From Polytrichum commune (taxonomy: Eukaryota > Streptophyta > Polytrichopsida > Polytrichales > Polytrichaceae), in the NCBI GenBank assembly GCA_950295325.1, contig OX485809.1, positions 41,013,081 to 41,077,080 on the forward strand: 64,000 nt of DNA, in the 5' to 3' direction. How positions within the stretch are numbered: position 1 is the stretch's first letter; the number at the start of each line of letters is the position of its first letter. Shown one piece after another: positions 1 through 64,000 of this stretch. The notes under the pieces were generated by a model, which was not told where the DNA came from, searched no databases, and was given only the letters and a program-made list of their open reading frames with translations. A program made the translations under genes and the position numbers.

Positions 1-879
1 AGGTTCAACTGTTGAATGCCTCTTCTTTGAGCCAATCCAACCCCACCACCAAACATAGACTTTTCCTCTACACCTATCAAATGTGTTCTCTTATTTGTGG
101 GTTAAAACCAACTATTTGAGCTTCGAACAATTACCTAATGTAAACCAATCTATGGTAGAGTGACCAAAGTCAAGTTCCCTTTAAACCAATTTATATTTTT
201 TACTAATCTATGGTAGAGTGACCAATGTTGATTTCCCTTTAACAATTATATTGTTTATATTATTAGTATCAAGTTATCACAAAGTGTAACTCCAAGTAGA
301 AAACTGCATTAGCAAGTGCGAATGGTGCAACCTGCAAACTACAATCACATTTTGTTGCTTTAAGGTACTGACGCCTTAAAGTAGCACTTTCCTTTCGAAG
401 ACACTTGTTTTTAATCCTTAAGTCAACAACAAGTGAACGCAATGATGCGACTAAGGAAGTCACTGTTAAAAGTGATCAATCTTATGCGGCATTAACTATA
501 AAATGCGCTACTTCAGCCATTCGTAATAGCATTGTAAGAAGCATGCAAAAGCATTGATTTTGGCCAATCATAATGGCTAGTCAGGGATCTAACTGCTCAA
601 CAAGGCAGTGTAAGAAGTGATCCACAAAAGGGAGACAACACCTTCATTCAATAAATAAATAAATCTCACCCGCAATAAGGTTGGTTTTGTGATGATTCTC
701 ACTTGGCAATCCAACAATAACAAACCACCTTAGTAGAGAGTAAAAGACTATTTCCCTAAGACAATTTTGCAAATCTATGTAGATTGCATACAAATTTAGT
801 TTAGTTTAGTTTTTTTTCTTTTTTTATAGATATTGTATATATTTGCTAATCTATAGATTCTCAATTGGACAGAAACTTA
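1..879. other. Intergenic, no gene seen
   Basis: AT-rich sequence with no coding signal I trust. A segment of about 45 bp containing CTATGGTAGAGTGACCAA occurs twice, near 148 and near 206, so a short local duplication is present. The longest open frame is 64 codons and has no recognisable features. Confidence 0.6.
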
Positions 880-1378
880 GGGCCACTTCACACTCGGGAC
901 TGAGAGCCCGTGACCATTACTCTCCAAGCACTCTCATTGGTGGAAAGGACGGAGCCGGTCCAAGTTCGCTTCACACTACGCTTGAGGGACCAACGGAGTA
1001 TTTGAATGCAAGATGGATGTAAAGTCTACATGGATTCCTACATGGCATCGAATGGATCACGTTTCATGGTCACTCGGACTATTTTCAAAAACCACCTCTT
1101 GGAGGTAGGCCTAACACAAAACTGGGAGACCACGACACTCTGAACGCTCACAACAGTTGGTTTATTCTACTTTATCATGTGCAAGGACCCACGTGAATAG
1201 AAATTCATTGAAATACCGTTTGGTTGAGGGCCCGGTCACATATGACTTCACACTACACTCGAGGGTCCGTGACCACACTACGTGATTGTGGAGGTGTATT
1301 GGGACGGCCTTTGGACACTTTCATTTGGGCTCTCACAATTTCATGGTCACGGCCCTTGGCTCGTGTGTGAAGTGGCCA
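880..1378. mobile_element. MITE, PIF/Harbinger-like, 499 bp
   Basis: The element starts GGGCCACTTCACAC and ends GTGTGAAGTGGCCA, which are inverted copies differing at the outermost base. The inverted ends continue imperfectly inward through a GTGACC block. It is flanked on both sides by TTA (877-879 and 1379-1381), the 3-bp target duplication typical of PIF/Harbinger and Tourist elements. It holds no open frame, so it is non-autonomous. An internal stretch with TACATGGCAT and TTTCATGGTC matches, in reverse orientation, the repeat in the intron around 28330-28803. Confidence 0.8.
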
Positions 1379-1678
1379 TTAGTCCATATTAATCCACATA
1401 GAATAAAGACTGGGGCACACTTAGAGATTTAATATTGACCCTAGCCCTCTTACTTATTAGATTGAATGGGTTGGATTCTTGAAGCGCCGAAGACACCTGG
1501 TTGGGTTTCAGAAGACTCTGTTTTAGGGTTCCTTTCTCGCTCCGGATTCTCATTGTTGCTGGTAGCAGACTTCGGAAGAGCTACGGTCGGATTGATGGCG
1601 AGCCTGGGAAGTTGATGCGTTGGCTCGCTCTGTCCACAATTTGTTTGGACATTGGCGGACAGGGAGTTAGTGGAGGCA

Positions 1679-2124
1679 ATGGCGGAGGAGCAAAGCGCGG
1701 ACGAGAGAGTGCACGCAGCTCAAGTGGAAGCGAGGGCTCGCAATATTAGTCAGAATGTGCGCCGTCTCGAGTGCGGGCATCGGTCTAGTGACGAATCTGC
1801 AGCCGACATCGTGGTTCGACTTCGGAAGGTTGTCCATGGCAACGATTTGCAACCGCTTGCGCTTCCCACGGCGAATTGAGCGTAATCTTCGGAGGGAAAC
1901 ACTAGTTGGGGTTTGGAGTCTGTTATGTGCCGCAAGGAGCATCAGCTGGTTTCGGATGTCAAGTTGCTGGATCGGAAATGGTGAGTGTGCAGGTAATTCG
2001 AGATGATATTCGGGAAGGGAAGTGTGACAAGCAAATCTACGACAGATTGACAACGGAGTATGGGGAATCGATTCTTCACTCTCCAGCATTCGACGCTCAA
2101 ACGGCGGTACTTTGGCTAGGCCCG
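1679..2124 (+). pseudogene. CCMH: CCMH-like cytochrome c maturation gene fragment
   Basis: CCMH is the mitochondrial inner-membrane protein that, in plants, uses an RCxxC pair to handle apocytochrome c cysteines before haem ligation. Two exons are visible: 1679-1828 (ATG at 1679, 50 codons) and 1993-2124 (44 codons), joined in phase 0 across a GT-AG intron. Exon 1 reads ARARNISQNVR and then RLECG; exon 2 reads REGKCDKQIYDR, TTEYGES and AVLWLGP. This follows the plant CCMH order (ARARNIS, CTECG, DKEIY, LWL). Two faults stand out. The first motif cysteine is Arg (CGT at 1769-1771), giving RRLEC instead of RCxxC, and no exon for the transmembrane segment and tail was found after the good donor at 2125 (GTAAGG). 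Plant CCMH has about 160 residues; 94 are visible. A short stretch near 2709 reading RGVNLT resembles the family tail but is unconnected. The retained intron argues against a retrocopy. It is most likely a decaying duplicate; a divergent functional gene with an unseen last exon remains possible. Confidence 0.72.
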
Positions 2125-3189
2125 GTAAGGCCACTCTAAATGTACAGTGCTTTTAAATTCTGGACATTTTAGTGTTTCAGAATTGCTTGCGATCATAAGA
2201 AGATAAGCAATATAAGAAATTAACAAAAGTAACTGAATTAGGCTCTGATATATCTGAATGTAGCTTATAATGGATATAAGTCGACGGTTATCACTTTTGT
2301 GTGACCACTCTGTCCAGAATTTAGCATCTACCCAGTAGAGTAATGTGCCACCTAGGCCAGCTTTCCACTGTCTACAATGGTGTTTTTTAGAAGATCCGGA
2401 GATTTACGAAATGTTCTCAGAACTCTAATTACATCAGGCTAACTTTTGAGATTTTAAGAAAATTTGAAGATAGTGAAACTTAGATGTAGAAATTGAATCA
2501 TTATTCCGCACTGTCTCGAGCAAACCGACAATTAACTAATTTTAATAGGCGTCTTCTGAGCATGGCCTCTTTCAACCACCTTCGCTTTAAGGTGGATGCG
2601 CATGAACATGAAATGAAACAAATCACGTACATTGAGGCGATATCAACTGAAAGAACATGAATCAGGTTATAACCACATTTTTGTGCGCCCTATTTCTATC
2701 GTATAAGTATGCGAGGTGTAAATCTCACCAAAAGAAGATTGGAGATGTATGAATATTCGAGGTCATGTGTGATCTCTCTGTGCACACATGAATGTGGTGT
2801 TGTTTTTGTTGCAAAGTTCAGGGGTGATAAACTCAAGGTCACACACGCATGTCATTTTCAATCCAACAAAGAGTGCACTCCCCACTCCGAGTCATAAGAA
2901 GAAATAGGATCTCTCAAACATTCAAGATACACCAACCAATTCGCACACATGATTGATCAAGCAAAACTTCATATTATGGGGGAAAAGAAGGGAGTTTGAT
3001 TTGAGTCGGCTCCTCCAAGAACCTCTCATGAATCACTCTCGGAAAGAAGCACGCCCAAACATCCTCCGAACCAACCACACTACAAGCCCATGCCCAACTC
3101 TATGAAGCTATGCACGATCCCTACAAAATGAAAATAGCCGGTGGTGAGCCTCGATCGTCAACATGTTGTAAGTGCGGTCGATTTGGTGA
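2125..3189. other. Intergenic, possible CCMH tail remnant
   Basis: No complete gene is seen. If the CCMH-like locus has more exons they should lie here. I checked the obvious acceptors (after 2178, 2392 and 2549) and none opens a hydrophobic segment in the right phase. The frame at 2709-2760 reads MRGVNLTKRRLEM, loosely like the RGVPLT tail of plant CCMH, but without a splice context. Confidence 0.4.
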
Positions 3190-3615
3190 CTAAGGGAAGG
3201 GGAACCCGGGGAATGGGAACCCAGGAAAGGAACCATTGATTGCAGGCAAGGTGATGTTCAAGCCCGGGAAGGAACTGCCGCTGCCTCCAAAAGGTCCCAC
3301 TCCTCCAAAGGGTCCAACTCCACCAAAACCGCCGCCTCCAAAAGGTCCTAGACCTCCAAGACCACCACCTCCGAAAGGTCCGGCTCCTCCGAGCCCTGCG
3401 CCTCCAAAAGGTCCGAGTCCTCCAAAACCGCCTCCAAAACCACCACCGCCAAAGGGTCCGAGTCCTCCGAGACCAATGCCGCCGAAAGGTCCTCCAAGGC
3501 CCATTGCGAAGGGGCCGAACCTATTACCTTCGACGGTTGATATAAGATTGGCAATAACCAACATTACAACCATGCACCAAGACATCTTAAGCATGAATCG
3601 TGCAACCTTTGCCAT
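3190..3615 (-). CDS. Secreted glycine-rich protein
   Basis: Single-exon gene of 141 codons, unnamed. The first ATG of the frame (3615) begins a hydrophobic signal peptide of about 33 residues (MAKVARFMLKMSWC, then VVMLVIANLI, ending near VEG). After that the protein is built from GPFGG units with GLGG and GFGG spacers (about residues 37-105), followed by a tail with GLNITLPAINGS and repeated FPFPG. NIT and NGS are possible N-glycosylation sites. The composition is that of plant cell-wall or apoplastic glycine-rich proteins; no enzymatic domain is visible. A TATA box lies about 140 bp upstream of the start codon. The reverse strand of the same DNA is also open and encodes PPKGP repeats, a by-product of the GGN-CCN-TTT-GGN unit. 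I prefer this strand because of the signal peptide and the TATA box. Expression is not proven. Confidence 0.7.
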   Translation of the reverse strand: MAKVARFMLKMSWCMVVMLVIANLISTVEGNRFGPFAMGLGGPFGGIGLGGLGPFGGGGFGGGFGGLGPFGGAGLGGAGPFGGGGLGGLGPFGGGGFGGVGPFGGVGPFGGSGSSFPGLNITLPAINGSFPGFPFPGFPFP

Positions 3616-3753
3616 GATGAAGATACGTTGATGCTCCAAAATATTGTCAAACTTTTGGTGTAGACAAGATTATGATTTAAACAAGAATCGGATTTGGATG
3701 AACTTGTGATTTAGACAAATGACGAAATAGACAAGAATTGGACGTGTGTTGCC

Positions 3754-3761
3754 TATTTATA
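3754..3761 (-). promoter_or_regulatory. TATA box of the glycine-rich protein gene
   Basis: On the minus strand this reads TATAAATA, a perfect plant TATA box. It would place transcription start about 25-30 bp downstream (near 3727), giving a leader of about 110 nt before the ATG at 3615. Confidence 0.55.
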
Positions 3762-3961
3762 CACATGTATTTGACTTTTGATATCATAAAAGTAAAGAGA
3801 AGCTTTTGCTTTAACCAAAGTAAAGGGCAACCAAAAGTGTCATCGTTTCTTTTCCATTTTCATTTCTTGTTTACTTTTTTCTTCATTATGGAGATGCAAG
3901 TTTTGGGCCAACAAAGTAGTACTTCCATTGGAGCTCTAATTCTAGGCCGGCAATAGTGTAC

Positions 3962-6362
3962 ACTTAGGGGATGGACTCTTCATAACCACGTACGGACTAA
4001 TGCAAGTGTAGAAAATGTTATCATCGAGGGATTATTGTACACGAAATACACTAGCTTGAACATGTGTCGTCTCGGCCTGTTGCACCCTTGCATATGAACC
4101 AATAGCATGGTCCACCCCGACCCCCCAAGCCCATGGGTATCCCGCCTATGGAGGTATGACCATGCCCATGAGCCGCCCCAATTTTGCACATTTAATCCCC
4201 CCCCCCCCCCCCCCCTTTCCCCCACCTTCCCACATTTGCGTCCTCTTTCTTTAGTCACATGTTTGTTTTGGGAGGGATACCTTGAGATGTGGCCCTTTCT
4301 CTTTGGGATTTTTTGTATTGTGTTTTGTGTCTTTTAGGCACGAACAAGTGGGGAGCAGTGGGGCAATGGGCTCACTACCACCTCTTCCGTTGCATGTAGA
4401 TACCGTAAGTGGGAGGTGTTGTTTTTTCTAATGCGTGCAAAGAAAAAGGCTATTGAGAAACATGAAAGTGGAGGTAGATGTATAGAGTGGAATCCTAAGG
4501 CTTGGAGGAAAAAAATGATATTAGATGTTCTAGTTGATCGAATTACCAACGTTTTCATCCAACGCCACCTCCAAAACCCAATCATGACATTTGAAACTTG
4601 TACAATGATCATGTACATGTTGTGGTATGAATATTGTATTATCACCTTCCAGCGGTATGTGAGTCCTCTTAAGAAAACGAATATTCACTTAGTCATGTTT
4701 TATACAAGTGTCACAAATATACAATGTAGTAGGTTGGTTTAAGAATTAAGAGTAAGTTGTTATGTGGGCCCACGAACACGTGAAGATCGAGAAATTGATA
4801 ATGAGCTCCACCATATTCACACGTTGAATATGGTGTGCAAAGTCTTTGTGTCCTTTCATTTGGCAAGGGAATATAATTGGTTTGCAACATGGTGCTAAGT
4901 TACTATGTTTTGTAATTGTGATAGATTGTTGAACGGCATTTTTGGTTGTGGCCTTTGATCCTCCATATTCTCGAGCTGCTAAAGGAGAAGAAATTTCGGA
5001 CACGACTTTATTCATATCTATATCAATGCAAGAATGTGTACAAAATACACAATCATTTCCTCTTCTTGAACATGTGATACTAATTGTTCAAAGTCTTTTG
5101 TAGTAAGAAATGTGTCAAGCATCGAAGGAAAAATCTCCATGAGCTCCACATATATCATGTTCAAAGTTCTCTTGAAACAAAGTGCACTCCTTCTCCCATC
5201 TTTGAAGCTTTTGCTTTGCTATGCACCTTGTTGCAATCACAATGAACCTCCTCGTAGTGGTAGCAACCTACCTTGACACAATAGTGATTTGCCCCCAAAC
5301 TAACCACGGTGCTCCTTGTGACCTACCACCCTCTCAACAACACTACAATGCCATTTCACCAACATGAGACGCCACTAGCTCTAGCTTCTTCTTATCCATG
5401 CTAACATGAACCCCTAACTTCTATGCTCCCGGGGGGGGGGGGGGGGAGGGCTACCCCTTTGCAAAGGTTGATAATGTTATGAATTTCAGATAGGATACAA
5501 CATGGTATGTACCAATGTGAATATGACATTTAGCAAGTTCTTTTAAAACACTAAATATTTTGTGTGGAACAAGATAACACTCTACAATAATCCATTGCTC
5601 ATAGTGTTGTTATATGCACAAGATGGAGTCTTCTAGCTCCACCAATATAAATGAATGCTAGGACAAATCATCCATGTTGTGAGCAATGTTTTATTATAAA
5701 TGTTCAAAACGTTTTATTATAAAAGTGAGTTCATTCGTTTGCTAGTGGGCAATGGGCATGCATTTCATCAATACGTATCTCTAAAGGTTAACTAAATACC
5801 CTATTTGTGCAAGTGGGGATATGAGAGGGGAAATAATCAATGTGATATGGAGACTCTAATTGTCTTGTCATGATGGAAATATCATGGAGTCCATGACCCC
5901 AAGTCTTCCCCTAACACGGGCCTTAAGATTTCTGACCAACACCTCACATAAAATATGGTAGTTACCTTTACATCAAAAACACCTTAAAAGAAAGTAGTTA
6001 CCATATCAACTTCCTAGGAAAACAATTAATGTGGCCCACACTAACTAAAATTAAAGATTTGGTGTGGGTTGAAATCAATTTGAGGGCTCTTAAGATTTAC
6101 TACAACCCACACTAATGGGACTAATTGTTGTACACTGATATGTACAACCAAGTTACCTTTGCGAGTAGGTTCCGTCTTACTCGTACTACCTTGGGTGTAA
6201 ACCAAATTACAAAAACTTTTAACTTTGTTTATTCATCCATCTAGCAACAACGGTAAGAAAAAACATTGTCTTTCCTTACTGTGGTAAATATACTCAAAAT
6301 ATTGTGGAATGTCAGTACATTAGCATGGGGCAACCTAGTTGCACATACTATTAGCGTAGTTA
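3962..6362. other. Intergenic with homopolymer tracts
   Basis: No gene recognised. A run of 19 C lies at 4197-4215 and a run of 16 G at 5431-5446. A 108-codon frame at 4416-4742 (+) looks basic at its start (RAKKKAIEKH) but matches nothing I know. The minus strand at 5050-5300 contains broken frames that could be transposon remains, without a diagnostic motif. Confidence 0.5.
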
Positions 6363-7238
6363 GGGCGAATTTCTATGTAGACCACTCACCCACTAGATTC
6401 TAGAGAATAGTGGGTCAGAGGTGTTCGCATATAGTTGAGTACAAGCTGCCATCCAACCACATTTTGGTGGTCTATTAGAATGTGGAGGGTTGCCAAACTT
6501 TTATGCACCCACATGGAAACTCGCCCTTAGGACAAACCCCCCCCCCCCAATTGTAGATGGAATTTGATGGGAGTAGGATTCGTGTGTGAGAACTACACTA
6601 AATATGATAATCAATGTCATATTGTATTTTATATCGCTATGATAACTTTTTGGATGACACTTCTTATGAAAAAATGTATTTTGTCACAAATGATGAATGA
6701 TTTCATCCATTTGCCAAAACCATGCCTTCTCTTGTCAACAACTTGTGATCAAATGTTGTCCTGGATGATTGAAATTTGGATAAAAAAATCGCTTGGTGAG
6801 TGAAAGAAATCGCAACATCTAAATTTGTGTTCCCCAAGACAAGTTACAAGGAATGACAAATAATGTTGGGTTAATATTTAGTGTTGTTGACACTACACTG
6901 CGGTCTACAATTGGTATGGAGCAAGACAATCAGAATTGGTGACACTGAAGATCATATCTAGTGTAGCTACTCACATCTTCTCAAATCCAGGCCCACCTAC
7001 TAACCTCCTCTTGCTCCTAAAACCGGTCTTCAAACCCTTTGGCGACCGGTACTTGTAGATTTAAATAATGCTTTAGTGAGCACATGGAAGTTTAGAGGCA
7101 TGTGTTCACGGTCCTCCACATTCTAGTAGGCCACCAAAACGTGGTTGGTTGACCGCTTGTGCTTAACTACATGAGAACACCTCCAACCCACTATTATTTA
7201 GAATCTGGTGGGCGAGCGGCTTACATGGAAACTAATCC
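6363..7238. mobile_element. Inverted-repeat DNA element, TTA target site, 876 bp
   Basis: The left end (GGGCGAATTTCTATGTAGACC) is repeated inverted and imperfectly at the right end (GGCTTACATGGAAACTAATCC), and the similarity continues for about 180 bp inward on both sides (shared blocks CCAACCAC, GTGGAGG, AGATTCTA). The flanks are TTA at 6360-6362 and 7239-7241. The interior (about 6590-6965) is a copy of a second repeat family with ACTAAATATGAT ends, also seen at 46829 and 49905, so this looks nested. A run of 12 C lies at 6537-6548. The open frame at 6564-6803 belongs to the inner repeat. Confidence 0.7.
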
Positions 7239-9400
7239 TTAGTTGATTAATCTTGACTCATACCTACCAAAATGTGAATACACTATAATCCCCCTAATAT
7301 CATGCTTGTGTCAATCAAATCTCATGTAATATTAAGGAGGTCTATAATGTCGATATGGAAGCATGATAATAGAGAATTAGTGTAGTGTGTGACATTATGG
7401 AATAACACAATGTCAACATTGCAATGATGGTAATGATGACAATGTGATGTGTGCCAGCATGTGGTTGAAATTCTTTGATGGATTATCTTAATGTCAAAAC
7501 CCATGATATATGGGAGGGAAATGCGACAACAAGGAAGAAGATTCAAACCGAGCACATCCGTTCCCTAGGGGTTTTAGGTATAAAAGAGGGAGGGACATTA
7601 AAAAAGGTGATATTATGGAGGTTAGGGTGTATTGTTCTGTAGAATATCAATATTAATATTCAACTTTCTAGCTTGTACTTATCACCATTTAGTAGAGGCT
7701 CCGGACATCCCACCCTTGTGTAAATTGTGAGCTTGCTAAGTTATTTCCAAGTACTCAACATTGCAATTTAAGTGGCACTCTCTAGCACGGATAGCCTATC
7801 ATTGCTAAACCTCGTGCTCCCTCAACCCAGGCATGTGAATAATGCGGCTTGGGTATGGGAATAATATGTTGTGAATCTTGAAACTCAATGATCTAAGTTC
7901 TAGTGATGCGGCAAGGTCTCCATCTCCATGGAACAAACATTTTTTAAGAAAATCTACACTTATTCATGGATTATAAACAAAATGAGGTTTTATATGTGCA
8001 ATTCTATTGGCGGACCTTATGATATAAATTGACAGCAACTAATCTTAGGATGTGGATTGTATCCCTTGTTACAACACACTTTAGTTGTATGCAAACTGTG
8101 TTATTTGTGACAAATACACACATAGAAGGAATATTCAACCATATTGCTTCTCAAAGTATGTAATGTAGAACTGGGGTTTTCATCATATTCTTCTAGTTTC
8201 TTCTTCCATATAACTTGTTTTATATTGAGCACGTCTCAACTCTGCAAAAAATACTCTCATATGCATTATTAATTTCAAAAAAATATTTTATCCATATTTA
8301 CTTAAATTCTAGTTACATTTTTGCCCATCTAATATCATTTGAAAATCCTTGCATCTTCTTCTTGAACTTTATAATATTCGCCTCTCACTCACCAACAAGT
8401 CCTACATGTTAGTTAGAGGTCATAGTTTTCAGGAAGAGCCCATAGGTCCTTGGGGGTAGGGAAGCGTTAAAGCACACTCTTGTCCACTTCCATGGTGAGC
8501 TGCACATGTCGCATGTTTTGGGTGCTCGTTCACCTCAAATAGACCATATGAGATATATACTTGTGTGGTTGGTGGATGCACCCACATTCAAATCATGATA
8601 CATCCCTTCATGTAATTAGTTCCATGGTAGAGATAATTTGGTCACATTATAGGTCAAACACATTTTGAAAGGTGAGGGACAACTTGATGATGACAATTGT
8701 CACAATTCAACCTTAACCCTTGAACATCTGAGGGGCACGAACTAGGCTCTCCATGCACAAAAACACGAATGTAAGCTATACCATACTACCTTTACCACTT
8801 TGGCACTAATTCAACTATTTTTAGGATAGTCATTTTTTGGAAATTTAAATATGAAAAATTTGGATTTTTGGGGTTTAAATCCGGGATTGCAGAATCTAAC
8901 CTAGACATTATAATAACAATTTGCCTAGAAAAGACTGAAATGGCTAAAGTCACTATGGTATACTTCCAATTTGAGCTAATCATGTCAATAGTGATCCGAT
9001 CTAAATTTAAGTCATTCTCCAAAGACACTTTTTAAATATGTTGAATGCCTTGATGCTATTGAAGACTTGAGCTCAGTTATGCAACTTGAGTGCCTTGGAC
9101 GCAAAAAACTGTATACATGTTGTGTTCTAATCACGAATGTTAAGTATGATATTTACATATTTGTTGTTGTTTTTTCTTTCTACTTGACAATGTATGCATA
9201 GGATTGCGAACCCATAATAAATATACAAAATATGATTTCTGAACTCGATGAGGCCTGTATAAATTGTGTATATTTTGAGACCATATGTTCGTTAAGAGAT
9301 AAAGCACGTGTTCCATTTTCGGTGGTGTTGATTTGTGACACGGCTACCTCATATACAAACATCAAGTGGGTATCACAACTGGTATTGCAAGATGTAGTAC
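7239..9400. other. Intergenic with a dispersed repeat copy
   Basis: No gene seen. The part from about 8700 to 9330 resembles a segment of the LRR gene intron at 25300-25660: both contain CTCTCCATGCACAAAAA, then a TGAGTGCCTTGGA-like block, then a GAGGCYTGTA-like block followed by AATTGTGTATAT, in the same order. This marks a dispersed repeat with no visible terminal structure. Confidence 0.5.
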
Positions 9401-9404
9401 CCTC

Positions 9405-9630
9405 CAGGTCGGATATCAAACCGTACCCGTTCTCTGATTGATACCCGGTTCAGACCATACCTTTCTATCCTTTTTCTGATGATACCCGGGTTAAAACCAT
9501 ATACCTCTTTCCTTTATATTCGGATTCTGGGTGAAGCCCATATGCCTATGTACTTTTGAGTATAGATACCCGGATAGGGTCCAGATGCCCGTACCCACTC
9601 CATACCCGTATTGATCCCAGATACCTGCAT
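9405..9630. repeat. Degenerate ATACCCGG motif array
   Basis: The core ATACCCG or GTACCCG occurs at least six times with irregular spacing (around 9423, 9450, 9482, 9566, 9591 and 9603), usually followed by a CAGACCATA- or CAGATGCC-like phrase. It lies directly upstream of the telo-box that precedes the snoRNA cluster. It may be a decayed minisatellite or a cluster of binding sites. Confidence 0.5.
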
Positions 9631-9655
9631 TTGATTGGTGCCATCCGCCCCCCTG

Positions 9656-9676
9656 AAACCCTAACCCTAACCCTAG
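9656..9676 (+). promoter_or_regulatory. Telo-box of the snoRNA cluster
   Basis: AAACCCTAA at 9656-9664 runs on as CCCTAACCCTAG. Telo-boxes of this kind are typical of plant promoters for ribosome-biogenesis genes, including polycistronic snoRNA clusters. The first mapped snoRNA begins about 300 bp downstream. A GCCCA (site II-like, TGGGC on the other strand) lies nearby at about 9536. No TATA box was found in the expected place. Confidence 0.6.
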
Positions 9677-9970
9677 AGTTGCAGCTGTTGCAAGCGCTAT
9701 AACATCACAGTCGTAGCCGTCTGCATTCACCGAGTTCCTCTCTCTTCCTCTCAAGAGCACTGCTCTTCGCCTTCTCTGATGTGTACGTCTCCCTCCTGTA
9801 TTTGTAGGAGGTGCTTTTATATTTTCTTGTGCATTGTTGTCTCTGCTTCAAGGCTCTCTAGAAGGAGATACAATGCTCAAGGCAATATGAGATCATTACA
9901 CAGCCTATTATGGCACAATCGTTGGTTGTTTCACAAGTCCCTGTCTGATTCAGAGTAAGGTTAGGCATGT

Positions 9971-10071
9971 GGCTGCTGTGATGATCCGGATAATCCCAGC
10001 TCGCTTTTAGCCTTCTTCAAGAAGGCGTTGAAGAGAAACCACCGTTCCAACACAACTTATCCTGAGCAGTC
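9971..10071 (+). ncRNA. C/D box snoRNA, target unknown
   Basis: This has every hallmark of a box C/D snoRNA: a perfect C box GTGATGA (9978-9984), a perfect D box CTGA (10062-10065), and a terminal stem formed by GGCTGC before the C box and GCAGTC after the D box (6 bp, one G-U). Between the boxes lies a perfect internal hairpin, GCCTTCTT / AAGAAGGC (about 10009-10025). The sequence before the D box (CAACACAACTTAT) would be the guide; I could not match it to an rRNA stretch that I remember. It is the first member of a cluster behind the telo-box at 9656. It would act in the nucleolus, or in the Cajal body if it targets snRNA. Confidence 0.72.
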
Positions 10072-10142
10072 TCATGTGACATGTATCTTTGTTTTCGGTT
10101 GTATGGTTTTCACGATTTTTCATTTAGCTTAGCCTTCTGTGA

Positions 10143-10287
10143 AGGCAATCTAACTAGAGTCACTCGTGTGCTTGGAACTGGTAGCACATACGAGCGCTGA
10201 AGGTTGCCGAGATGAGTAGTTGTCTGTAGCTGTTCAACCTGACCCTGAAGAATCTACCTGGGCAGGAAGAAGCTCGTACTCACACTA
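10143..10287 (+). ncRNA. H/ACA snoRNA, copy 1
   Basis: This folds as a two-hairpin H/ACA RNA that would guide pseudouridylation. Hairpin 1 is closed by GGCAATC (10144-10150) pairing with GGTTGCC (10202-10208) and has an upper stem TCGTGTGC / GCACATACGA with a pocket between. The hinge holds an H box AGATGA (10210-10215; ANANNA). Hairpin 2 is closed by GAGTA / TACTC, with an inner stem CTGACCC / GGGCAG. ACA follows at 10282-10284, so the 3' end should be at 10287. A second copy of exactly the same length lies at 10814-10958. The uridine target was not deduced. Confidence 0.75.
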
Positions 10288-10371
10288 TTGTGTCATTTAA
10301 ACTTTCATGTATATCCCAGAAGCATTGCGAGGTTAGTTTGAGATTGTTTCCAGACCCGGTCCTCATGGGTT

Positions 10372-10455
10372 AACAAGGATGAATAAATTGGATGTCCTCC
10401 TTCTGAAAGGCTTAGGTTATGTGTGGGTTTTAACCTCTGGAAATACTGAGTGATT
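10372..10455 (+). ncRNA. Degenerate C/D snoRNA, copy 1
   Basis: This is the counterpart of the C/D genes at 11096 and 11401. It has AGGATGA (10376-10382), GTGTGGGTT and a D box CTGA (10446-10449), but the guide reads CCTCTGGAAATA instead of CCTCTAAGAAGTA and the terminal stem GATCAC / GTGATC is broken. It has therefore probably lost its 18S target and may be a pseudogene copy of the snoRNA. Confidence 0.55.
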
Positions 10456-10514
10456 CGTGCATATTGTAATACTCAATGTCGATATTGTTCTGATTATTAA
10501 AGTCAATGGAGATC

Positions 10515-10575
10515 ATTATTGATGATGAGAATAAGATGTCATGCACCATACTTAGTTATCCGTGCTGAGATGACC
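10515..10575 (+). ncRNA. Candidate short C/D snoRNA
   Basis: A C box-like ATGATGA (10522-10528) is followed 36 nt later by CTGA (10565-10568), with TCAT / ATGA available as a short, spaced terminal pairing. It lies inside the snoRNA cluster, which is the main reason to list it. The stem is weak and no guide target was recognised. Confidence 0.25.
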
Positions 10576-10813
10576 AAACACCATAGAAATTCTCTGAGAT
10601 CATGGTCTGACATTAAATGCTTATCCAGATTTTCAAGGTATCTCACATCCCGATGATTACAATATTAGCTCTATCCGAATATATTTGAAGACATACCAAT
10701 GTAACGATTTGAGGGACTAAAGTTTTGGTATGGCATGTTTGATTTATATATGTACAGATGTATCTGACAGATTTGATTTCTTCTGAATGTACGTCTCGCA
10801 CTGTTTTGTGTCT

Positions 10814-10958
10814 AGGCAATCTGACTAGAGTCACTATTGTGCTTGGACTTTGTAGCACATATAAGCGCTGAAAGTTGCCGAAATGAGCAGTTGTCGGTAG
10901 CTGTTCAACCTGGCCCTGAAGAATCTACCTGGGCAGGAGGAAGCTCCTACTCACACTT
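10814..10958 (+). ncRNA. H/ACA snoRNA, copy 2
   Basis: Same architecture and length (145 nt) as the copy at 10143. The hairpin 1 stem is GGCAAT / GTTGCC (10815-10820 with 10874-10879), the H box is AAATGA (10881-10886), hairpin 2 has inner stem CTGGCCC / GGGCAG, and ACA is at 10953-10955. Where the two copies differ in the upper stem of hairpin 1, pairing is kept (TCGT / ACGA in copy 1; TAT / ATA in copy 2). That covariation supports a selected RNA structure. The target is unknown. Confidence 0.75.
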
Positions 10959-10978
10959 TTTGTTCTGTGAAATCTTGT

Positions 10979-11047
10979 AAGCGCTTCCCAGGAGCATTGG
11001 GAAATTAGTTTAGGATGTATCCATCGTAAGAACCTATTCTGGCACTT
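10979..11047 (+). ncRNA. Conserved hairpin segment in the snoRNA unit, copy 2
   Basis: AAGCGC at 10979 and GCACTT ending at 11047 bracket a 69-nt segment containing the small hairpin CCCA / TGGG. The matching segment at 11284-11351 has a perfect AAGTGCC / GGCACTT outer stem. Downstream of this copy lies AGACTA, an H box-like ANANNA. It may be half of another H/ACA RNA, but no second hairpin with ACA was found. Confidence 0.35.
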
Positions 11048-11095
11048 GTATATAGACTAATCAGCCTAGTGAAATCAAGACAAGCAGGAATGGTT

Positions 11096-11179
11096 GATCA
11101 CGAGGATGACAATTATCTGTAACCTCCGAAAGGCATTGGCCATGTGTGGGTTATTACCTCTAAGAAGTACTGAGTGATC
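11096..11179 (+). ncRNA. U61: C/D box snoRNA, U61-like 18S methylation guide, copy 2
   Basis: The terminal stem GATCAC (11096-11101) / GTGATC (11174-11179) encloses a C box-like AGGATGA (11103-11109) and a D box CTGA (11170-11173). Upstream of the D box lies CCTCTAAGAAG, followed by TA and the D box. These 11 nt are fully complementary to CUUCUUAGAGG, a conserved stretch of eukaryotic 18S rRNA. By the fifth-nucleotide rule the methylated residue is the second U of that stretch, which from memory is the position modified by U61 (SNORD61) in human. The C box departs from RUGAUGA at one base. The gene sits in a repeated unit with an H/ACA RNA and has a second intact copy at 11401. Confidence 0.72.
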
Positions 11180-11250
11180 CACGCTGCTGCTGTACAACAA
11201 GCAATCTGTTAAAGGGTGCACTACCTGCACACTCATCCGAGTCGTATATT

Positions 11251-11263
11251 CCTACTCACACTT
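11251..11263 (+). pseudogene. Truncated 3' end of a third H/ACA copy
   Basis: CCTACTCACACTT repeats the last stem strand and ACA box of the H/ACA copy at 10814-10958, but the preceding 130 nt are absent and replaced by unrelated sequence. The third repeat unit of the cluster therefore kept its C/D gene and lost its H/ACA gene. Confidence 0.55.
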
Positions 11264-11283
11264 CCTGTTCTGAGAAGTTTTCT

Positions 11284-11351
11284 AAGTGCCTCCCAGAAGC
11301 ACTGGGAAATCAGTTTGGGAATCTCCATCGTAAGAACTTATTCTGGCACTT
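11284..11351 (+). ncRNA. Conserved hairpin segment in the snoRNA unit, copy 3
   Basis: A perfect 7-bp inverted repeat, AAGTGCC (11284-11290) and GGCACTT (11345-11351), encloses a second perfect hairpin, CCCAG / CTGGG. It corresponds to 10979-11047. Pairing is better here than in copy 2. The function is unknown; it may be part of an H/ACA RNA or a processing signal between snoRNAs. Confidence 0.35.
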
Positions 11352-11400
11352 GGTTTATAGTCTAATCAGCGTAGGGAAATCAAGACAAGCAGAAAGAGTT

Positions 11401-11484
11401 GATCATGAGGATGACAATTATCTGTAACCTCCGAAAGGCATTGGCCATGTGTGGGTTATTACCTCTAAGAAGTACTGAGTGATC
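11401..11484 (+). ncRNA. U61: C/D box snoRNA, U61-like, copy 3
   Basis: Near-identical to the copy at 11096: terminal stem GATCAT / GTGATC (one G-U pair), AGGATGA at 11408-11414, guide CCTCTAAGAAG, D box CTGA at 11475-11478. The guide to 18S rRNA is unchanged, so this copy should be functional. It ends the recognisable cluster. Confidence 0.7.
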
Positions 11485-12089
11485 TACACTGCTGCTGCAC
11501 AACAAGCAATCTGTGCTCTACCTGCACAATACATCGCATATCGCTGAGATTCTTGTTTTAATTTTTCGAATCGAAGTTAATATGCAAATCACCTGAAAGA
11601 TCAAAGTGACTCCGATTCTCTGCGATTTGTCGGGCCTATACGTAGTCATTGACTATGGAATTAAGAATAATGTATCCAAGTGAAATTAACTACAATCTCA
11701 TTGTAGTGAGTGGAACTCTGAAGCTCTGAACTGTTTGATGGTCACTCGATCGATGTTACAACTTGTTTATCAGACTTGTGACAAACGATTTAGTAACATT
11801 AAACCTACCTTACCTACCCGCACGCTAACCAACTTGGGAAGCTCAGACCATTGAGGGCATGTGAATCGACTGTCGTCCTTGATCCGTCATTTGTGTGTTA
11901 ACCGACTTCATAACGAAGACGGGGAAGGAACGCTTTTGAGAAGATTCATTTGCAAAGCTGTATCTCTTTCTTCTTCGGATTGAAATGAAAGTATTTCAGT
12001 GATGAGACCAAGCCCCTTAACAGATTGATTGTTGCGTAATGTATCATGAACGAGGAATTGGCTGTAACCACATTACTACCGCTCGTCCT

Positions 12090-12130
12090 CACTTGGTGAT
12101 GACTTCGGCATCCTTATTACCTGACAAGTG
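12090..12130 (+). other. Miniature C/D-like structure
   Basis: CACTTG, then a perfect C box GTGATGA (12096-12102), then only 18 nt, then a perfect D box CTGA (12121-12124), then CAAGTG, the perfect inverse of CACTTG. This has the form of a C/D snoRNA terminal motif but is far shorter than usual. A second perfect GTGATGA lies upstream at 11999-12005, so the piece at 12096 could instead be a C' box of a longer RNA (about 11995-12130) without an obvious terminal stem. Confidence 0.3.
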
Positions 12131-13155
12131 CAAACGAATCCACGGGAAATCTAAGATATTTTAGAGCGTTCAAGATATCCTTGCATTCGAAATTACTCCA
12201 CACAACACCCCTTAGTCTATTTGTGAAATGTTGATAATGTCTATGGGTTCTTTATAAAGTAACACCCAGGGTAAATGCTTCGTTTAACTTGTCCTCCGTC
12301 TTTTATTTAATATATTTACATTTTCAGATTTGTATTGCATTAGCAAAACTATGATGAGGCACCTACAACCAGATTGAAAAACGGAGCTCCCATGATTTAT
12401 TACGATTATCAAAAGGACATGTTTGTTGAATCTCAATTGTGTTCATCTAGATGCAGCTCAATATCTTTTCTAAATGAATTTTTACGGTGTTTGTTCTTTG
12501 ATCGTCACTTAAAACAATAATCAAAGAAAGGTATGCGATTAAGAAAAGTAATCAAACATTACCCACATACCTTTGTATTCAAGACTGGTTGCAAATACCC
12601 TACAGTAGATGCCATATCATGCTGAAGGAGCCGAAGTGTCCTGGGAGACTATCACCGAAAATACACTCCTCTCACTTCCGAGATTCCCAGGGTCGTATTT
12701 ATTGGGATGGCGTAGGAGTTGATAAATCAAATTGATTTCGAAAAGCCGACATGCAATAGGTGTGGGAGGGGGCCACCAAATACAGTCAAGTTCTTCTCAA
12801 TAGCCAGGTGTGGGCAGATGGGATAGAAGGTGTTAATCTGATAATCAATCGCTCTGACACGATTGCCAAACTCTTTTTGCAAAACTATCATCCAGTGCCT
12901 AAAATATTTCTAATGTTTCAATTCCAGAATGATCCAGATGAAGCAAAATCAGAAGAGGTGATTGTGGACTGAATTTGCCGTTTTCATATGCATCCTGGTA
13001 CAGATCTTTATCTGTAACTAGATTTGACAAAACATACCCTATGGTGATAACTTTTCTGCTTGTGAACCACTAGCTATACTAAACGCTAACTACATTTTAA
13101 TATATTATGCAAAATTCTTTGAAAAGATAATCTGTACAAAGTGAAGAACCATTAG
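12131..13155. other. Intergenic with a repeat copy and possible exon pieces
   Basis: The part from 12297 to 12470 resembles the LRR gene intron at about 23570-23790 (shared TTGCAYTAGCAAA, CATGTTTGTTG and CAGTTGTGTTC-like blocks), so it is a dispersed repeat. At 12611-12692 and 12760-12972 there are open plus-strand stretches bounded by splice-like signals (AG before 12760; a pyrimidine-rich acceptor before NDPDEAKSEE). They may be exons of an unrecognised gene or a decayed one. I cannot assign them. Confidence 0.35.
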
Positions 13156-16100
13156 CTATGCCCAACCCTCGGACAGGCCATCAGGAAACGTCTCTGGAAC
13201 AGAACTCGGCTGCTCCACATCCACCCTTCCCGGTACACCCAAATCCCCCAGACTCACTGTGGGTATCCTTTCTTCAACAGTCGTCTCCTTTGGTGATTGT
13301 TCATGCACAACATGGCCTACAATTACTGTGATGTCATCCAGTTTGCCACCTACACAAGAGTATAGGTTTGTAAGATACTGATTTCACTACATCAAGAGCC
13401 AGAGCAAAAATCACGAATCTAAACAGTGCCTTTAAAATACACTCCTTGTGTGTAAAGAATAGTGACTATGTTATACTGTTCCGATGCTAAATTCACATCA
13501 CCAGAATACTTGTGGTTGTTATGATTTAGATAACATCCCTACAATGGTTGCTATAGTCACACTATGCCTATAACTGTCTGGCTCATTACATGCTCTTGGA
13601 AGGATTGTAACCTAGACATCAGTGGAGTTGCCCAAACATCACAAATTAGTGCGAATCTGCCAAATTAGTAAGGCAAGAGGCTTCATTTTTTTCTTGAGAA
13701 CAAAGTGTGGTGGGAAGGTGCATGACTCTCACCTGTCAATTTCTGACCTAATACTTTTTTGTACCATGGCAGGTCCAAACCCTGCAAACAGCAGAATGGT
13801 AAAAGTTAAGAAACAATAGCTGAAACAATTTACATACCTGCAAAAGAACCTCCTCAGTAGTTCCTAAAAAGTTAGGTTGGTAGACGTGCTTGCACTGATA
13901 TGACATATAAATTCTAACCTGCTGGACAGCTTCCTTGATGTATGGGGATTCATAGGTAGTGTCCCTTGAGTTCTTGCTTGCCAATGCTGCCAGTGCATTT
14001 GCTGCAATTTCAACCCCTTTCCATCATCAGAATGAGTGCATCAGGCACATACTCTTGTAACTAATTCACAATAAAGATCGTAATCAAGGAGCATGCAAGC
14101 CCTAATGGACCATTATAGCTCCTTTGTACCACAAACGCTTATATCTCCGCAGAGAAATGTGCAATTTGAGAAAAATCGCCAATCAACTGCTTCAAAGAAG
14201 AGCAGTGAAGCACCCACCACAACGCTGAGCTGACTCCTGATCGGAAATAGTAAAAATTCTGAGGGTGTTCTCAATCTCAAGATCATACACATTGTCAAAC
14301 AGCCCATCGGATCCCATTACAATGGTGTCCCCTTCCTTCAACTCAGCTCTAAAAACCTGCTCCAGGATCCAACTGTAGCATTTTAGAAGAATTTACAAAT
14401 AAAGAAAGGCAAGATAAACCATATTAGTAGGTTCAAAGGACTCTCCCTGACATGAGCATTCCAAATATTGACAAAATGATAAGGACAAGATTCTCGTTTA
14501 ACTTCAGTGGAAACAACACATAAGAGGGACAAAAATGCTTCAGGCTCTCCTAAGCTTCAGGTAGAAATCTAGTCTTTGAGTTTTCTTACTAAGTTTGGGA
14601 GTCAAGATAATACCGCAGCATCTGCAGCTGATTGACCGCCCTTCTCAGAGCTAAATTGGTACGGGCAATCAAAGTAATGCTGCTGTGGCTTGGTTGCAAA
14701 GACAATCCGCCCTGAAGCAAAATAAAATACAACTTAACACCTCCATGCCTTCCTCTGTGATGCAGTCAAGACACAAGTAAAACAAAGTGAAGGTAGCCAT
14801 AATATAATTATGACCTACTTTGCAATCTGACCTACAAAGATGAAAGAACATATAGATACATGCTGCTTGAGAGTGTGAAGCATACCTTGCCGAAGAATGC
14901 GGAGACCACAATCACCGACATTTGCCACATGCAAGTTCCCATTCCTTTCCAATATTGCAACAATGCTGCCTTCCAGACAGATGCAAAGGGTGTGAGAAAG
15001 GGTCTTGATACCATATAAGATGCACTACAATGGCTCATACTGCTGATCACAGAGGAAATGCAATCATCCACTCTGCTCTACCCATCCTCTGCCGACATGA
15101 ATGACATTCTATACTTAGCAATAACACATAATTCACATTAGACTGCATCCATCTCTGTTGGAGGTAGGCACACAGAAAGATAAGCACAAGAGACAATACT
15201 TTTTTTCTGAGGATCTTTTGGCCAATAGGTTAGTTAATTACTAAACTTTGTCTCTGCAGCATGAAGTTTCAGAAATTGCAAGTAACTTACGCAGTAGCAG
15301 CTCCTATAGAGCTTGTTGAAGTGTGAGCTTTCTGGAGCAGTAACTGTGCATCAATGTCCATCTGAAGAAGCCACATTTTTACATCATCCAAATGGGTTTC
15401 TCAAATGACTGGATTTTGCTGTCTGTTGATTTATTCGCTATTTTTTGTGAGCCTTGTGCTGTCAATTGCAACTAGCAACCAAAAAGGCCAATGACGAATA
15501 CATTCACTCTCTTAAGACACGACAAGGGAAAGTGCACCCATGATGTGCTAAAAGAAGTATGGATGCTGTGAATCCTAAAATCACTCCAGTACCTATCGTA
15601 AGACTACATTGATTTTGAGGCAGACCTCCTCAGAAGCAACAGCAGCTGCAGCATGTGCCATAAATTCCTTTGAGAAAAGAGCAGGATCAACATTCTGCTC
15701 TGCCCATCTGTTGGAGAGGAAAGCCAGAAACTATCTCAGCACAAGCACATTGGGCCACTCCTAGCTAACCCTGTTCACGTGTTTAAAGTAGTGTTCCAAA
15801 TGCATGTGGGGATATGTAAACTTAAGATGAAGGCCCCAGTAGTCCTTTCATATGTAATTTGTGCAGAACTCATACAAAGGTACTTCAAACCTCAACCACC
15901 AGAATTTCACACTGCACAAAAAAGTGTGCTCCTGCTTACCCCGATACACCATCAGCAATCCCGAGGACACCTCCACCGAACCTGCTAACAAAGTACGCAT
16001 CTTCACCACCTTTGTCCACCTGCTCAAACACAAACAAAAATTTGCGTATTAAATTTTGTGCAACCAATGACGACATTCACAGGTACAAAGCACATTAACC

Positions 16101-16693
16101 TTATGTTCCCTGAATTTCAAAGCCCACATGAATGCATGAGCTAGCACTATCTTACTAGAGATACAAAATCAATTACTATGCGACTTTTTCTTCCACCTAC
16201 TCAAAGACAAACAAAACATTGTATATCAAACTCTCTGTATCAAATGATGAGATTCACAGCTAAGAGCGCCTTACCTTAATTCCCTTTGAATTTCAAGAGC
16301 CGCATGAATGGACATGACAAACTCGGTGCATGAGCTAGCACTACCGAAGACACAAATCAATTCATATACAATTTCCACTTAGGGGCATGACAGTCCACAC
16401 ATAGGGTGCGACATTACCTTGTCGGGATGAGGAATGACTGTAGCCCCAACGGTAAAAGCCAGCTCCACCCTGCAATTGCAATCACAAACAGGGAGATAAC
16501 AAGTGGGTTTCTAGTGATAAGGATGTGGTGGAGATTTGAATTCGAAGGGAAGGGAAGGAAATTCAAACCTGGAATTTGAAGACGCTTGGAGGGTAGCCAC
16601 AGCAGGCCGGAAGGTGGAGGTCGGGCGAGGGAAGAGAGAGAGACGCCGAGGGGTGGGCGCTGCCATAGCCGACATCGCCATAGCCATAGCCAT
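13156..16693 (-). CDS. PBCP: PSII core phosphatase (PP2C family), plastid
   Basis: Eleven exons, 350 aa: 16569-16693, 16418-16469, 15940-16019, 15626-15707, 15291-15361, 14886-14965, 14614-14711, 14218-14356, 13919-14001, 13733-13781 and 13156-13349. All introns are GT-AG and the frame closes at TAG 13156-13158. PBCP is a PP2C-type, metal-dependent phosphatase that dephosphorylates photosystem II core proteins in chloroplasts. Residues 1-42 are rich in Ala, Ser, Arg and Pro with no acidic residue, as expected of a plastid transit peptide. PP2C motifs follow: HPDKVDKGGEDAYF (56-69), ADGVSGWAEQ (81-90), NVGDCG (152-157), GSDGLFDNV (211-219) and GGKLDDITV (287-295), so the metal-binding aspartates are kept. 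The order matches Arabidopsis PBCP closely (SRDTxxESPY, KKVLGxKLTGGKLDD). The C-terminal tail of about 50 residues after VIVGHV is longer than in Arabidopsis (about 300 aa). The ATG at 16693 opens a run of Met-Ala pairs, so nearby ATGs could also serve. Five 86-bp repeats lie upstream. Confidence 0.93.
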
Positions 16694-16800
16694 TGCTCTC
16701 GCTTGATGAGAGTGGAGCAACCACGTCAGGCTGCTCGAAGAAGGCTCACATTCAAGGTAAACTTAAGCGCCGCGTCACACGGGTCCCGAGTCCTAAGTCC

Positions 16801-17230
16801 CAAGTCACTTGAGGTCAATCCGTGCAATCTCAGCCGTTGAGAACATGGAAATTGGGAATTACCACTTCACACAAGATCTTAGGTCCCAAGTCACTTGAGG
16901 TCAATCCGTGCAATCTCAGCCATTGGTAACATGGAAATTGAGAACTACCACTTCACACAAGATCTTAAGTCCCAAGTCACTTGAGGTCAATCCGTGCAAT
17001 CTCAGCCATTGGTAACATGGAAATTGGGAATTACCACTTCACACAAGATCTTAGGTCCCAAGTCACTTGAGGTCAATCCGTGCAATCTCAGTTGTTGAGA
17101 ACATGGAAATTGGGAATTACCACTTCACACAAGATCTTAAGTCCCAAGTCACTTGAGGTCAATCCGTGCAATCTCAACTGTTGATAACATGGGAAATTGG
17201 GAATTACCACTTGACACAGGGTTTAAGGTT
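16801..17230. repeat. Five 86-bp tandem repeats upstream of PBCP
   Basis: The phrase CAAGTCACTTGAGG recurs at 16801, 16887, 16973, 17059 and 17145, an exact period of 86 bp in every interval. Units differ at only a few positions (for example CAGCCATTGG against CAGTTGTTGA). The array begins about 110 bp upstream of the PBCP start codon, so it lies in or next to that promoter. Each unit contains CACTTCACACAAGATCTTA, similar in style to local MITE ends. It is followed by TTTAAGGTTTAAGG near 17222. Confidence 0.9.
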
Positions 17231-18292
17231 TAAGGTTTCTATGAAAGTTTTTGCATGGCTTATTAACATTAGGTTGGAATTAGCCATACACAGGTGCGCC
17301 TAGAAATACTAGTTCACTTGGAGTTAGCGGAACATCCTTTCCATTCATGGTTTTTGGAGCACCACCATTGGTTGCGCCTCCTAGTGGTGTATCAAAACCC
17401 AAGAAGGAGATTTTTTTTTTTTTTAATAAAAATAAAAATATTGTGGGCACAATTATGCTGGTGGATGGATGGTGGTCAAATGTACATGTGACCGACATCC
17501 TAGACCTTTACAAGGAGGAGTGGCGTTGATGCAATAAGGGTTTGTGAGCCCAAAAAACATTGGACATATATTCACATGGAGCATGCATGGTAGATGCCTA
17601 ATTTGCTAAGAAGGTTGGGTGCTCACATAAAAGATAAGATAGAAGTGTAAAGGTTGAGTGTCACAAGCAAAAATCCTTACTTGAGGCGCAAACCGGCGTT
17701 GCATGTTCCACTTGGCTATGGTTTAATTGTATGCCCCGCATGATGGGTGGATTTGTGAAGGGTGAGGGATTGGAAGGTGGTACTAAATAGCGGCAATCTA
17801 TTGAGGAGGAAGACAAGGACAATAATAAGCAGGTGCTAGAGACCCAGTCCGACTAGCGGCCCCACTCCTTGGTTATTGACTTGGTAGAAGATGAGGGGGA
17901 TATGATTAATCATGACCACGTGACCCCGCCACCTTCTACTATGGACAATTTTCATGGGATTTCAATTGGTGAGGGATCAATACCTTGTGCATGACTCTCC
18001 CTACACTATCTCTTTGTGAGAAACCTTGAGTTTCAAGTTAAATAAACTCTCACAAATGATCCTTAATAAACATGGTGTACATGGCAAACACCATTGCAAG
18101 CTTCGCAACAAGATCTGCATGTGTTTAGGAATGCAAGGCTACAACTTCAAAAGAAATGATGGCCGTGATGATTGATGATAATGACAAATGACAAAGTCCA
18201 ATGTTCTGTTATGGGTTGCCGAATTGGAGATTGCTTCGCAAGAAAGGATAGTAGCCATGTTGATCGTTATCATGGCCAACAAGCTATCATAA
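17231..18292. other. Intergenic, no gene seen
   Basis: No gene recognised. Open frames of 60-72 codons overlap on both strands at 17280-17529 around a T-rich run and show no domain. The stretch 17530-18290 has a transposon-like look but no ends or motif that I can name. Confidence 0.45.
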
Positions 18293-19356
18293 GGCCCGGT
18301 TCAGACCGGGACGTCCACCCGCAGTGGACAAAACCCGACGTCCAGGGCTTTGTCCGCTTGATTGCGGAGGGAACTTGCCACGTCAATAATCAAATTGTCC
18401 GTCCGGTGGATGGGTTCACACCGGAACCGGACGTCCAGTGTAGGGGTATTTTATGAAGTACATTGGCTACATCATGTGTTGTGAAAATTTAATGCATTAC
18501 TTTCCTACATGAACATCAAACTCATAATATGGTAATATATTTTCAACCGAATCCATTGCTCTATGATGTGAGAGGTAATTTTGTAAATATCATGAAACAT
18601 TTTGAAAATCTTGTAATGGTATTTTTAATGTATTCTAATGATATTGTATATGTACTAGGTAACAATCTATAAACTCAAATTTTCTTAGAATGTTAAGACA
18701 TTTGAACTTAAATTATCTCCATACATAAAAACGAATTAGTTTTAGAGACATTTTCTTAATGGACTTTCATTTTGGTCATTGATAGGAGAGTTTGTTTTAC
18801 CTTCTTTGCATAAATTATGTGTATTGTTACTTTTTTAATTAGAGGTTGAAAAAAGAAATTGAAAATAAAAAATAAATGCATTGTAAAATTAGAGGTAATG
18901 GATTCTAATAAGTAGGTTATTTTGGAGGGAATTTATTATCAAATTGCACAAAAATTATTGGGTTGTGTACCAAGACGAAAGAATAGAAGTATTGACATCT
19001 TTCATGAAGTTTTCCCGTATCCTCAAGTCGCGAAGTTTAGCCGCAGTATGAAGTGCACCAAAGAATTTGCACATCACCAAGAAGAACGTCAGGAGCGAGG
19101 TGCGGAGACGGACTCTCGCGAGGAAGGTTTTGTCCTGTGGACAAGTTTGAAGTCACCTCCCGAGGTGACCCCAAACTTGTCCACTACAAGTCTAGTCCCT
19201 CTTCATTTTTGGCGGGAGGGTCTGATGACGTGGACTTCTCCCCCATAGGACGTCCCTCCGGTATGAATACCCCACCGGACAAAATCCTCTCTTTGCCCAA
19301 TCACACTCTTCAAAATCCTGTCCATTGTGAGTGGACGTCCCGGTCTGAACCGTGCC
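18293..19356. mobile_element. PIF/Harbinger-like element, 1064 bp, TAA target site
   Basis: The left end GGCCCGGTTCAGACCGGGA is matched by the inverted right end (GGCACGGTTCAGACCGGGA when read on the minus strand), and the similarity continues through GACGTCCAC. TAA flanks both sides (18290-18292 and 19357-19359). GGACGTCC or GACGTCC recurs near both ends, and GTGGAC is frequent. The middle is AT-rich and has no transposase; frames of 94-117 codons near the ends only read through the repeats. It is non-autonomous. Confidence 0.85.
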
Positions 19357-20930
19357 TAAGTATTATATATGTGATTTTTTTTCTTTCTATTTTTTGGGTT
19401 TTATGAGCCGATTCCGGGATTAGAGATTCAAGTTGAAAATTGTGACTGTGATTTTTTCAATGTCCTTTTGTATCTAACAATTCCACACATACGCGGTGCT
19501 TTTAATTTGTCACTTGCTATGTTTGTTTCCAATGTGAGTATTTATAATACCTAATCTTTAGTATAAAATTTCTACAATGCAAAATATTTTCTATAATGAT
19601 TTTTGCTAAAAATGGTGTCGCGAATACATATTTTATGGTACAATGTTGTGCTCTACTGTTATGCCTCGTAGTTGTGTGATTAAAATTTCATTAGTATAAT
19701 TAAAATGTTTAAACCAATATAAACTCGTCTGTTTAGATTTGTGGATTAGGGTTTAAGGAATAATCGCCATCACAAATAAAATGTGTTAGGCAAACTGCAC
19801 TATTTTTAGTTTAACATCCCAAATCAACACCCTAGTGTAGCCAAACCTAACAAGTCACATTTTGGATTCCATAGATTCCTCTAAAATGAACGGTAATTCT
19901 CTTCAATTCTTTAACTTCTTCTACCAGTTGTTTCGCAAACTCAACATGCTCATTTGTAATGAGCAGTTGGCCATGCCACCGCAACTCCATTCTATGTCAA
20001 ACTGAACTTCAACCTGTTATTTGTCAAGCTCAATAGAAGCTGTCATTTTGAGTGTTCGACTTCGATATGTCGTCTTTTTCAAACCTGCCCGATTCATCTT
20101 TAAGTACCGACATGAGCTTTGATTAATGTGATAACAAGCTTTGTTTTGTAGGGATTCAAAAATCGAGACGAAAACCACTTTCTTTTGTATTTTGAAAGTT
20201 CTCTTTGATAACTTGTTAAAGCTAAAATTAAAGACTTCATGTGCTCATTAAATTGTCATGTAGTATTTGCAATCATAATGACTATGGAGTCTCAAATGGT
20301 TATCATATTTCGATTACGTAGTTCTAACTTTTTTCAAAAATTTGTCATGTGTTTTGATCTTGGAGCCTCAAATATGTTAATATATGGTAATATATGGTAA
20401 TATATTACCATATATATGTTAATATGGTAATATATGTTTTGTGGTATTTTTTCTCGCAAATATTTTCTAAAAGTAAGTTTGCAAATGATGCCATTCCAAC
20501 TTACATTTAGGAACATACATTCCAAATAAATGGAACTTCTAGTAAGCAAAAAATATTTTGGTATAATGAGCATTATTTGTACTACCAAATAACATAGTGA
20601 AATCCAAATTTAAGTTTTTATAAATTTGACAATGAGTTCTAGGGTTTGCCGTTCACTCATGTTGTGATTTTTTTTGACACAGTGTAATGTAATGTCCACA
20701 AAGTTTTTGTAGCATAATCAGTCAAATTCCTAATGTAACCAAGTTTGATTGATCACATGTTGTGATGTTTTGGTTATTTTAATAGAAAAATTGTGTTTAG
20801 TAGATTCCTCTAAAATAATCTTGAAATCTTTCCAAGTCTTGGACTTGAGTTCAACCCTTAGTGTACACAAAATGCAATTGAGCCAACCCCTAAAATCCAT
20901 GGCAAGCACATGATATACATGCCATGCTTT
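19357..20930. other. Intergenic, AT-rich
   Basis: No gene seen. At 20374-20437 there is a short AT-rich array of TTAATATATGG and GGTAATATAT units, including the inverted TATTACCATA. Confidence 0.55.
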
Positions 20931-20933
20931 AGT

Positions 20934-21560
20934 GAAGAGTAGAGCCAAGAGGCTCTAGAAATAATTTGAAATAAATAAATTTGCGAGTTGAGCCCTCAAT
21001 AAGCCCAAGCCCTTGAATCCTTGACATATGCATGCTATGAATTTTATACCACGTGAAGAGTAAAGTGAAGGGGGAAAAAAACCAACAATATGTATAGTAG
21101 GAACTTATACTTAAAAAACATAAAATTCTTTGGCAGGCATATGCCATAAAATTCCAAGCCACATGGAAGAGTAGAGCCAAAAGAAAAAAGACAAAAAAAG
21201 AACCCGACACTTTATGCAATCAACTTGCACTTAGAATATATGGCCAAATTCTTTGCATGGACTTGCCAAAATTTCCAAGCCACATTGAAGAGTAGAGCCA
21301 AAAGAAGGATTTAAAAAAAAAAAAAAAAAACTGTGTTTTTGCAATTGATTTGCAGTTAGAGAAGATGGCATAATTCTTTGGCAAAGGCCTACCATAAATT
21401 CCGTTCCACATTGAAGAGTAGAGCAAGAAAAAACCTCATACATTTTTTTTGATGTCAACTTGCACTTAAAAAACATGGCCTAATGTTTTGGTAGACATTT
21501 GTCATAAAATCTTAGGCCACATTGAACAATAGAGCCAGAATAACATTTTTGGCACTTAGC
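20934..21560. repeat. Degenerate minisatellite, about 118 bp, six units
   Basis: The phrase GAAGAGTAGAGCC or a variant recurs at 20934, 21055, 21166, 21287, 21413 and 21524 (intervals of 111-126 bp). Each unit also contains ATTCTTTGGCA-like, CACATTGAAGAGTAGAGCC-like and AACTTGCACTTA-like blocks. Unit lengths vary because of A-runs (for example at 21311-21330). Confidence 0.8.
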
Positions 21561-23221
21561 TTATAAGTAGGAAACATGGCCTAATTCTTTGGCACACAAT
21601 ATCACTTATTTGAAGGCCTAAAATAGAGTGCAACCCATTCAATCTATGGAAGATACATGCTACTATTATGGGTATACCATTCGTTTCATCGTTTATGAAA
21701 TCGTCACCAAATCAATTTTGGAGAAAGTTGTGGCCCTATCATCCAATCGATTACTTGATCTATACTAGACACCTACTATCGATTCCAGCTTCCCACTAGG
21801 ATAATTTGAGTCAAAACTTTCTATTCATGTAACAAGTGGGAGTGGACCCTACTTTTTATACAATCGTGCTTTTTCAGAGCACATGAAAGTCTATAGCATG
21901 CACTTGCTATCAATATTAGCCTCCCACTATGGCAATTTCAACCGGAGCTTTCCATCCCGATAAAGTAAGTGGGGTGGATCCATGTTCTTTAGTTTATCAG
22001 TGATATCCTAGATTCATGTGAAAACCTATGTCATACATGTTGTTAAATTCAACCTCATTTCATGACATTTATTGAATATTATCATGATTTTACGGGCAAC
22101 CTGTAAAATTATTCATGAACTTACAAGTGCCATGTGGAAATAACTCATGTACCCAGAAATTGAGAAGAAGGTCTTAATATAGACACATGTACAGATACAT
22201 AAGCCCCTTTGCTCATTCTCAAGCGTTGTCCTATAATACACTCTACATGTTGTAGGCGCATGTTTTGATTAAGTTTTTCTTAATACGAAGAGCAAGTGCA
22301 TGATTTTTCTGGCTTCCATACTAAGACTCATTGGATTTCAAAACTCTGAATGGAATAAGCATCTAAAAAGTTCAAAGAAATAAATTTGCACTGTCTATAA
22401 TTTCGAGTTTTTAAAGTTTTCAAGTAGCAATTAACCTTCACAAATAACCCAACTTTTAACCAAGGGAATCAATCCATTTGATAGCTTAAAATCTAAGTAT
22501 AAGCTAGTTGCTTAGTCGAGGCGATTCGCACTTGGAAAAGTTTTTAAGTAGTCAATCATCTTTGATAGTGTGATGAGCTTCGAGTGACCTAGTAGTTGTC
22601 TGTAAATGCTAGGTCTTAAATAGGTTAAGTTTGAAGGCCTATATGAAGTGTTGGGTGGGCCACTCTCTTAAACCCTAAATCCTACTCTGAAAGGCCCATG
22701 TCAGATTTTTGGGTGGGGTCCAGATGGATTTGTGCATTTCTTCTGATCCAAGAGCCATTTTTTCTTGATTCGAGAAACTCAATTCAAGTACGATCTGCTT
22801 AATGGCAACTTAATTTAAGTCACTTCTTCACATTGCAAATCGCATTTCCATTCGCACCGATATGAGAAATGGGTTCAAATTTAGGTATGAGTTTCAGTGC
22901 TCCTTGACAGCCAATTGCAAATGCAGTGCAGGCTGATGAAGGAAGACGATCGGTGTTCGCTGGAATCGGCCAATTGGAGCATTCGATCACATGAGTACGG
23001 TAGTGGATCTCCAGTTGCTCGAGGCTCCTGATTCTTCACAATGGGACAGTCTCGGCAAGAAGAAGCAGGAAGTGCAAGGATTGTGTAACTGAGTATGAGG
23101 AGCGAGACCTAATTGACCACTGCTCTTCTTGTTTCTGGGATTTGGTAAATCCTCAATTTGTGATCGTGTCACTTAATATTCTTCAGAGCAGAGAGACACG
23201 GTAGTTTGTGGTTTAGGGTAG
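21561..23221. other. Intergenic, includes the LRR gene upstream region
   Basis: No further gene seen. The last few hundred bases before 23222 are the presumed promoter and leader of the LRR gene. I found no TATA box with a convincing position. Confidence 0.45.
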
Positions 23222-26200
23222 ATGGAAGGGGCAAAGGGTGAGGTGAAGGAGGAGGCGAAAGTGCTCAAGCCATGGAAGCTGAAGAGAAGGGAAGCTCAAA
23301 ATCCTGCTCTGCCAAAATTTCAGGAGATTGAAATCTACGAGAGCAAGGTGGTGAGTGCCAGTGCAGGTGGATTCGAAATCACTTCGCCGACCACTGGCTA
23401 CTTGTGCATTCAATGCCAAGATGACGGAGAGTTCATCGTCCCTTTGCATGTGGTTGAGTACTTTCAATGCGTGGACGTCATCCTCCATGGTGACGGTGAG
23501 CTTTCCCTTCCTTCCATGTAAGATATGTGGGTGTTATTTAGTTCGTTTTTTTATGTCCTCCAACTTCTACCGATTAGATTTACACATTGAAACTTGTGTT
23601 GCACTAGCAAATCTACTATGAAGCATCAGCAAAATTCGAACTGAAAATCCGACCTCCCTTGACTTAGTTATGGTTATGGGAAGTGCATGTTTGTTGTTTC
23701 CCTTAACTGAATACATAGGCCCTCCCAGTTGTGTTCACTATTGAGTGTGGAGTAATTTAAATTTTTTGAGGATGCAGTTCAATCTCTTTCAAATCACCAA
23801 TCACCAATCAAATATAGGTGTCCGGATAAGTAAAGTAACCGAATAACACCGGCACACCTTATGTCATTGCATTGCTGTACGGCACTACCTTTGCAGATTA
23901 TTGGGAGGATCTCCTTTCGTGGTTGGATCTGTCGTCAAGTTGAGATTGACTTTATTTCATGTCAGGCTACTTAATATGAAACCATCCAGCATCATCTTTT
24001 CTGCGGAACTACATAAAAGGGTCAGAATTAAAAATGAACAGAGAACTTGAACAGTGCATTAGTGAACTTCAATGGTCCTTACAAGAAGGGAGATGGTTGC
24101 AGCTGTTTTCAAAGAGAACGTGGAGAAGGTTATTAGGTTTCCAGATATACGTTTCGAGGTGAGTCTCTTTCTTACCTTGTGTAAGTCATCATACATCATA
24201 ACATTGTTCACCTTCCATAGATATAAGTCTACTTGGATACCTTACTTAGCTAAGTAGCAACTTTTCACAAGCATACCTTGTTCTTGTTTGTTACATCATT
24301 TTCAGGACAAAGGTAGGTTAGTAGATTGAATACTGTAGTAACAATGTGTGCAAGAGCCAATGTGGAATTACGACCCTAATATTTTTGATTGTGATTGTGA
24401 GCTATATGTACTCAATGTGTGTAGGTCATGGAGTCTGTGTTAAGATTCGTCTTCATTGAGCATCTGAATAATGTGAAGGCTGCAAAGTATTGGGGGCATG
24501 ATACACCACGGCTGGTATTTCAATTTGAGGTACACATTGCAACAATCAATTATTGTGGATTAGATATGGTTATGAATTTGTATTGCAGTTTCCATGATCT
24601 GGCCTCATTCTAGGGCTCGTGTAAAAGCTGAAGGCACTTCAACCATAGGGGAAGAAACTCAATGGGCTTGATATACAGACACCTTTTACCTCAGTGATGC
24701 ATTATAGTCCCCTGCACTTCTGGTGTGATATTATGACTTGTGTCAGATTTATGTTACTGGTCATATTCACTGAGTTTTTTTTCTGTTTCTCATCTGAAGG
24801 TTGATCCTGGCCTAGTAGTGGATCTAATATATGCAGCGCACTTTCTTGGCATCAAAAGTCTGCTGGAAGTAGCTGCTACCATGATGGCACACCATTTGGC
24901 AGGTGAGTTAAATCTTTTGCTACATGTATTCCAGAATCGTTTCCTGCTTTGTTTAATCCTTAGAGTCCTTATCCTATAGATGATAGGGTTTATAAGTTTT
25001 AACCTGTACCGGGTTGAAGAAATTCTCTGATTTATTACTATTTGAACATAAAGCAATATACATAAGCTTGTGCACTAAGCAGTTCAATGAGTGTGCTTCA
25101 TGGCAGATGTACCAGATGTTTCATCAATGCCACTTGATTTGGCCTGGTGTGTGGCCAAACAACTTACAGCTCGGGAACTCTTTGATGCTGAACAACGCCC
25201 TGACTTCGTGAGCCTAAATCTTGGTGCGATTAGTATTTAATATCTAACCTACTATACTCTTCAGACCTATCATGAGAGTTGCTGCATTTTAAATGTTAAG
25301 TGTCTATGAGACTCAATCTGGGCCTCTCCATGCACAAAAAATTGTAGTTGAGCTACATACTTCCATTCTTAGTTAGTTGTAACAAAAGTGACCCTTTCTA
25401 AATCACCTTATTCTACAAGTGCACTTTTCGAATTGGCTGAAAAACCTTAATGTTGTTGAAGATTTACTTTCAAATTCACATCCTGAGTGCCCTTGGATGC
25501 AAATACATACTTAGTATTCTGATAATCAATGTCACATCTGACTATGTTTTTATTTTATCCTTGACATAAGGTAAAGTACTAAATAAAATCTGAAACCCCA
25601 AATGTAAAGACTTGGTGAGGCTTGTAGGAATTGTGTATATATGTTGGACATTGAGCTCCTAAGCCCTTCGAGAGTCAACCAGATCATTGCCGAAATCATG
25701 AACTCAGAAAGGCCTTGTTATTCTGAAGGACAAATTTGTCGATGAAGGGAATGCTTGGGTGTTGATTACTCTTGTTGTTGGGGTGTTGGGGTGTTGGGGT
25801 GTGGTTGGACTAGCAGAAACTGATGTTTTATGGGAACAACACTGCAAAAAATTCCTCCAGGAGGACATAGTCACTCCTGTATTACCAACAACAACCAGTT
25901 ATCCTCTATATGATAAATGGGACAATAGCGAGGGTCCTCCTCCAACTTCATGGAAGTCACTTTACATTGCTCAAGAATTGCAACAACTTGCAGATCGTCA
26001 AGATGGAGGTCAGGTCCCAGATGTTAACAAGACTTCTATTGACAGCTTGCTAATTCTTAGCTCCTTATGATTGTGTGATGTGTTTCAAATGCATGTGTAC
26101 ATAAAATGCATGTGGGTGTAGTGTTTCAAATTTGTTATCAGTAACATCTTCAAAGAACGTTTTGCAGGTCAAAATGATGCCTTCTTTGCTGAAGTGGCCT

Positions 26201-29200
26201 ATAAGGGTACATTCGCATACAAGCACACGGTACAGAAAATTCAATCCTATGTCTGCTGTTCTGTCAAAGTGGAATGTGTGTCAGAGAACTCTTGACTTCC
26301 AGGCCTTTAACCCTTAAATGTCTGAGAGGCCCATTCTGGTCCTGAAGGTGTCATATGGAGGGGTTTATCCCTACTTGATATATTGAAAGTATCCCATTGA
26401 TCATATGCAATATTCCAATCAGAGCATACATATATGTAAATTGACTTTTAGGGAAAGTTGAGCTTGTATAAATGACCAGTCTCAATTACATACTATGTAT
26501 GTCTAAGCACCATTGTCACATATGACTTTATCTTCACTTCCTATTTATAATAGGTTGTGCTAATTATGAAATCATCATCATAGAACAATTAAAATATTAT
26601 TTCAATACTTGTTTGGGGTTCATACAAATCGGCACATATCCTGTATAAACACACTCCAGGTCCTCAAAAGGGTTTACGTTTCAAGCAGCACTTTTATGAA
26701 TGAAGGCCCTTCCAGTCATCCTTTTTCGGTGTGGTTGTAGATTCGGGTGATGATGTGGGACTGGGTTATGAGTGCGCCAAAAAGCTTGTCCCTTGCCTCA
26801 TACACTGCACTCTTGCCTAATCTTCTGTCTCTGAGTAAGACTACACACATTTCCTACTTCCAGCACTAACTTAATGGTCTGTTCATTATTGATTCTTTGC
26901 TCACCATATGCTAACCTAATTGCTGATTTCCTTCCGGTGCACTTAATACATTAGCATTGTCCTTTAATTCAATGCGACTTTTCGTTGGGAGTTGGTATCT
27001 TGTGATTTTCTATTGGTTAATTTGCATGCAAAATCATTATTTCTTTCCACTTGTGATGCATGGGACGTAGTGTTTGAATTTGAATATGAGCAACCTATTT
27101 GGGTCCATTGAGGGCCAAACTCATTTTAGCACTTGGCGTGCTCAAATGAGTTTGACCCCTCAATGAACAATTTTAGAATGTTCTTCGTTCAAACCTCCAC
27201 ACTACCTCCCTCCAAGCATGCACCAAAATACTACCAAACATGGTTGTTTTGTATACAGAACAACCAACTCCCAACAAAAAGTCCCAGTGAAATAAAGGAT
27301 AACTCAAATTCCCTCTTCCTATATGAATGAGGGAACGAGGGGAAGTTGATTTGAATGAGGCTTTATTTTAACTTACACCTACTGTGGTGATCTTTGATTT
27401 GCACTGGATTATTCGTGTGCTCATATAATGTCATCAGTTTTTACAAACTGACCTTGCTTTCTCTCCCTGTAGTTTTGGTAAATCTTCCCCTTGGCAACCC
27501 ACAAGGGGATAATAATGCTCCAAACATGAGCCTTGGAGATATTCTTTGCAGTCTCCCTCTACTTCAACACCTTGATGTCAGGTACAAATGATGATGGTGT
27601 GGGGAATTTCTAAAAATGATCTTTGTATAATATTCTTATCATTCAGCCATTTTTTAACCCCCTGAGCTATATTCACCTGTGTATTCAGTCATCATTACTT
27701 AGACAACGTGCAAGTCTCTATGAAATTTTCCGATGGGCATCTGTCATGTTCTTGCACTCTTAAACCCAAGGGTAGAATAGAATAGGGTAAGAAAAAAAGG
27801 TAATGTTGCAAATACTTATCAGTCCATTCTGAGACTTCCAAGTTTCTTGTAGATTTCTGAAACAACTGGAAAGAGCCATAAAGGTCATCAACTTCCATAC
27901 TGTTGGAAATGTGCAGTGAGAGTGGAGTCACTATTGACGGAGCCATTTCTCTTAGCAAGGGTTTGAAATCACATACAAGGTATGAAATCAAACCCAACGA
28001 CTTCTCATTGTGTGCATTTTCATCATTTGTGGAAGGTGGGGAGTTGGCTAAAAAGATTGATAAATTTGTTGTTATGAGGCTTTGTTGCTTTGTTGCTTTG
28101 TGGTATTGAATCTGTTGAGCTATTATAATTTTTTTTGTATGGTGGAAGGCTTCAGGTATTGCGTATGGCATACAATAGCATACGGACAAGAGGCTTTTCA
28201 GCAATTGCAATGTGTCTTCCTCTTGTTATGTACGCCATATCTTCTCCGGCTCTCTCACTGTGCATGATTTCAACCTAATTGTTTGGCACCAGAGTCATCC
28301 TCTCTTGTGGTATCAAAAGTTTAATTGAGCATGAGCCCACTTTACACTATGACCATGCACTTGTGAGGGCCCTTAATACTCATCTAAAGGCAGTACCATG
28401 CAAATTAGAAATTGAATTTTGTGTGGTCACAGCCCTTCCAGTGTAGTGGAAAGACATGCAACCAGGCTCTCAACCGAGTGCTATTTCATTACCATCTTAT
28501 TCATGTGGGCCCTTCTACACAGTAAGTTATGATATTTCAAGGGTTGGGAGATTTTGATGTGTCATGGTTTCGCGGTTTTCTGTTAGATCAACGGTCTCTT
28601 TGATGTGGGCTTGACGCAAAATCCAGTAGACCATGAAACAGTGTCCATTGCATGCCATGTAGGACTCCATGTAGGTTTTCCAATTTGTCCCAGAGGCCCT
28701 CAAGCTCTGGTGTAAAGTGAAGTGGGATAGTCTTGGTATTTTCCACCAATGAGATTCTAGAATTCAATGATCACAGGCCCTTAAGCTCTAGTGTAAATGC
28801 CCCTGAATCTGATGTTTCTGGAGCACTTCTCTTGTTCCACATTAATTTTTGAGGTGCTTTGTACAGGACCTTGAAGCTCCTAGACGTGCGGGAAAACGGC
28901 ATTGGAGTCTCTGTGCCCCAAGAAGCTGTTGCAGCAATTGAAGCAAGCGCCCTTGAGGAATTGCTGCTGGAAGGTGAGGCCAGTATTTCTATCACCTTTT
29001 TATCCTTTTAGTATCAATAATGTTTAAGCTACACAGGTTTAACACATGAACCCCGACAAGTAGTAGAATAATACTGTTTTTTGGTCTATGATAATGAATC
29101 AAGATTTAGCACAACCTATTAAGAAGAGGAAGTGAAAATAAAACCATATGTGTAAACAGTGATTATATGCATATTGTATGTCTTTTATATGAGCTCAAAT

Positions 29201-32195
29201 GCACCTATAAACTGTTTTATATGTATGTATGCTCCAATTAAATTAATGCATATGACAAATCAATTTAAGACAGGGTAACTTTTGACACTTAAAATGTCGA
29301 GGTAATCTTAAACCCCTCAATATGACACATTAAGGCCCAAAGTGGGCCTCTTTGGACCTTTAGCGGTCAAGGGGAGGAAGTAAATACAAGATAAATACAC
29401 CCTCCTAAATGCTTTTTGAATGGAATTGACGTCTAATTTTTAAATAGCTGTCATGAGTTGTAAGTGAACCTCCTGAAACAGATGATTATGAACTCTTGGG
29501 TTGCAGTGTTTGTATTTGAGGAGGAGGTTCTTGATGATGTAAACAATATTTCAGTGCATGTTAGATTTGGGCTTGAACTCAAACTGCCTCTGTGTTCTAA
29601 AAGATATAATACATAACACATAACACAGTGGTATGGATTCATACATATTTGTGATTTCCTCATAAGGTGGGTTCACATTAGGGTTCAGCTCCAAGAAACT
29701 TGAGGTCGAAACACCTCTTAATTAATGGACCTTACTTTCGGACTCAAGATTGGACCCAAGCTTAAAATTTGGTTAATCAATCTAGGAGTATTTACCTGAG
29801 TGGGGACCACTGAGGAATGATGGGAGAGTGATGCCACGTTAGGGCCATTTCATTTTTCTTCATACCTTAGACCCATACCCAAATGTGAACTCCTTGGGTC
29901 CAAAATGTCCTCAGGACCAATAGGATCGCTCATTTTTGGAGTTTCTTTGGTCTTGGACCCTAATGTGAATTCACCCTCAGACTCACAATTCAACTACCTA
30001 AAATGTCCTGTGGTCTTGGTTAGGTAACTTCAGACCTTTGGGAAGTCAGCCCTCAAGGACTTACTGGCAGCCAGGCAGAGTGCGACAATTTCAAATATCC
30101 TCAGTGGATAATATTGTCACACAGGCCAAATTTGAAGAGAATAACCCAGGGTTATTGTACACATTACAAGCCCTGATATGGAGTGCTTTACCAAAGAATC
30201 TTAAGCGACTGCAGTTGCCACAATGTAAAATTACAGACTCTCAAGTCACGAGTCTCATGAGAGCACTGAATCAACACGAGATAATCCAGGTGGGTCGCTA
30301 AACTTCTAACAAAGGCATTTCTTGCTTTATCACTTCATGGTTGTCTCTTCTTAGGGTGGGCTACATTAGGGTCTGGGTCCAAAAAACTTGGGGTCCAAAA
30401 TACCCCTTAATGGACCTTGCTTGTGGACTCAAGATTGGGTACAAACTTGAAGATTGGATTCTTAGATTGGAGGAGTGTTTTCTTGAGTTAGGACTGCTGT
30501 ATAGCCACTTCATTTTTATCATACCTTCGACCCAGACCCTATTTTAAATTCATCTGTTCCAAAAAATTTCTCTTATCCAATTGGCTTGCTTGAGTTTGGA
30601 GTTCTCGGGTCTTGAACGCCAGTGTAAACCCACCCTTACCAGAAGTTTACAAAAGTGCTCTTGGTCTGAGCATTATTTATATTCCACATCTACTATTTTT
30701 GGGTGTTTTGCAGTGAGGGTTCGTGATTTTGCTTCATTAGTAGTGTCTATTACTGATACTCAAATGTTGACAATCTGATCACTTTGTACCATCTACATAG
30801 AATTGCCTGTACATGATAAAAGTGCTTGAATTTTTTGTAATGATGGTTGAAACTCATTTGTGGACAGATCATTAATTTGAGCGACAATGAAATCACATCC
30901 ACTGGAGCTTGTGCCATATTTACTTGGCTTCAGGTAAAGTTTCAGCAATACTGCTGCATGGTTCTGTGATAGTCAAGATGAAATTATTATTTTATCATTG
31001 GAAGAATACCACTTCATGAGAGGGGACCAGGTGAAGAAAGAAGTGTGTGTTCATGAGATTGTATTGAATATTCATCGTTTCAAAGTGCTTTTGCAAGAAT
31101 ATCTTATGAGTTAAAGTTGTGGGCCACTGGCAATCAGGGCAATGGGTCACTGTTGGAGCTAATGCTCGGAAACAATAATATAACAGACTCGAGTTCATCA
31201 GAGCTCATCAAGGCTCTGGAATCTCATCCATGCCTTGAAAAGGTATGTTTCAGGCTGCTCCAATTTTGCAAGATTATGATTTACAAGAAACCTGAAGTCT
31301 TTTTTGTGCAGTTCTGAAGATCACTTATATTTTTTTGATGTTTCCAATATTGTGTTGTTTATTGAGATTGGACCAATGTACCTAGTGTAGCCAGGATACA
31401 TCTGAAAATTGCTATTTGTGAATGCAGAAATACTTGAGACTGCACAGTATACTCATTTAATGAGTTCCTCTTTTTGCAGATATCATTGAAGGGCAACTAC
31501 TCGTATGGAGAAGAAAATCTACAATCGGTAAGTTCAGTAAACCTTACCTTCTGGTTTTGACACATTTACAATCATCCTTGGCTCATGATGTTACTTTTTG
31601 CATCACTTTTGAGATAATCTACGGCCTCAACCTGAATCCACATCTTGATATTTAAAACGTGGTTTCTATCTAATTTGTAGGGTCCCCATCAAGGGCATTC
31701 TTTATAACATCGTCAACAATAAATTGGACCAATGAATTGAAGAGTACAAGTTCCTTCTCTCCTGAATAAGGAACATGGGTTTTGAACAGGATAAAAGAGA
31801 AAATCATTGTGATGGAAGGATCTATCCCAAAGGCTATGTCTTGAACCTATCTGCTTTGGAGTCACTGAAATAGATGAGTGATCCAATGGGTATCAAGTTA
31901 ATCTAGTTCTAAGTAGTCAATGGTCACTGAGGATGATGCCAAGATGTTGTTGAAATACTTCCAAGGTGTAAATATATCTAAGGTGTAAATTTTGACTTAG
32001 CACATTTCCAACATTCTTGCTGTGGGTTGTGTGAAGGTCATTCAAGCTGCAGTAGGGCAAGGACAGACCTTACTTTTAAGGCAACGGAAGCGGTTCACGT
32101 TGGACCTGGGGATGACAGATGTGTCTTTTTTCACCCGGGCTAGGATTCAGACAGAATTTGCCAATTTTGTCAACTTCATCAACCTTATCATTTGA
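23222..32195 (+). CDS. SKP1/Elongin C-like, F-box/Elongin A-like, LRR protein
   Basis: Seventeen exons, 682 aa: 23222-23517, 24086-24158 (24089 also possible), 24425-24529, 24800-24902, 25107-25223, 25814-26008 (or from 25817), 26168-26229, 26741-26834, 27473-27581, 27917-27979, 28149-28229, 28867-28973, 30024-30289, 30868-30933, 31138-31242, 31480-31527 and 32037-32195. Phases agree at every junction and the frame ends at TGA 32193. Residues about 55-190 look like an SKP1/Elongin C/BTB fold: DDGEFIVPL, RFPDIRFEVMESVLRFVF, then FEVDPGLVVDLIYAAHFLGI, as in the Elongin C segment ending in LLMAANFLDC. Residues about 200-245 (MPLDLAWCVAKQL, ARELFDAEQRPDF, TDVLWEQHC) resemble the Elongin A BC-box/F-box motif. 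From about 340 onward are ribonuclease-inhibitor-type LRRs (LQHLDVSESG, LQVLRMAYNSI, LKLLDVRENGIG, IINLSDNEIT, LLELMLGNNNIT) with 28-residue spacing. A role as a substrate receptor or scaffold in a cullin ubiquitin ligase is inferred. A 3' untranslated part after 32195 is not defined. Confidence 0.85.
25300..25660. repeat. Dispersed repeat in LRR gene intron 5
   Basis: The segment shares CTCTCCATGCACAAAAA, TGAGTGCCYTGGAYGCAAA-like and GTAATTGTGTATAT-like blocks, in the same order and spacing, with 8700-9330. It lies wholly within the intron between exons 5 and 6. No terminal inverted repeat was seen. Confidence 0.45.
26977..27282. mobile_element. MITE in LRR gene intron 8
   Basis: ACTTTTCGTTGGGAGTTGGT at the left and ACCAACTCCCAACAAAAAGT at the right are inverted copies (19 of 20 positions). 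A second member of the family with the same ends and the same internal order (CACTTGTGATG, GAGTTTGACC, CCTCCACACTACCTCC) lies in an intron of the kinase gene at 40617-40905. There is no coding content. The target duplication is unclear. Confidence 0.75.
28330..28803. mobile_element. MITE-like repeat in LRR gene intron 11
   Basis: Ends near GCCCACTTTACACTATGACC and, inverted at the right, GGGCATTTACACTAGAGC. The interior GACCATGAAACAGTG and CATGCCATGTAGGA matches, in reverse orientation, the MITE at 880-1378. Boundaries are approximate. Confidence 0.5.
29666..29975. mobile_element. MITE in LRR gene intron 12
   Basis: GGTGGGTTCACATTAGGGT at the left is inverted at the right as ACCCTAATGTGAATTCACC. 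It is a sister copy of 30354-30635, sharing TTAATGGACCTT, GACTCAAGATTGG and CACTTCATTTTT-like blocks. TAA precedes the left end; the right flank is not preserved. Confidence 0.7.
30354..30635. mobile_element. Tourist-like MITE in LRR gene intron 13
   Basis: Starts GGGTGGGCTACATTAGGGTC and ends with the imperfect inverse (GTGTAAACCCACCC). TTA flanks both sides (30351-30353 and 30636-30638). It is a copy of the element in the preceding intron, so one gene carries two members in neighbouring introns. Confidence 0.75.
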
Positions 32196-33088
32196 AATTG
32201 CTGGATCCCCTGCATCCCAATGCAATTTGTACAGAGAACCTCTTATGCGCGTATATATTATTAAGGCTTCCACTCCTTGTTATGAAGGCACTTCACGTTT
32301 TGCTGCTATGAATCAATCTGTGTTTCAGCTTATTATTTGGACTTTCTTATCAAAATGGAACATTGTGTCCCAATTTGACAGATCTTCAGCAGATGGCAGT
32401 TATTATGTAAACTAGCTTGTTGACTAGTAACAGTAGTCTTGACAACAAATTTTGATCTGTCTTTCTGTTGCAAAATCAGCAAACATGGTAGTATTATAAG
32501 ACTGAAGAGAATATTAAGCTCACCAAAAATCCTGTGAATTCAGTTACACATACCTATCAAGTGCTTTGATCTTATATACTTTTAGTTATTTCCTTTTGAA
32601 AGCTACCTTATGTTTGTCTGACTCTTTTCCAATTGATGTTGATGCGAAGCTACTGCATATCCACACCAATCTTTATGCTTTTTATAACAGAGAAGTGCAG
32701 TGCATAGAATTAATCCTCATCCACAATGGGCAACAATTCATTTTAAATAGCCAAGAATTCTTTGTAGAAGGTCTGTTATCTGCACCTCTTCCATGAACTG
32801 AGATTGATTCTTAATGTTCAGGAAGCCAATAGGCTCATGGGACTGAAGTACCGTAGTTGTATAGCAGCTTTGGCACAAAATCATTCATAGAGTAAATGAC
32901 TGAGTTTTTAGCTAATTACTGTCGAGTGTTGCTGAAATCAATTAAAAAAATTCATAAAATGCTGAAAAGTGTAGAAATAATAGTCAATGATCAAGATATA
33001 ATAATTGCGCCACAAGTTACACAAGCCACATGAGCCACTTCCTATGGATCCAAAAACAGCGGCCAACCACATGAGGGTGTACCCGTAG
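32196..33088. other. Downstream of the LRR gene
   Basis: This probably contains the 3' untranslated region of the LRR gene and ordinary intergenic sequence. The 76-codon frame at 32566-32796 shows no domain and is not called. Confidence 0.45.
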
Positions 33089-34563
33089 GGGGTCTCTCTA
33101 AATACCCCCGACGAGCGTTGCACTTGTCAGGTGGGCGGGCAAGGGCAGCCCCAAAAAAAGCTAGAGGTTCGGACACCCGACCTTGGCATGGCCTGACCCT
33201 GGCCTAATCCCCTGACCTTGTCCACATGGATTCCCACCCGGCCTCCAGCCTGGACAGATGCCCGGTTTTCCGGCCGGCTTCCAGCCTGGCTGCCTACCCC
33301 GCCCTCCACCTGGCCACCCTCCACCTAACACCTAGCCACTCTCCACCTTCACTAGTGCACCGCCTTCCATTTGAATTTTTTTGGTTTTGCTTTGCTCGTG
33401 GCTATTGCAATGATGCGAGGAGCTTTGGTATGGTTGTCAACAACATGGCAGCGGCCATGCATATGCACTAGATCTTGGGTCTGAGGTCGTAGGACATGGT
33501 GCTGCTCCAAAAAATGCAATGGATCCAAGAGAGGGACACAATTTCATGGTGGTAGCGAAGCCCATGGACTAGATCTTGGATATGAGGGCAATGGACATGG
33601 CGTTTTTGATTTAAGATTGCAATGGATCCAAGAGAGGGACACAATTTCATGGTGGCAGCGAAGCCCATGGACTAGATCTTGGATATGAGGGCGATGGACA
33701 TAGCATTTTTGATTTAGGATTGCAATGGATCCAAGAGAGGGACACAATTTCATGGTGGCAGCGAAGCTCATGGACTAGATCTTGGATCTGAGGACGATGG
33801 ACAGGGCGTTTTTGGTTTAGGGTTGCAATGGATCAAAGAGAGGGACGCAATTTCATGGTGGCAACGATCTTGGATCTGAAGATCCAGTCCATGGACTTCG
33901 CTGCCACCATGAAATTGTGTCCCTCTCTTTGATCCATTGCAACCCTAAACCAAAAACACCTTGTCCATCGCCCTCAGATCCAAGATCTAGTCCATGAGCT
34001 TCGCTGCCACCATGAAATTGTGTCCCTCTCTTTGATCCATTGCAACCCCAAACCAAAAACGCCCTGTCCATCGCCCTCAGATCCAAGATCTAGTCCATGA
34101 GCTTCGCTGCCACCATGAAATTGTGTCCCTCTCTTGGATTCATTGCATTTTTTTGGAGCAGCGCCATGTCCTATGACCTTAGACCCAAGATCTAGTGCAT
34201 ATGCATGGCCGCTGCCATGTTGTTGACAACCACACCAAAGCTCCTCGCATCATTGCAATAGCCATGAGCAAAGCAAAACCAAAAAAATTCAAATGGAAGG
34301 CGGTGCACTAGTGAAGGTGGAGGGTGGCTAGGTGCTAGGTGGAGGGTGGGGCGGGCAGCCAGGCTGGAAGCCGGCCGGAAAACCAGGCGTCTGTCCAGGC
34401 TGGAGGCCGGGCTGGACATCGGGTGGACATGGTCGGGGGATTAGGCCAAGGTCGGGCTAGGCCAGGCCAGGGTTGAGTGTCTGAACCTCTAGCTTTTTGG
34501 GGGCTGCCCTTGCCCGCCGCCCTGACAAATGCAATGCTCGTCGGGGGTATTTAGAGAGACCCA
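33089..34563. mobile_element. Foldback element with long inverted arms
   Basis: Two arms of roughly 700 bp are inverted copies of each other. The left arm starts GGTCTCTCTAAATACCCCC; the right arm ends with the inverse (GGGGGTATTTAGAGAGACC) at 34563. The arms share GGGCAAGGGCAGCCCC, CCGGCCGGCTTCCAGCCTGG and the inner repeats below, and meet near 33870. GGGTGTA occurs just outside both ends (33074-33080 and about 34569-34575) and may be the target duplication. Each arm holds 103-bp tandem repeats. No transposase is present. Long arms with internal tandem repeats fit a foldback or Mutator-like non-autonomous element. The facing open frames at 33226-34419 are arm sequence, not genes. Confidence 0.85.
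33516..34146. repeat. 103-bp tandem repeats, mirrored
   Basis: In the left arm GCAATGGATCCAAGAGAGGG or a variant starts at 33516, 33619, 33722 and 33825, each exactly 103 bp apart. In the right arm the inverse phrase ends at 33940, 34043 and 34146, again 103 bp apart. The array is thus four units facing three inverted units around a centre near 33870. Confidence 0.88.
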
Positions 34564-35456
34564 CCCTGGGTGTAGGAGCCCACTCACTTCAAACCCAAAA
34601 TGAAGAAACCTACAAAGTCAAACACGATCGTGCTTGCATGATGGCCTGATGTGCCCTTCAAATTTTGGGGGATCCTGACTTGGGATAGAACCCCGAGCCC
34701 CCGTGCACCCGAGGCAAACAAGTATAAGAATCATTGCACGCAGATAGAGCAGAGCATGACACGGATAGAGTAGAGTGGATTGTGGGTAGGGCAGAGCGCC
34801 TATAGAGCAAGTTGTTACTGTATACCTTGCTTTGCCGAACTGGGTACTTCAAAGTGTGACATTCTCTTTCTCTTGTCTCATGAATCATATTGTAGTGTTG
34901 GCTTTAGATTGTTGAAGTCAATCACAAAACTATCCTTAGGATTGAACTGAAACAAAAACACCAATGTGCTTTAAAAGTTGCTAGTTTGTCAACAAAGTGG
35001 TGCCACCAACTAATGGGTTTGCACATTGAGGATGCTAGGAGCAGGAATGTTGGGATTGCACAACAACAATTTCCCAACACAAGTTTTGAAAGATTGGAGT
35101 GAAAAGCTCCTTCATGAACTTTGGGATCATCAAAGTTGGGAACTTCAATGCAAGGATTGACACACTCCACACTCTTGTTGGAACTCATCTCTCAAGAGTC
35201 GTAGATTAAATGCCCTGCCCTTACTTTGTGCACTTTCTAAAGAAAATGAAATGTCTCTTTCTACAAGGTGCATAGAAAATATAAGAACATTATTTCAGCA
35301 TGAACAAAGTCGAAGTCAACATCTTGTTCGCATACTTCTTTCAGCTTAAGAATGGTAGGATGTCATTCATCAAGAGTTTCCTCCACGATGTCAACCTTCA
35401 CTTTTGTTGCTGCTATAGTTTTCAATTGCTTAGCAATATCAGTTGTTGTGTGCATA
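34564..35456. other. Between foldback element and transposase remnant
   Basis: No gene seen. The minus-strand frames at 34658-34888 and 34922-35188 have no recognised domain; they may be the 3' part of the decayed transposon whose coding pieces lie from 35457 onward. Confidence 0.4.
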
Positions 35457-37259
35457 TCAAATTGTTGTTTGAATGCATGCTTGGATACTCACATCTGCTG
35501 GATGGTACACACTTGTACAACTAGCAGGGACAAAAAGAAGTAATATTCCAGGATGGTTTGTCTTTAACCAAGAAATAAACTCCTTTGATTTGTGTATGCT
35601 CCAACAACTGAGCAACCAAATCGATTTCGAGTCTTTGTGCATCCCTTAGGTGTTGTAAGGTGGAGGCATCCATAGTCGCCCAGGTCCATTCAACCGTTCA
35701 CTAGGGTCATGTAATGCCAACATGGATGAGATCTATATTTCTTTGGTGAACGAAGTTCATGTTTGTGTGGTGTCAGCTTGTGATTGATTACCCTCATCAG
35801 AGTTTTGACAATTATTATAGCCAAGCATTAACATTTAGATGAGAAATTATGAGTTAATTTATATATCAACTATGTCTTGCCCTAACTTTACCACTTTCAA
35901 ATAAGTAGCAATTTCCATATTCATGATTATATATATGTATTGCATTCTCCTAAAAAAAAATTCTCTTTGCAAGAAAACAATTCCTTTCAATCGATTCTCC
36001 TAAAAAAATGCAAAATCTCTTATTTTATCGGTTAAGGATGCCTGAACCTTATTTGTTGCAATTCGTATGGTTGTAATATTCGCTCTACAAACTCTTGGCA
36101 TGTTGACATGTTGGACCAATGGTTATTCGACCATGTCACATGCCATCTTGCATCTTCACATGCAACTCTTCCCATGTTCCGAGAACGTAAACTTCATTCA
36201 CTTGAGCCTATGAATACAACTTGAAATGGTAAAAACCCTCCAATCATTGAGGATGATATTGATATAATAACTTATCGCTTATCCTCAACACCATGTACAA
36301 GTACATATTTGGAACCTTTTTGTTCCCATGTATGAGCACCTCGAGTAGGAACAAGGTGTATCCCAATTTGGTCAATGTTGACAAACAACTCTGGTGGGAT
36401 GGAGTGAGCTTTCACAAGATATGCAACTCTTTGTGCCATCTTCAACCCTTGATCCTTCCAATTGCTTGGTAGTTTGCTTGCAACTTTGGTTGCTGCTATA
36501 CAACTCCAATTTTGATTGCATGGAACAAATTCATGTGTCCATGCCAAACTAACTTTGAATGATGTTTGCCCTCTCCTTGAAGAAGACTAGGGTTTATATA
36601 TATATGTATAGATAGATAGATAGATAGATAGTAGAATCCTAATTCCATTGCACAATGTTGATGCAAATAAAGATTGACCTGATTCTGTATAAGCCTTGAG
36701 CATTTGGATAACTTCATCTTCAAGGGCATGAAATTTTGAAAGAACATAAGAATGCGGAGAACCTTAATTAAAACAAGGTGTCTCATTGTAAATTCTTCTT
36801 TCAATTCCCTCTCTCAACTGTCTTATAAGAGTAAACCAATCCCATAGAGTGTTCCTTGTAAGCTTGTCATACACACACTACAACTTTGCCAAGGTAATTT
36901 GTATTTGGTTGCAAGTAACGCAAGGTAACAATGTAATTCTTATGTTGTCTCATTGCAGCATGTATCGGTTCCCAAAGAGAAGGTAAAAACCAATTTGTGT
37001 AGTGTCCTCTGACCTTAGTTACCTTTGAAATGGAATCATGAATTGTCTCCTCCTTTAGTGTAAGAAAAACAACCTAAATTTGCTTCTTAGGTCTCCCAAC
37101 AGGCCACTTCACAACCTCTATCGCCATGGACTTTTCGAGCTCCATCTTTGTGGCAATGGACTCGTCCAATGTTGCAAAGTCACATTCCACACACACTTCC
37201 AGCTCTTCTTTGGTAATTGGAGTGAACATACTTTGCAAGGTCCTTTGCCCCACCATCAC
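35457..37259 (-). pseudogene. Decayed DDE_1 (pogo/CENP-B-like) transposase
   Basis: Colinear broken frames on the minus strand follow the order of a DDE_1-family transposase. About 37259-37074 holds a leader ending in GRPKK. At 36547-36272, LPSNWKDQG is followed by IPPELFVNIDQIGIHLVP and KGSKYVLVHGVEDKR, where the first catalytic Asp (NIDQ) is present. At about 36210-36050 pieces resemble HWSN and CQEFVERI. At 35642-35457, SIWLLSCWSIHKSKEF precedes LLFVPASCTSVYHPADV. In intact members the second catalytic Asp sits where this copy has Ser (WLLSCW against WLIDCW), so the active site is lost as well as the frame. A GATA microsatellite interrupts it near 36610. Terminal repeats were not identified. 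Confidence 0.75.
36610..36632. repeat. GATA microsatellite
   Basis: About five to six perfect GATA units after a short TATATA stretch, inside the decayed transposase region. Confidence 0.85.
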
Positions 37260-37666
37260 AACTAAAGGTATTCATACACAAGCCCTCAAAAACATGAAAA
37301 CCTTGGCGCAACATACGACCGTAAGCTACGTAAATAAATTTAGGATGACGTAACAAGCCAATACTTGAAAATATTAGGGCAATGCTTTAGGTAATTGCAA
37401 CTTCCACTTTACATGAATAGGTAGGTAAAAAAAGAAACTTTGCTAAACTTTCAAGGCCACTGCATTAGATGCCTTATAAATTAATATATTTGGAACAAAG
37501 TGCCCAATATTTTTCTTTTGATTTTTTGGGCACCTAATTCAACTTTCATACTTTAATTAAATATTAGGTAGTTTGGTGTTGAAGCTACTATGAAACTATG
37601 GTAGATCAAGAGTGTTGTCATTAAAGTTAATTCCTTAACGTAATGGAGTGCATTGGCCTCCATAAG

Positions 37667-38167
37667 TTAGCAATCAAAATCAACTTGATGATCCAATTGG
37701 AAGAAAGACTTGAGACTGCTTGGTACCACATGTTCCAACATATAAGAAAACCTATCTCTAATGAAGTTGTAGAGGGGACACTCCACCACAAAGTGTGCCT
37801 CAATTTCAACATTTTGAGAGAAAAAGTGGCATAGTATGTTATCTCTAGGAATCAAGATAGTAGTCAACCACCAACCAATTTCAATGATAAGTCTATAATT
37901 GGAGGTGTAGTAAGCAACAACAATTCTGTAGTGGGGAGGTGTGAATGGTTGCTTCAAGTACTCTTCACATTCATAATGGAGAAAGCCCTTGAGGTGGGAT
38001 GAGTTCCATTCTTTAATAGCTAGAAGGTATGTATACCCAAAACCAACACCTAGAAATCTTGCACAATAGGCACGTCTTGAGGATGAGAATGTACACCCTC
38101 TCAACATCTGATGTAGGTGTTGGACTACATTTGCAACTTTAAACCATTTAACTTTTGCATACAACAT
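37667..38167 (-). pseudogene. Retroelement C-terminal fragment (RT zinc-binding-like)
   Basis: An open frame of 166 codons without a proper gene context. The part IPRDNILCHFFSQNVEIEAHF followed by ECPLYNFIRDRF resembles the zinc-binding-like tail of plant LINE-type or RT-containing proteins (C-x2-C, then EAHF or ETEYHF, then C-P-LY). Here the second cysteine of the usual C-x2-C pair is Phe. No reverse transcriptase core is seen around it, so it is a fragment. Confidence 0.5.
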
Positions 38168-39284
38168 TTAAACAATGGAATGAGATCAAATTTAAAGTCC
38201 AGGAAACCAAAAGGCTAATGAGACTAAGCGTACATCATGATTGTGTCAAACCAACTTTTTTTGCTAGAGTGGTAGATTGCGGTAGCCTTCACAGATTTGT
38301 TCTTTCCTGCGTTGGAAAGCTAAATGATCTCACAAACAAATAAAATATATAATATTGATCATTCTCATTATTGGAATTCTGCTCAGTGCTTATTCTGTGG
38401 GTTTTAGATTTTCTGACAATATCAGGAACTACATTGGACTCAGATATAAATTGTATATTTAGAATCTACAGAAAGGGAGCTTCAAGCCTGTCTTACGCAA
38501 GAGCTTGTATTAAAGTCAATTGAATGCAATCAATGATTCTTGAAGGTTTAAGAATGCACTTCACGTAACTTAGGTACATGGCATAGCACGATGTACATTC
38601 CAAATGCTACTGTCAAACATCATGGTGAGAGTATTTTGCAGTAATCCATGCAATTTCTCGCATGGAAGTATCTTCATGGTGAGAGTATTTTGCAGTAATC
38701 CCCTTTTGCAGGTCTACAAAGAACGTGTCTCAGTATCCTTGCTTATTGTGCACATCTTCGTCTCTATTCCCAACAAAGTGGAAATCAATTCCTCTCTCTT
38801 CACACAGGTTGTTGGAAGAAATTTTCTGAATGTTTTTCTAAGACTTTACCATCACACTAGCATGATTTCCGTGGAACGACGGATTGCTCACAAAAGCTTT
38901 TAGGTTTTCTCAGAGGCATGAAGGTTGGAGAACGATCTGAATCGATACTGCAACACCACCTCCCAGGCTTGTTGAGCTCGCCTCTGTATTGACATAGTCC
39001 TTTGAGATGTTATGGCTGGCAATCTTTTGTGCCCAACCTTAACACTTCTTTGATTGAAGTGCTGCTGCTGCTGCTGCTGCTTCTGAATAGTAAGTAGCCA
39101 CAAATTTCAATGATGTCAAAAGTAGATTGCTGCTGGCGTTGTTCAGTAAGTTGTAATCATTCATGGCTATTGAGGCACAGATGATGATGATCCATCTCTG
39201 CACTCCAGACTCTGCTATTTACAATGGTGGTCCAAGTAGGTTGCCGCATACCGAACATTTCAAATAATGTAATATGTACTACAT
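38168..39284. other. Between transposon remnants and the kinase gene
   Basis: A 30-bp phrase with GGTGAGAGTATTTTGCAGTAATCC is duplicated 54 bp apart (about 38621 and 38675). A GCT trinucleotide run lies at 39061-39078. The part next to 39284 should hold the kinase 3' untranslated region. No other gene is seen. Confidence 0.5.
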
Positions 39285-42200
39285 TCAATCCTTCCCTTTG
39301 GTGTGGCCCAGTCCTCGGTTCCGTCCATACGCCCAATCCCTCTCTTGCGGCGGATTTAAAATGCGCAACACCTGAACAAAACAGGAACTTCAAGAATTGC
39401 TTGAAATCCATTTTAAATGAAAAATTGATAAGCATAGGATCATCACCATCATCATCAGCAGCAGCTTAGTGGTGCCGATTTAACAAACTCGTACAAATTT
39501 ACAAGAAAAGAGAATCAGAAGCAGACCTGTGTCATTCGGGGCCGCATCCCCGGATCCTTCTTCACGCACTGATTTGCCGCGTGCATCATGCAGTGCAACT
39601 CGTACTCATCGTACTCCATCCTCAACACAGGGTCCACAAGCTCCTTGTTATAAGATTCCAGCAAGGGCCGTGCCTGCATTCGCACACAGAGGCAACGTTC
39701 AAATCGTGAGTTAAGTTACGATTCCACAACAAATTGAGTGTTCTTCAACCGATCGACTGCCTATGTTAGGGTTTAGAAAGCCAAATATACAACGCTTGAA
39801 GAGTCTGGCAAACCTGGCCAATTGTTAATAACATAAGAGCAAGCCCACCTGTTGCCGTATCAGCATAACACAAATTGATTAAGGATAATTTGCTGAGAGG
39901 GCTCCTAAGCATCGCTGTATCCGCATTTGAGTACAGGAAGTGGATGCGGCCATCTACTCTCTTTTTCCAACAAATCGAGTTCGTTTGTTGCCACCGCAAA
40001 CCCTCAACAAACATAATGAGACTAGGAATCGATGACCTTATTTTCCCTCGACTTTCCAGCTAAAGGCCACTCCTTGAACTAAAATAGTCTAGGGTGGTTA
40101 GATTTATGACTTCTTTCCCACATCGTTCTACAAGACAACGTGAAATCGGTGCGAGAATGCACCGTATCCACATTCGCAAAACCAAAAGTGGATGGATGCG
40201 GGAGGATTTGTGAATATGGAGACGGCAACGGCTGGGCTGGCTCTAAGAGCAGTAACAGTCGTCACGAGATGATATAACAGCATGCTAGTTCTTACCCAGT
40301 CAGTTAAGGAGACTTCGTTTCTTGCACGTGTGTAGTCAATAGCTTTGCGGCCGGTGATGAGTTCAAGGAGGACAACTCCAAATGCATACACATCTGCTTT
40401 GTCTGTGATCTTCCCTGTCTCAGCATACTCTGGAGCCAAGTAGCCAATAGTTCCCAGCACACGGGTCTCCTCCGCCACTTCTCCGCTGGATTGCCGTCTT
40501 GCAAGGCCAAAATCTCCAACCTGACCAAACAAACCGTTAATGCAAGCATGCAAGACAGGTGCATCCAGTTTTACATCCAAGATCCTAACAATAGAGATAT
40601 CCGTTTAACTCTATGAACTTTTCTTCGGGAGTTGGCCCCCTATGATTTCCCATTGGTAGGTTTGCTCACAATATCAGTAATTTCCTCCCACTTGTGATGC
40701 TAGTAGCGTTTGAGTGCTGTTTAGGTTCATTGTGTGTCAACTAAATTTAGCACCTACTGATGGCATGCCAAAATGAGTTTGACCCTCAATGAAACGGTAC
40801 AGAATATTCTTCGTTAAAACCTCCACACTACCTCCAAGCATGAGTCAAAAACTTACCGAACATGGAAGGTCGTATATTCAAAACAACCAAATCCCAACCA
40901 GAGGTCATTAGAGTTAGAGACTAACTCTAATAACAAGCCAAATCTCTTACTAGATCAAAGCAATTAGGGACATGCAATGCCAAGTCTTACATGAAGATCC
41001 TGGCTAAGACTTTACGCGAAGAGCACCACGATGTCGGATCAAAGCAATTAAGGTTTCGGAGAAAGAAACTAACCATGGGAGTGAAGTCGTGTGTGAGAAG
41101 TATGTTGTTCGGTCGCATGTCACGGTGAACAATGCATCCCACACGGCACTCTTCGTGCAAGTATCGCAGCGCGCTCGCTGCCCCGAGTGCAATTTTGTGT
41201 CTGTACTGCCATTTCAGATCGGTCTTCCTCTTGGCTGCCATTTCTCCCAACCAAAAGCCAAAGTTAGCTCTTCTGCATGATGCTCTGGACCCTGCAATCA
41301 TTCATTAACCCTAGCGAAGTGCAAAAGTTTCGAATGAATAAAATGGGAGTGGAATCTTGTGTCTGTACAGCCATTTCAGAACCGTCTTTCTTTTAGGTGC
41401 CTTTCACTCCAACGAAGCCAATGTTAGCTCTACTGCATGATGCTTTAATTCCTACATTCATTCATTAAGCCTACCGAAGTTCTCTATCCAGAGCTATGTG
41501 CACAAGTTTCGAATGATATAAATGGGAGTAGAAGCTCCGGGTCACATACAAGAAAGATGTGTGTCAAGTGATCCGTTGCAGACATATTCATAGACGAGGA
41601 GGCGGAGGTGATTCTCCACACAGTAGCCAATGAGAGTGACAAGGTTCCTGTGCTGTGCACAGCTGAGAACCTCAACCTCTGCACAAAACTCTTCGTCACC
41701 CAGGGAGCTTGCGAGATTATGTTGCTTCACAGCCACGAGCTGGCCCTCCTTCAACTTGCCTTTGTACACAGATCCATAGCCACCCTCCGCCAGGTAATGG
41801 TCCTGGCTGAAATTATTGGTGGCCTCTTGCAACTCCTCGAAGGTGAATTTCTTCACCTTGCCAAAAGCTGGAGACATTTGACGACACAGGGAGCACAAGG
41901 GTGGAGTTCCAGGGCTATGCTTCTTGCTGGATACTGCTCGAACACTGGATGATCGATCTATAGCAGCAGCTTGAATGCTAATGCTTGCCTTCTCCGGTTG
42001 CAGATTTTCTGCTTGTTGATGATTCTTAACCTCTTGAACCTGCTTTGTTGCAACGTTGGATCGATTCCCCGCAATAGCTGCTACATCCCTCCGGTTCCCA
42101 ACGTCTAAGCTCAACAAATCAAAGGCCCAGCCAGGATCAGGTCGCCTTGGTTGCACAGAAATTGGAGCAGGGCTACTGTGACTGTTATCAGATACTGTTC

Positions 42201-44950
42201 GCTGCAATTCAGCAGCAGGAGAAGCAACACTTCTTAATTTCGTAGCATCATTTGATGCCTTCTTTGCAACACTCTCGGAGTGGTGCAGCTTGGTAGAATT
42301 AGGTACACTAAAGGGAACCTGTGGAGTTGGAGTTGAAGTTGAAGTTGAATCTTTTCTTATTGACATCGGAGGTTGAGGACTGTAAGGGTTAGGTTGGCTG
42401 TACAAATTTGCCATGTAGTCAGCTAGAGCTGCTTCGGTGAAGGGAGCGATCGGCCGAGGGAGCTGATGCATCATGTGTCCATCTGCAAAGTGACCTGCAC
42501 CATCCATTCACATGCGTTAGGTTCGTCATTGCAACAAATTTAGGGACAATACAAGTGGTGACAGGAGGTCAATTCTTGGATACATAGAGACTTGGATTCT
42601 TACCGAGGTCTGGATTTCCACAAGCAAAACGAGGATCAGCAAAATGAGGATCTACTCTGGGACTCGGTTCTGTGAGCCACCGCCGAACCGCATTGATCTC
42701 CTGGAAGTTCAACGCACCTCCAAACCCCATCCCCATTTGATTTTCGTAAGCGAGTCCCATTAGTTCGGGACCGTACACAATTCCACTTGACGTGTAATTG
42801 GCACTCTCAAATGTGAGACTATCGTCGTAGTAAAAATCTCCAGGTCGAACCCCGGACATGACGATGCTTGTGGGAGTTCCTGGCGAAAACTGTGGAGGAA
42901 GAGGTGGTTGGACTTGTGGTGGAATTGGTGGAGTTGCAGTAGCTTTGACAGACCGTTCTGGTGATGGTAGAATCCCCGCAGAGCGATCTTTACTTGCAGC
43001 AACCAACCCTTTCCTGTGTTGTTCCGAGGCGATCGAAGCCTGCTGAAGCTCCGGCATTCCATGTCGTAGATGCTCAAAATTGGTCACCGTCTTCACCCGC
43101 GTCACGAAGCACGTCAGATTCTCGATGTAGTACTTCTTGTCTTTCTTGATATGCCTATGCAGGTCTCCGAGGGTTAGGTAACAACCTATGAATTCCAACA
43201 TTTAGCTTCACAACAACAACAACTTCAACAATGCTTCAAATGCGTCATCTGAAAGGGTTCGGAAACAAACTATTAGAGCCAACATTTAAGAACGACAACA
43301 ACAATGCTTCAAATGTGTTATCTCAAAGCTCTACCTGTCAATGACCACGTATCTGGCGCCGAGCTTTTTAGCTTCCGTCACCACCAGATGCTTGGCATGT
43401 AGGTGAGCACGCACCTCAATTTCCAGCTTCGCCTGGATTACAAACATTGCGAATGCTCAGATGGCTGCAGACTCTCGACCTACAATATTCAGTGTACAGA
43501 CAAGTACACACACTATAACATTAAAACGCATATCAGAGATGGAGTTCAAAATATGGCGGTCACGATCACGATCAACATGCATTGCAATTACGGTCACGAT
43601 CACTAAACCAACCCTGGACAGTCAGGTTTCTCATATCTAAATGTGCTCAAAATTTCTACGTACTGGGTTGTGTGTATTTTTTGGCATCCCAGTAGCAGCA
43701 GCAGCCGTGTTGGGGGTGCCAGGCTGCGCTCATCTCATCATCATCATCGGTCAGGAAGCATCATCATCATCATGACTCGCTGGTCATTGAGAGATTCATT
43801 TGTTAGTTGTGTGTTCCAGGGTCATCATCATCAGGAAGCATATCTGATTCAACCTCACTGCCGATGTGTGCTTCTAGTATTCGCTGGAGATTGCTCCTGT
43901 GGAAGCTGACTCGTGCAGAAACAAAACACATTATGAAATGTTACACCTGGAGACTAGCCAGCTACTGCTCAGTCGTGATTCATGACGATTCTTTATTCCT
44001 ATGCAACATTCTTGTGTATGCATAGTCCAACACCCCCTCCCCACAGACATGATGGACAGATTGATTGACAACACAGCCAATCCTAACCCTCGATTCTCTC
44101 ACGATCACCTATGCCAATCACAAGTTACGATCCACAACCGATACCCACTTAAAACTTGCTCCCTTAAAAAACCCCATTTTCAAAAAGGCTTTTGAAATTA
44201 AATGTCTCTGTCTGCTAAACACCAAAGTCAGAATCATCATCCAGAGTGTTACAACAAGCATTGATGATTTCTGCCGCATAATCCAGCAAAAACGAAGACA
44301 AGTCTCTACTAAGCAAAAATTCAATGATGCTAAGCCACTGCATTTTGCACAACCTTGCAAGTCGAATGCAGGTAAACTAGAAAACGGTAGGTAAGCTAGC
44401 AAAACGCACAGAAGAAGAAAGAACGCAACACACACACACAAACAAACACAAACATACCCCTAACTTCTCGACGCGAGTGTAAATATCGGGGATGCTCTTA
44501 TACATCGCCAAGTGCGTGGCGAGTTCGTTGTCCAGCACTTTCCGGCTCGCTCCGTTCCAGCTATTTTCATCAGCTCGGGATTTGTAACCCACTGCATGAC
44601 AAACAAACCAAGAAAAGAAAAATTCAGTCACCCCAAAACTCTGCAGCTGGCTCTTCAACCACCGAAAAGGCACCAAACTTACTTGGATTGAAAATGTGGT
44701 GCAACACCCCTAGCAGCTTCACCGAGTCCCCTTTCTGCACCACTGAGCCTAGAGCCCAATCCAGTGCACTTGTTGACAGCTCCTTGTTCACATCGATCAC
44801 CACCAACACCACACTGCCTGCCATTTCCAACCCCTTCCCAGATTCTTCTTTTCCTCTTCCTCCCTCCACTTTCTCTCCATTTCTTTCCACTTCCTCTACA
44901 GGATTCTGGGACCGCCCCAACGGCGACTTGAAAGACTCATCCATCATCAT
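39285..44950 (-). CDS. USP-domain receptor-like cytoplasmic kinase
   Basis: Nine exons, 871 aa: 44683-44950, 44458-44591, 43335-43432, 42604-43154, 41550-42494, 41074-41234, 40296-40520, 39527-39673 and 39285-39371, all GT-AG, phases continuous, TGA at 39285-39287. It belongs to the plant family of proteins with an N-terminal universal-stress (adenine-nucleotide-binding) fold and a C-terminal kinase, often annotated as inactive protein kinase SELMODRAFT_444075-like (Arabidopsis At3g13690 type). USP part: about residues 45-185 (VVLVVIDVNKELSTSALDWAL, GARYVVIDRHIKKD). A Ser/Pro-rich linker follows. The LCSLCRQMSPAFG motif, a family signature, precedes the kinase. Kinase motifs are AEGGYGSVYKG (586-596), AVK (Lys607), HRDMRPNN (702-709), GDFGLAR (721-727) and APEY. 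Lys, HRD-Asp and DFG-Asp are all present; the glycine loop lacks its usual first Gly and HRD-K is Arg. The protein ends soon after RMTQVLRIL, short of the family's longer tail. No membrane span is seen. The ATG at 44950 is the first in frame; two more Met follow. Confidence 0.92.
40617..40905. mobile_element. MITE in a kinase gene intron
   Basis: This is the second member of the family at 26977-27282, sharing GGGAGTTGG-like ends, CACTTGTGATG, GAGTTTGACCCTCAATGA and CCTCCACACTACCTCC in the same order. It lies in the intron between the exons at 41074-41234 and 40296-40520. It is more diverged at its ends than the copy in the LRR gene. Confidence 0.65.
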
Positions 44951-46295
44951 CGCCAAAAATTTCAATCACAATCCTGAACACAATGATCACAGTAATCACG
45001 GCTCCTCCATCGCTTGCTCAATCCTCCTCCCAACACTCACATGAACTCAGCTCCTCACCAACCCACCTGCCTAACCCTCCTCAATCCTCAATCCTCCCCC
45101 ACCTTACGCAGGCCTCCGGAACACCATGCAAGGTGACTACTGCACCGCATGAGGCGAGGGAAGCAGGGCGACATGATTTGAATGATGATGATGAGAATGA
45201 TTTTATCACACCAACTAGACTGAAACCTCCTTCCAAAAATCTGCACAACCTGCACCACCGACGAAGGTAGCACAAGCCTCACCCAAGCTAACCACTTGAC
45301 TGACTTTCCCCTCCTCCTGCAATCGGAGGTGACGATTATGATGATGACTTAATCACACCAACTAGACTGATGAAAGCTTCCTCCAAAAATCTGGCCACCC
45401 TGCAACACCCAAGAAAGCTAGCGCATTGACTCGCCTAGCCCAACCCAAGCCAACCCAAGCTCCTTGACTAACTTCTCCAAGCCCTGCCACTCGGGAGGGT
45501 GGTGATGATGATCTCCCTCTGCGAAACGGCAGAGGGTTGAACTGTGGTCGTCAAATGATCTGGACAAGCAAGTCATCTACTTAAATCTAAGTAAAGCATC
45601 CCTTGTCTTGTTTGAATCCATCTATCTATCTAATCCTGTAACTTGATCACATGAGATGAGGAGGAACAAGGAAGCGAGGAATGGTAGGGAGAGAGAGAGA
45701 GAGAGTAGCACTAGTAGCGCCCAAGTTCTTATTAGTTATTGTATGTTATTGTCGTGTCGGTTGCTTCGCTGGCCTTTCCCCATGAACAGCCTCTTTGGCA
45801 TGATGTCTTCGCATGTCTTCCTTAGTTCTCCACTACGCCACGTGGCTCCTCCTCCTTCTTCTTCTTCTTCATCCACCCACATTCACCCCTTCTCTTGACC
45901 ACTAACTTAAGTTGCACTAAGCTTAAGGGCCGGTTCACATGAGGTCCCAAGTCCCACTCATGTTAGCAAGTCCCAACCCATTTGGATGATGATGAAAATG
46001 TAATGAACAAAATGTGAATTTTTCTGTCATTAAAGAATATGACATCAAGAATTAGAGAAATCATAAAACCTCAAATCAATCTAGTAGAGATGAGAATTGA
46101 TTCACACTCCACCCCATATAAATATTGATTCTCTCCAATCGCCTTGTTATTTCTTCATCCACAATGGTTGAAAGTTACTTACTAAACGTCACAAAAGCGC
46201 TTAGGATAACATAGCCCATCCCGCACCATCCCGCCATCATCCAAACACCCAAACTCGAGTTTCACCATCAATTGATGGTTGGTTCATACAAATCC
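44951..46295. other. Upstream of the kinase gene; no second gene
   Basis: Contains a GA microsatellite at 45689-45705 and CATCAT-rich stretches. A phrase with ACCAACTAGACTGA and CTTCCTCCAAAAATCTG-like sequence is repeated at about 45210 and 45357. At 45928 GGGCCGGTTCACATGAGG looks like the start of another inverted-repeat element whose other end I could not find. Open frames here are low-complexity read-throughs. Confidence 0.45.
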
Positions 46296-46668
46296 CAAGT
46301 CCACTACATTCTAGATAACAATGGGTTGGAGGTATTTGCATGTAGTTAAGCACAAGTTGTCATCCAACCACATTATGGCAGTCTACTAGGATGTGGAGGG
46401 CCGTGGACACGGGCCACTAGACTTCCATGTGCCCACTAAAGAATTCTAGGCCTACAAGTGCCCGTCACTAAAGGGTTAAGACCCGGTTGAAGACTCAAGA
46501 GAACCAATATTGGTCTAGAACTCCATCCTCGGTAACCAAGAGGAGAGGTTAGTGACTGGGCCCGTATTTGAGAAGATGGGAGTAGCTAGTTGGCACATAC
46601 ATTTGGACGAGTTTGTCCTTCTTCACACTAGATATGGTGGGTGAGTGGCCTACATGAAAACTCACCCT
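46296..46668. repeat. Copy of the 6363-7238 element ends
   Basis: The order AGATAACAATGGGTTGGAGG, TAGTTAAGCACAAG, CATCCAACCACATT and GTGGAGGGCC parallels 6390-6490, and the right part GGTGGGTGAGTGGCCTACATG matches the other end of that element. Its boundaries and target site are not clear. Confidence 0.5.
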
Positions 46669-46828
46669 ATGATGTCTATGTAACTTTCATCCATCATGAA
46701 TGAGTGGTCGTTCAGACTATGTAATAAAAACCAAGTTATGTTTAATTTGAGTATTAGATTGTTCATCCCTACTAGACTAATTTAAGGTTTCCAATGACAA
46801 TTTTCCTATCATATCATTTAAGAATAGT

Positions 46829-48690
46829 ACACTAAATATGATATTTAGTGTCACCAACACTAAATGTTAACCCAATATTATTTTTCATTCCTTGAATTTT
46901 TTGGGGGGGATTATAGATTTACAATGTTTCGATTACTGTCACTTACCAAGTGATCTTTCATCCAAATTTCAATCAACCATGACAATATTTCATCACAAGC
47001 TGCTGACAAGAGAAGGTAGGGATTTGGCCAATGCATGAACTCATCCATCATCCACGACAATATTTGTTCACTTATTCATAAGAAGCGTCATCCAAAAAGC
47101 TACCACAGTGACATAAAGTACCATATGACACTAATGCCCCCTTCCCACCTGACTTTAGCTAAGACCCAAAGTATTTCCTAAAAACCGGGTAAAGCTCCCT
47201 CGGTTATAGCGGAGGCATCCGGCTATCCCAATGCACCTACAAGAACTTGCTATGGAGATTTTCAAGTAGATTTTAATTAAGTAGCTTTCACACATGTTCA
47301 TTGTTTTATCTACCAAGCAATGACATGTTGAGTAGTTTTTGTTCCATCCCCAAATGCCTTACTACTCACCTATCTTACCATCGGTTTTTGTTAATTATGA
47401 AGCTCCTCGTGCCCTCATAGCTAAGACTAAAAAGCAACCAATCACAAGGACGGGAGCAGGGTTCGGGAGATTTTTGAGCTCAACCAGCTAAAATCCACCT
47501 CTTCACAACTTCTACCGGTTTTTTCACGATTTTACCGGTTGCAAACTTGTTCCCATTAATTTGGACCGGCCAAAATCCTATATTATTTTTCAAGTGCCGG
47601 CTAATTTCCTCTTCATTGTAATGACAACCGGCCAAAAAATTGGGCATTGATAAGGAAGCCGATTCTCCAATGTATCAAAATTATATCTACAAACAACATA
47701 TGTCCAAAGAACATATCAACGTACAACAATAATATGTAATGATATTAACATCCAACAACAATGATCAACAATTTATCCATAGCAGGAGTTGAACCTAAAA
47801 CAACCCATCAACCAGTTGATGGCCATGGATTTACTCTTCTATCATACCTAGGTCTTAAAACCTCATATTAGATTTGTGGCCATAGGATGATAAAAGAGTA
47901 ACCTAACATACCATACTATATACAAAAATGAAATTCATCAACTATTAGAGTCAAAATCAACAGTATCATCTTCACCTTCAAGAGGAAAACGCCCTGAAAG
48001 GTATCTTTGTGGATGTGAAAACAACCATCTAAACTTTGTAGAGTTCGTCCATAAAGCAATGGCTTCCATTAGTACGTTATCAAGATCACCACGAAGATCT
48101 TCCATAGACACACACATAATACATTCTAAACACTAGCCGTCAACAATGAAATGCAATAATGAAGCAAAAACTTTGCCTGTCCGGCATTCACCAAATCGCT
48201 ACAAGCCTACAACGAACATATAACCTAAACCCTAGAACCAGATGATATCCGGCCCTAGATGAATAAAACAAATGAAATCCGCCTATTTCACAATTCATCC
48301 GGGTAAAAATCCTCCTCCTCAAAATGGTTGCCGGTTGAAATCCGATTTGTTTTTAAAAGCACCGGTTTCACATCCTCCACTTTCCCAATCCAACCGGACT
48401 TTTCACAAAACCAACCGGCCGCCATTACACTAAATACCGGTTCTCCCCGGACATTGGATGGGAGGCGACGGTTTTAAAGCTCCTATATTTTTGCCTCATG
48501 TTTAGGTACTAATGAGAGGGTCGGTGCTTGAGGCTTCAAACCTCCACTTTGAAGCCATGCCACATCATTTGTCAACTAGACTCAGCACTAGATAATGTCG
48601 ATGGTGTGAAGGCCAGGTTGTTAGAACCAACTTTTAGTCTTAGCTAAAGTCAGGTGGGAAGGGGGCATAAATATGATATCTAGTGTGGCT
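46829..48690. mobile_element. ACTAAATATG repeat split by a nested element
   Basis: It starts with a near-perfect palindrome of 23 bp (ACACTAAATAT and its inverse around a central G). It runs to about 47134, is interrupted by the element at 47135-48667, and resumes as ATATGATATCTAGTGTGG. Removing the insertion and one TAA restores a junction reading CACTAAATATGATATCTAG, the same palindrome as at the left end. The interior resembles, in reverse, 6590-6965 (GCTTTTTGGATGAC, CTTATGAA). Confidence 0.7.
47135..48667. mobile_element. Harbinger-like element with perfect 31-bp ends, 1533 bp
   Basis: TGCCCCCTTCCCACCTGACT and its continuation to 47165 are repeated inverted without mismatch at 48637-48667. 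TAA flanks both ends (47132-47134 and 48668-48670). There is no transposase frame. The interior is dense in ACCGG and CCGGT, mainly toward both flanks. Perfect ends suggest a recent insertion; it sits inside the older repeat starting at 46829. Confidence 0.88.
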
Positions 48691-49904
48691 TTGAGGGTGT
48701 AGATTTAGTTTCAATTGTTGCATTTTCACATTTCCAATTGCCGAGTTTATGTAGACACCAGGAAGCTCTAGCCTACGCTGGGACTACTTGACAATGTGTT
48801 TGTCAGCTTCATGTAGACTATAGATATGGTGAATTAGACCAATGCCTAATTAGAATTGCATGATTTGAGTCGAATTGGAACTATCAATAAAATCCCACAA
48901 ATGGCTATGACCATTTTATTTATACATATATATATTCTGAGATTTTGACCACAACTAAAAGTATTTAAGTTTTAGGGAAACTATGTGCATGAATTAGCTT
49001 GCTTCTTGCAAAGTGAATTAAATCATAAGTCGAAAGAGGAGCCATGACTTGGAACTAACCAATCCAACTTCCATTGGAGGTGATAGAAGTTAGGTGACTT
49101 GAGCAAAATATCTTACCAATGCACCAAATTCTAGCAAGTGCAACTTCAAAAGTTGTTTGATGTTTTGCATTGTTAGGTTCAAAGTATATAAGAGCAATGC
49201 CCTTATCCAGGTACCGGCATAAATTTGAGCCCATTAACCTTATGTTGATCATGATTAATCATGATGCGACATAAGGTGTTATGCCTCCTTTGGGAGGCGG
49301 GCTCTGGGCTAGGCTCAATAAGTAAATACTCCAAAATTTCAAACATGTTCGAATATATATTATTCGCACGAACTACTTGGAATGCTCCATTCTTTTTGGA
49401 CTATGCCACACATGGTACCGATACCAAGAGAGAACGAAGAAGGCGTTGATAAAAATCAACAGTTGTGTGAAAAAGGTTTCAGTTGTTTGCACTTAGTGTA
49501 GAAAGGAGGGGAATTTTTATTTACTTTTCTAAAAAAGCAAACACCAAGGTACACAAGATACTTGAAATAATATGGAGATAAGATCAAATCAAAGTCAACC
49601 TTCAAGCTTGTAGGTGCAACAACATCACACAATATTATGCGGGATATTTCAAACCAATTGGAGGAAATAAACATGACATGTCAATGTGGGTGTGGTTGGT
49701 CCCCACATGATATGTTGTCTATTGCCTCTAGTTTGAGACAAGTGGAAAATATTGGTTTGGCAAAGGACCCACAATCACTAGTTTGGAAGGACACATGTAC
49801 AATTACCATCTACTTTTATGGTCCAAGGCTTCAATCCTTCAACCAATCACAATGCATGTGATATAGTGGTCGGTCAGTCGGTCAAACCTCAAGGCTAGTA
49901 GGGG
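48691..49904. other. Intergenic, no gene seen
   Basis: AT-rich sequence without a recognised gene. Frames of 62-74 codons at 49055-49861 on both strands have no domain. Confidence 0.5.
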
Positions 49905-50600
49905 ATTTACACTATAAAAAAAAATGTATTGAGTGTCACCAATTCCGTTGGTCTTGCTCCATAATAATTGTGAACCGCCTGTGTAATGTCACCAACACTA
50001 AATGTGAATTTAACATTCTTTGTCATTTATTGTAAAAATAAGATAAAACTCGGGCACTACATATTCACCATCTTGCAATTACTATCACTTGCTAAGTGAA
50101 TTTTCATCCAGATTTCAATCGTCCATGACAATATTTCAATTCATAAATGTTTCACTGCAGGACCTACCAAACTTTGCTTCACTGATTAACATGGATATCA
50201 TCCAAATTCAATCATCCATGACAATACTTGTAAGCTTATGGATAAGACGTGTCATGAGTGACCTAAAATACCATATGACACACTAAATATGCTATTTAGT
50301 GTTTGATTATATTTGGTGTTGTTACCACCCTACCTTACTCAACACTAATTTTCAATTCCTTCACAATTAGTGTTAGACATAGATTTGCCGCTACCTTCCC
50401 TATTGCCACCTCCCTTATTACATCCTTTTTTTCATATCCTTACTATCACTAAATTCAAACATGTAACTTCCACATGCAACCATAGTTGATATGTAGTGTT
50501 TGAGTTAACATTTAATGTTACTTACTTTCATAGTATTATTGATTTTTAGTGTATGTGTTTGTATTTAGTGTATCAAACACTAAATATCCTATTTAGTGTA
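49905..50600. repeat. ACTAAATATG repeat family copies
   Basis: The palindrome core CACTAAATAT-N-CTATTTAGTGT occurs at 50279-50301 and again at 50578-50600. The preceding stretch (AGTGTCACCAA at about 49932, CATTTTGCCA-like and ATTTCAATCGTCCATGACAA segments) parallels the copies at 6590 and 46829. At least two overlapping or tandem members are present. Confidence 0.55.
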
Positions 50601-51354
50601 GTGGTAGTGTAGTAGCAATAGTTAGGGGTAGGTTTGCACGTGTTGTAGCCACCGGCACTCATGATTTAGCCATTTATGAGCTACTCAGAAAGAATGTAAT
50701 ACATATTGCAATCATGCACTCTTCATGGTGCCAATTCAAGTGCAACTTGGAAGTCAAAGGAGGCTAAACTTAAATAGGCTCAATTCATGTATGGTTTAGT
50801 TTCAAGTGCAATTTGATCGTACTTTTCAAGTTCCTCAATTTAATCTTAGTGTTCCATACAATATGGCATCCAAATAGGTACTATAGTTTTTCATCATGTC
50901 TTTGTGACCATCTGAAAAATGTCCTATATTATGTGAGACGAAGGCTATATTATGGTTGAGCAATGTGCGTTCATTCATGTGGGCCATGAGAATGTAACCA
51001 CGGGATGCTCCAACTTAGTGTAGGTTCAAACTTAATATGAGTCTTCTTTCAGTAGGTTGGGCCATCCCATGGTTATGTCCCCAGGGCCCACATGAACAAA
51101 CACACACTGCTTAGTGATGTGATGGGAGTAAAAAGTTGTTGAGATTGTTAGAAGTGGCATAGCACGACTTTAATTGATAACGCATATTTAATTGCTCAAG
51201 TAACAACAAACGTATGTAGATCATCAAGTAATATAAGAAAAACACGAGCTCAGTACAATGGAATGTTCGCCTTCAATTCGGTGTTATATTTGATACAAGA
51301 TAATAGCTCATGCAAGGATTTTGAGTTTCTCTTCTTCTTCTTCTTCTCCTCTTA
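50601..51354. other. Intergenic, no gene seen
   Basis: No gene or element recognised. CCATGTGGGCC-like phrases occur in inverted orientation near 50978 and 51089. A CTT-rich stretch lies at 51330-51349, just before the next element. Confidence 0.45.
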
Positions 51355-51902
51355 GGGCCAAGTTCCATGTGCCGGTCCCGGTCCGTTTTTTAAATGGGTG
51401 AGAAACGGGTGACATCATCCAAAAAATGGGTGATGTCACCCATTTTATGGAGGGGTACTTCTATGTGGGGTGCCGGTTTATTTCGATTTCCTACTTTCTA
51501 ACTAAATTTGGTGAGTGATAAGACATGACACTTTATGAAGGTCACCGGCAATGAAGGTCACCTAGATTCTAAAAACATCATAAAATACATGTTCCCTAGG
51601 AGTACTCCTCAAAAGAAGGGATTAGAAGAACAAAGTGGCCTTTAGTATCCAAGGGTGTACCCTAGGTGACCGGACGATCCGGTCACCGGAGCTTTCTAAC
51701 CGGCACATGTCCTTCTCGTTACCGTTAGGACCGCCGGTCCTTTGGCACCCGTTCTTGCACAACACAAAATGTGGGACACCCATCCATGGGGGGCACCGGT
51801 CCTTGGGTGAGAAGGATGGGCACATGGCACCACCCTCTTTTCACCGGCCCACCCATTTATTTTGAAAAAAACGGACCGGGACCGGCACATGGAACTTGGC
51901 CC
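51355..51902. mobile_element. Harbinger-like MITE with near-perfect 37-bp ends, 548 bp
   Basis: The first 37 bases (GGGCCAAGTTCCATGTGCCG, then GTCCCGGTCCGTTTTTT) are repeated inverted at the right end (AAAAAACGGACC, CATGGAACTTGGCCC). TTA flanks both sides (51352-51354 and 51903-51905). The interior contains many CCGG motifs, and GGGTGAGAAAC, GGGTGACATCATCC and GTGATGTCACCC near the left end. The overlapping frames of 64-76 codons are incidental. Confidence 0.9.
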
Positions 51903-51905
51903 TTA

Positions 51906-52786
51906 GTGCCACGCACTATTTGGTAATGTTGTAACCTCACTTTTTACCAACGAAAATAGAATAGGCTCTATGGACATCACACAACATAAAAGACTTTAGT
52001 TGGGAAAACCTTGTAATCTTAGCAAAAGGCTATAGCGCTTCATACCTCCAAATAGGAAGTGACACAATCGCCACACACGATGTACTTGTGGACAACATTT
52101 CGAAAACCGCTTTTATGCACATGATGAGTTATTTAGTCGAAGTCCCACAAAGCGGGGCAAGTGGGCCGAGAAAGGGAGTGGAGTTAACTTATAAAGGGCG
52201 AACAAAATATCCATAATAGAGGAATGTCAATCGACCCACTATATATGTAGCCGTTCTCGAGCATATATATACTATGTGTCGAGAGAGTGATAGTTATAGT
52301 TAGGGCTTTCGAGCCCCTAAAGTAGTAGTACATTACATGAATTGTTTCCACTTTTGAGCCGTTTTGTAGGCTCCCCTTGGATCATGCGCTAGCTAGGGTG
52401 CCCTACCCATATCCACCCTCCTAGTGGATGAACTTTGGGGATGTCTTAACTCACATCCATTTTATAACTGAAGACGAGCCGCTAAAAACACAGTGGATTG
52501 ATTCCCCCACCATATAACTTGACGAGCCCGTTAAAATTGGGTTTTAATGACCAAATTAAAGCGTGGCCCTCCATGACTGACTAGGCCTGATGCCGTGGTA
52601 ATATACTCGAAGAACCTTGTGTTATCCCATCCCTAAAAGGTCAAGCCTAGCTAGGCACCCAACTCAACATTGTGGGCAGCATCCGGGGATGTTTTTGGGC
52701 ATAATCCTTCGAAACCCTAGTATTTTGAAGTCCAACCGGTTACATGTTGAAATCTTTCTTAAAATTAGTGCTGCTGCTGGCCACTA
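51906..52786. other. Intergenic, no gene seen
   Basis: No gene recognised. The stretch 52070-52520 has the look of retroelement-derived sequence (for example near GACGAGCCG and CTTGACGAGCCCG) but has no coding motif or identifiable LTR. Confidence 0.4.
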
Positions 52787-53440
52787 CAGTAAACACCCGC
52801 TAAAGTACGCACCCGTTTAAGTATGCATCCCGCTTAAGTGTGCAAATTTTTCGACAAAAATTGAGGTTCATATTCTATTGTTTGAACATGTCATGCAGCG
52901 TCATTTGTCGTGAATGCATGAATGTTTTATGCTTGACATTCATTGTCAATTTGTTGACGTTTCGTTGAAAAGTCTCAAACGATCGTCGCAGTTCATCATA
53001 CATTTGTCCAAACTTCCGTTTGAACATCGGAGGGAAGCAGTTGGATGTCGACGTCAAGGATAGCAGAGCTTCAAAGCCTTAATTTGAAGTCAGTAGCACT
53101 TTCGGATTCAAACAAATGTCTCGATAGGTTGGATTTCGTCATCGATAGGTGGTTCTTCTTCGATTCACATCGTTTCCATAACTTTCCGGATGGCACCTCC
53201 ACTGATCTCATTCTCCCGCCCCAGCGCCCGCTTGCTCGGCACATTCGGCTTGCTCAACTTTGTAATGATTTCACATCGTTGGGCTTCGGTCAAGCAGGTT
53301 GCCTCAAGTTTCATATGTTTCCCGTTGTAATCCATCGAATTACAGGGTCTAGAAAACGATATGAATAAAGTATGCACCTACCAACTAAGTGTGCACCAAC
53401 GGCTTCGGTTCAAAGTGCCTACTTAACCATGAGAACGCTG
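52787..53440 (-). mobile_element. Internally deleted pogo/Tc1-mariner-like element, 654 bp
   Basis: CAGTAAACACC at the left and CAGCGTTCTCA (right end, minus strand) begin with CAG, and both ends share TAAGTAGGCAC- or TAAAGTACGCAC-like blocks further in. Each end is flanked by TA (52785-52786 and 53441-53442), as in Tc1/mariner and pogo elements. The minus strand near 53290-53170 encodes LTEAQRCEIITKLSKPN and PSKRALGRE with GAIRKV, the helix-turn-helix (CENP-B N-terminal-like) domain of pogo-type transposases, cut off by a stop. At 52875-52900 the same strand has RQMTLHDMFKQ, close to a PCNA-binding Q-x2-L-x2-F/M-F motif. The DDE core is missing between them. Confidence 0.72.
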
Positions 53441-53442
53441 TA

Positions 53443-54686
53443 CTTCTTGGATAATAATAGTAATGGGGGGTGTAATCTATAGGTTATGCCACATACACAT
53501 GTACTCCACATAGTGATAAAGTAGATGGGTAGATCAAACGGTTACTTATTCTGACTAACCATGTTCTCCTAGAATATGAAAGATGCGATTAGGACAAGAT
53601 GGTTAGCAAATGCAAATCGACGCCATAGCCACTTTCCCTGTAATTTTTGAAGCTCGTATGAATCTTTTCAAAGTTCATTTTCAAAGGGAGGATGTTTGTG
53701 CTCATTGAATGGTCATATAGCAAGCATATAGCCTCTATCTCACAGAGCCTACCGCACTCTGCCACTCTAAAGAATTAGCTAGTTTGAGACCATCCTGATA
53801 TACTTTTAGTCCCATTAGCCTTTTCGGCTCCCCGGACTTTAAAATGAATTTCGTTGCCGCAGTCTTGCATATAACTTATAAGTAGGCATTTTGGTCAGAG
53901 CCACAGCAAGTATATGCCACTCACTCCACAATAATTTTAAGGATAAATTTACCCAGTCCCATTAGCAGCCAGATCTTCATGTTCTTGGCTTTGTATTTTT
54001 AGCCACCCCGTTGGATCATATTGAGTCATTTTAGGTGCTTCAGTTTTAGGCACCTCATGTATCCAACTTATAAGGGCCAAGATGGACATAATAGTGGCCT
54101 TATTTAACAGCTAATTTGAAAATTGTACCACAATATTATTGGGGATCGTCTACTATACAATGGACATCGTGGTGGTGGTGGTGGTGGTCATTGTCCAACT
54201 ATTCTCAGTGTGTATGCTTGACAAACGTCATTTGACATTCAACATCAAATCTCAAGTATGACGTGACGTTTTCAAAAACAACAATGAATGTCAATTGGCA
54301 TCAACATTTTCTTCTAAAACGTCACCTCAATGTCATATGCCTAGTAGTACGTGTCATTTCAATTTTGTAAAGTGTCAATTGACGTGTGGTTTTATTCTTC
54401 ACAAGTCATACTACATGTCAAAATCTAAATTGTGCATGCCAATTGACGTGCATGTTACTTTTGTGCAAGTTTTTGCGTGTCAAATATCAAAAACTTGCAA
54501 AAACTTTGTCAAAAATACACACTGACTGTTCTTCGTTGTTGTCCACCGTTGTTCACCATAGTTCACTGATTTATAAAGTTGGGGGAACCACAAGTGCAAT
54601 GGACCACGATAGCATAGGTCAAACCCATTATGATTCATATTAGTATGCGTCGCATTGATATGGTTATGGCATTACTAAGTTAACTA
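53443..54686. other. Intergenic, no gene seen
   Basis: No gene seen. A GGT/GTG trinucleotide run lies at 54169-54187. Around 54220-54480 TTGACGTG- and GACGTGACG-like words recur, which may be chance or a decayed short repeat. Confidence 0.45.
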
Positions 54687-54906
54687 CGCTAAATATGATA
54701 TTTAGTGTCACTTACATTTTATGATTACGCAATGCTACATCTATTTATTGTATATCTCATAATTTATCAACAAATGTTAAATTGGTTGCTTGGACATTAT
54801 AGAACATTAACAAATTTACTTGGTAAAACATTACATCAATAGTAAGAAGATATAGCATCGCGTAAATCCAAACAATAAGTGACATTAAATATCATATTTA
54901 GTGTAA
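54687..54906. mobile_element. Short MITE with ACTAAATATG ends
   Basis: The left end GCTAAATATGATATTTAGTG with TCACTTA after it is inverted at the right end (ATTAAATATCATATTTAGTG preceded by TAAGTGAC). The similarity continues imperfectly inward for about 60 bp (ACGCAATGCTACATCT against AGATATAGCATCGCGT). It is about 220 bp long and non-coding, a member of the palindrome-ended family also seen at 6590, 46829 and 49905. Confidence 0.7.
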
Positions 54907-57900
54907 GTGTATTAGATTACAAGAATTTGTATTTTTTTAATACCACGGGATCCAAATAGGATGCCCAAACTATCCACAAATGTGAGTGCCTCTCAAAAGT
55001 TTGCTCAACGTATGTTTTTATCAAAACCCCTAATTTGTAGCACTTGATTGCAACGTGGTGGCAAACCCACAAATGTTGTTGCTGCTAGAAGTCGGATTTG
55101 GCACCAAATTTTCAAATATGAATAGGTGCATATGAGCCCAACTTAAGCAACGAAAGCCACCTATGTTACCTAAATGAATGACCCTTAGTTAGGCAACCCC
55201 TATGCCATATCACATGGCATATAATGTGCCATGTGGATAAATGGGCGTGCATGCATCCAAGATAATAGTAACTAGCCACAAGGCCTATTCAAACCTTACT
55301 ATCTCTCCTAATGTTGCACTCATGGATCATTTTTGTGATCTTTGCGCACCCATCATTGTGGTCAAAGAAATGGAAATGAGTTTCTATGTCTCCCAAACAA
55401 CTCATAATGTTAAAGACTCTAAATTGCAAAGTGACCTCCACATGGTAAGCATGTACAACCCGCACTTAAACCATGAATACTTACTCTACTTAGGGCCTAA
55501 CCACACATGTGGGCTCCAAGCCGGAAAAAGGTAATAAACCCTACAATGTGCTTAACATGGCTCAAAATTGTTGTTATGGGTTGGCCATGATTTGACCTTG
55601 ACAAGCGCTACACTTGGGTGCACAAATCAAAACATCATGGTCAACAACTTGTTAGGATGCTTGTTTTAAAATTAATTTAGCTTCAATGTAGTGGGCAAAG
55701 GAATGAAATCACAACTACATCCTCTAGTCATCCATATAACTCTTTTGAAAAGCAAATGCTTCACAATGATGGCACCAATAAGTCTTTGATCGCTTGCAAG
55801 GGATGGGTGTTGCATTTGGTGGAAATGGTAGGCTACATGGGGAGGTTGGGGTTGGTTGGGCAAGATGTTGTACATGCTTGAGGTATAAAAAAGCAACAAC
55901 ATGGGCAACATGACCTATGCATTGCTAATGATGGATCCTGTGAATTTTGCTCTCTTGATTGTGGCTAAGTTATTATGTTCTTGTCTTTGTTTGTTTGATG
56001 CACAAGTTTAGTTACGTGCTATGAATGGAAAGAAAACAAATACAATAACTTTCTCAATGGAAAGTGAAAGTTGATTGTCATGTAATGAGAACCAATGTAT
56101 TTTGTATATGTAGTGGAGGCATTTATCACATCAAATTGAAAAGCTTAGCACAAATACATGAGTCCATTTTCTAGCCTATCATAAGTATTTTTGCATTTGT
56201 TTTTCTCTATAAGTTTCTTGTATATAGGGGGTTCTATTCCATAGCCACCCATGCACGTCATTCAAGTTTCCAATAGAAGAGTCCACCCCTGAGGCTCTAT
56301 CATGGTAGGTGTGGTTGCCAAGCTTCGAGGCCAAGTCCACATGGCTGGACAAGCCAACCTGCTCTAGAGTTGACAAGGGAATGGGTATGTGCCTGGTGGA
56401 GGGTGTAGGCCTTACATGTGCAGCTAGCCCCTGAGAAGATGAATATGTAACCTTAAGGTACTTTTAGCACCTTACATGACATGTTCCTTGCGCCAACCAA
56501 CATGGTCACTTAGTTGTATAATGTTAAGTATTTATTTAGTTAAGAAATAAACGTATATGCACGTATGATAACCACAACTAGATAAAGGGAGCGTCATTTT
56601 TCAATATGGTTGTTGCAAATGTTTCATCTTAGAATTGCTAATGGAATATGAGTTTCATTGTGTAATTCTAACTGGTAAAAGTTACAAAATGTGCATAATG
56701 AACCAAATAACACCCACGTGCCTTAAGGTATGTAGTCCTAAAGTGGTATGAATGGGTTCCAACATATAATCAGATGTTGAAGTTTGAAATGTAGATATCT
56801 TAAAGAAAACAATTTTCAGATTATCTATGAGCGCTACTACAAGAATTCATAAGATATTCACTTTCATTCAAAGAATAGCAAGACAACTCTCGTGCTTCTC
56901 AATTGGATTTGCTAATTTGTTCATGTAGGTTTTCATAATTTGTCAAACCTTTGCATATGTTGGAATGTTGGAAGTGTCCACTTTAGGCATATATATCTAC
57001 CTTAATGAGAGTAATGAATAGGTCTTTCAAGGCCCATCTCATTGCACATTTGTGTTGGGGTAGCTCCTTGGTCAGCACACTCATATGGAATGGAACCTTG
57101 TTCGATCTTAGTATAGCAATCTATCCTTGAGGTTGACATGAGGAGGGTGTGATCACCCCCTTCAACCTCAAGGTTCATTGCTATAGGTGGATTTGTTTTC
57201 ATAGCTGTTGTATTTGGGAGTGAATATCTTTGAGTTTTTATTTAACATTGTTAACATTATGAATTCCTTTAATTTGGAGTGTATATCAAGTTTAAAAATG
57301 ACTTTAAGCATACATTCATATTCACATGTCACTCTGGTTAGCATCACCATCTTAGAAGACCCTATGTTCGATTCCTTATACATCCATGTTGTGAGCTTGG
57401 AGTATTAACCTAGTATTCCCACATGGCCTCACAAATGGGAACCCCATGGCATTACTCCCAACTCTCAACATGGTTGTTAATTAATTTTTCTTCACTGAGG
57501 GGAACACAAGTGCAATCAGGTTGATTTTCCAAATAGGTGGCCTCTTTATCCATGGGTTTTAAGCATATATTAGGGGAAATTTTCTCATGGGCACCATTTT
57601 TGGGCAACAATATTTTCCTCGAGTAGACAAAAAAATATTGAGGGTGCCTATCCTACCTTGAAAAAAAAAACTATGTACACAAAAAAAAGTTTCGGCATGT
57701 GTCCCTAAATTTTTCGTTGCAGCCATACAACCACTGACATACAACCCATGTTTCATGAGCAAGCTCAGATGAGCCTGCTCATGTTCTAGCATTTTTCAGA
57801 CGATTGTTACGCTCAAAAGATCATGGTCACCAAAGATTGTTGTAACACTTTACAATGAGGGGATGAAAACCTACAGATCACAACCAAAAGATAGAGTTGA

Positions 57901-60900
57901 ATGAGAAACTAAAATTGAGGTCCTAAGAGGAACCCTTGAAGACAAAAAGAGTGAAAGACGTGTCAGTTGCATTTTTAGAATGAAATAACAACTAGTTAAG
58001 CCTTCCTTGAGAGTTTGTGCCTCGGTTTTGGTTGTTTTAAGTCATAACAAAAACTTAACTACATAACCCATATTTTTTTGGTAATCTTATTTCTCTAATT
58101 GAAATTACTATGAATTTTCTAAGCCAATAATTGGCCCAAACGCATTGTCAATATTTAGAATATCCCATAACAACTCATTTTGAGAACTCAAAACCAGGGA
58201 CATGTGTCATGGCATTATTGTTTCCGTGATGATACCATATTGAAGTTGGAGACTTAGAAACCAAGAATTGCTAGTGTACAAGTTGGCCCACGTTATGTTG
58301 AGGGACATATATGACCATTTAATGAGCACAAAAATCTTCACTTTGACAATGGATAAACTATTCACACAAGTTCCGACAAGTATGAGACAAATGATTACGG
58401 GCACCTATGATCGGGGAGAACCGGCCATTAGTTACAAATGAACCGGTTGAGTTTGAGAAATAACTAGTTAAAGTTCAAGACTGTAGGATAATTACCGATC
58501 ATCTTAGAGGAATCCATGGAATATACCCCAATCTAATAAAGGAAAACTGAAGGATGTCAACATGTAACCAGTTAGACTTGCAAGCATTAGGATCTCAACT
58601 GATTATGCCCAAAAATCTCCCCGATCACTAACGGGCACGATTTGAAAATGCTAATCATCTCGCACTAATTATGTGTTTCATATCATACAAGAAGTGGGTG
58701 CAATGAGATTAGTATCTGAACAACAAACACGTGCCCTAACTTGCAAGTAAGAAAGCAATCAAAATCCGTTGACCAACAACAAACTCCGAAATCTTGAAGA
58801 GGGTTAGCTTTGGAGATCGCCACATGACTTGTATGGTGTGCCTACCCACCATGATTGTGTCCGGGGTGGCCTAGCATGGATGGAAACCCACTTTGAGGCC
58901 CCCGGGATTTGTGACCACAAATGTTGTTTATGACTACTTTAGCCACGGGTTTAGTAGTTCCCATTGGTGTCTTTCTTGGCTTGACATATTGTACATGGAC
59001 GTGTTGTTGTTTTGGAGAGTTATACGGCACACGGCAAAGGTCAAGAAACCCTTCCATTGCATCACCATACATGTACTCCCTTATCGTTGTACCTCGCTTT
59101 GTAGTTCACCAAAACTCTTTGAGAGTAAATGTGCCACATGTCATCATCACATTGATTGGGATCCTGTAAATTTCTATGTGGAAACAACATTGGAGCATTC
59201 GACGGTGTTGGACGGGAAGAAAAAAAAGATGAAAGTATTGTATCAATATTCCGCATTGTGACAAAGAACTTATTCACAAAGAACTTATCTTTTGGTCCCA
59301 AGGTCTTTGATATTTTTCTCACAAACTTCGTTTGTTGCATGTTTGTCCTTCTTGACATTCAACTACCAATGAAATGGTAGGATGGTTAGTACCAATTGTG
59401 GGTAGCTATTAGCTAAAAATATGAAATATCTTGTTGGTTCTTGTTTGGGCTCATTCGTGTAAGTTGCACTAAACTCCTGATCACATTCATCAAGAACAAG
59501 TCTTTAGGAAGCGTTACAATGACATGACATGTAGTCTATAAGTTAGTGTGGATACTATCACTATTTTAAATTTAGATGTATCACCATATGACACTTTCAT
59601 TGATTTCATGATGTCCAAATAATCTAGTGCTATGAAAAAAAATGCAACTCATATTATTCTTCATGTCACATTAAGACTAGTAGGCTTAAAATTTACAATG
59701 ACACTCACGACATCACACTACAAGAATAGTGACCAAAGTATCGTACTAGATAGTTACATGATATGGGAGTTTGCATCAAGTTGTGCATTGGTATAGTGCA
59801 TGATGTGGCAACGTACCTCCATGACCTACTTATAATATAACCAAGATGTTTCATCTTCAACGTTGCGTGTATGTTTGCATGAATGTCACACACAAAAATG
59901 CCAACTCCCACCTCATTTCCCTACTTTCACATGCTACCATGCTATCAAGGAGCTTTGTGCTAACAAAGCATTGACCACGCTCTATGGATAAATTGTTGCA
60001 ACTCAACATTGTCACCAATCCACATTCCATCCATTGTACAACACTCCCATACAGTGGGCCATCCCGCATGGGGTGTCCAAACCAACAAGCATTATTAAGT
60101 TAGGCAACACTTTGTGGTTAAGCTCATAAGGGAGGTATGAGGGATGATTCCCTCCTTTAAGTTGATCCCCACACTTTGTGGTAAACTAAATTTTACCAAA
60201 CATAATCTCGCAAATGTTGCGAATCTATAGCTCACATGCATGCATGGCACAACCCACATTATTTAAAACCTGCAACTATAAACTTAAGGATCGATTTCAA
60301 GAGTTTATATGGACATTTATGAAACATTGTGACAAATACCAATGGATATGTTGAAGAGGGTCTTGATTCATAGCGCAACCCTTGTTGATTGCATAATAGG
60401 TCATTCCCTAGTTAAGTGATTACTTACAAGTGTCATCTCTGAATGGAGATAACATATGTATTGCCACCCAAGAACAAACAAATAATCAAATCCATCTGCA
60501 ACAAATTCTTATGTTTTCTTTTACCATGTTTGCTATAGGTATGTCACATGAGACTTATCAAAAACACCACATATTTTGTGTCAAAATGACATATTTGACG
60601 ATACATACTTGATACAAAATACGATTATCTTGAAACACGGCCTCGATAATATGTATCAAACATGTCGTGTAGAAATCATAATAATAAACATGTGGTGTCA
60701 TTAAACCTCTTAACTCAAAGCAACACCTATATTTGAGTGACGCATAGGTAATCACAAACACCATGAAATCATGTTCTAAAAGTGATTGAACTATGTGCTC
60801 AAAACATGTTCATTATTATAGATATGATAGACAACATACTAAAAGGAGATTAACTACATGATCATTCAAGAAAGAGAAAATTACTTTGATAATCAATAAG

Positions 60901-61736
60901 ACATTCACAATGAGCTCAAAACTTATGACTCCAAGCTATACCCTCGATCCGAACTTCCTATCGATCTCACAACAATCACATGTTTAATGGCTTAGGAGAA
61001 GTGGGTTCTTCATAAGAGCATTTCCAGTTACCTTAATGATTTGTAATTTGTCCATCCTCCAAGACTCGCAACCTCATATGTTTTTTTCTAATCATCCACA
61101 AATGATTTGGATGACCGGATGTTTCCACCTACCAACAACACTCATCCAAGAAGTCGTCGTACATATAACACCCATGTGTTGTGAAGGACATGTCCCCCAA
61201 GTGGGGCCATACAAGAAGTAAAGGTCCACAAAGGCATGATTGGTGCCCAAATGTGGTGGGCCTCCATCCATCTCAAGCCACTTTTGTTTGGAGAAATTTG
61301 CAAGAAAGTGGAGGACGGTGCTTCGTGTACGTTGTGCGAAATTTGACATATTCAAGCTTTCTTTGAGATCGGAGAATGTTCAATTCCGGTACCTATATCG
61401 ATGTTTGTTGTTGTGTGCAAGTGTTTCAAATGAGGTTGAATACCCAACTAATAAGGTAGTTGATTTGGCCAAGAAGAGTGGCTTGAAATTTGTGGAATGT
61501 TTCTCATAGATGCAACAGAGGAAATGATGAGGAATGCATGTTGTTTCGTACTTTTATTCCTTGTAAGTAATCATTTATACTTTTCCAACACAACAAGTCA
61601 GTCAAATCCCCTACTTGTATATTAGAGTCATCCTAATTTGCACATCTAAATACCCTACTCTACATGTGAATGTACACAAAACGGTCAACTCAGTGGTACT
61701 TAAAAAGTGATCTCAAGTGGTGTGAAATTTTACATG
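54907..61736. other. Long intergenic stretch, no gene recognised
   Basis: Nearly 7 kb without a gene I can support. Open frames up to 122 codons (58893-59261 on the plus strand, 59062-59358 on the minus) overlap each other, lack domains and probably derive from old mobile elements. Purine- or A-rich runs occur at 57659-57687. Nothing here shows a tRNA, rRNA or protein domain on inspection. Confidence 0.45.
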
Positions 61737-62158
61737 CATGGGGAGGTCACTCCATTGTAAAGTTGAACAACCACGTGCGAACACTTTACATGTAAAAAAT
61801 CCTACTTTTTACATAAAGTATCACCAAAATGGGTCAAGATTTCATCAATTTTTTTCATGAGTAGATATACACGTTACCTACTACATAGTAAAATATGGTA
61901 ACTAAATTTGATGATTTGTTTTTTTATATAAAACATACCGTCTCTAACTAGAATGACGCGGATGTGAACTAAAAAATTTACTACAAAAAATGAAGATGAC
62001 TAAAAATTTCAAAACAATATACAAAAGATACTATCAATGGTTATGTATATGTAGGAAAAATATCATAAATTTTAAAATGATCTATAGCATGTAATATAGG
62101 GGTAGCAAACTTTGTTCGCACATGGTGTTCAACTTGACAATGGAGTGACCTCCCCATG
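61737..62158. mobile_element. MITE with about 45-bp inverted ends
   Basis: CATGGGGAGGTCACTCCATTG followed by AAAGTTGAACAACC at the left is inverted at the right (GTTCAACTTGACAATGG, then AGTGACCTCCCCATG), with three or four mismatches. The interior is AT-rich. TACATG occurs near both flanks, but a clean target duplication is not visible, so the superfamily is uncertain. Confidence 0.75.
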
Positions 62159-64000
62159 ATTACATGTCTGGCCGATCCTTTTTAGACCACCATTATTACA
62201 ATTAGTTGTTTTTGGATTCACACAAGAATCCTTGTACTCCTATTCTAGTGCACCATTAGTGCCCATTCAACATTTTCCATTTTTTTTACCTCAACGTGAT
62301 GGTTATGAAAGGCACGGGTAGATCACTGTAAGGCATTTTTGTGCACCACGTGTGGCTGGGGGTTTTTTTGTTTTGGGGTTATTTACCTTCAAGGGATGAA
62401 TTAAAGCCTCCATATAATTACTTAAATTTCAAAAATGGCCCATTTGTTTGGACCCTTCCATTACTTATATTGTCCAAGTCACTATAATTTTTTGTACTCT
62501 ATATTCCTTTTAAGTAATAAAAGCTAATCTACTTCCTAACGCAATTGACAAGTGTTGAGGGAAAGCATGGAAACAAAGAAGGGTGCAAACAATAATACCA
62601 TTGCAAACATCCATCCCTGTGAGTCCTAAACCCATTTACATACCATACTAAACACACCTTCTAGGATCCTTATCTTCAGCCCCTATATTAATTTTACAAA
62701 AAAATAATGGCCCATGTTTTATGTCCATCTAACTTACTTATAATGGAATTGTCTACATTTAATGGCCCTTCATTATTTGGAATTCCTTTATAATTTTTAT
62801 TTCAAATGATTTTAATCCTCTCTATATTATGCCGCATGTCGTTTTTAAAATGCACTAAGTGATCTACCCGTGATGAAAGGTGATAAGTATGGTAAAATTT
62901 AGTCATATTGGATCTCATTTGACAAAAGTAAACTCTTTGGCATCCACTTGGTCTTCTAAACATGTGTACCGAGAGACTTTCCACTACATCAAGAGGTCCA
63001 CCATGATTGTAATTTGGGCTCCCATTATAATGACCAAGATGTATACCATAGCTATTTAGTAGCTTGGGCTGAAAATAATTAATTTTAGTGGTGCCTAAAT
63101 TTTTGGGAAATTATTTTCATTGAGTGTCCAAAAAATAGAATTAACATTCAAGGAGTGTCTAAAATCATAATAATGCAAGTGACATTCACTAGAAACTCTA
63201 TCAATGGATTTAAGCATACATTGTAATGTCTTCTGCCTTGCCATTGTCACTCTTTTCAAGTTTAATCTCTCACAAACATCGTAACAACATAGTCTCTCAC
63301 AAAGACCACTCCGTATAACTCTCACACAAAGCAAAATTTGTTGCGGAGCAAAACCATTACATACAAGTAAAAAACAAACTTTAGGGTAAGGAATGTTAGT
63401 TAAGGGAAGTGTTTAGGTTAATCGTAGCTACCATAAATGAAATTAGGAAAACCATCCATGAATTATAGAAATGGCTTGGATGAATGTCTAACTTATTTTA
63501 AATTACTTCTTGAATCTAACCAATTTTAGAATATCATTTTATGGGTTGCCTAACTTACTTTCGCACTTCAATTAATTATTAAGCATAAAGATGCCCAAGC
63601 TGCTAGAGAGCTACGGTATATCAGTGTCCGAAAAGTTTTTGAAGTTTTTGAGGTTAATTGCCTACCTCTTTAAAAGGGCATAGGCTATTTCGCTCATGGC
63701 ATAGGTTGCATCCTACAATATCAAATTTTTGTAAGTTGAAAACCTTTTGAGTTTTTAAGTTACCCGCCAATTGCCTTCAAAACTAATTTTTAGTAGGTTA
63801 AAATCCTTCATATCTTTTAATGTTGTAGGCTTTAAATTCAAAATTTGAGTACTAAGTGGTATCCTTGGCAGGAATTGAACCTGGCTAAGCCCTTCACCAC
63901 GTTTGAAGGCCAAGGATTAACCAACTCTTTTTTAAAGAGTTGACTATAATGAAAGGTTGCTAAAATTCAAATGAGTTCAAGGGTGAAAGTCCTCACCATC
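62159..64000. other. Intergenic, tRNA-like segment near the end
   Basis: No gene is seen. At 63857-63926 the sequence TGGTATCCTTGGCAGGAATTG, followed by AACC and, further on, CCAAGGATTAACCAAC, resembles the reverse of a tRNA (T-arm GAATTGAACC, D-arm-like end). The acceptor pairing does not close properly. It may be a SINE head or a decayed tRNA rather than a functional gene. Confidence 0.3.

Follow-up and report, generated by a model that had tools for sequence, protein, structure and literature searches.

A probable plant-type polycistronic snoRNA gene cluster with duplicated U61-type and H/ACA-like members in Polytrichum commune

The plus strand of the 64,000-nucleotide window (the whole stretch of DNA that was analysed) carries a snoRNA cluster that extends from a telo-box at position 9656 to about 11484 and contains about seven probable guide RNA genes: two H/ACA copies, two U61-type C/D RNAs and three other C/D candidates, accompanied by one decayed relative of U61 (Table 1). 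The cluster is a real one of a well-known kind, and its layout is typical of plants. An initial annotation had proposed a mixed C/D and H/ACA cluster with U61-like genes yielding six to eight RNAs, and this agrees with the seven plausible RNAs and one decayed copy, their boxes, their guide-target matches and the selective conservation between duplicates. The three related C/D copies that it listed are all present; its single further canonical C/D RNA is present as well, but two more candidates, the snoR69Y-like and snoR18-like RNAs, stand beside it.

Table 1. Positions of the features of the cluster within the window.
Feature	Position	Strand	Boxes or basis
Site II element TGGGCT	9535..9540	-	promoter motif
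telo-box AAACCCTA (9656-9663), running on as AAACCCTAACCCTAACCCTAG	9656..9676	+	motif; probable cluster promoter element
near-perfect strong hairpin, miRNA-precursor-like or RNase III-like	9818..9889	+	z -3.95, 1/200 shuffles as good (81-nt stretch)
snoR69Y-like C/D RNA	9968..10074	+	C GTGATGA 9978-9984, D CTGA 10062-10065, stem CTGC/GCAG
H/ACA RNA copy 1	10144..10287	+	H box AGATGA 10210-10215, ACA 10282-10284
decayed U61-like C/D copy (U61-1)	10370..10460	+	81% over 54 nt to intact copies
snoR21/Z221-like C/D RNA	10517..10601	+	C ATGATGA 10522-10528, D' CTTA 10551, D CTGA 10594
snoR18-like C/D RNA	10649..10715	+	C ATGATTA 10653-10659, D' CCGA 10675, D TTGA 10709, stem TCCC/GGGA
H/ACA RNA copy 2	10815..10958	+	H box AAATGA 10881-10886, ACA 10953-10955
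tandem duplication, first copy (last 14 nt of H/ACA + spacer + U61)	10945..11209	+	spacing 305 bp
U61-type C/D RNA (U61-2)	11098..11177	+	C AGGATGA 11103-11109, D CTGA 11170-11173
H/ACA 3'-end remnant opening third unit; no H/ACA RNA	11250..11263	+	alignment of duplicates
second U61-type C/D RNA (U61-3)	11403..11482	+	boxes, guide; Rfam snoU61 23.2 bits

Both intact U61-type copies have one C-box mismatch and a 6-bp terminal stem (GATCAC/GTGATC in U61-2, 11096-11101 with 11174-11179), and in both the D guide places its box+5 base on 18S U1384, a mapped 2'-O-methylation in Arabidopsis, where U61.1 is assigned to the same site in the part of that study covered here (PMC8053127). Rfam snoU61 (RF01170) matches U61-2 with 27.7 bits (E 0.0044 in 4.5 kb), and neither intact copy attains the gathering score of 55, so we assigned the U61 type from the guide and its target. 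In a gapped alignment (the duplicates differ by a 1-base indel), only 1 of 80 columns differs inside the RNA, compared with 27 of 186 outside it (Fisher p 0.0007), and the single change, C to T in U61-3, leaves the terminal stem paired through a G-U. The more diverged U61-1 retains its C (AGGATGA) and D boxes and has lost both the terminal stem and the 18S guide, the two further features by which we recognized box C/D RNAs. A retargeted guide was sought in it, yielding just an 8-base match to 25S around U2722-2729 on the D side and a 10-bp pairing to 25S A2591 that includes one G-U on the D' side; neither stands in the list of mapped sites, and we therefore treat this copy as decayed.

The other C/D candidates differ in how well their elements are preserved. 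The snoR69Y-like RNA has exact C and D boxes and a degenerate D' box (CTTT), and its D' guide CCCAGCTCGC forms a 10-bp duplex around 25S C2949, a match that falls outside our guide scan against mapped sites, which tolerated one box mismatch; its score against snoR69Y (RF01198) is 27.9 bits, below the gathering score of 45. In the snoR21-like RNA the boxes are exact and the terminal stem weak, the D' guide puts its box+5 base on the mapped Arabidopsis methylation at 18S G1275, and snoR21/Z221 (RF00300) scores 26.7 bits against a gathering score of 44. The snoR18-like RNA has one mismatch in each of its C and D boxes, an Rfam ceN61 match of 23.5 bits over its region, and a D' guide whose box+5 base is 18S A162, again a mapped methylation. 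According to Table 1 of PMC8053127, seen in part, snoR18 guides both 18S A162 and 25S A2935; because the latter is absent from the guide-scan matches, the name snoR18-like refers to the D' guide only. Every Rfam match stays below the gathering score of its family; over the whole window, three C/D families match at full length on the plus strand (E 0.06 to 0.82), and neither snoR14 nor U14 matches at E<=1. The covariance-model search that the initial annotation had suggested thus returned sub-threshold C/D matches, but no H/ACA family up to E 10.

Two H/ACA-like copies had been claimed at the locus, and both are there, each with an H box of the form ANANNA after the first hairpin and an ACA directly after the predicted 3' stem of the second; their length of 144 nt follows from setting the 3' end three bases past the ACA by rule. 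The copies differ by 16 substitutions and no indel, which both H boxes and both ACA motifs survive, and 17 of 145 aligned columns differ inside the RNA against 55 of 107 in the flanks (p 7e-12). The 5' pocket (CUAGAGUCA ... GCUGA; strands 10152-10162 and 10195-10200 in copy 1) sits 15 nt before the H box, and its top predicted target is Arabidopsis 25S U2417, scoring 36 for copy 2, a value reached by none of 500 shuffles, and 31 for copy 1, reached by 6 of 500; the right arm pairs over only 3 bp and 2 bp with a G-G mismatch between them. These scores depend on pocket limits that were chosen on the fold of copy 1 once the 25S match was known and were applied equally to both copies; with other limits copy 2 missed U2417 and its best site was a different one, with a score of 21. 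U2417 lies 5 nt before Um2422, and human 28S Psi3899, which is 100% modified, lies 5 nt before Um3904; given this constant numbering offset we equate the two positions, which would place a pocket at the canonical 14-16 nt before the box around a base whose human counterpart is a pseudouridine. The part of PMC8351944 covered counts 13 mapped pseudouridines in domains IV and V of Arabidopsis 25S whose guide is not known, and term look-ups in PMC5597630, PMC2653536 and PMC13201660 met no mention of a guide for human Psi3899 in the passages returned.

The 3' hairpin offers no target above chance (253 of 500 and 419 of 500 shuffles as good), nor does an alternative 3' pocket, which scores 25 and 31 when the best shuffled scores run up to 34 and 33. 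Energy minimization prefers another structure to the two-hairpin fold (independent-arm probability 0.0002 and 0.0006). Taken whole, neither RNA folds more stably than its shuffled sequences (z -0.97 and -0.43); for the 5' arm of copy 1 by itself, z is -1.96 and 8 of 200 shuffles do as well. A hairpin-hinge-hairpin-tail structure can be drawn from copy 1; standard pairs fill 70 of its 74 pair cells, against 32-51% when the structure is slid along, and four pairs are broken in copy 2. Covariation amounts to one pair changed on both sides, which shuffled letters equal (246 of 500).

The relations between the copies suggest a history of partial duplication. The initial annotation described a unit of H/ACA RNA, hairpin and C/D RNA repeated up to three times; a U61-related C/D RNA does occur in all three units, but the first unit is old and eroded, and the third is a tandem duplicate that keeps U61 but of the H/ACA RNA no more than the final 14 nt, so that it holds no H/ACA RNA of its own. 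The copies probably stem from an older duplication of H/ACA, spacer and U61, after which U61 and the spacer upstream of it were duplicated in tandem; the U61 copy that diverged most has decayed. The hairpin of the proposed unit did not hold up as a third RNA type, since at 10962-11090 and 11267-11395 shuffles fold as well (z -0.97, -0.42) and the two later copies fold differently; we regard these segments as spacer that may serve as a processing site. A further H/ACA RNA read by eye in the spacer (TCTTG...CAAGACA) was also rejected, its stem not being retained in the third unit. Judged by folding energy, the only conspicuous elements within the cluster are the hairpin at 9818-9889 and one of 25 nt at 9788-9812 (z -3.48), both upstream of the RNAs; the former was absent from the initial annotation, and no Rfam family comes near its gathering score there.

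The telo-box reported upstream of the cluster is present, and together with the Site II element it fits the TeloSII rule, which asks for both within a 1-kb upstream window (PMC4660826, in the part covered), although the window holds further copies of each motif. By itself the telo-box is a weak indicator, because AAACCCTA is found 10 times in the window (2.6 expected); TGGGCT is likewise common by chance (61 against 52 expected). Polycistronic TeloSII clusters of Arabidopsis and rice likewise have a telo-box and Site II followed by a row of several snoRNAs with duplicated members, but in other combinations, and the present set is not named in the literature passages covered. The HID2 clusters (SnoR4, SnoR5, U31, U33, U51; PMC8053127, in part) also mix C/D and H/ACA RNAs. 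U61 is clustered in rice cluster 49 (U61-snoR14) and in the Arabidopsis 'U61-U14.1-U56' (PMC5122169, in part), whereas here it neighbours an H/ACA RNA and snoR21-, snoR18- and snoR69Y-like RNAs; the suggestion that pairing an H/ACA gene with U61 is unusual is thus uncontradicted by the passages of that source covered, which give U61 the partners snoR14 or U14.1 and U56.

Taken together, these features make it very probable that the locus is a plant polycistronic snoRNA gene cluster that makes guide RNAs. We infer transcription, processing, protein binding and modification: RNA polymerase II would start near the telo-box to give a single co-transcribed precursor, whose cleavage and trimming would release about seven guide RNAs, those of the C/D class joining fibrillarin and those of the H/ACA class NAP57/dyskerin. 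The C/D RNAs would direct 2'-O-methylation at 18S U1384 (U61, two copies), G1275 (snoR21-like) and A162 (snoR18-like) and at 25S C2949 (snoR69Y-like), and both H/ACA copies would direct pseudouridylation at the equivalent of 25S U2417 through the 5' hairpin pocket. A term look-up in PMC9483110, PMC10281867 and PMC11542601 met no mention of methylation or pseudouridine at the target sites in other plants in the passages returned.

Boxes and guides could in principle arise by chance in repeated plant DNA and have no snoRNA function. Requiring a C box with at most one mismatch, an exact CTGA and a terminal stem of at least 4 bp, a motif scan found four matches on the plus strand of 9700-11520 (in one of them the CTGA is internal to the snoR21-like RNA and distinct from its D box), compared with three on the rest of that strand and four on the whole minus strand; when one D-box mismatch was allowed, C/D-like matches became frequent (8 in the cluster, 61 on the plus strand outside it and 54 on the minus strand), as a chance origin would have it. 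Against such an origin stands a guide scan with rRNA target sequences entered by hand (a search of viral contigs for plant 18S as a source found none), which required a duplex score of at least 11 and a box+5 base among 94 mapped Arabidopsis methylation sites (site table of PMC8053127). It gave six matches on the plus strand, four of them cluster C/D RNAs, and four on the minus strand, one opposite the cluster; the four cluster matches, from three RNA types, lie at the exact box+5 base within less than 1 kb. Further matches at this score outside the cluster RNAs are at 4077, 6069, 32941 and 11383 (the one opposite the cluster), and the minus-strand matches at 13134 and 46751 have by eye no C box or stem; guides in the cluster with a score of 9 (a CTAA box in both U61 copies towards 18S A468, and 9973 towards A28) were set aside as within background. 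With conservation also concentrated in the RNA parts, a chance assembly is very improbable.

It is quite unlikely that the locus is a decaying, mostly silent paralogue of a cluster intact elsewhere in the genome, its low Rfam scores (23-28 bits against gathering scores of 44-60) reflecting erosion rather than phylogenetic distance. The decayed U61 copy, the third H/ACA RNA reduced to a tail and the degenerate C or D' boxes of several RNAs all fit erosion, but the guides are intact at exact sites, the U61 copies have changed so much less inside than outside, and the H/ACA copies are conserved, with both H boxes and the ACA retained, while their flanks diverged. The H/ACA copies might instead be a structured RNA or lncRNA domain within a C/D cluster, akin to HID1 or Viridi-trans and not a pseudouridylation guide, a reading favoured by the shuffle-level folding and by the absence of any matching Rfam H/ACA family at E values up to 10. 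RNAs that carry an H-box-like motif and have been published from the vicinity of snoR21 (PMC12218528, in part) point the same way, as does the Arabidopsis HID1 cluster, in which the HID1 ncRNA lies with SnoR39BYa, SnoR21.1 and SnoR149 (PMC8053127, in part), likened to this locus by neighbourhood alone, since snoR21 adjoins another structured RNA in both. We consider it quite unlikely too, as the H and ACA boxes both stand at canonical places and the base matched by the pocket corresponds to a fully modified pseudouridine in human rRNA, and the guide and non-guide readings may both hold.

As described in the part of PMC12218528 covered, the Viridi-trans motif comprises a long hairpin, whose large internal loop is conserved, and an H-box-like motif after it, and many of its copies lie near snoR21 or snoZ266; compared by description only, the layout and the nearness to snoR21 resemble the H/ACA RNAs here, whereas the authors of that study could identify neither a convincing second stem nor a conserved ACA box, and here there is an ACA and a possible second stem. 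There is an outside chance that the H/ACA RNA represents the complete form of Viridi-trans, a conserved plant motif, and perhaps also that of the HID1 RNA.

The cluster illustrates how a plant snoRNA cluster can grow through partial tandem duplication, with decay of the extra copies. Its H/ACA RNA, which matches no Rfam 15 H/ACA family, offers a specific, testable predicted target whose counterpart in human rRNA is a fully modified pseudouridine. If the Viridi-trans reading were true, that family would consist of H/ACA guides, or derive from one, aimed at the plant position equivalent to human 28S Psi3899, and would have been recruited to a regulatory role in some plants.

The cluster, at about 9656-11484, is a genuine, ordinary plant snoRNA cluster. 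Its mixed C/D and H/ACA make-up, claimed in the initial annotation, is supported by guides that fall on mapped sites, by the boxes, and by fewer differences inside the RNAs than in their flanks. According to PMC5122169, PMC8053127 and PMC7464842, snoRNA clusters are the rule in plants and can be mixed and duplicated. The proposed check with covariance models came out in part: among the 11 Rfam matches at E≤10 between 8500 and 13000, five are to C/D families, in series on the + strand and each covering the full model (see table), all below gathering, but H/ACA families are unmatched up to E 10. The remaining six in this interval, to RT-9, bantam, STnc50 and mir-965 and, more weakly and covering the snoR21-like RNA, to ceN61 and snR40, appear to reflect chance or overlap. 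No family reached its Rfam gathering score in the whole window, which at E≤1 held six matches: snoR69Y (E 0.82), U61 (0.06), Z221 (0.2), two to MIR5998 and one to MIR814.

The MIR5998 and MIR814 matches fall in a palindromic repeat at about 33.8 kb, within 33515-34147, where 103-bp tandem repeats form two blocks, apparently inverted and facing each other; a repeat element seems likelier here than a miRNA gene. Elsewhere, an 86-bp unit is repeated in tandem 4.9 times (93% matches) at 16794-17218, and protein kinase exons (Pkinase/PK_Tyr_Ser-Thr), which appear plant receptor-like, lie at 40128-43201 on the - strand, where a 160-bp tandem repeat (41185-41480, ~1.8 copies) apparently extends from an intron into an exon. 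Together with the snoRNAs and the telo-box, these plant-like exons mark the DNA as that of a plant.

Predicted C/D RNAs, H/ACA copies and guide matches of the cluster
Feature	Position	Strand	Evidence
snoR69Y	9968-10074	+	Rfam 27.9 bits, full model
H/ACA copy 1 (unit 1)	10144-10287	+
U61, unit 1 (decayed)	~10370-10460	+
Z221/snoR21b	10517-10601	+	Rfam 26.7 bits, full model
Guide to 18S G1275	box 10551	+	score at least 11
ceN61 (nematode family)	10649-10715	+	Rfam 23.5 bits, full model; snoR18-like by guide
Guide to 18S A162	box 10675	+	score at least 11
H/ACA copy 2 (unit 2)	10815-10958	+
U61, unit 2	11098-11177	+	Rfam 27.7 bits, full model
Guide to 18S U1384	box 11170	+	score at least 11
U61, unit 3	11403-11482	+	Rfam 23.2 bits, full model
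Guide to 18S U1384	box 11475	+	score at least 11

On the cluster's + strand there are four places where a C box with at most one mismatch, an exact CTGA and a terminal stem of at least 4 bp come together; the + strand beyond the cluster has three and the - strand four. With one D-box mismatch permitted, the cluster's 8 matches stand against 61 and 54 in these two backgrounds, and the signal is drowned. For guides, the target was an Arabidopsis rRNA sequence, which agreed with Table 1 of PMC8053127 at 35 of 35 18S sites and, with an offset of +5, at 59 of the 60 25S sites that lie beyond position 1000. Both strands of the 64 kb were scanned for D-like boxes (at most one mismatch) whose +5 base coincides with any of 94 mapped sites. 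A score of at least 9 was reached by 22 matches on the + strand and 28 on the - strand, and a score of at least 11 by 6 and 4. Cluster RNAs supply four of these last six + strand matches; the other two (4077 and 6069) have four G-U pairs each. In Arabidopsis, U1384, A162 and G1275 are assigned to U61.1, SnoR18 and SnoR21, respectively (PMC8053127). The snoR69Y-like RNA, its D' box degenerate, can form a 10-bp duplex (one G-U) with 25S around C2949; for the Arabidopsis pair, PMC8053127 lists a duplex of 8 bp.

Units 1 and 2 can be aligned across 219 nt of H/ACA gene and partial spacer and across 54 nt of the 3' half of U61 (81% in each stretch), with differences in 17 of 145 aligned columns inside the H/ACA versus 55 of 107 flanking columns. 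Units 2 and 3 form a tandem duplication with a spacing of 305 bp. Because the duplicated segment begins only 14 nt before the end of the H/ACA, unit 3 lacks one; the unit described as repeated up to three times does recur in tandem with its U61, but the third time without an H/ACA gene. The U61 copies of units 2 and 3 differ at 1 of 80 columns inside versus 27 of 186 outside, and the single change, in unit 3, preserves the terminal stem through a G-U pair. All three related C/D copies can be traced, although the unit-1 copy, which retains its C and D boxes, no longer has its stem or its 18S guide. A 22-nt inverted repeat (91%; 11195-11216 with 12013-12034) joins the end of unit 2 to sequence 0.8 kb downstream. 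U61 is known from a U61-snoR14 cluster (PMC5122169); among the matches listed, which for two longer lists were the top 20 of 60 and 8 of 2,368, no H/ACA-U61 pairing was seen in the open-access literature.

The telo-box reported upstream is present at 9656 and, with Site II at 9535, conforms to the TeloSII rule (both motifs within 1 kb upstream; PMC4660826), though both motifs are frequent across the window. Diverged ATACCCGG/CCCGTACCC motifs lie immediately upstream of it (9421-9610, + strand); ATACCCG occurs four times on the window's + strand, always within this interval, and never on the - strand, and a 42-bp tandem repeat lies inside it at 9433-9515. Downstream of the telo-box and ahead of the first C/D RNA sits a strong, near-perfect hairpin (9818-9889, + strand; z -3.95 against dinucleotide shuffles), with a short hairpin (9788-9812, z -3.48) just upstream. 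Because snoRNA-miRNA genes are described in PMC4660826, the longer hairpin may be a miRNA precursor; it is also possibly an RNase III entry site or processing signal.

The cluster holds one H/ACA RNA that has no match among Rfam H/ACA families (neither copy up to E 10); one other-strand Rfam match per H/ACA stretch (E 2.4 and 2.7) is chance. Its two copies, each 144 nt with the 3' end set by rule, differ by 16 substitutions and no indels. Of the two 145-nt H/ACA RNAs first described, both H boxes (AGATGA in copy 1, AAATGA in copy 2) and the ACA immediately 3' of the predicted 3' stem hold, but folding energy does not favour the two-hairpin structure. Across the two sequences 94.6% of cells are paired (32-51% when slid), a level that 121 of 500 shuffles also attain; the only two-sided change is equalled by 246 of 500. 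In the 'Viridi-trans' RNAs of PMC12218528, a hairpin containing a conserved internal loop is combined with an H-box-like motif, and many copies lie near snoR21 or snoZ266. For HID1, snoRNA-like domains and a homologue in moss are reported (PMC10226578), and it is clustered with SnoR21.1 (PMC8053127). A possible common identity of this H/ACA RNA with Viridi-trans/HID1 would be attractive.

A match of 10-11 bases between the left strand of the 5' hairpin and 25S was seen before any pocket scan. The first scan of copy 1 put it on top at 31, a score that the best of 40 shuffles equalled, and in copy 2, scanned with different limits, the 25S U2417 site was not found. A second scan, made after the match had been seen, applied limits from the copy 1 fold (left 10152-10162, right 10195-10200, 15 nt upstream of the H box) to both copies. 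With this fixed pocket, the top target of both is position 2422 of the 25S sequence used, Arabidopsis U2417. Against 500 shuffled targets it scores 36 in copy 2 (0 as good) and 31 in copy 1 (6 as good); with the target reversed, the score is 18. Pairing of the left arm extends across 9 bases in copy 1 and across 10 consecutive bases in copy 2 (12 of 13 if one mismatch is allowed); the right arm contributes three pairs, a mismatch and two more pairs. Pocket scanning of the 3' hairpin gave no credible rRNA target. Neither a plant modification at 25S U2417 nor a guide RNA for it was found in the accessible parts of the literature searched. The human counterpart was sought only once the target had been found: at an offset of 1482, 6 of the 10 Arabidopsis methylations from A2322 to U2422 coincide with a human methylated nucleotide of matching type (PMC8053127, PMC6182160). 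That offset equates U2417 with human 28S 3899, listed as a pseudouridine at 100% (PMC6182160 Table 1). As a prediction from pairing, 25S U2417 is a well-founded putative target site of the H/ACA RNA.
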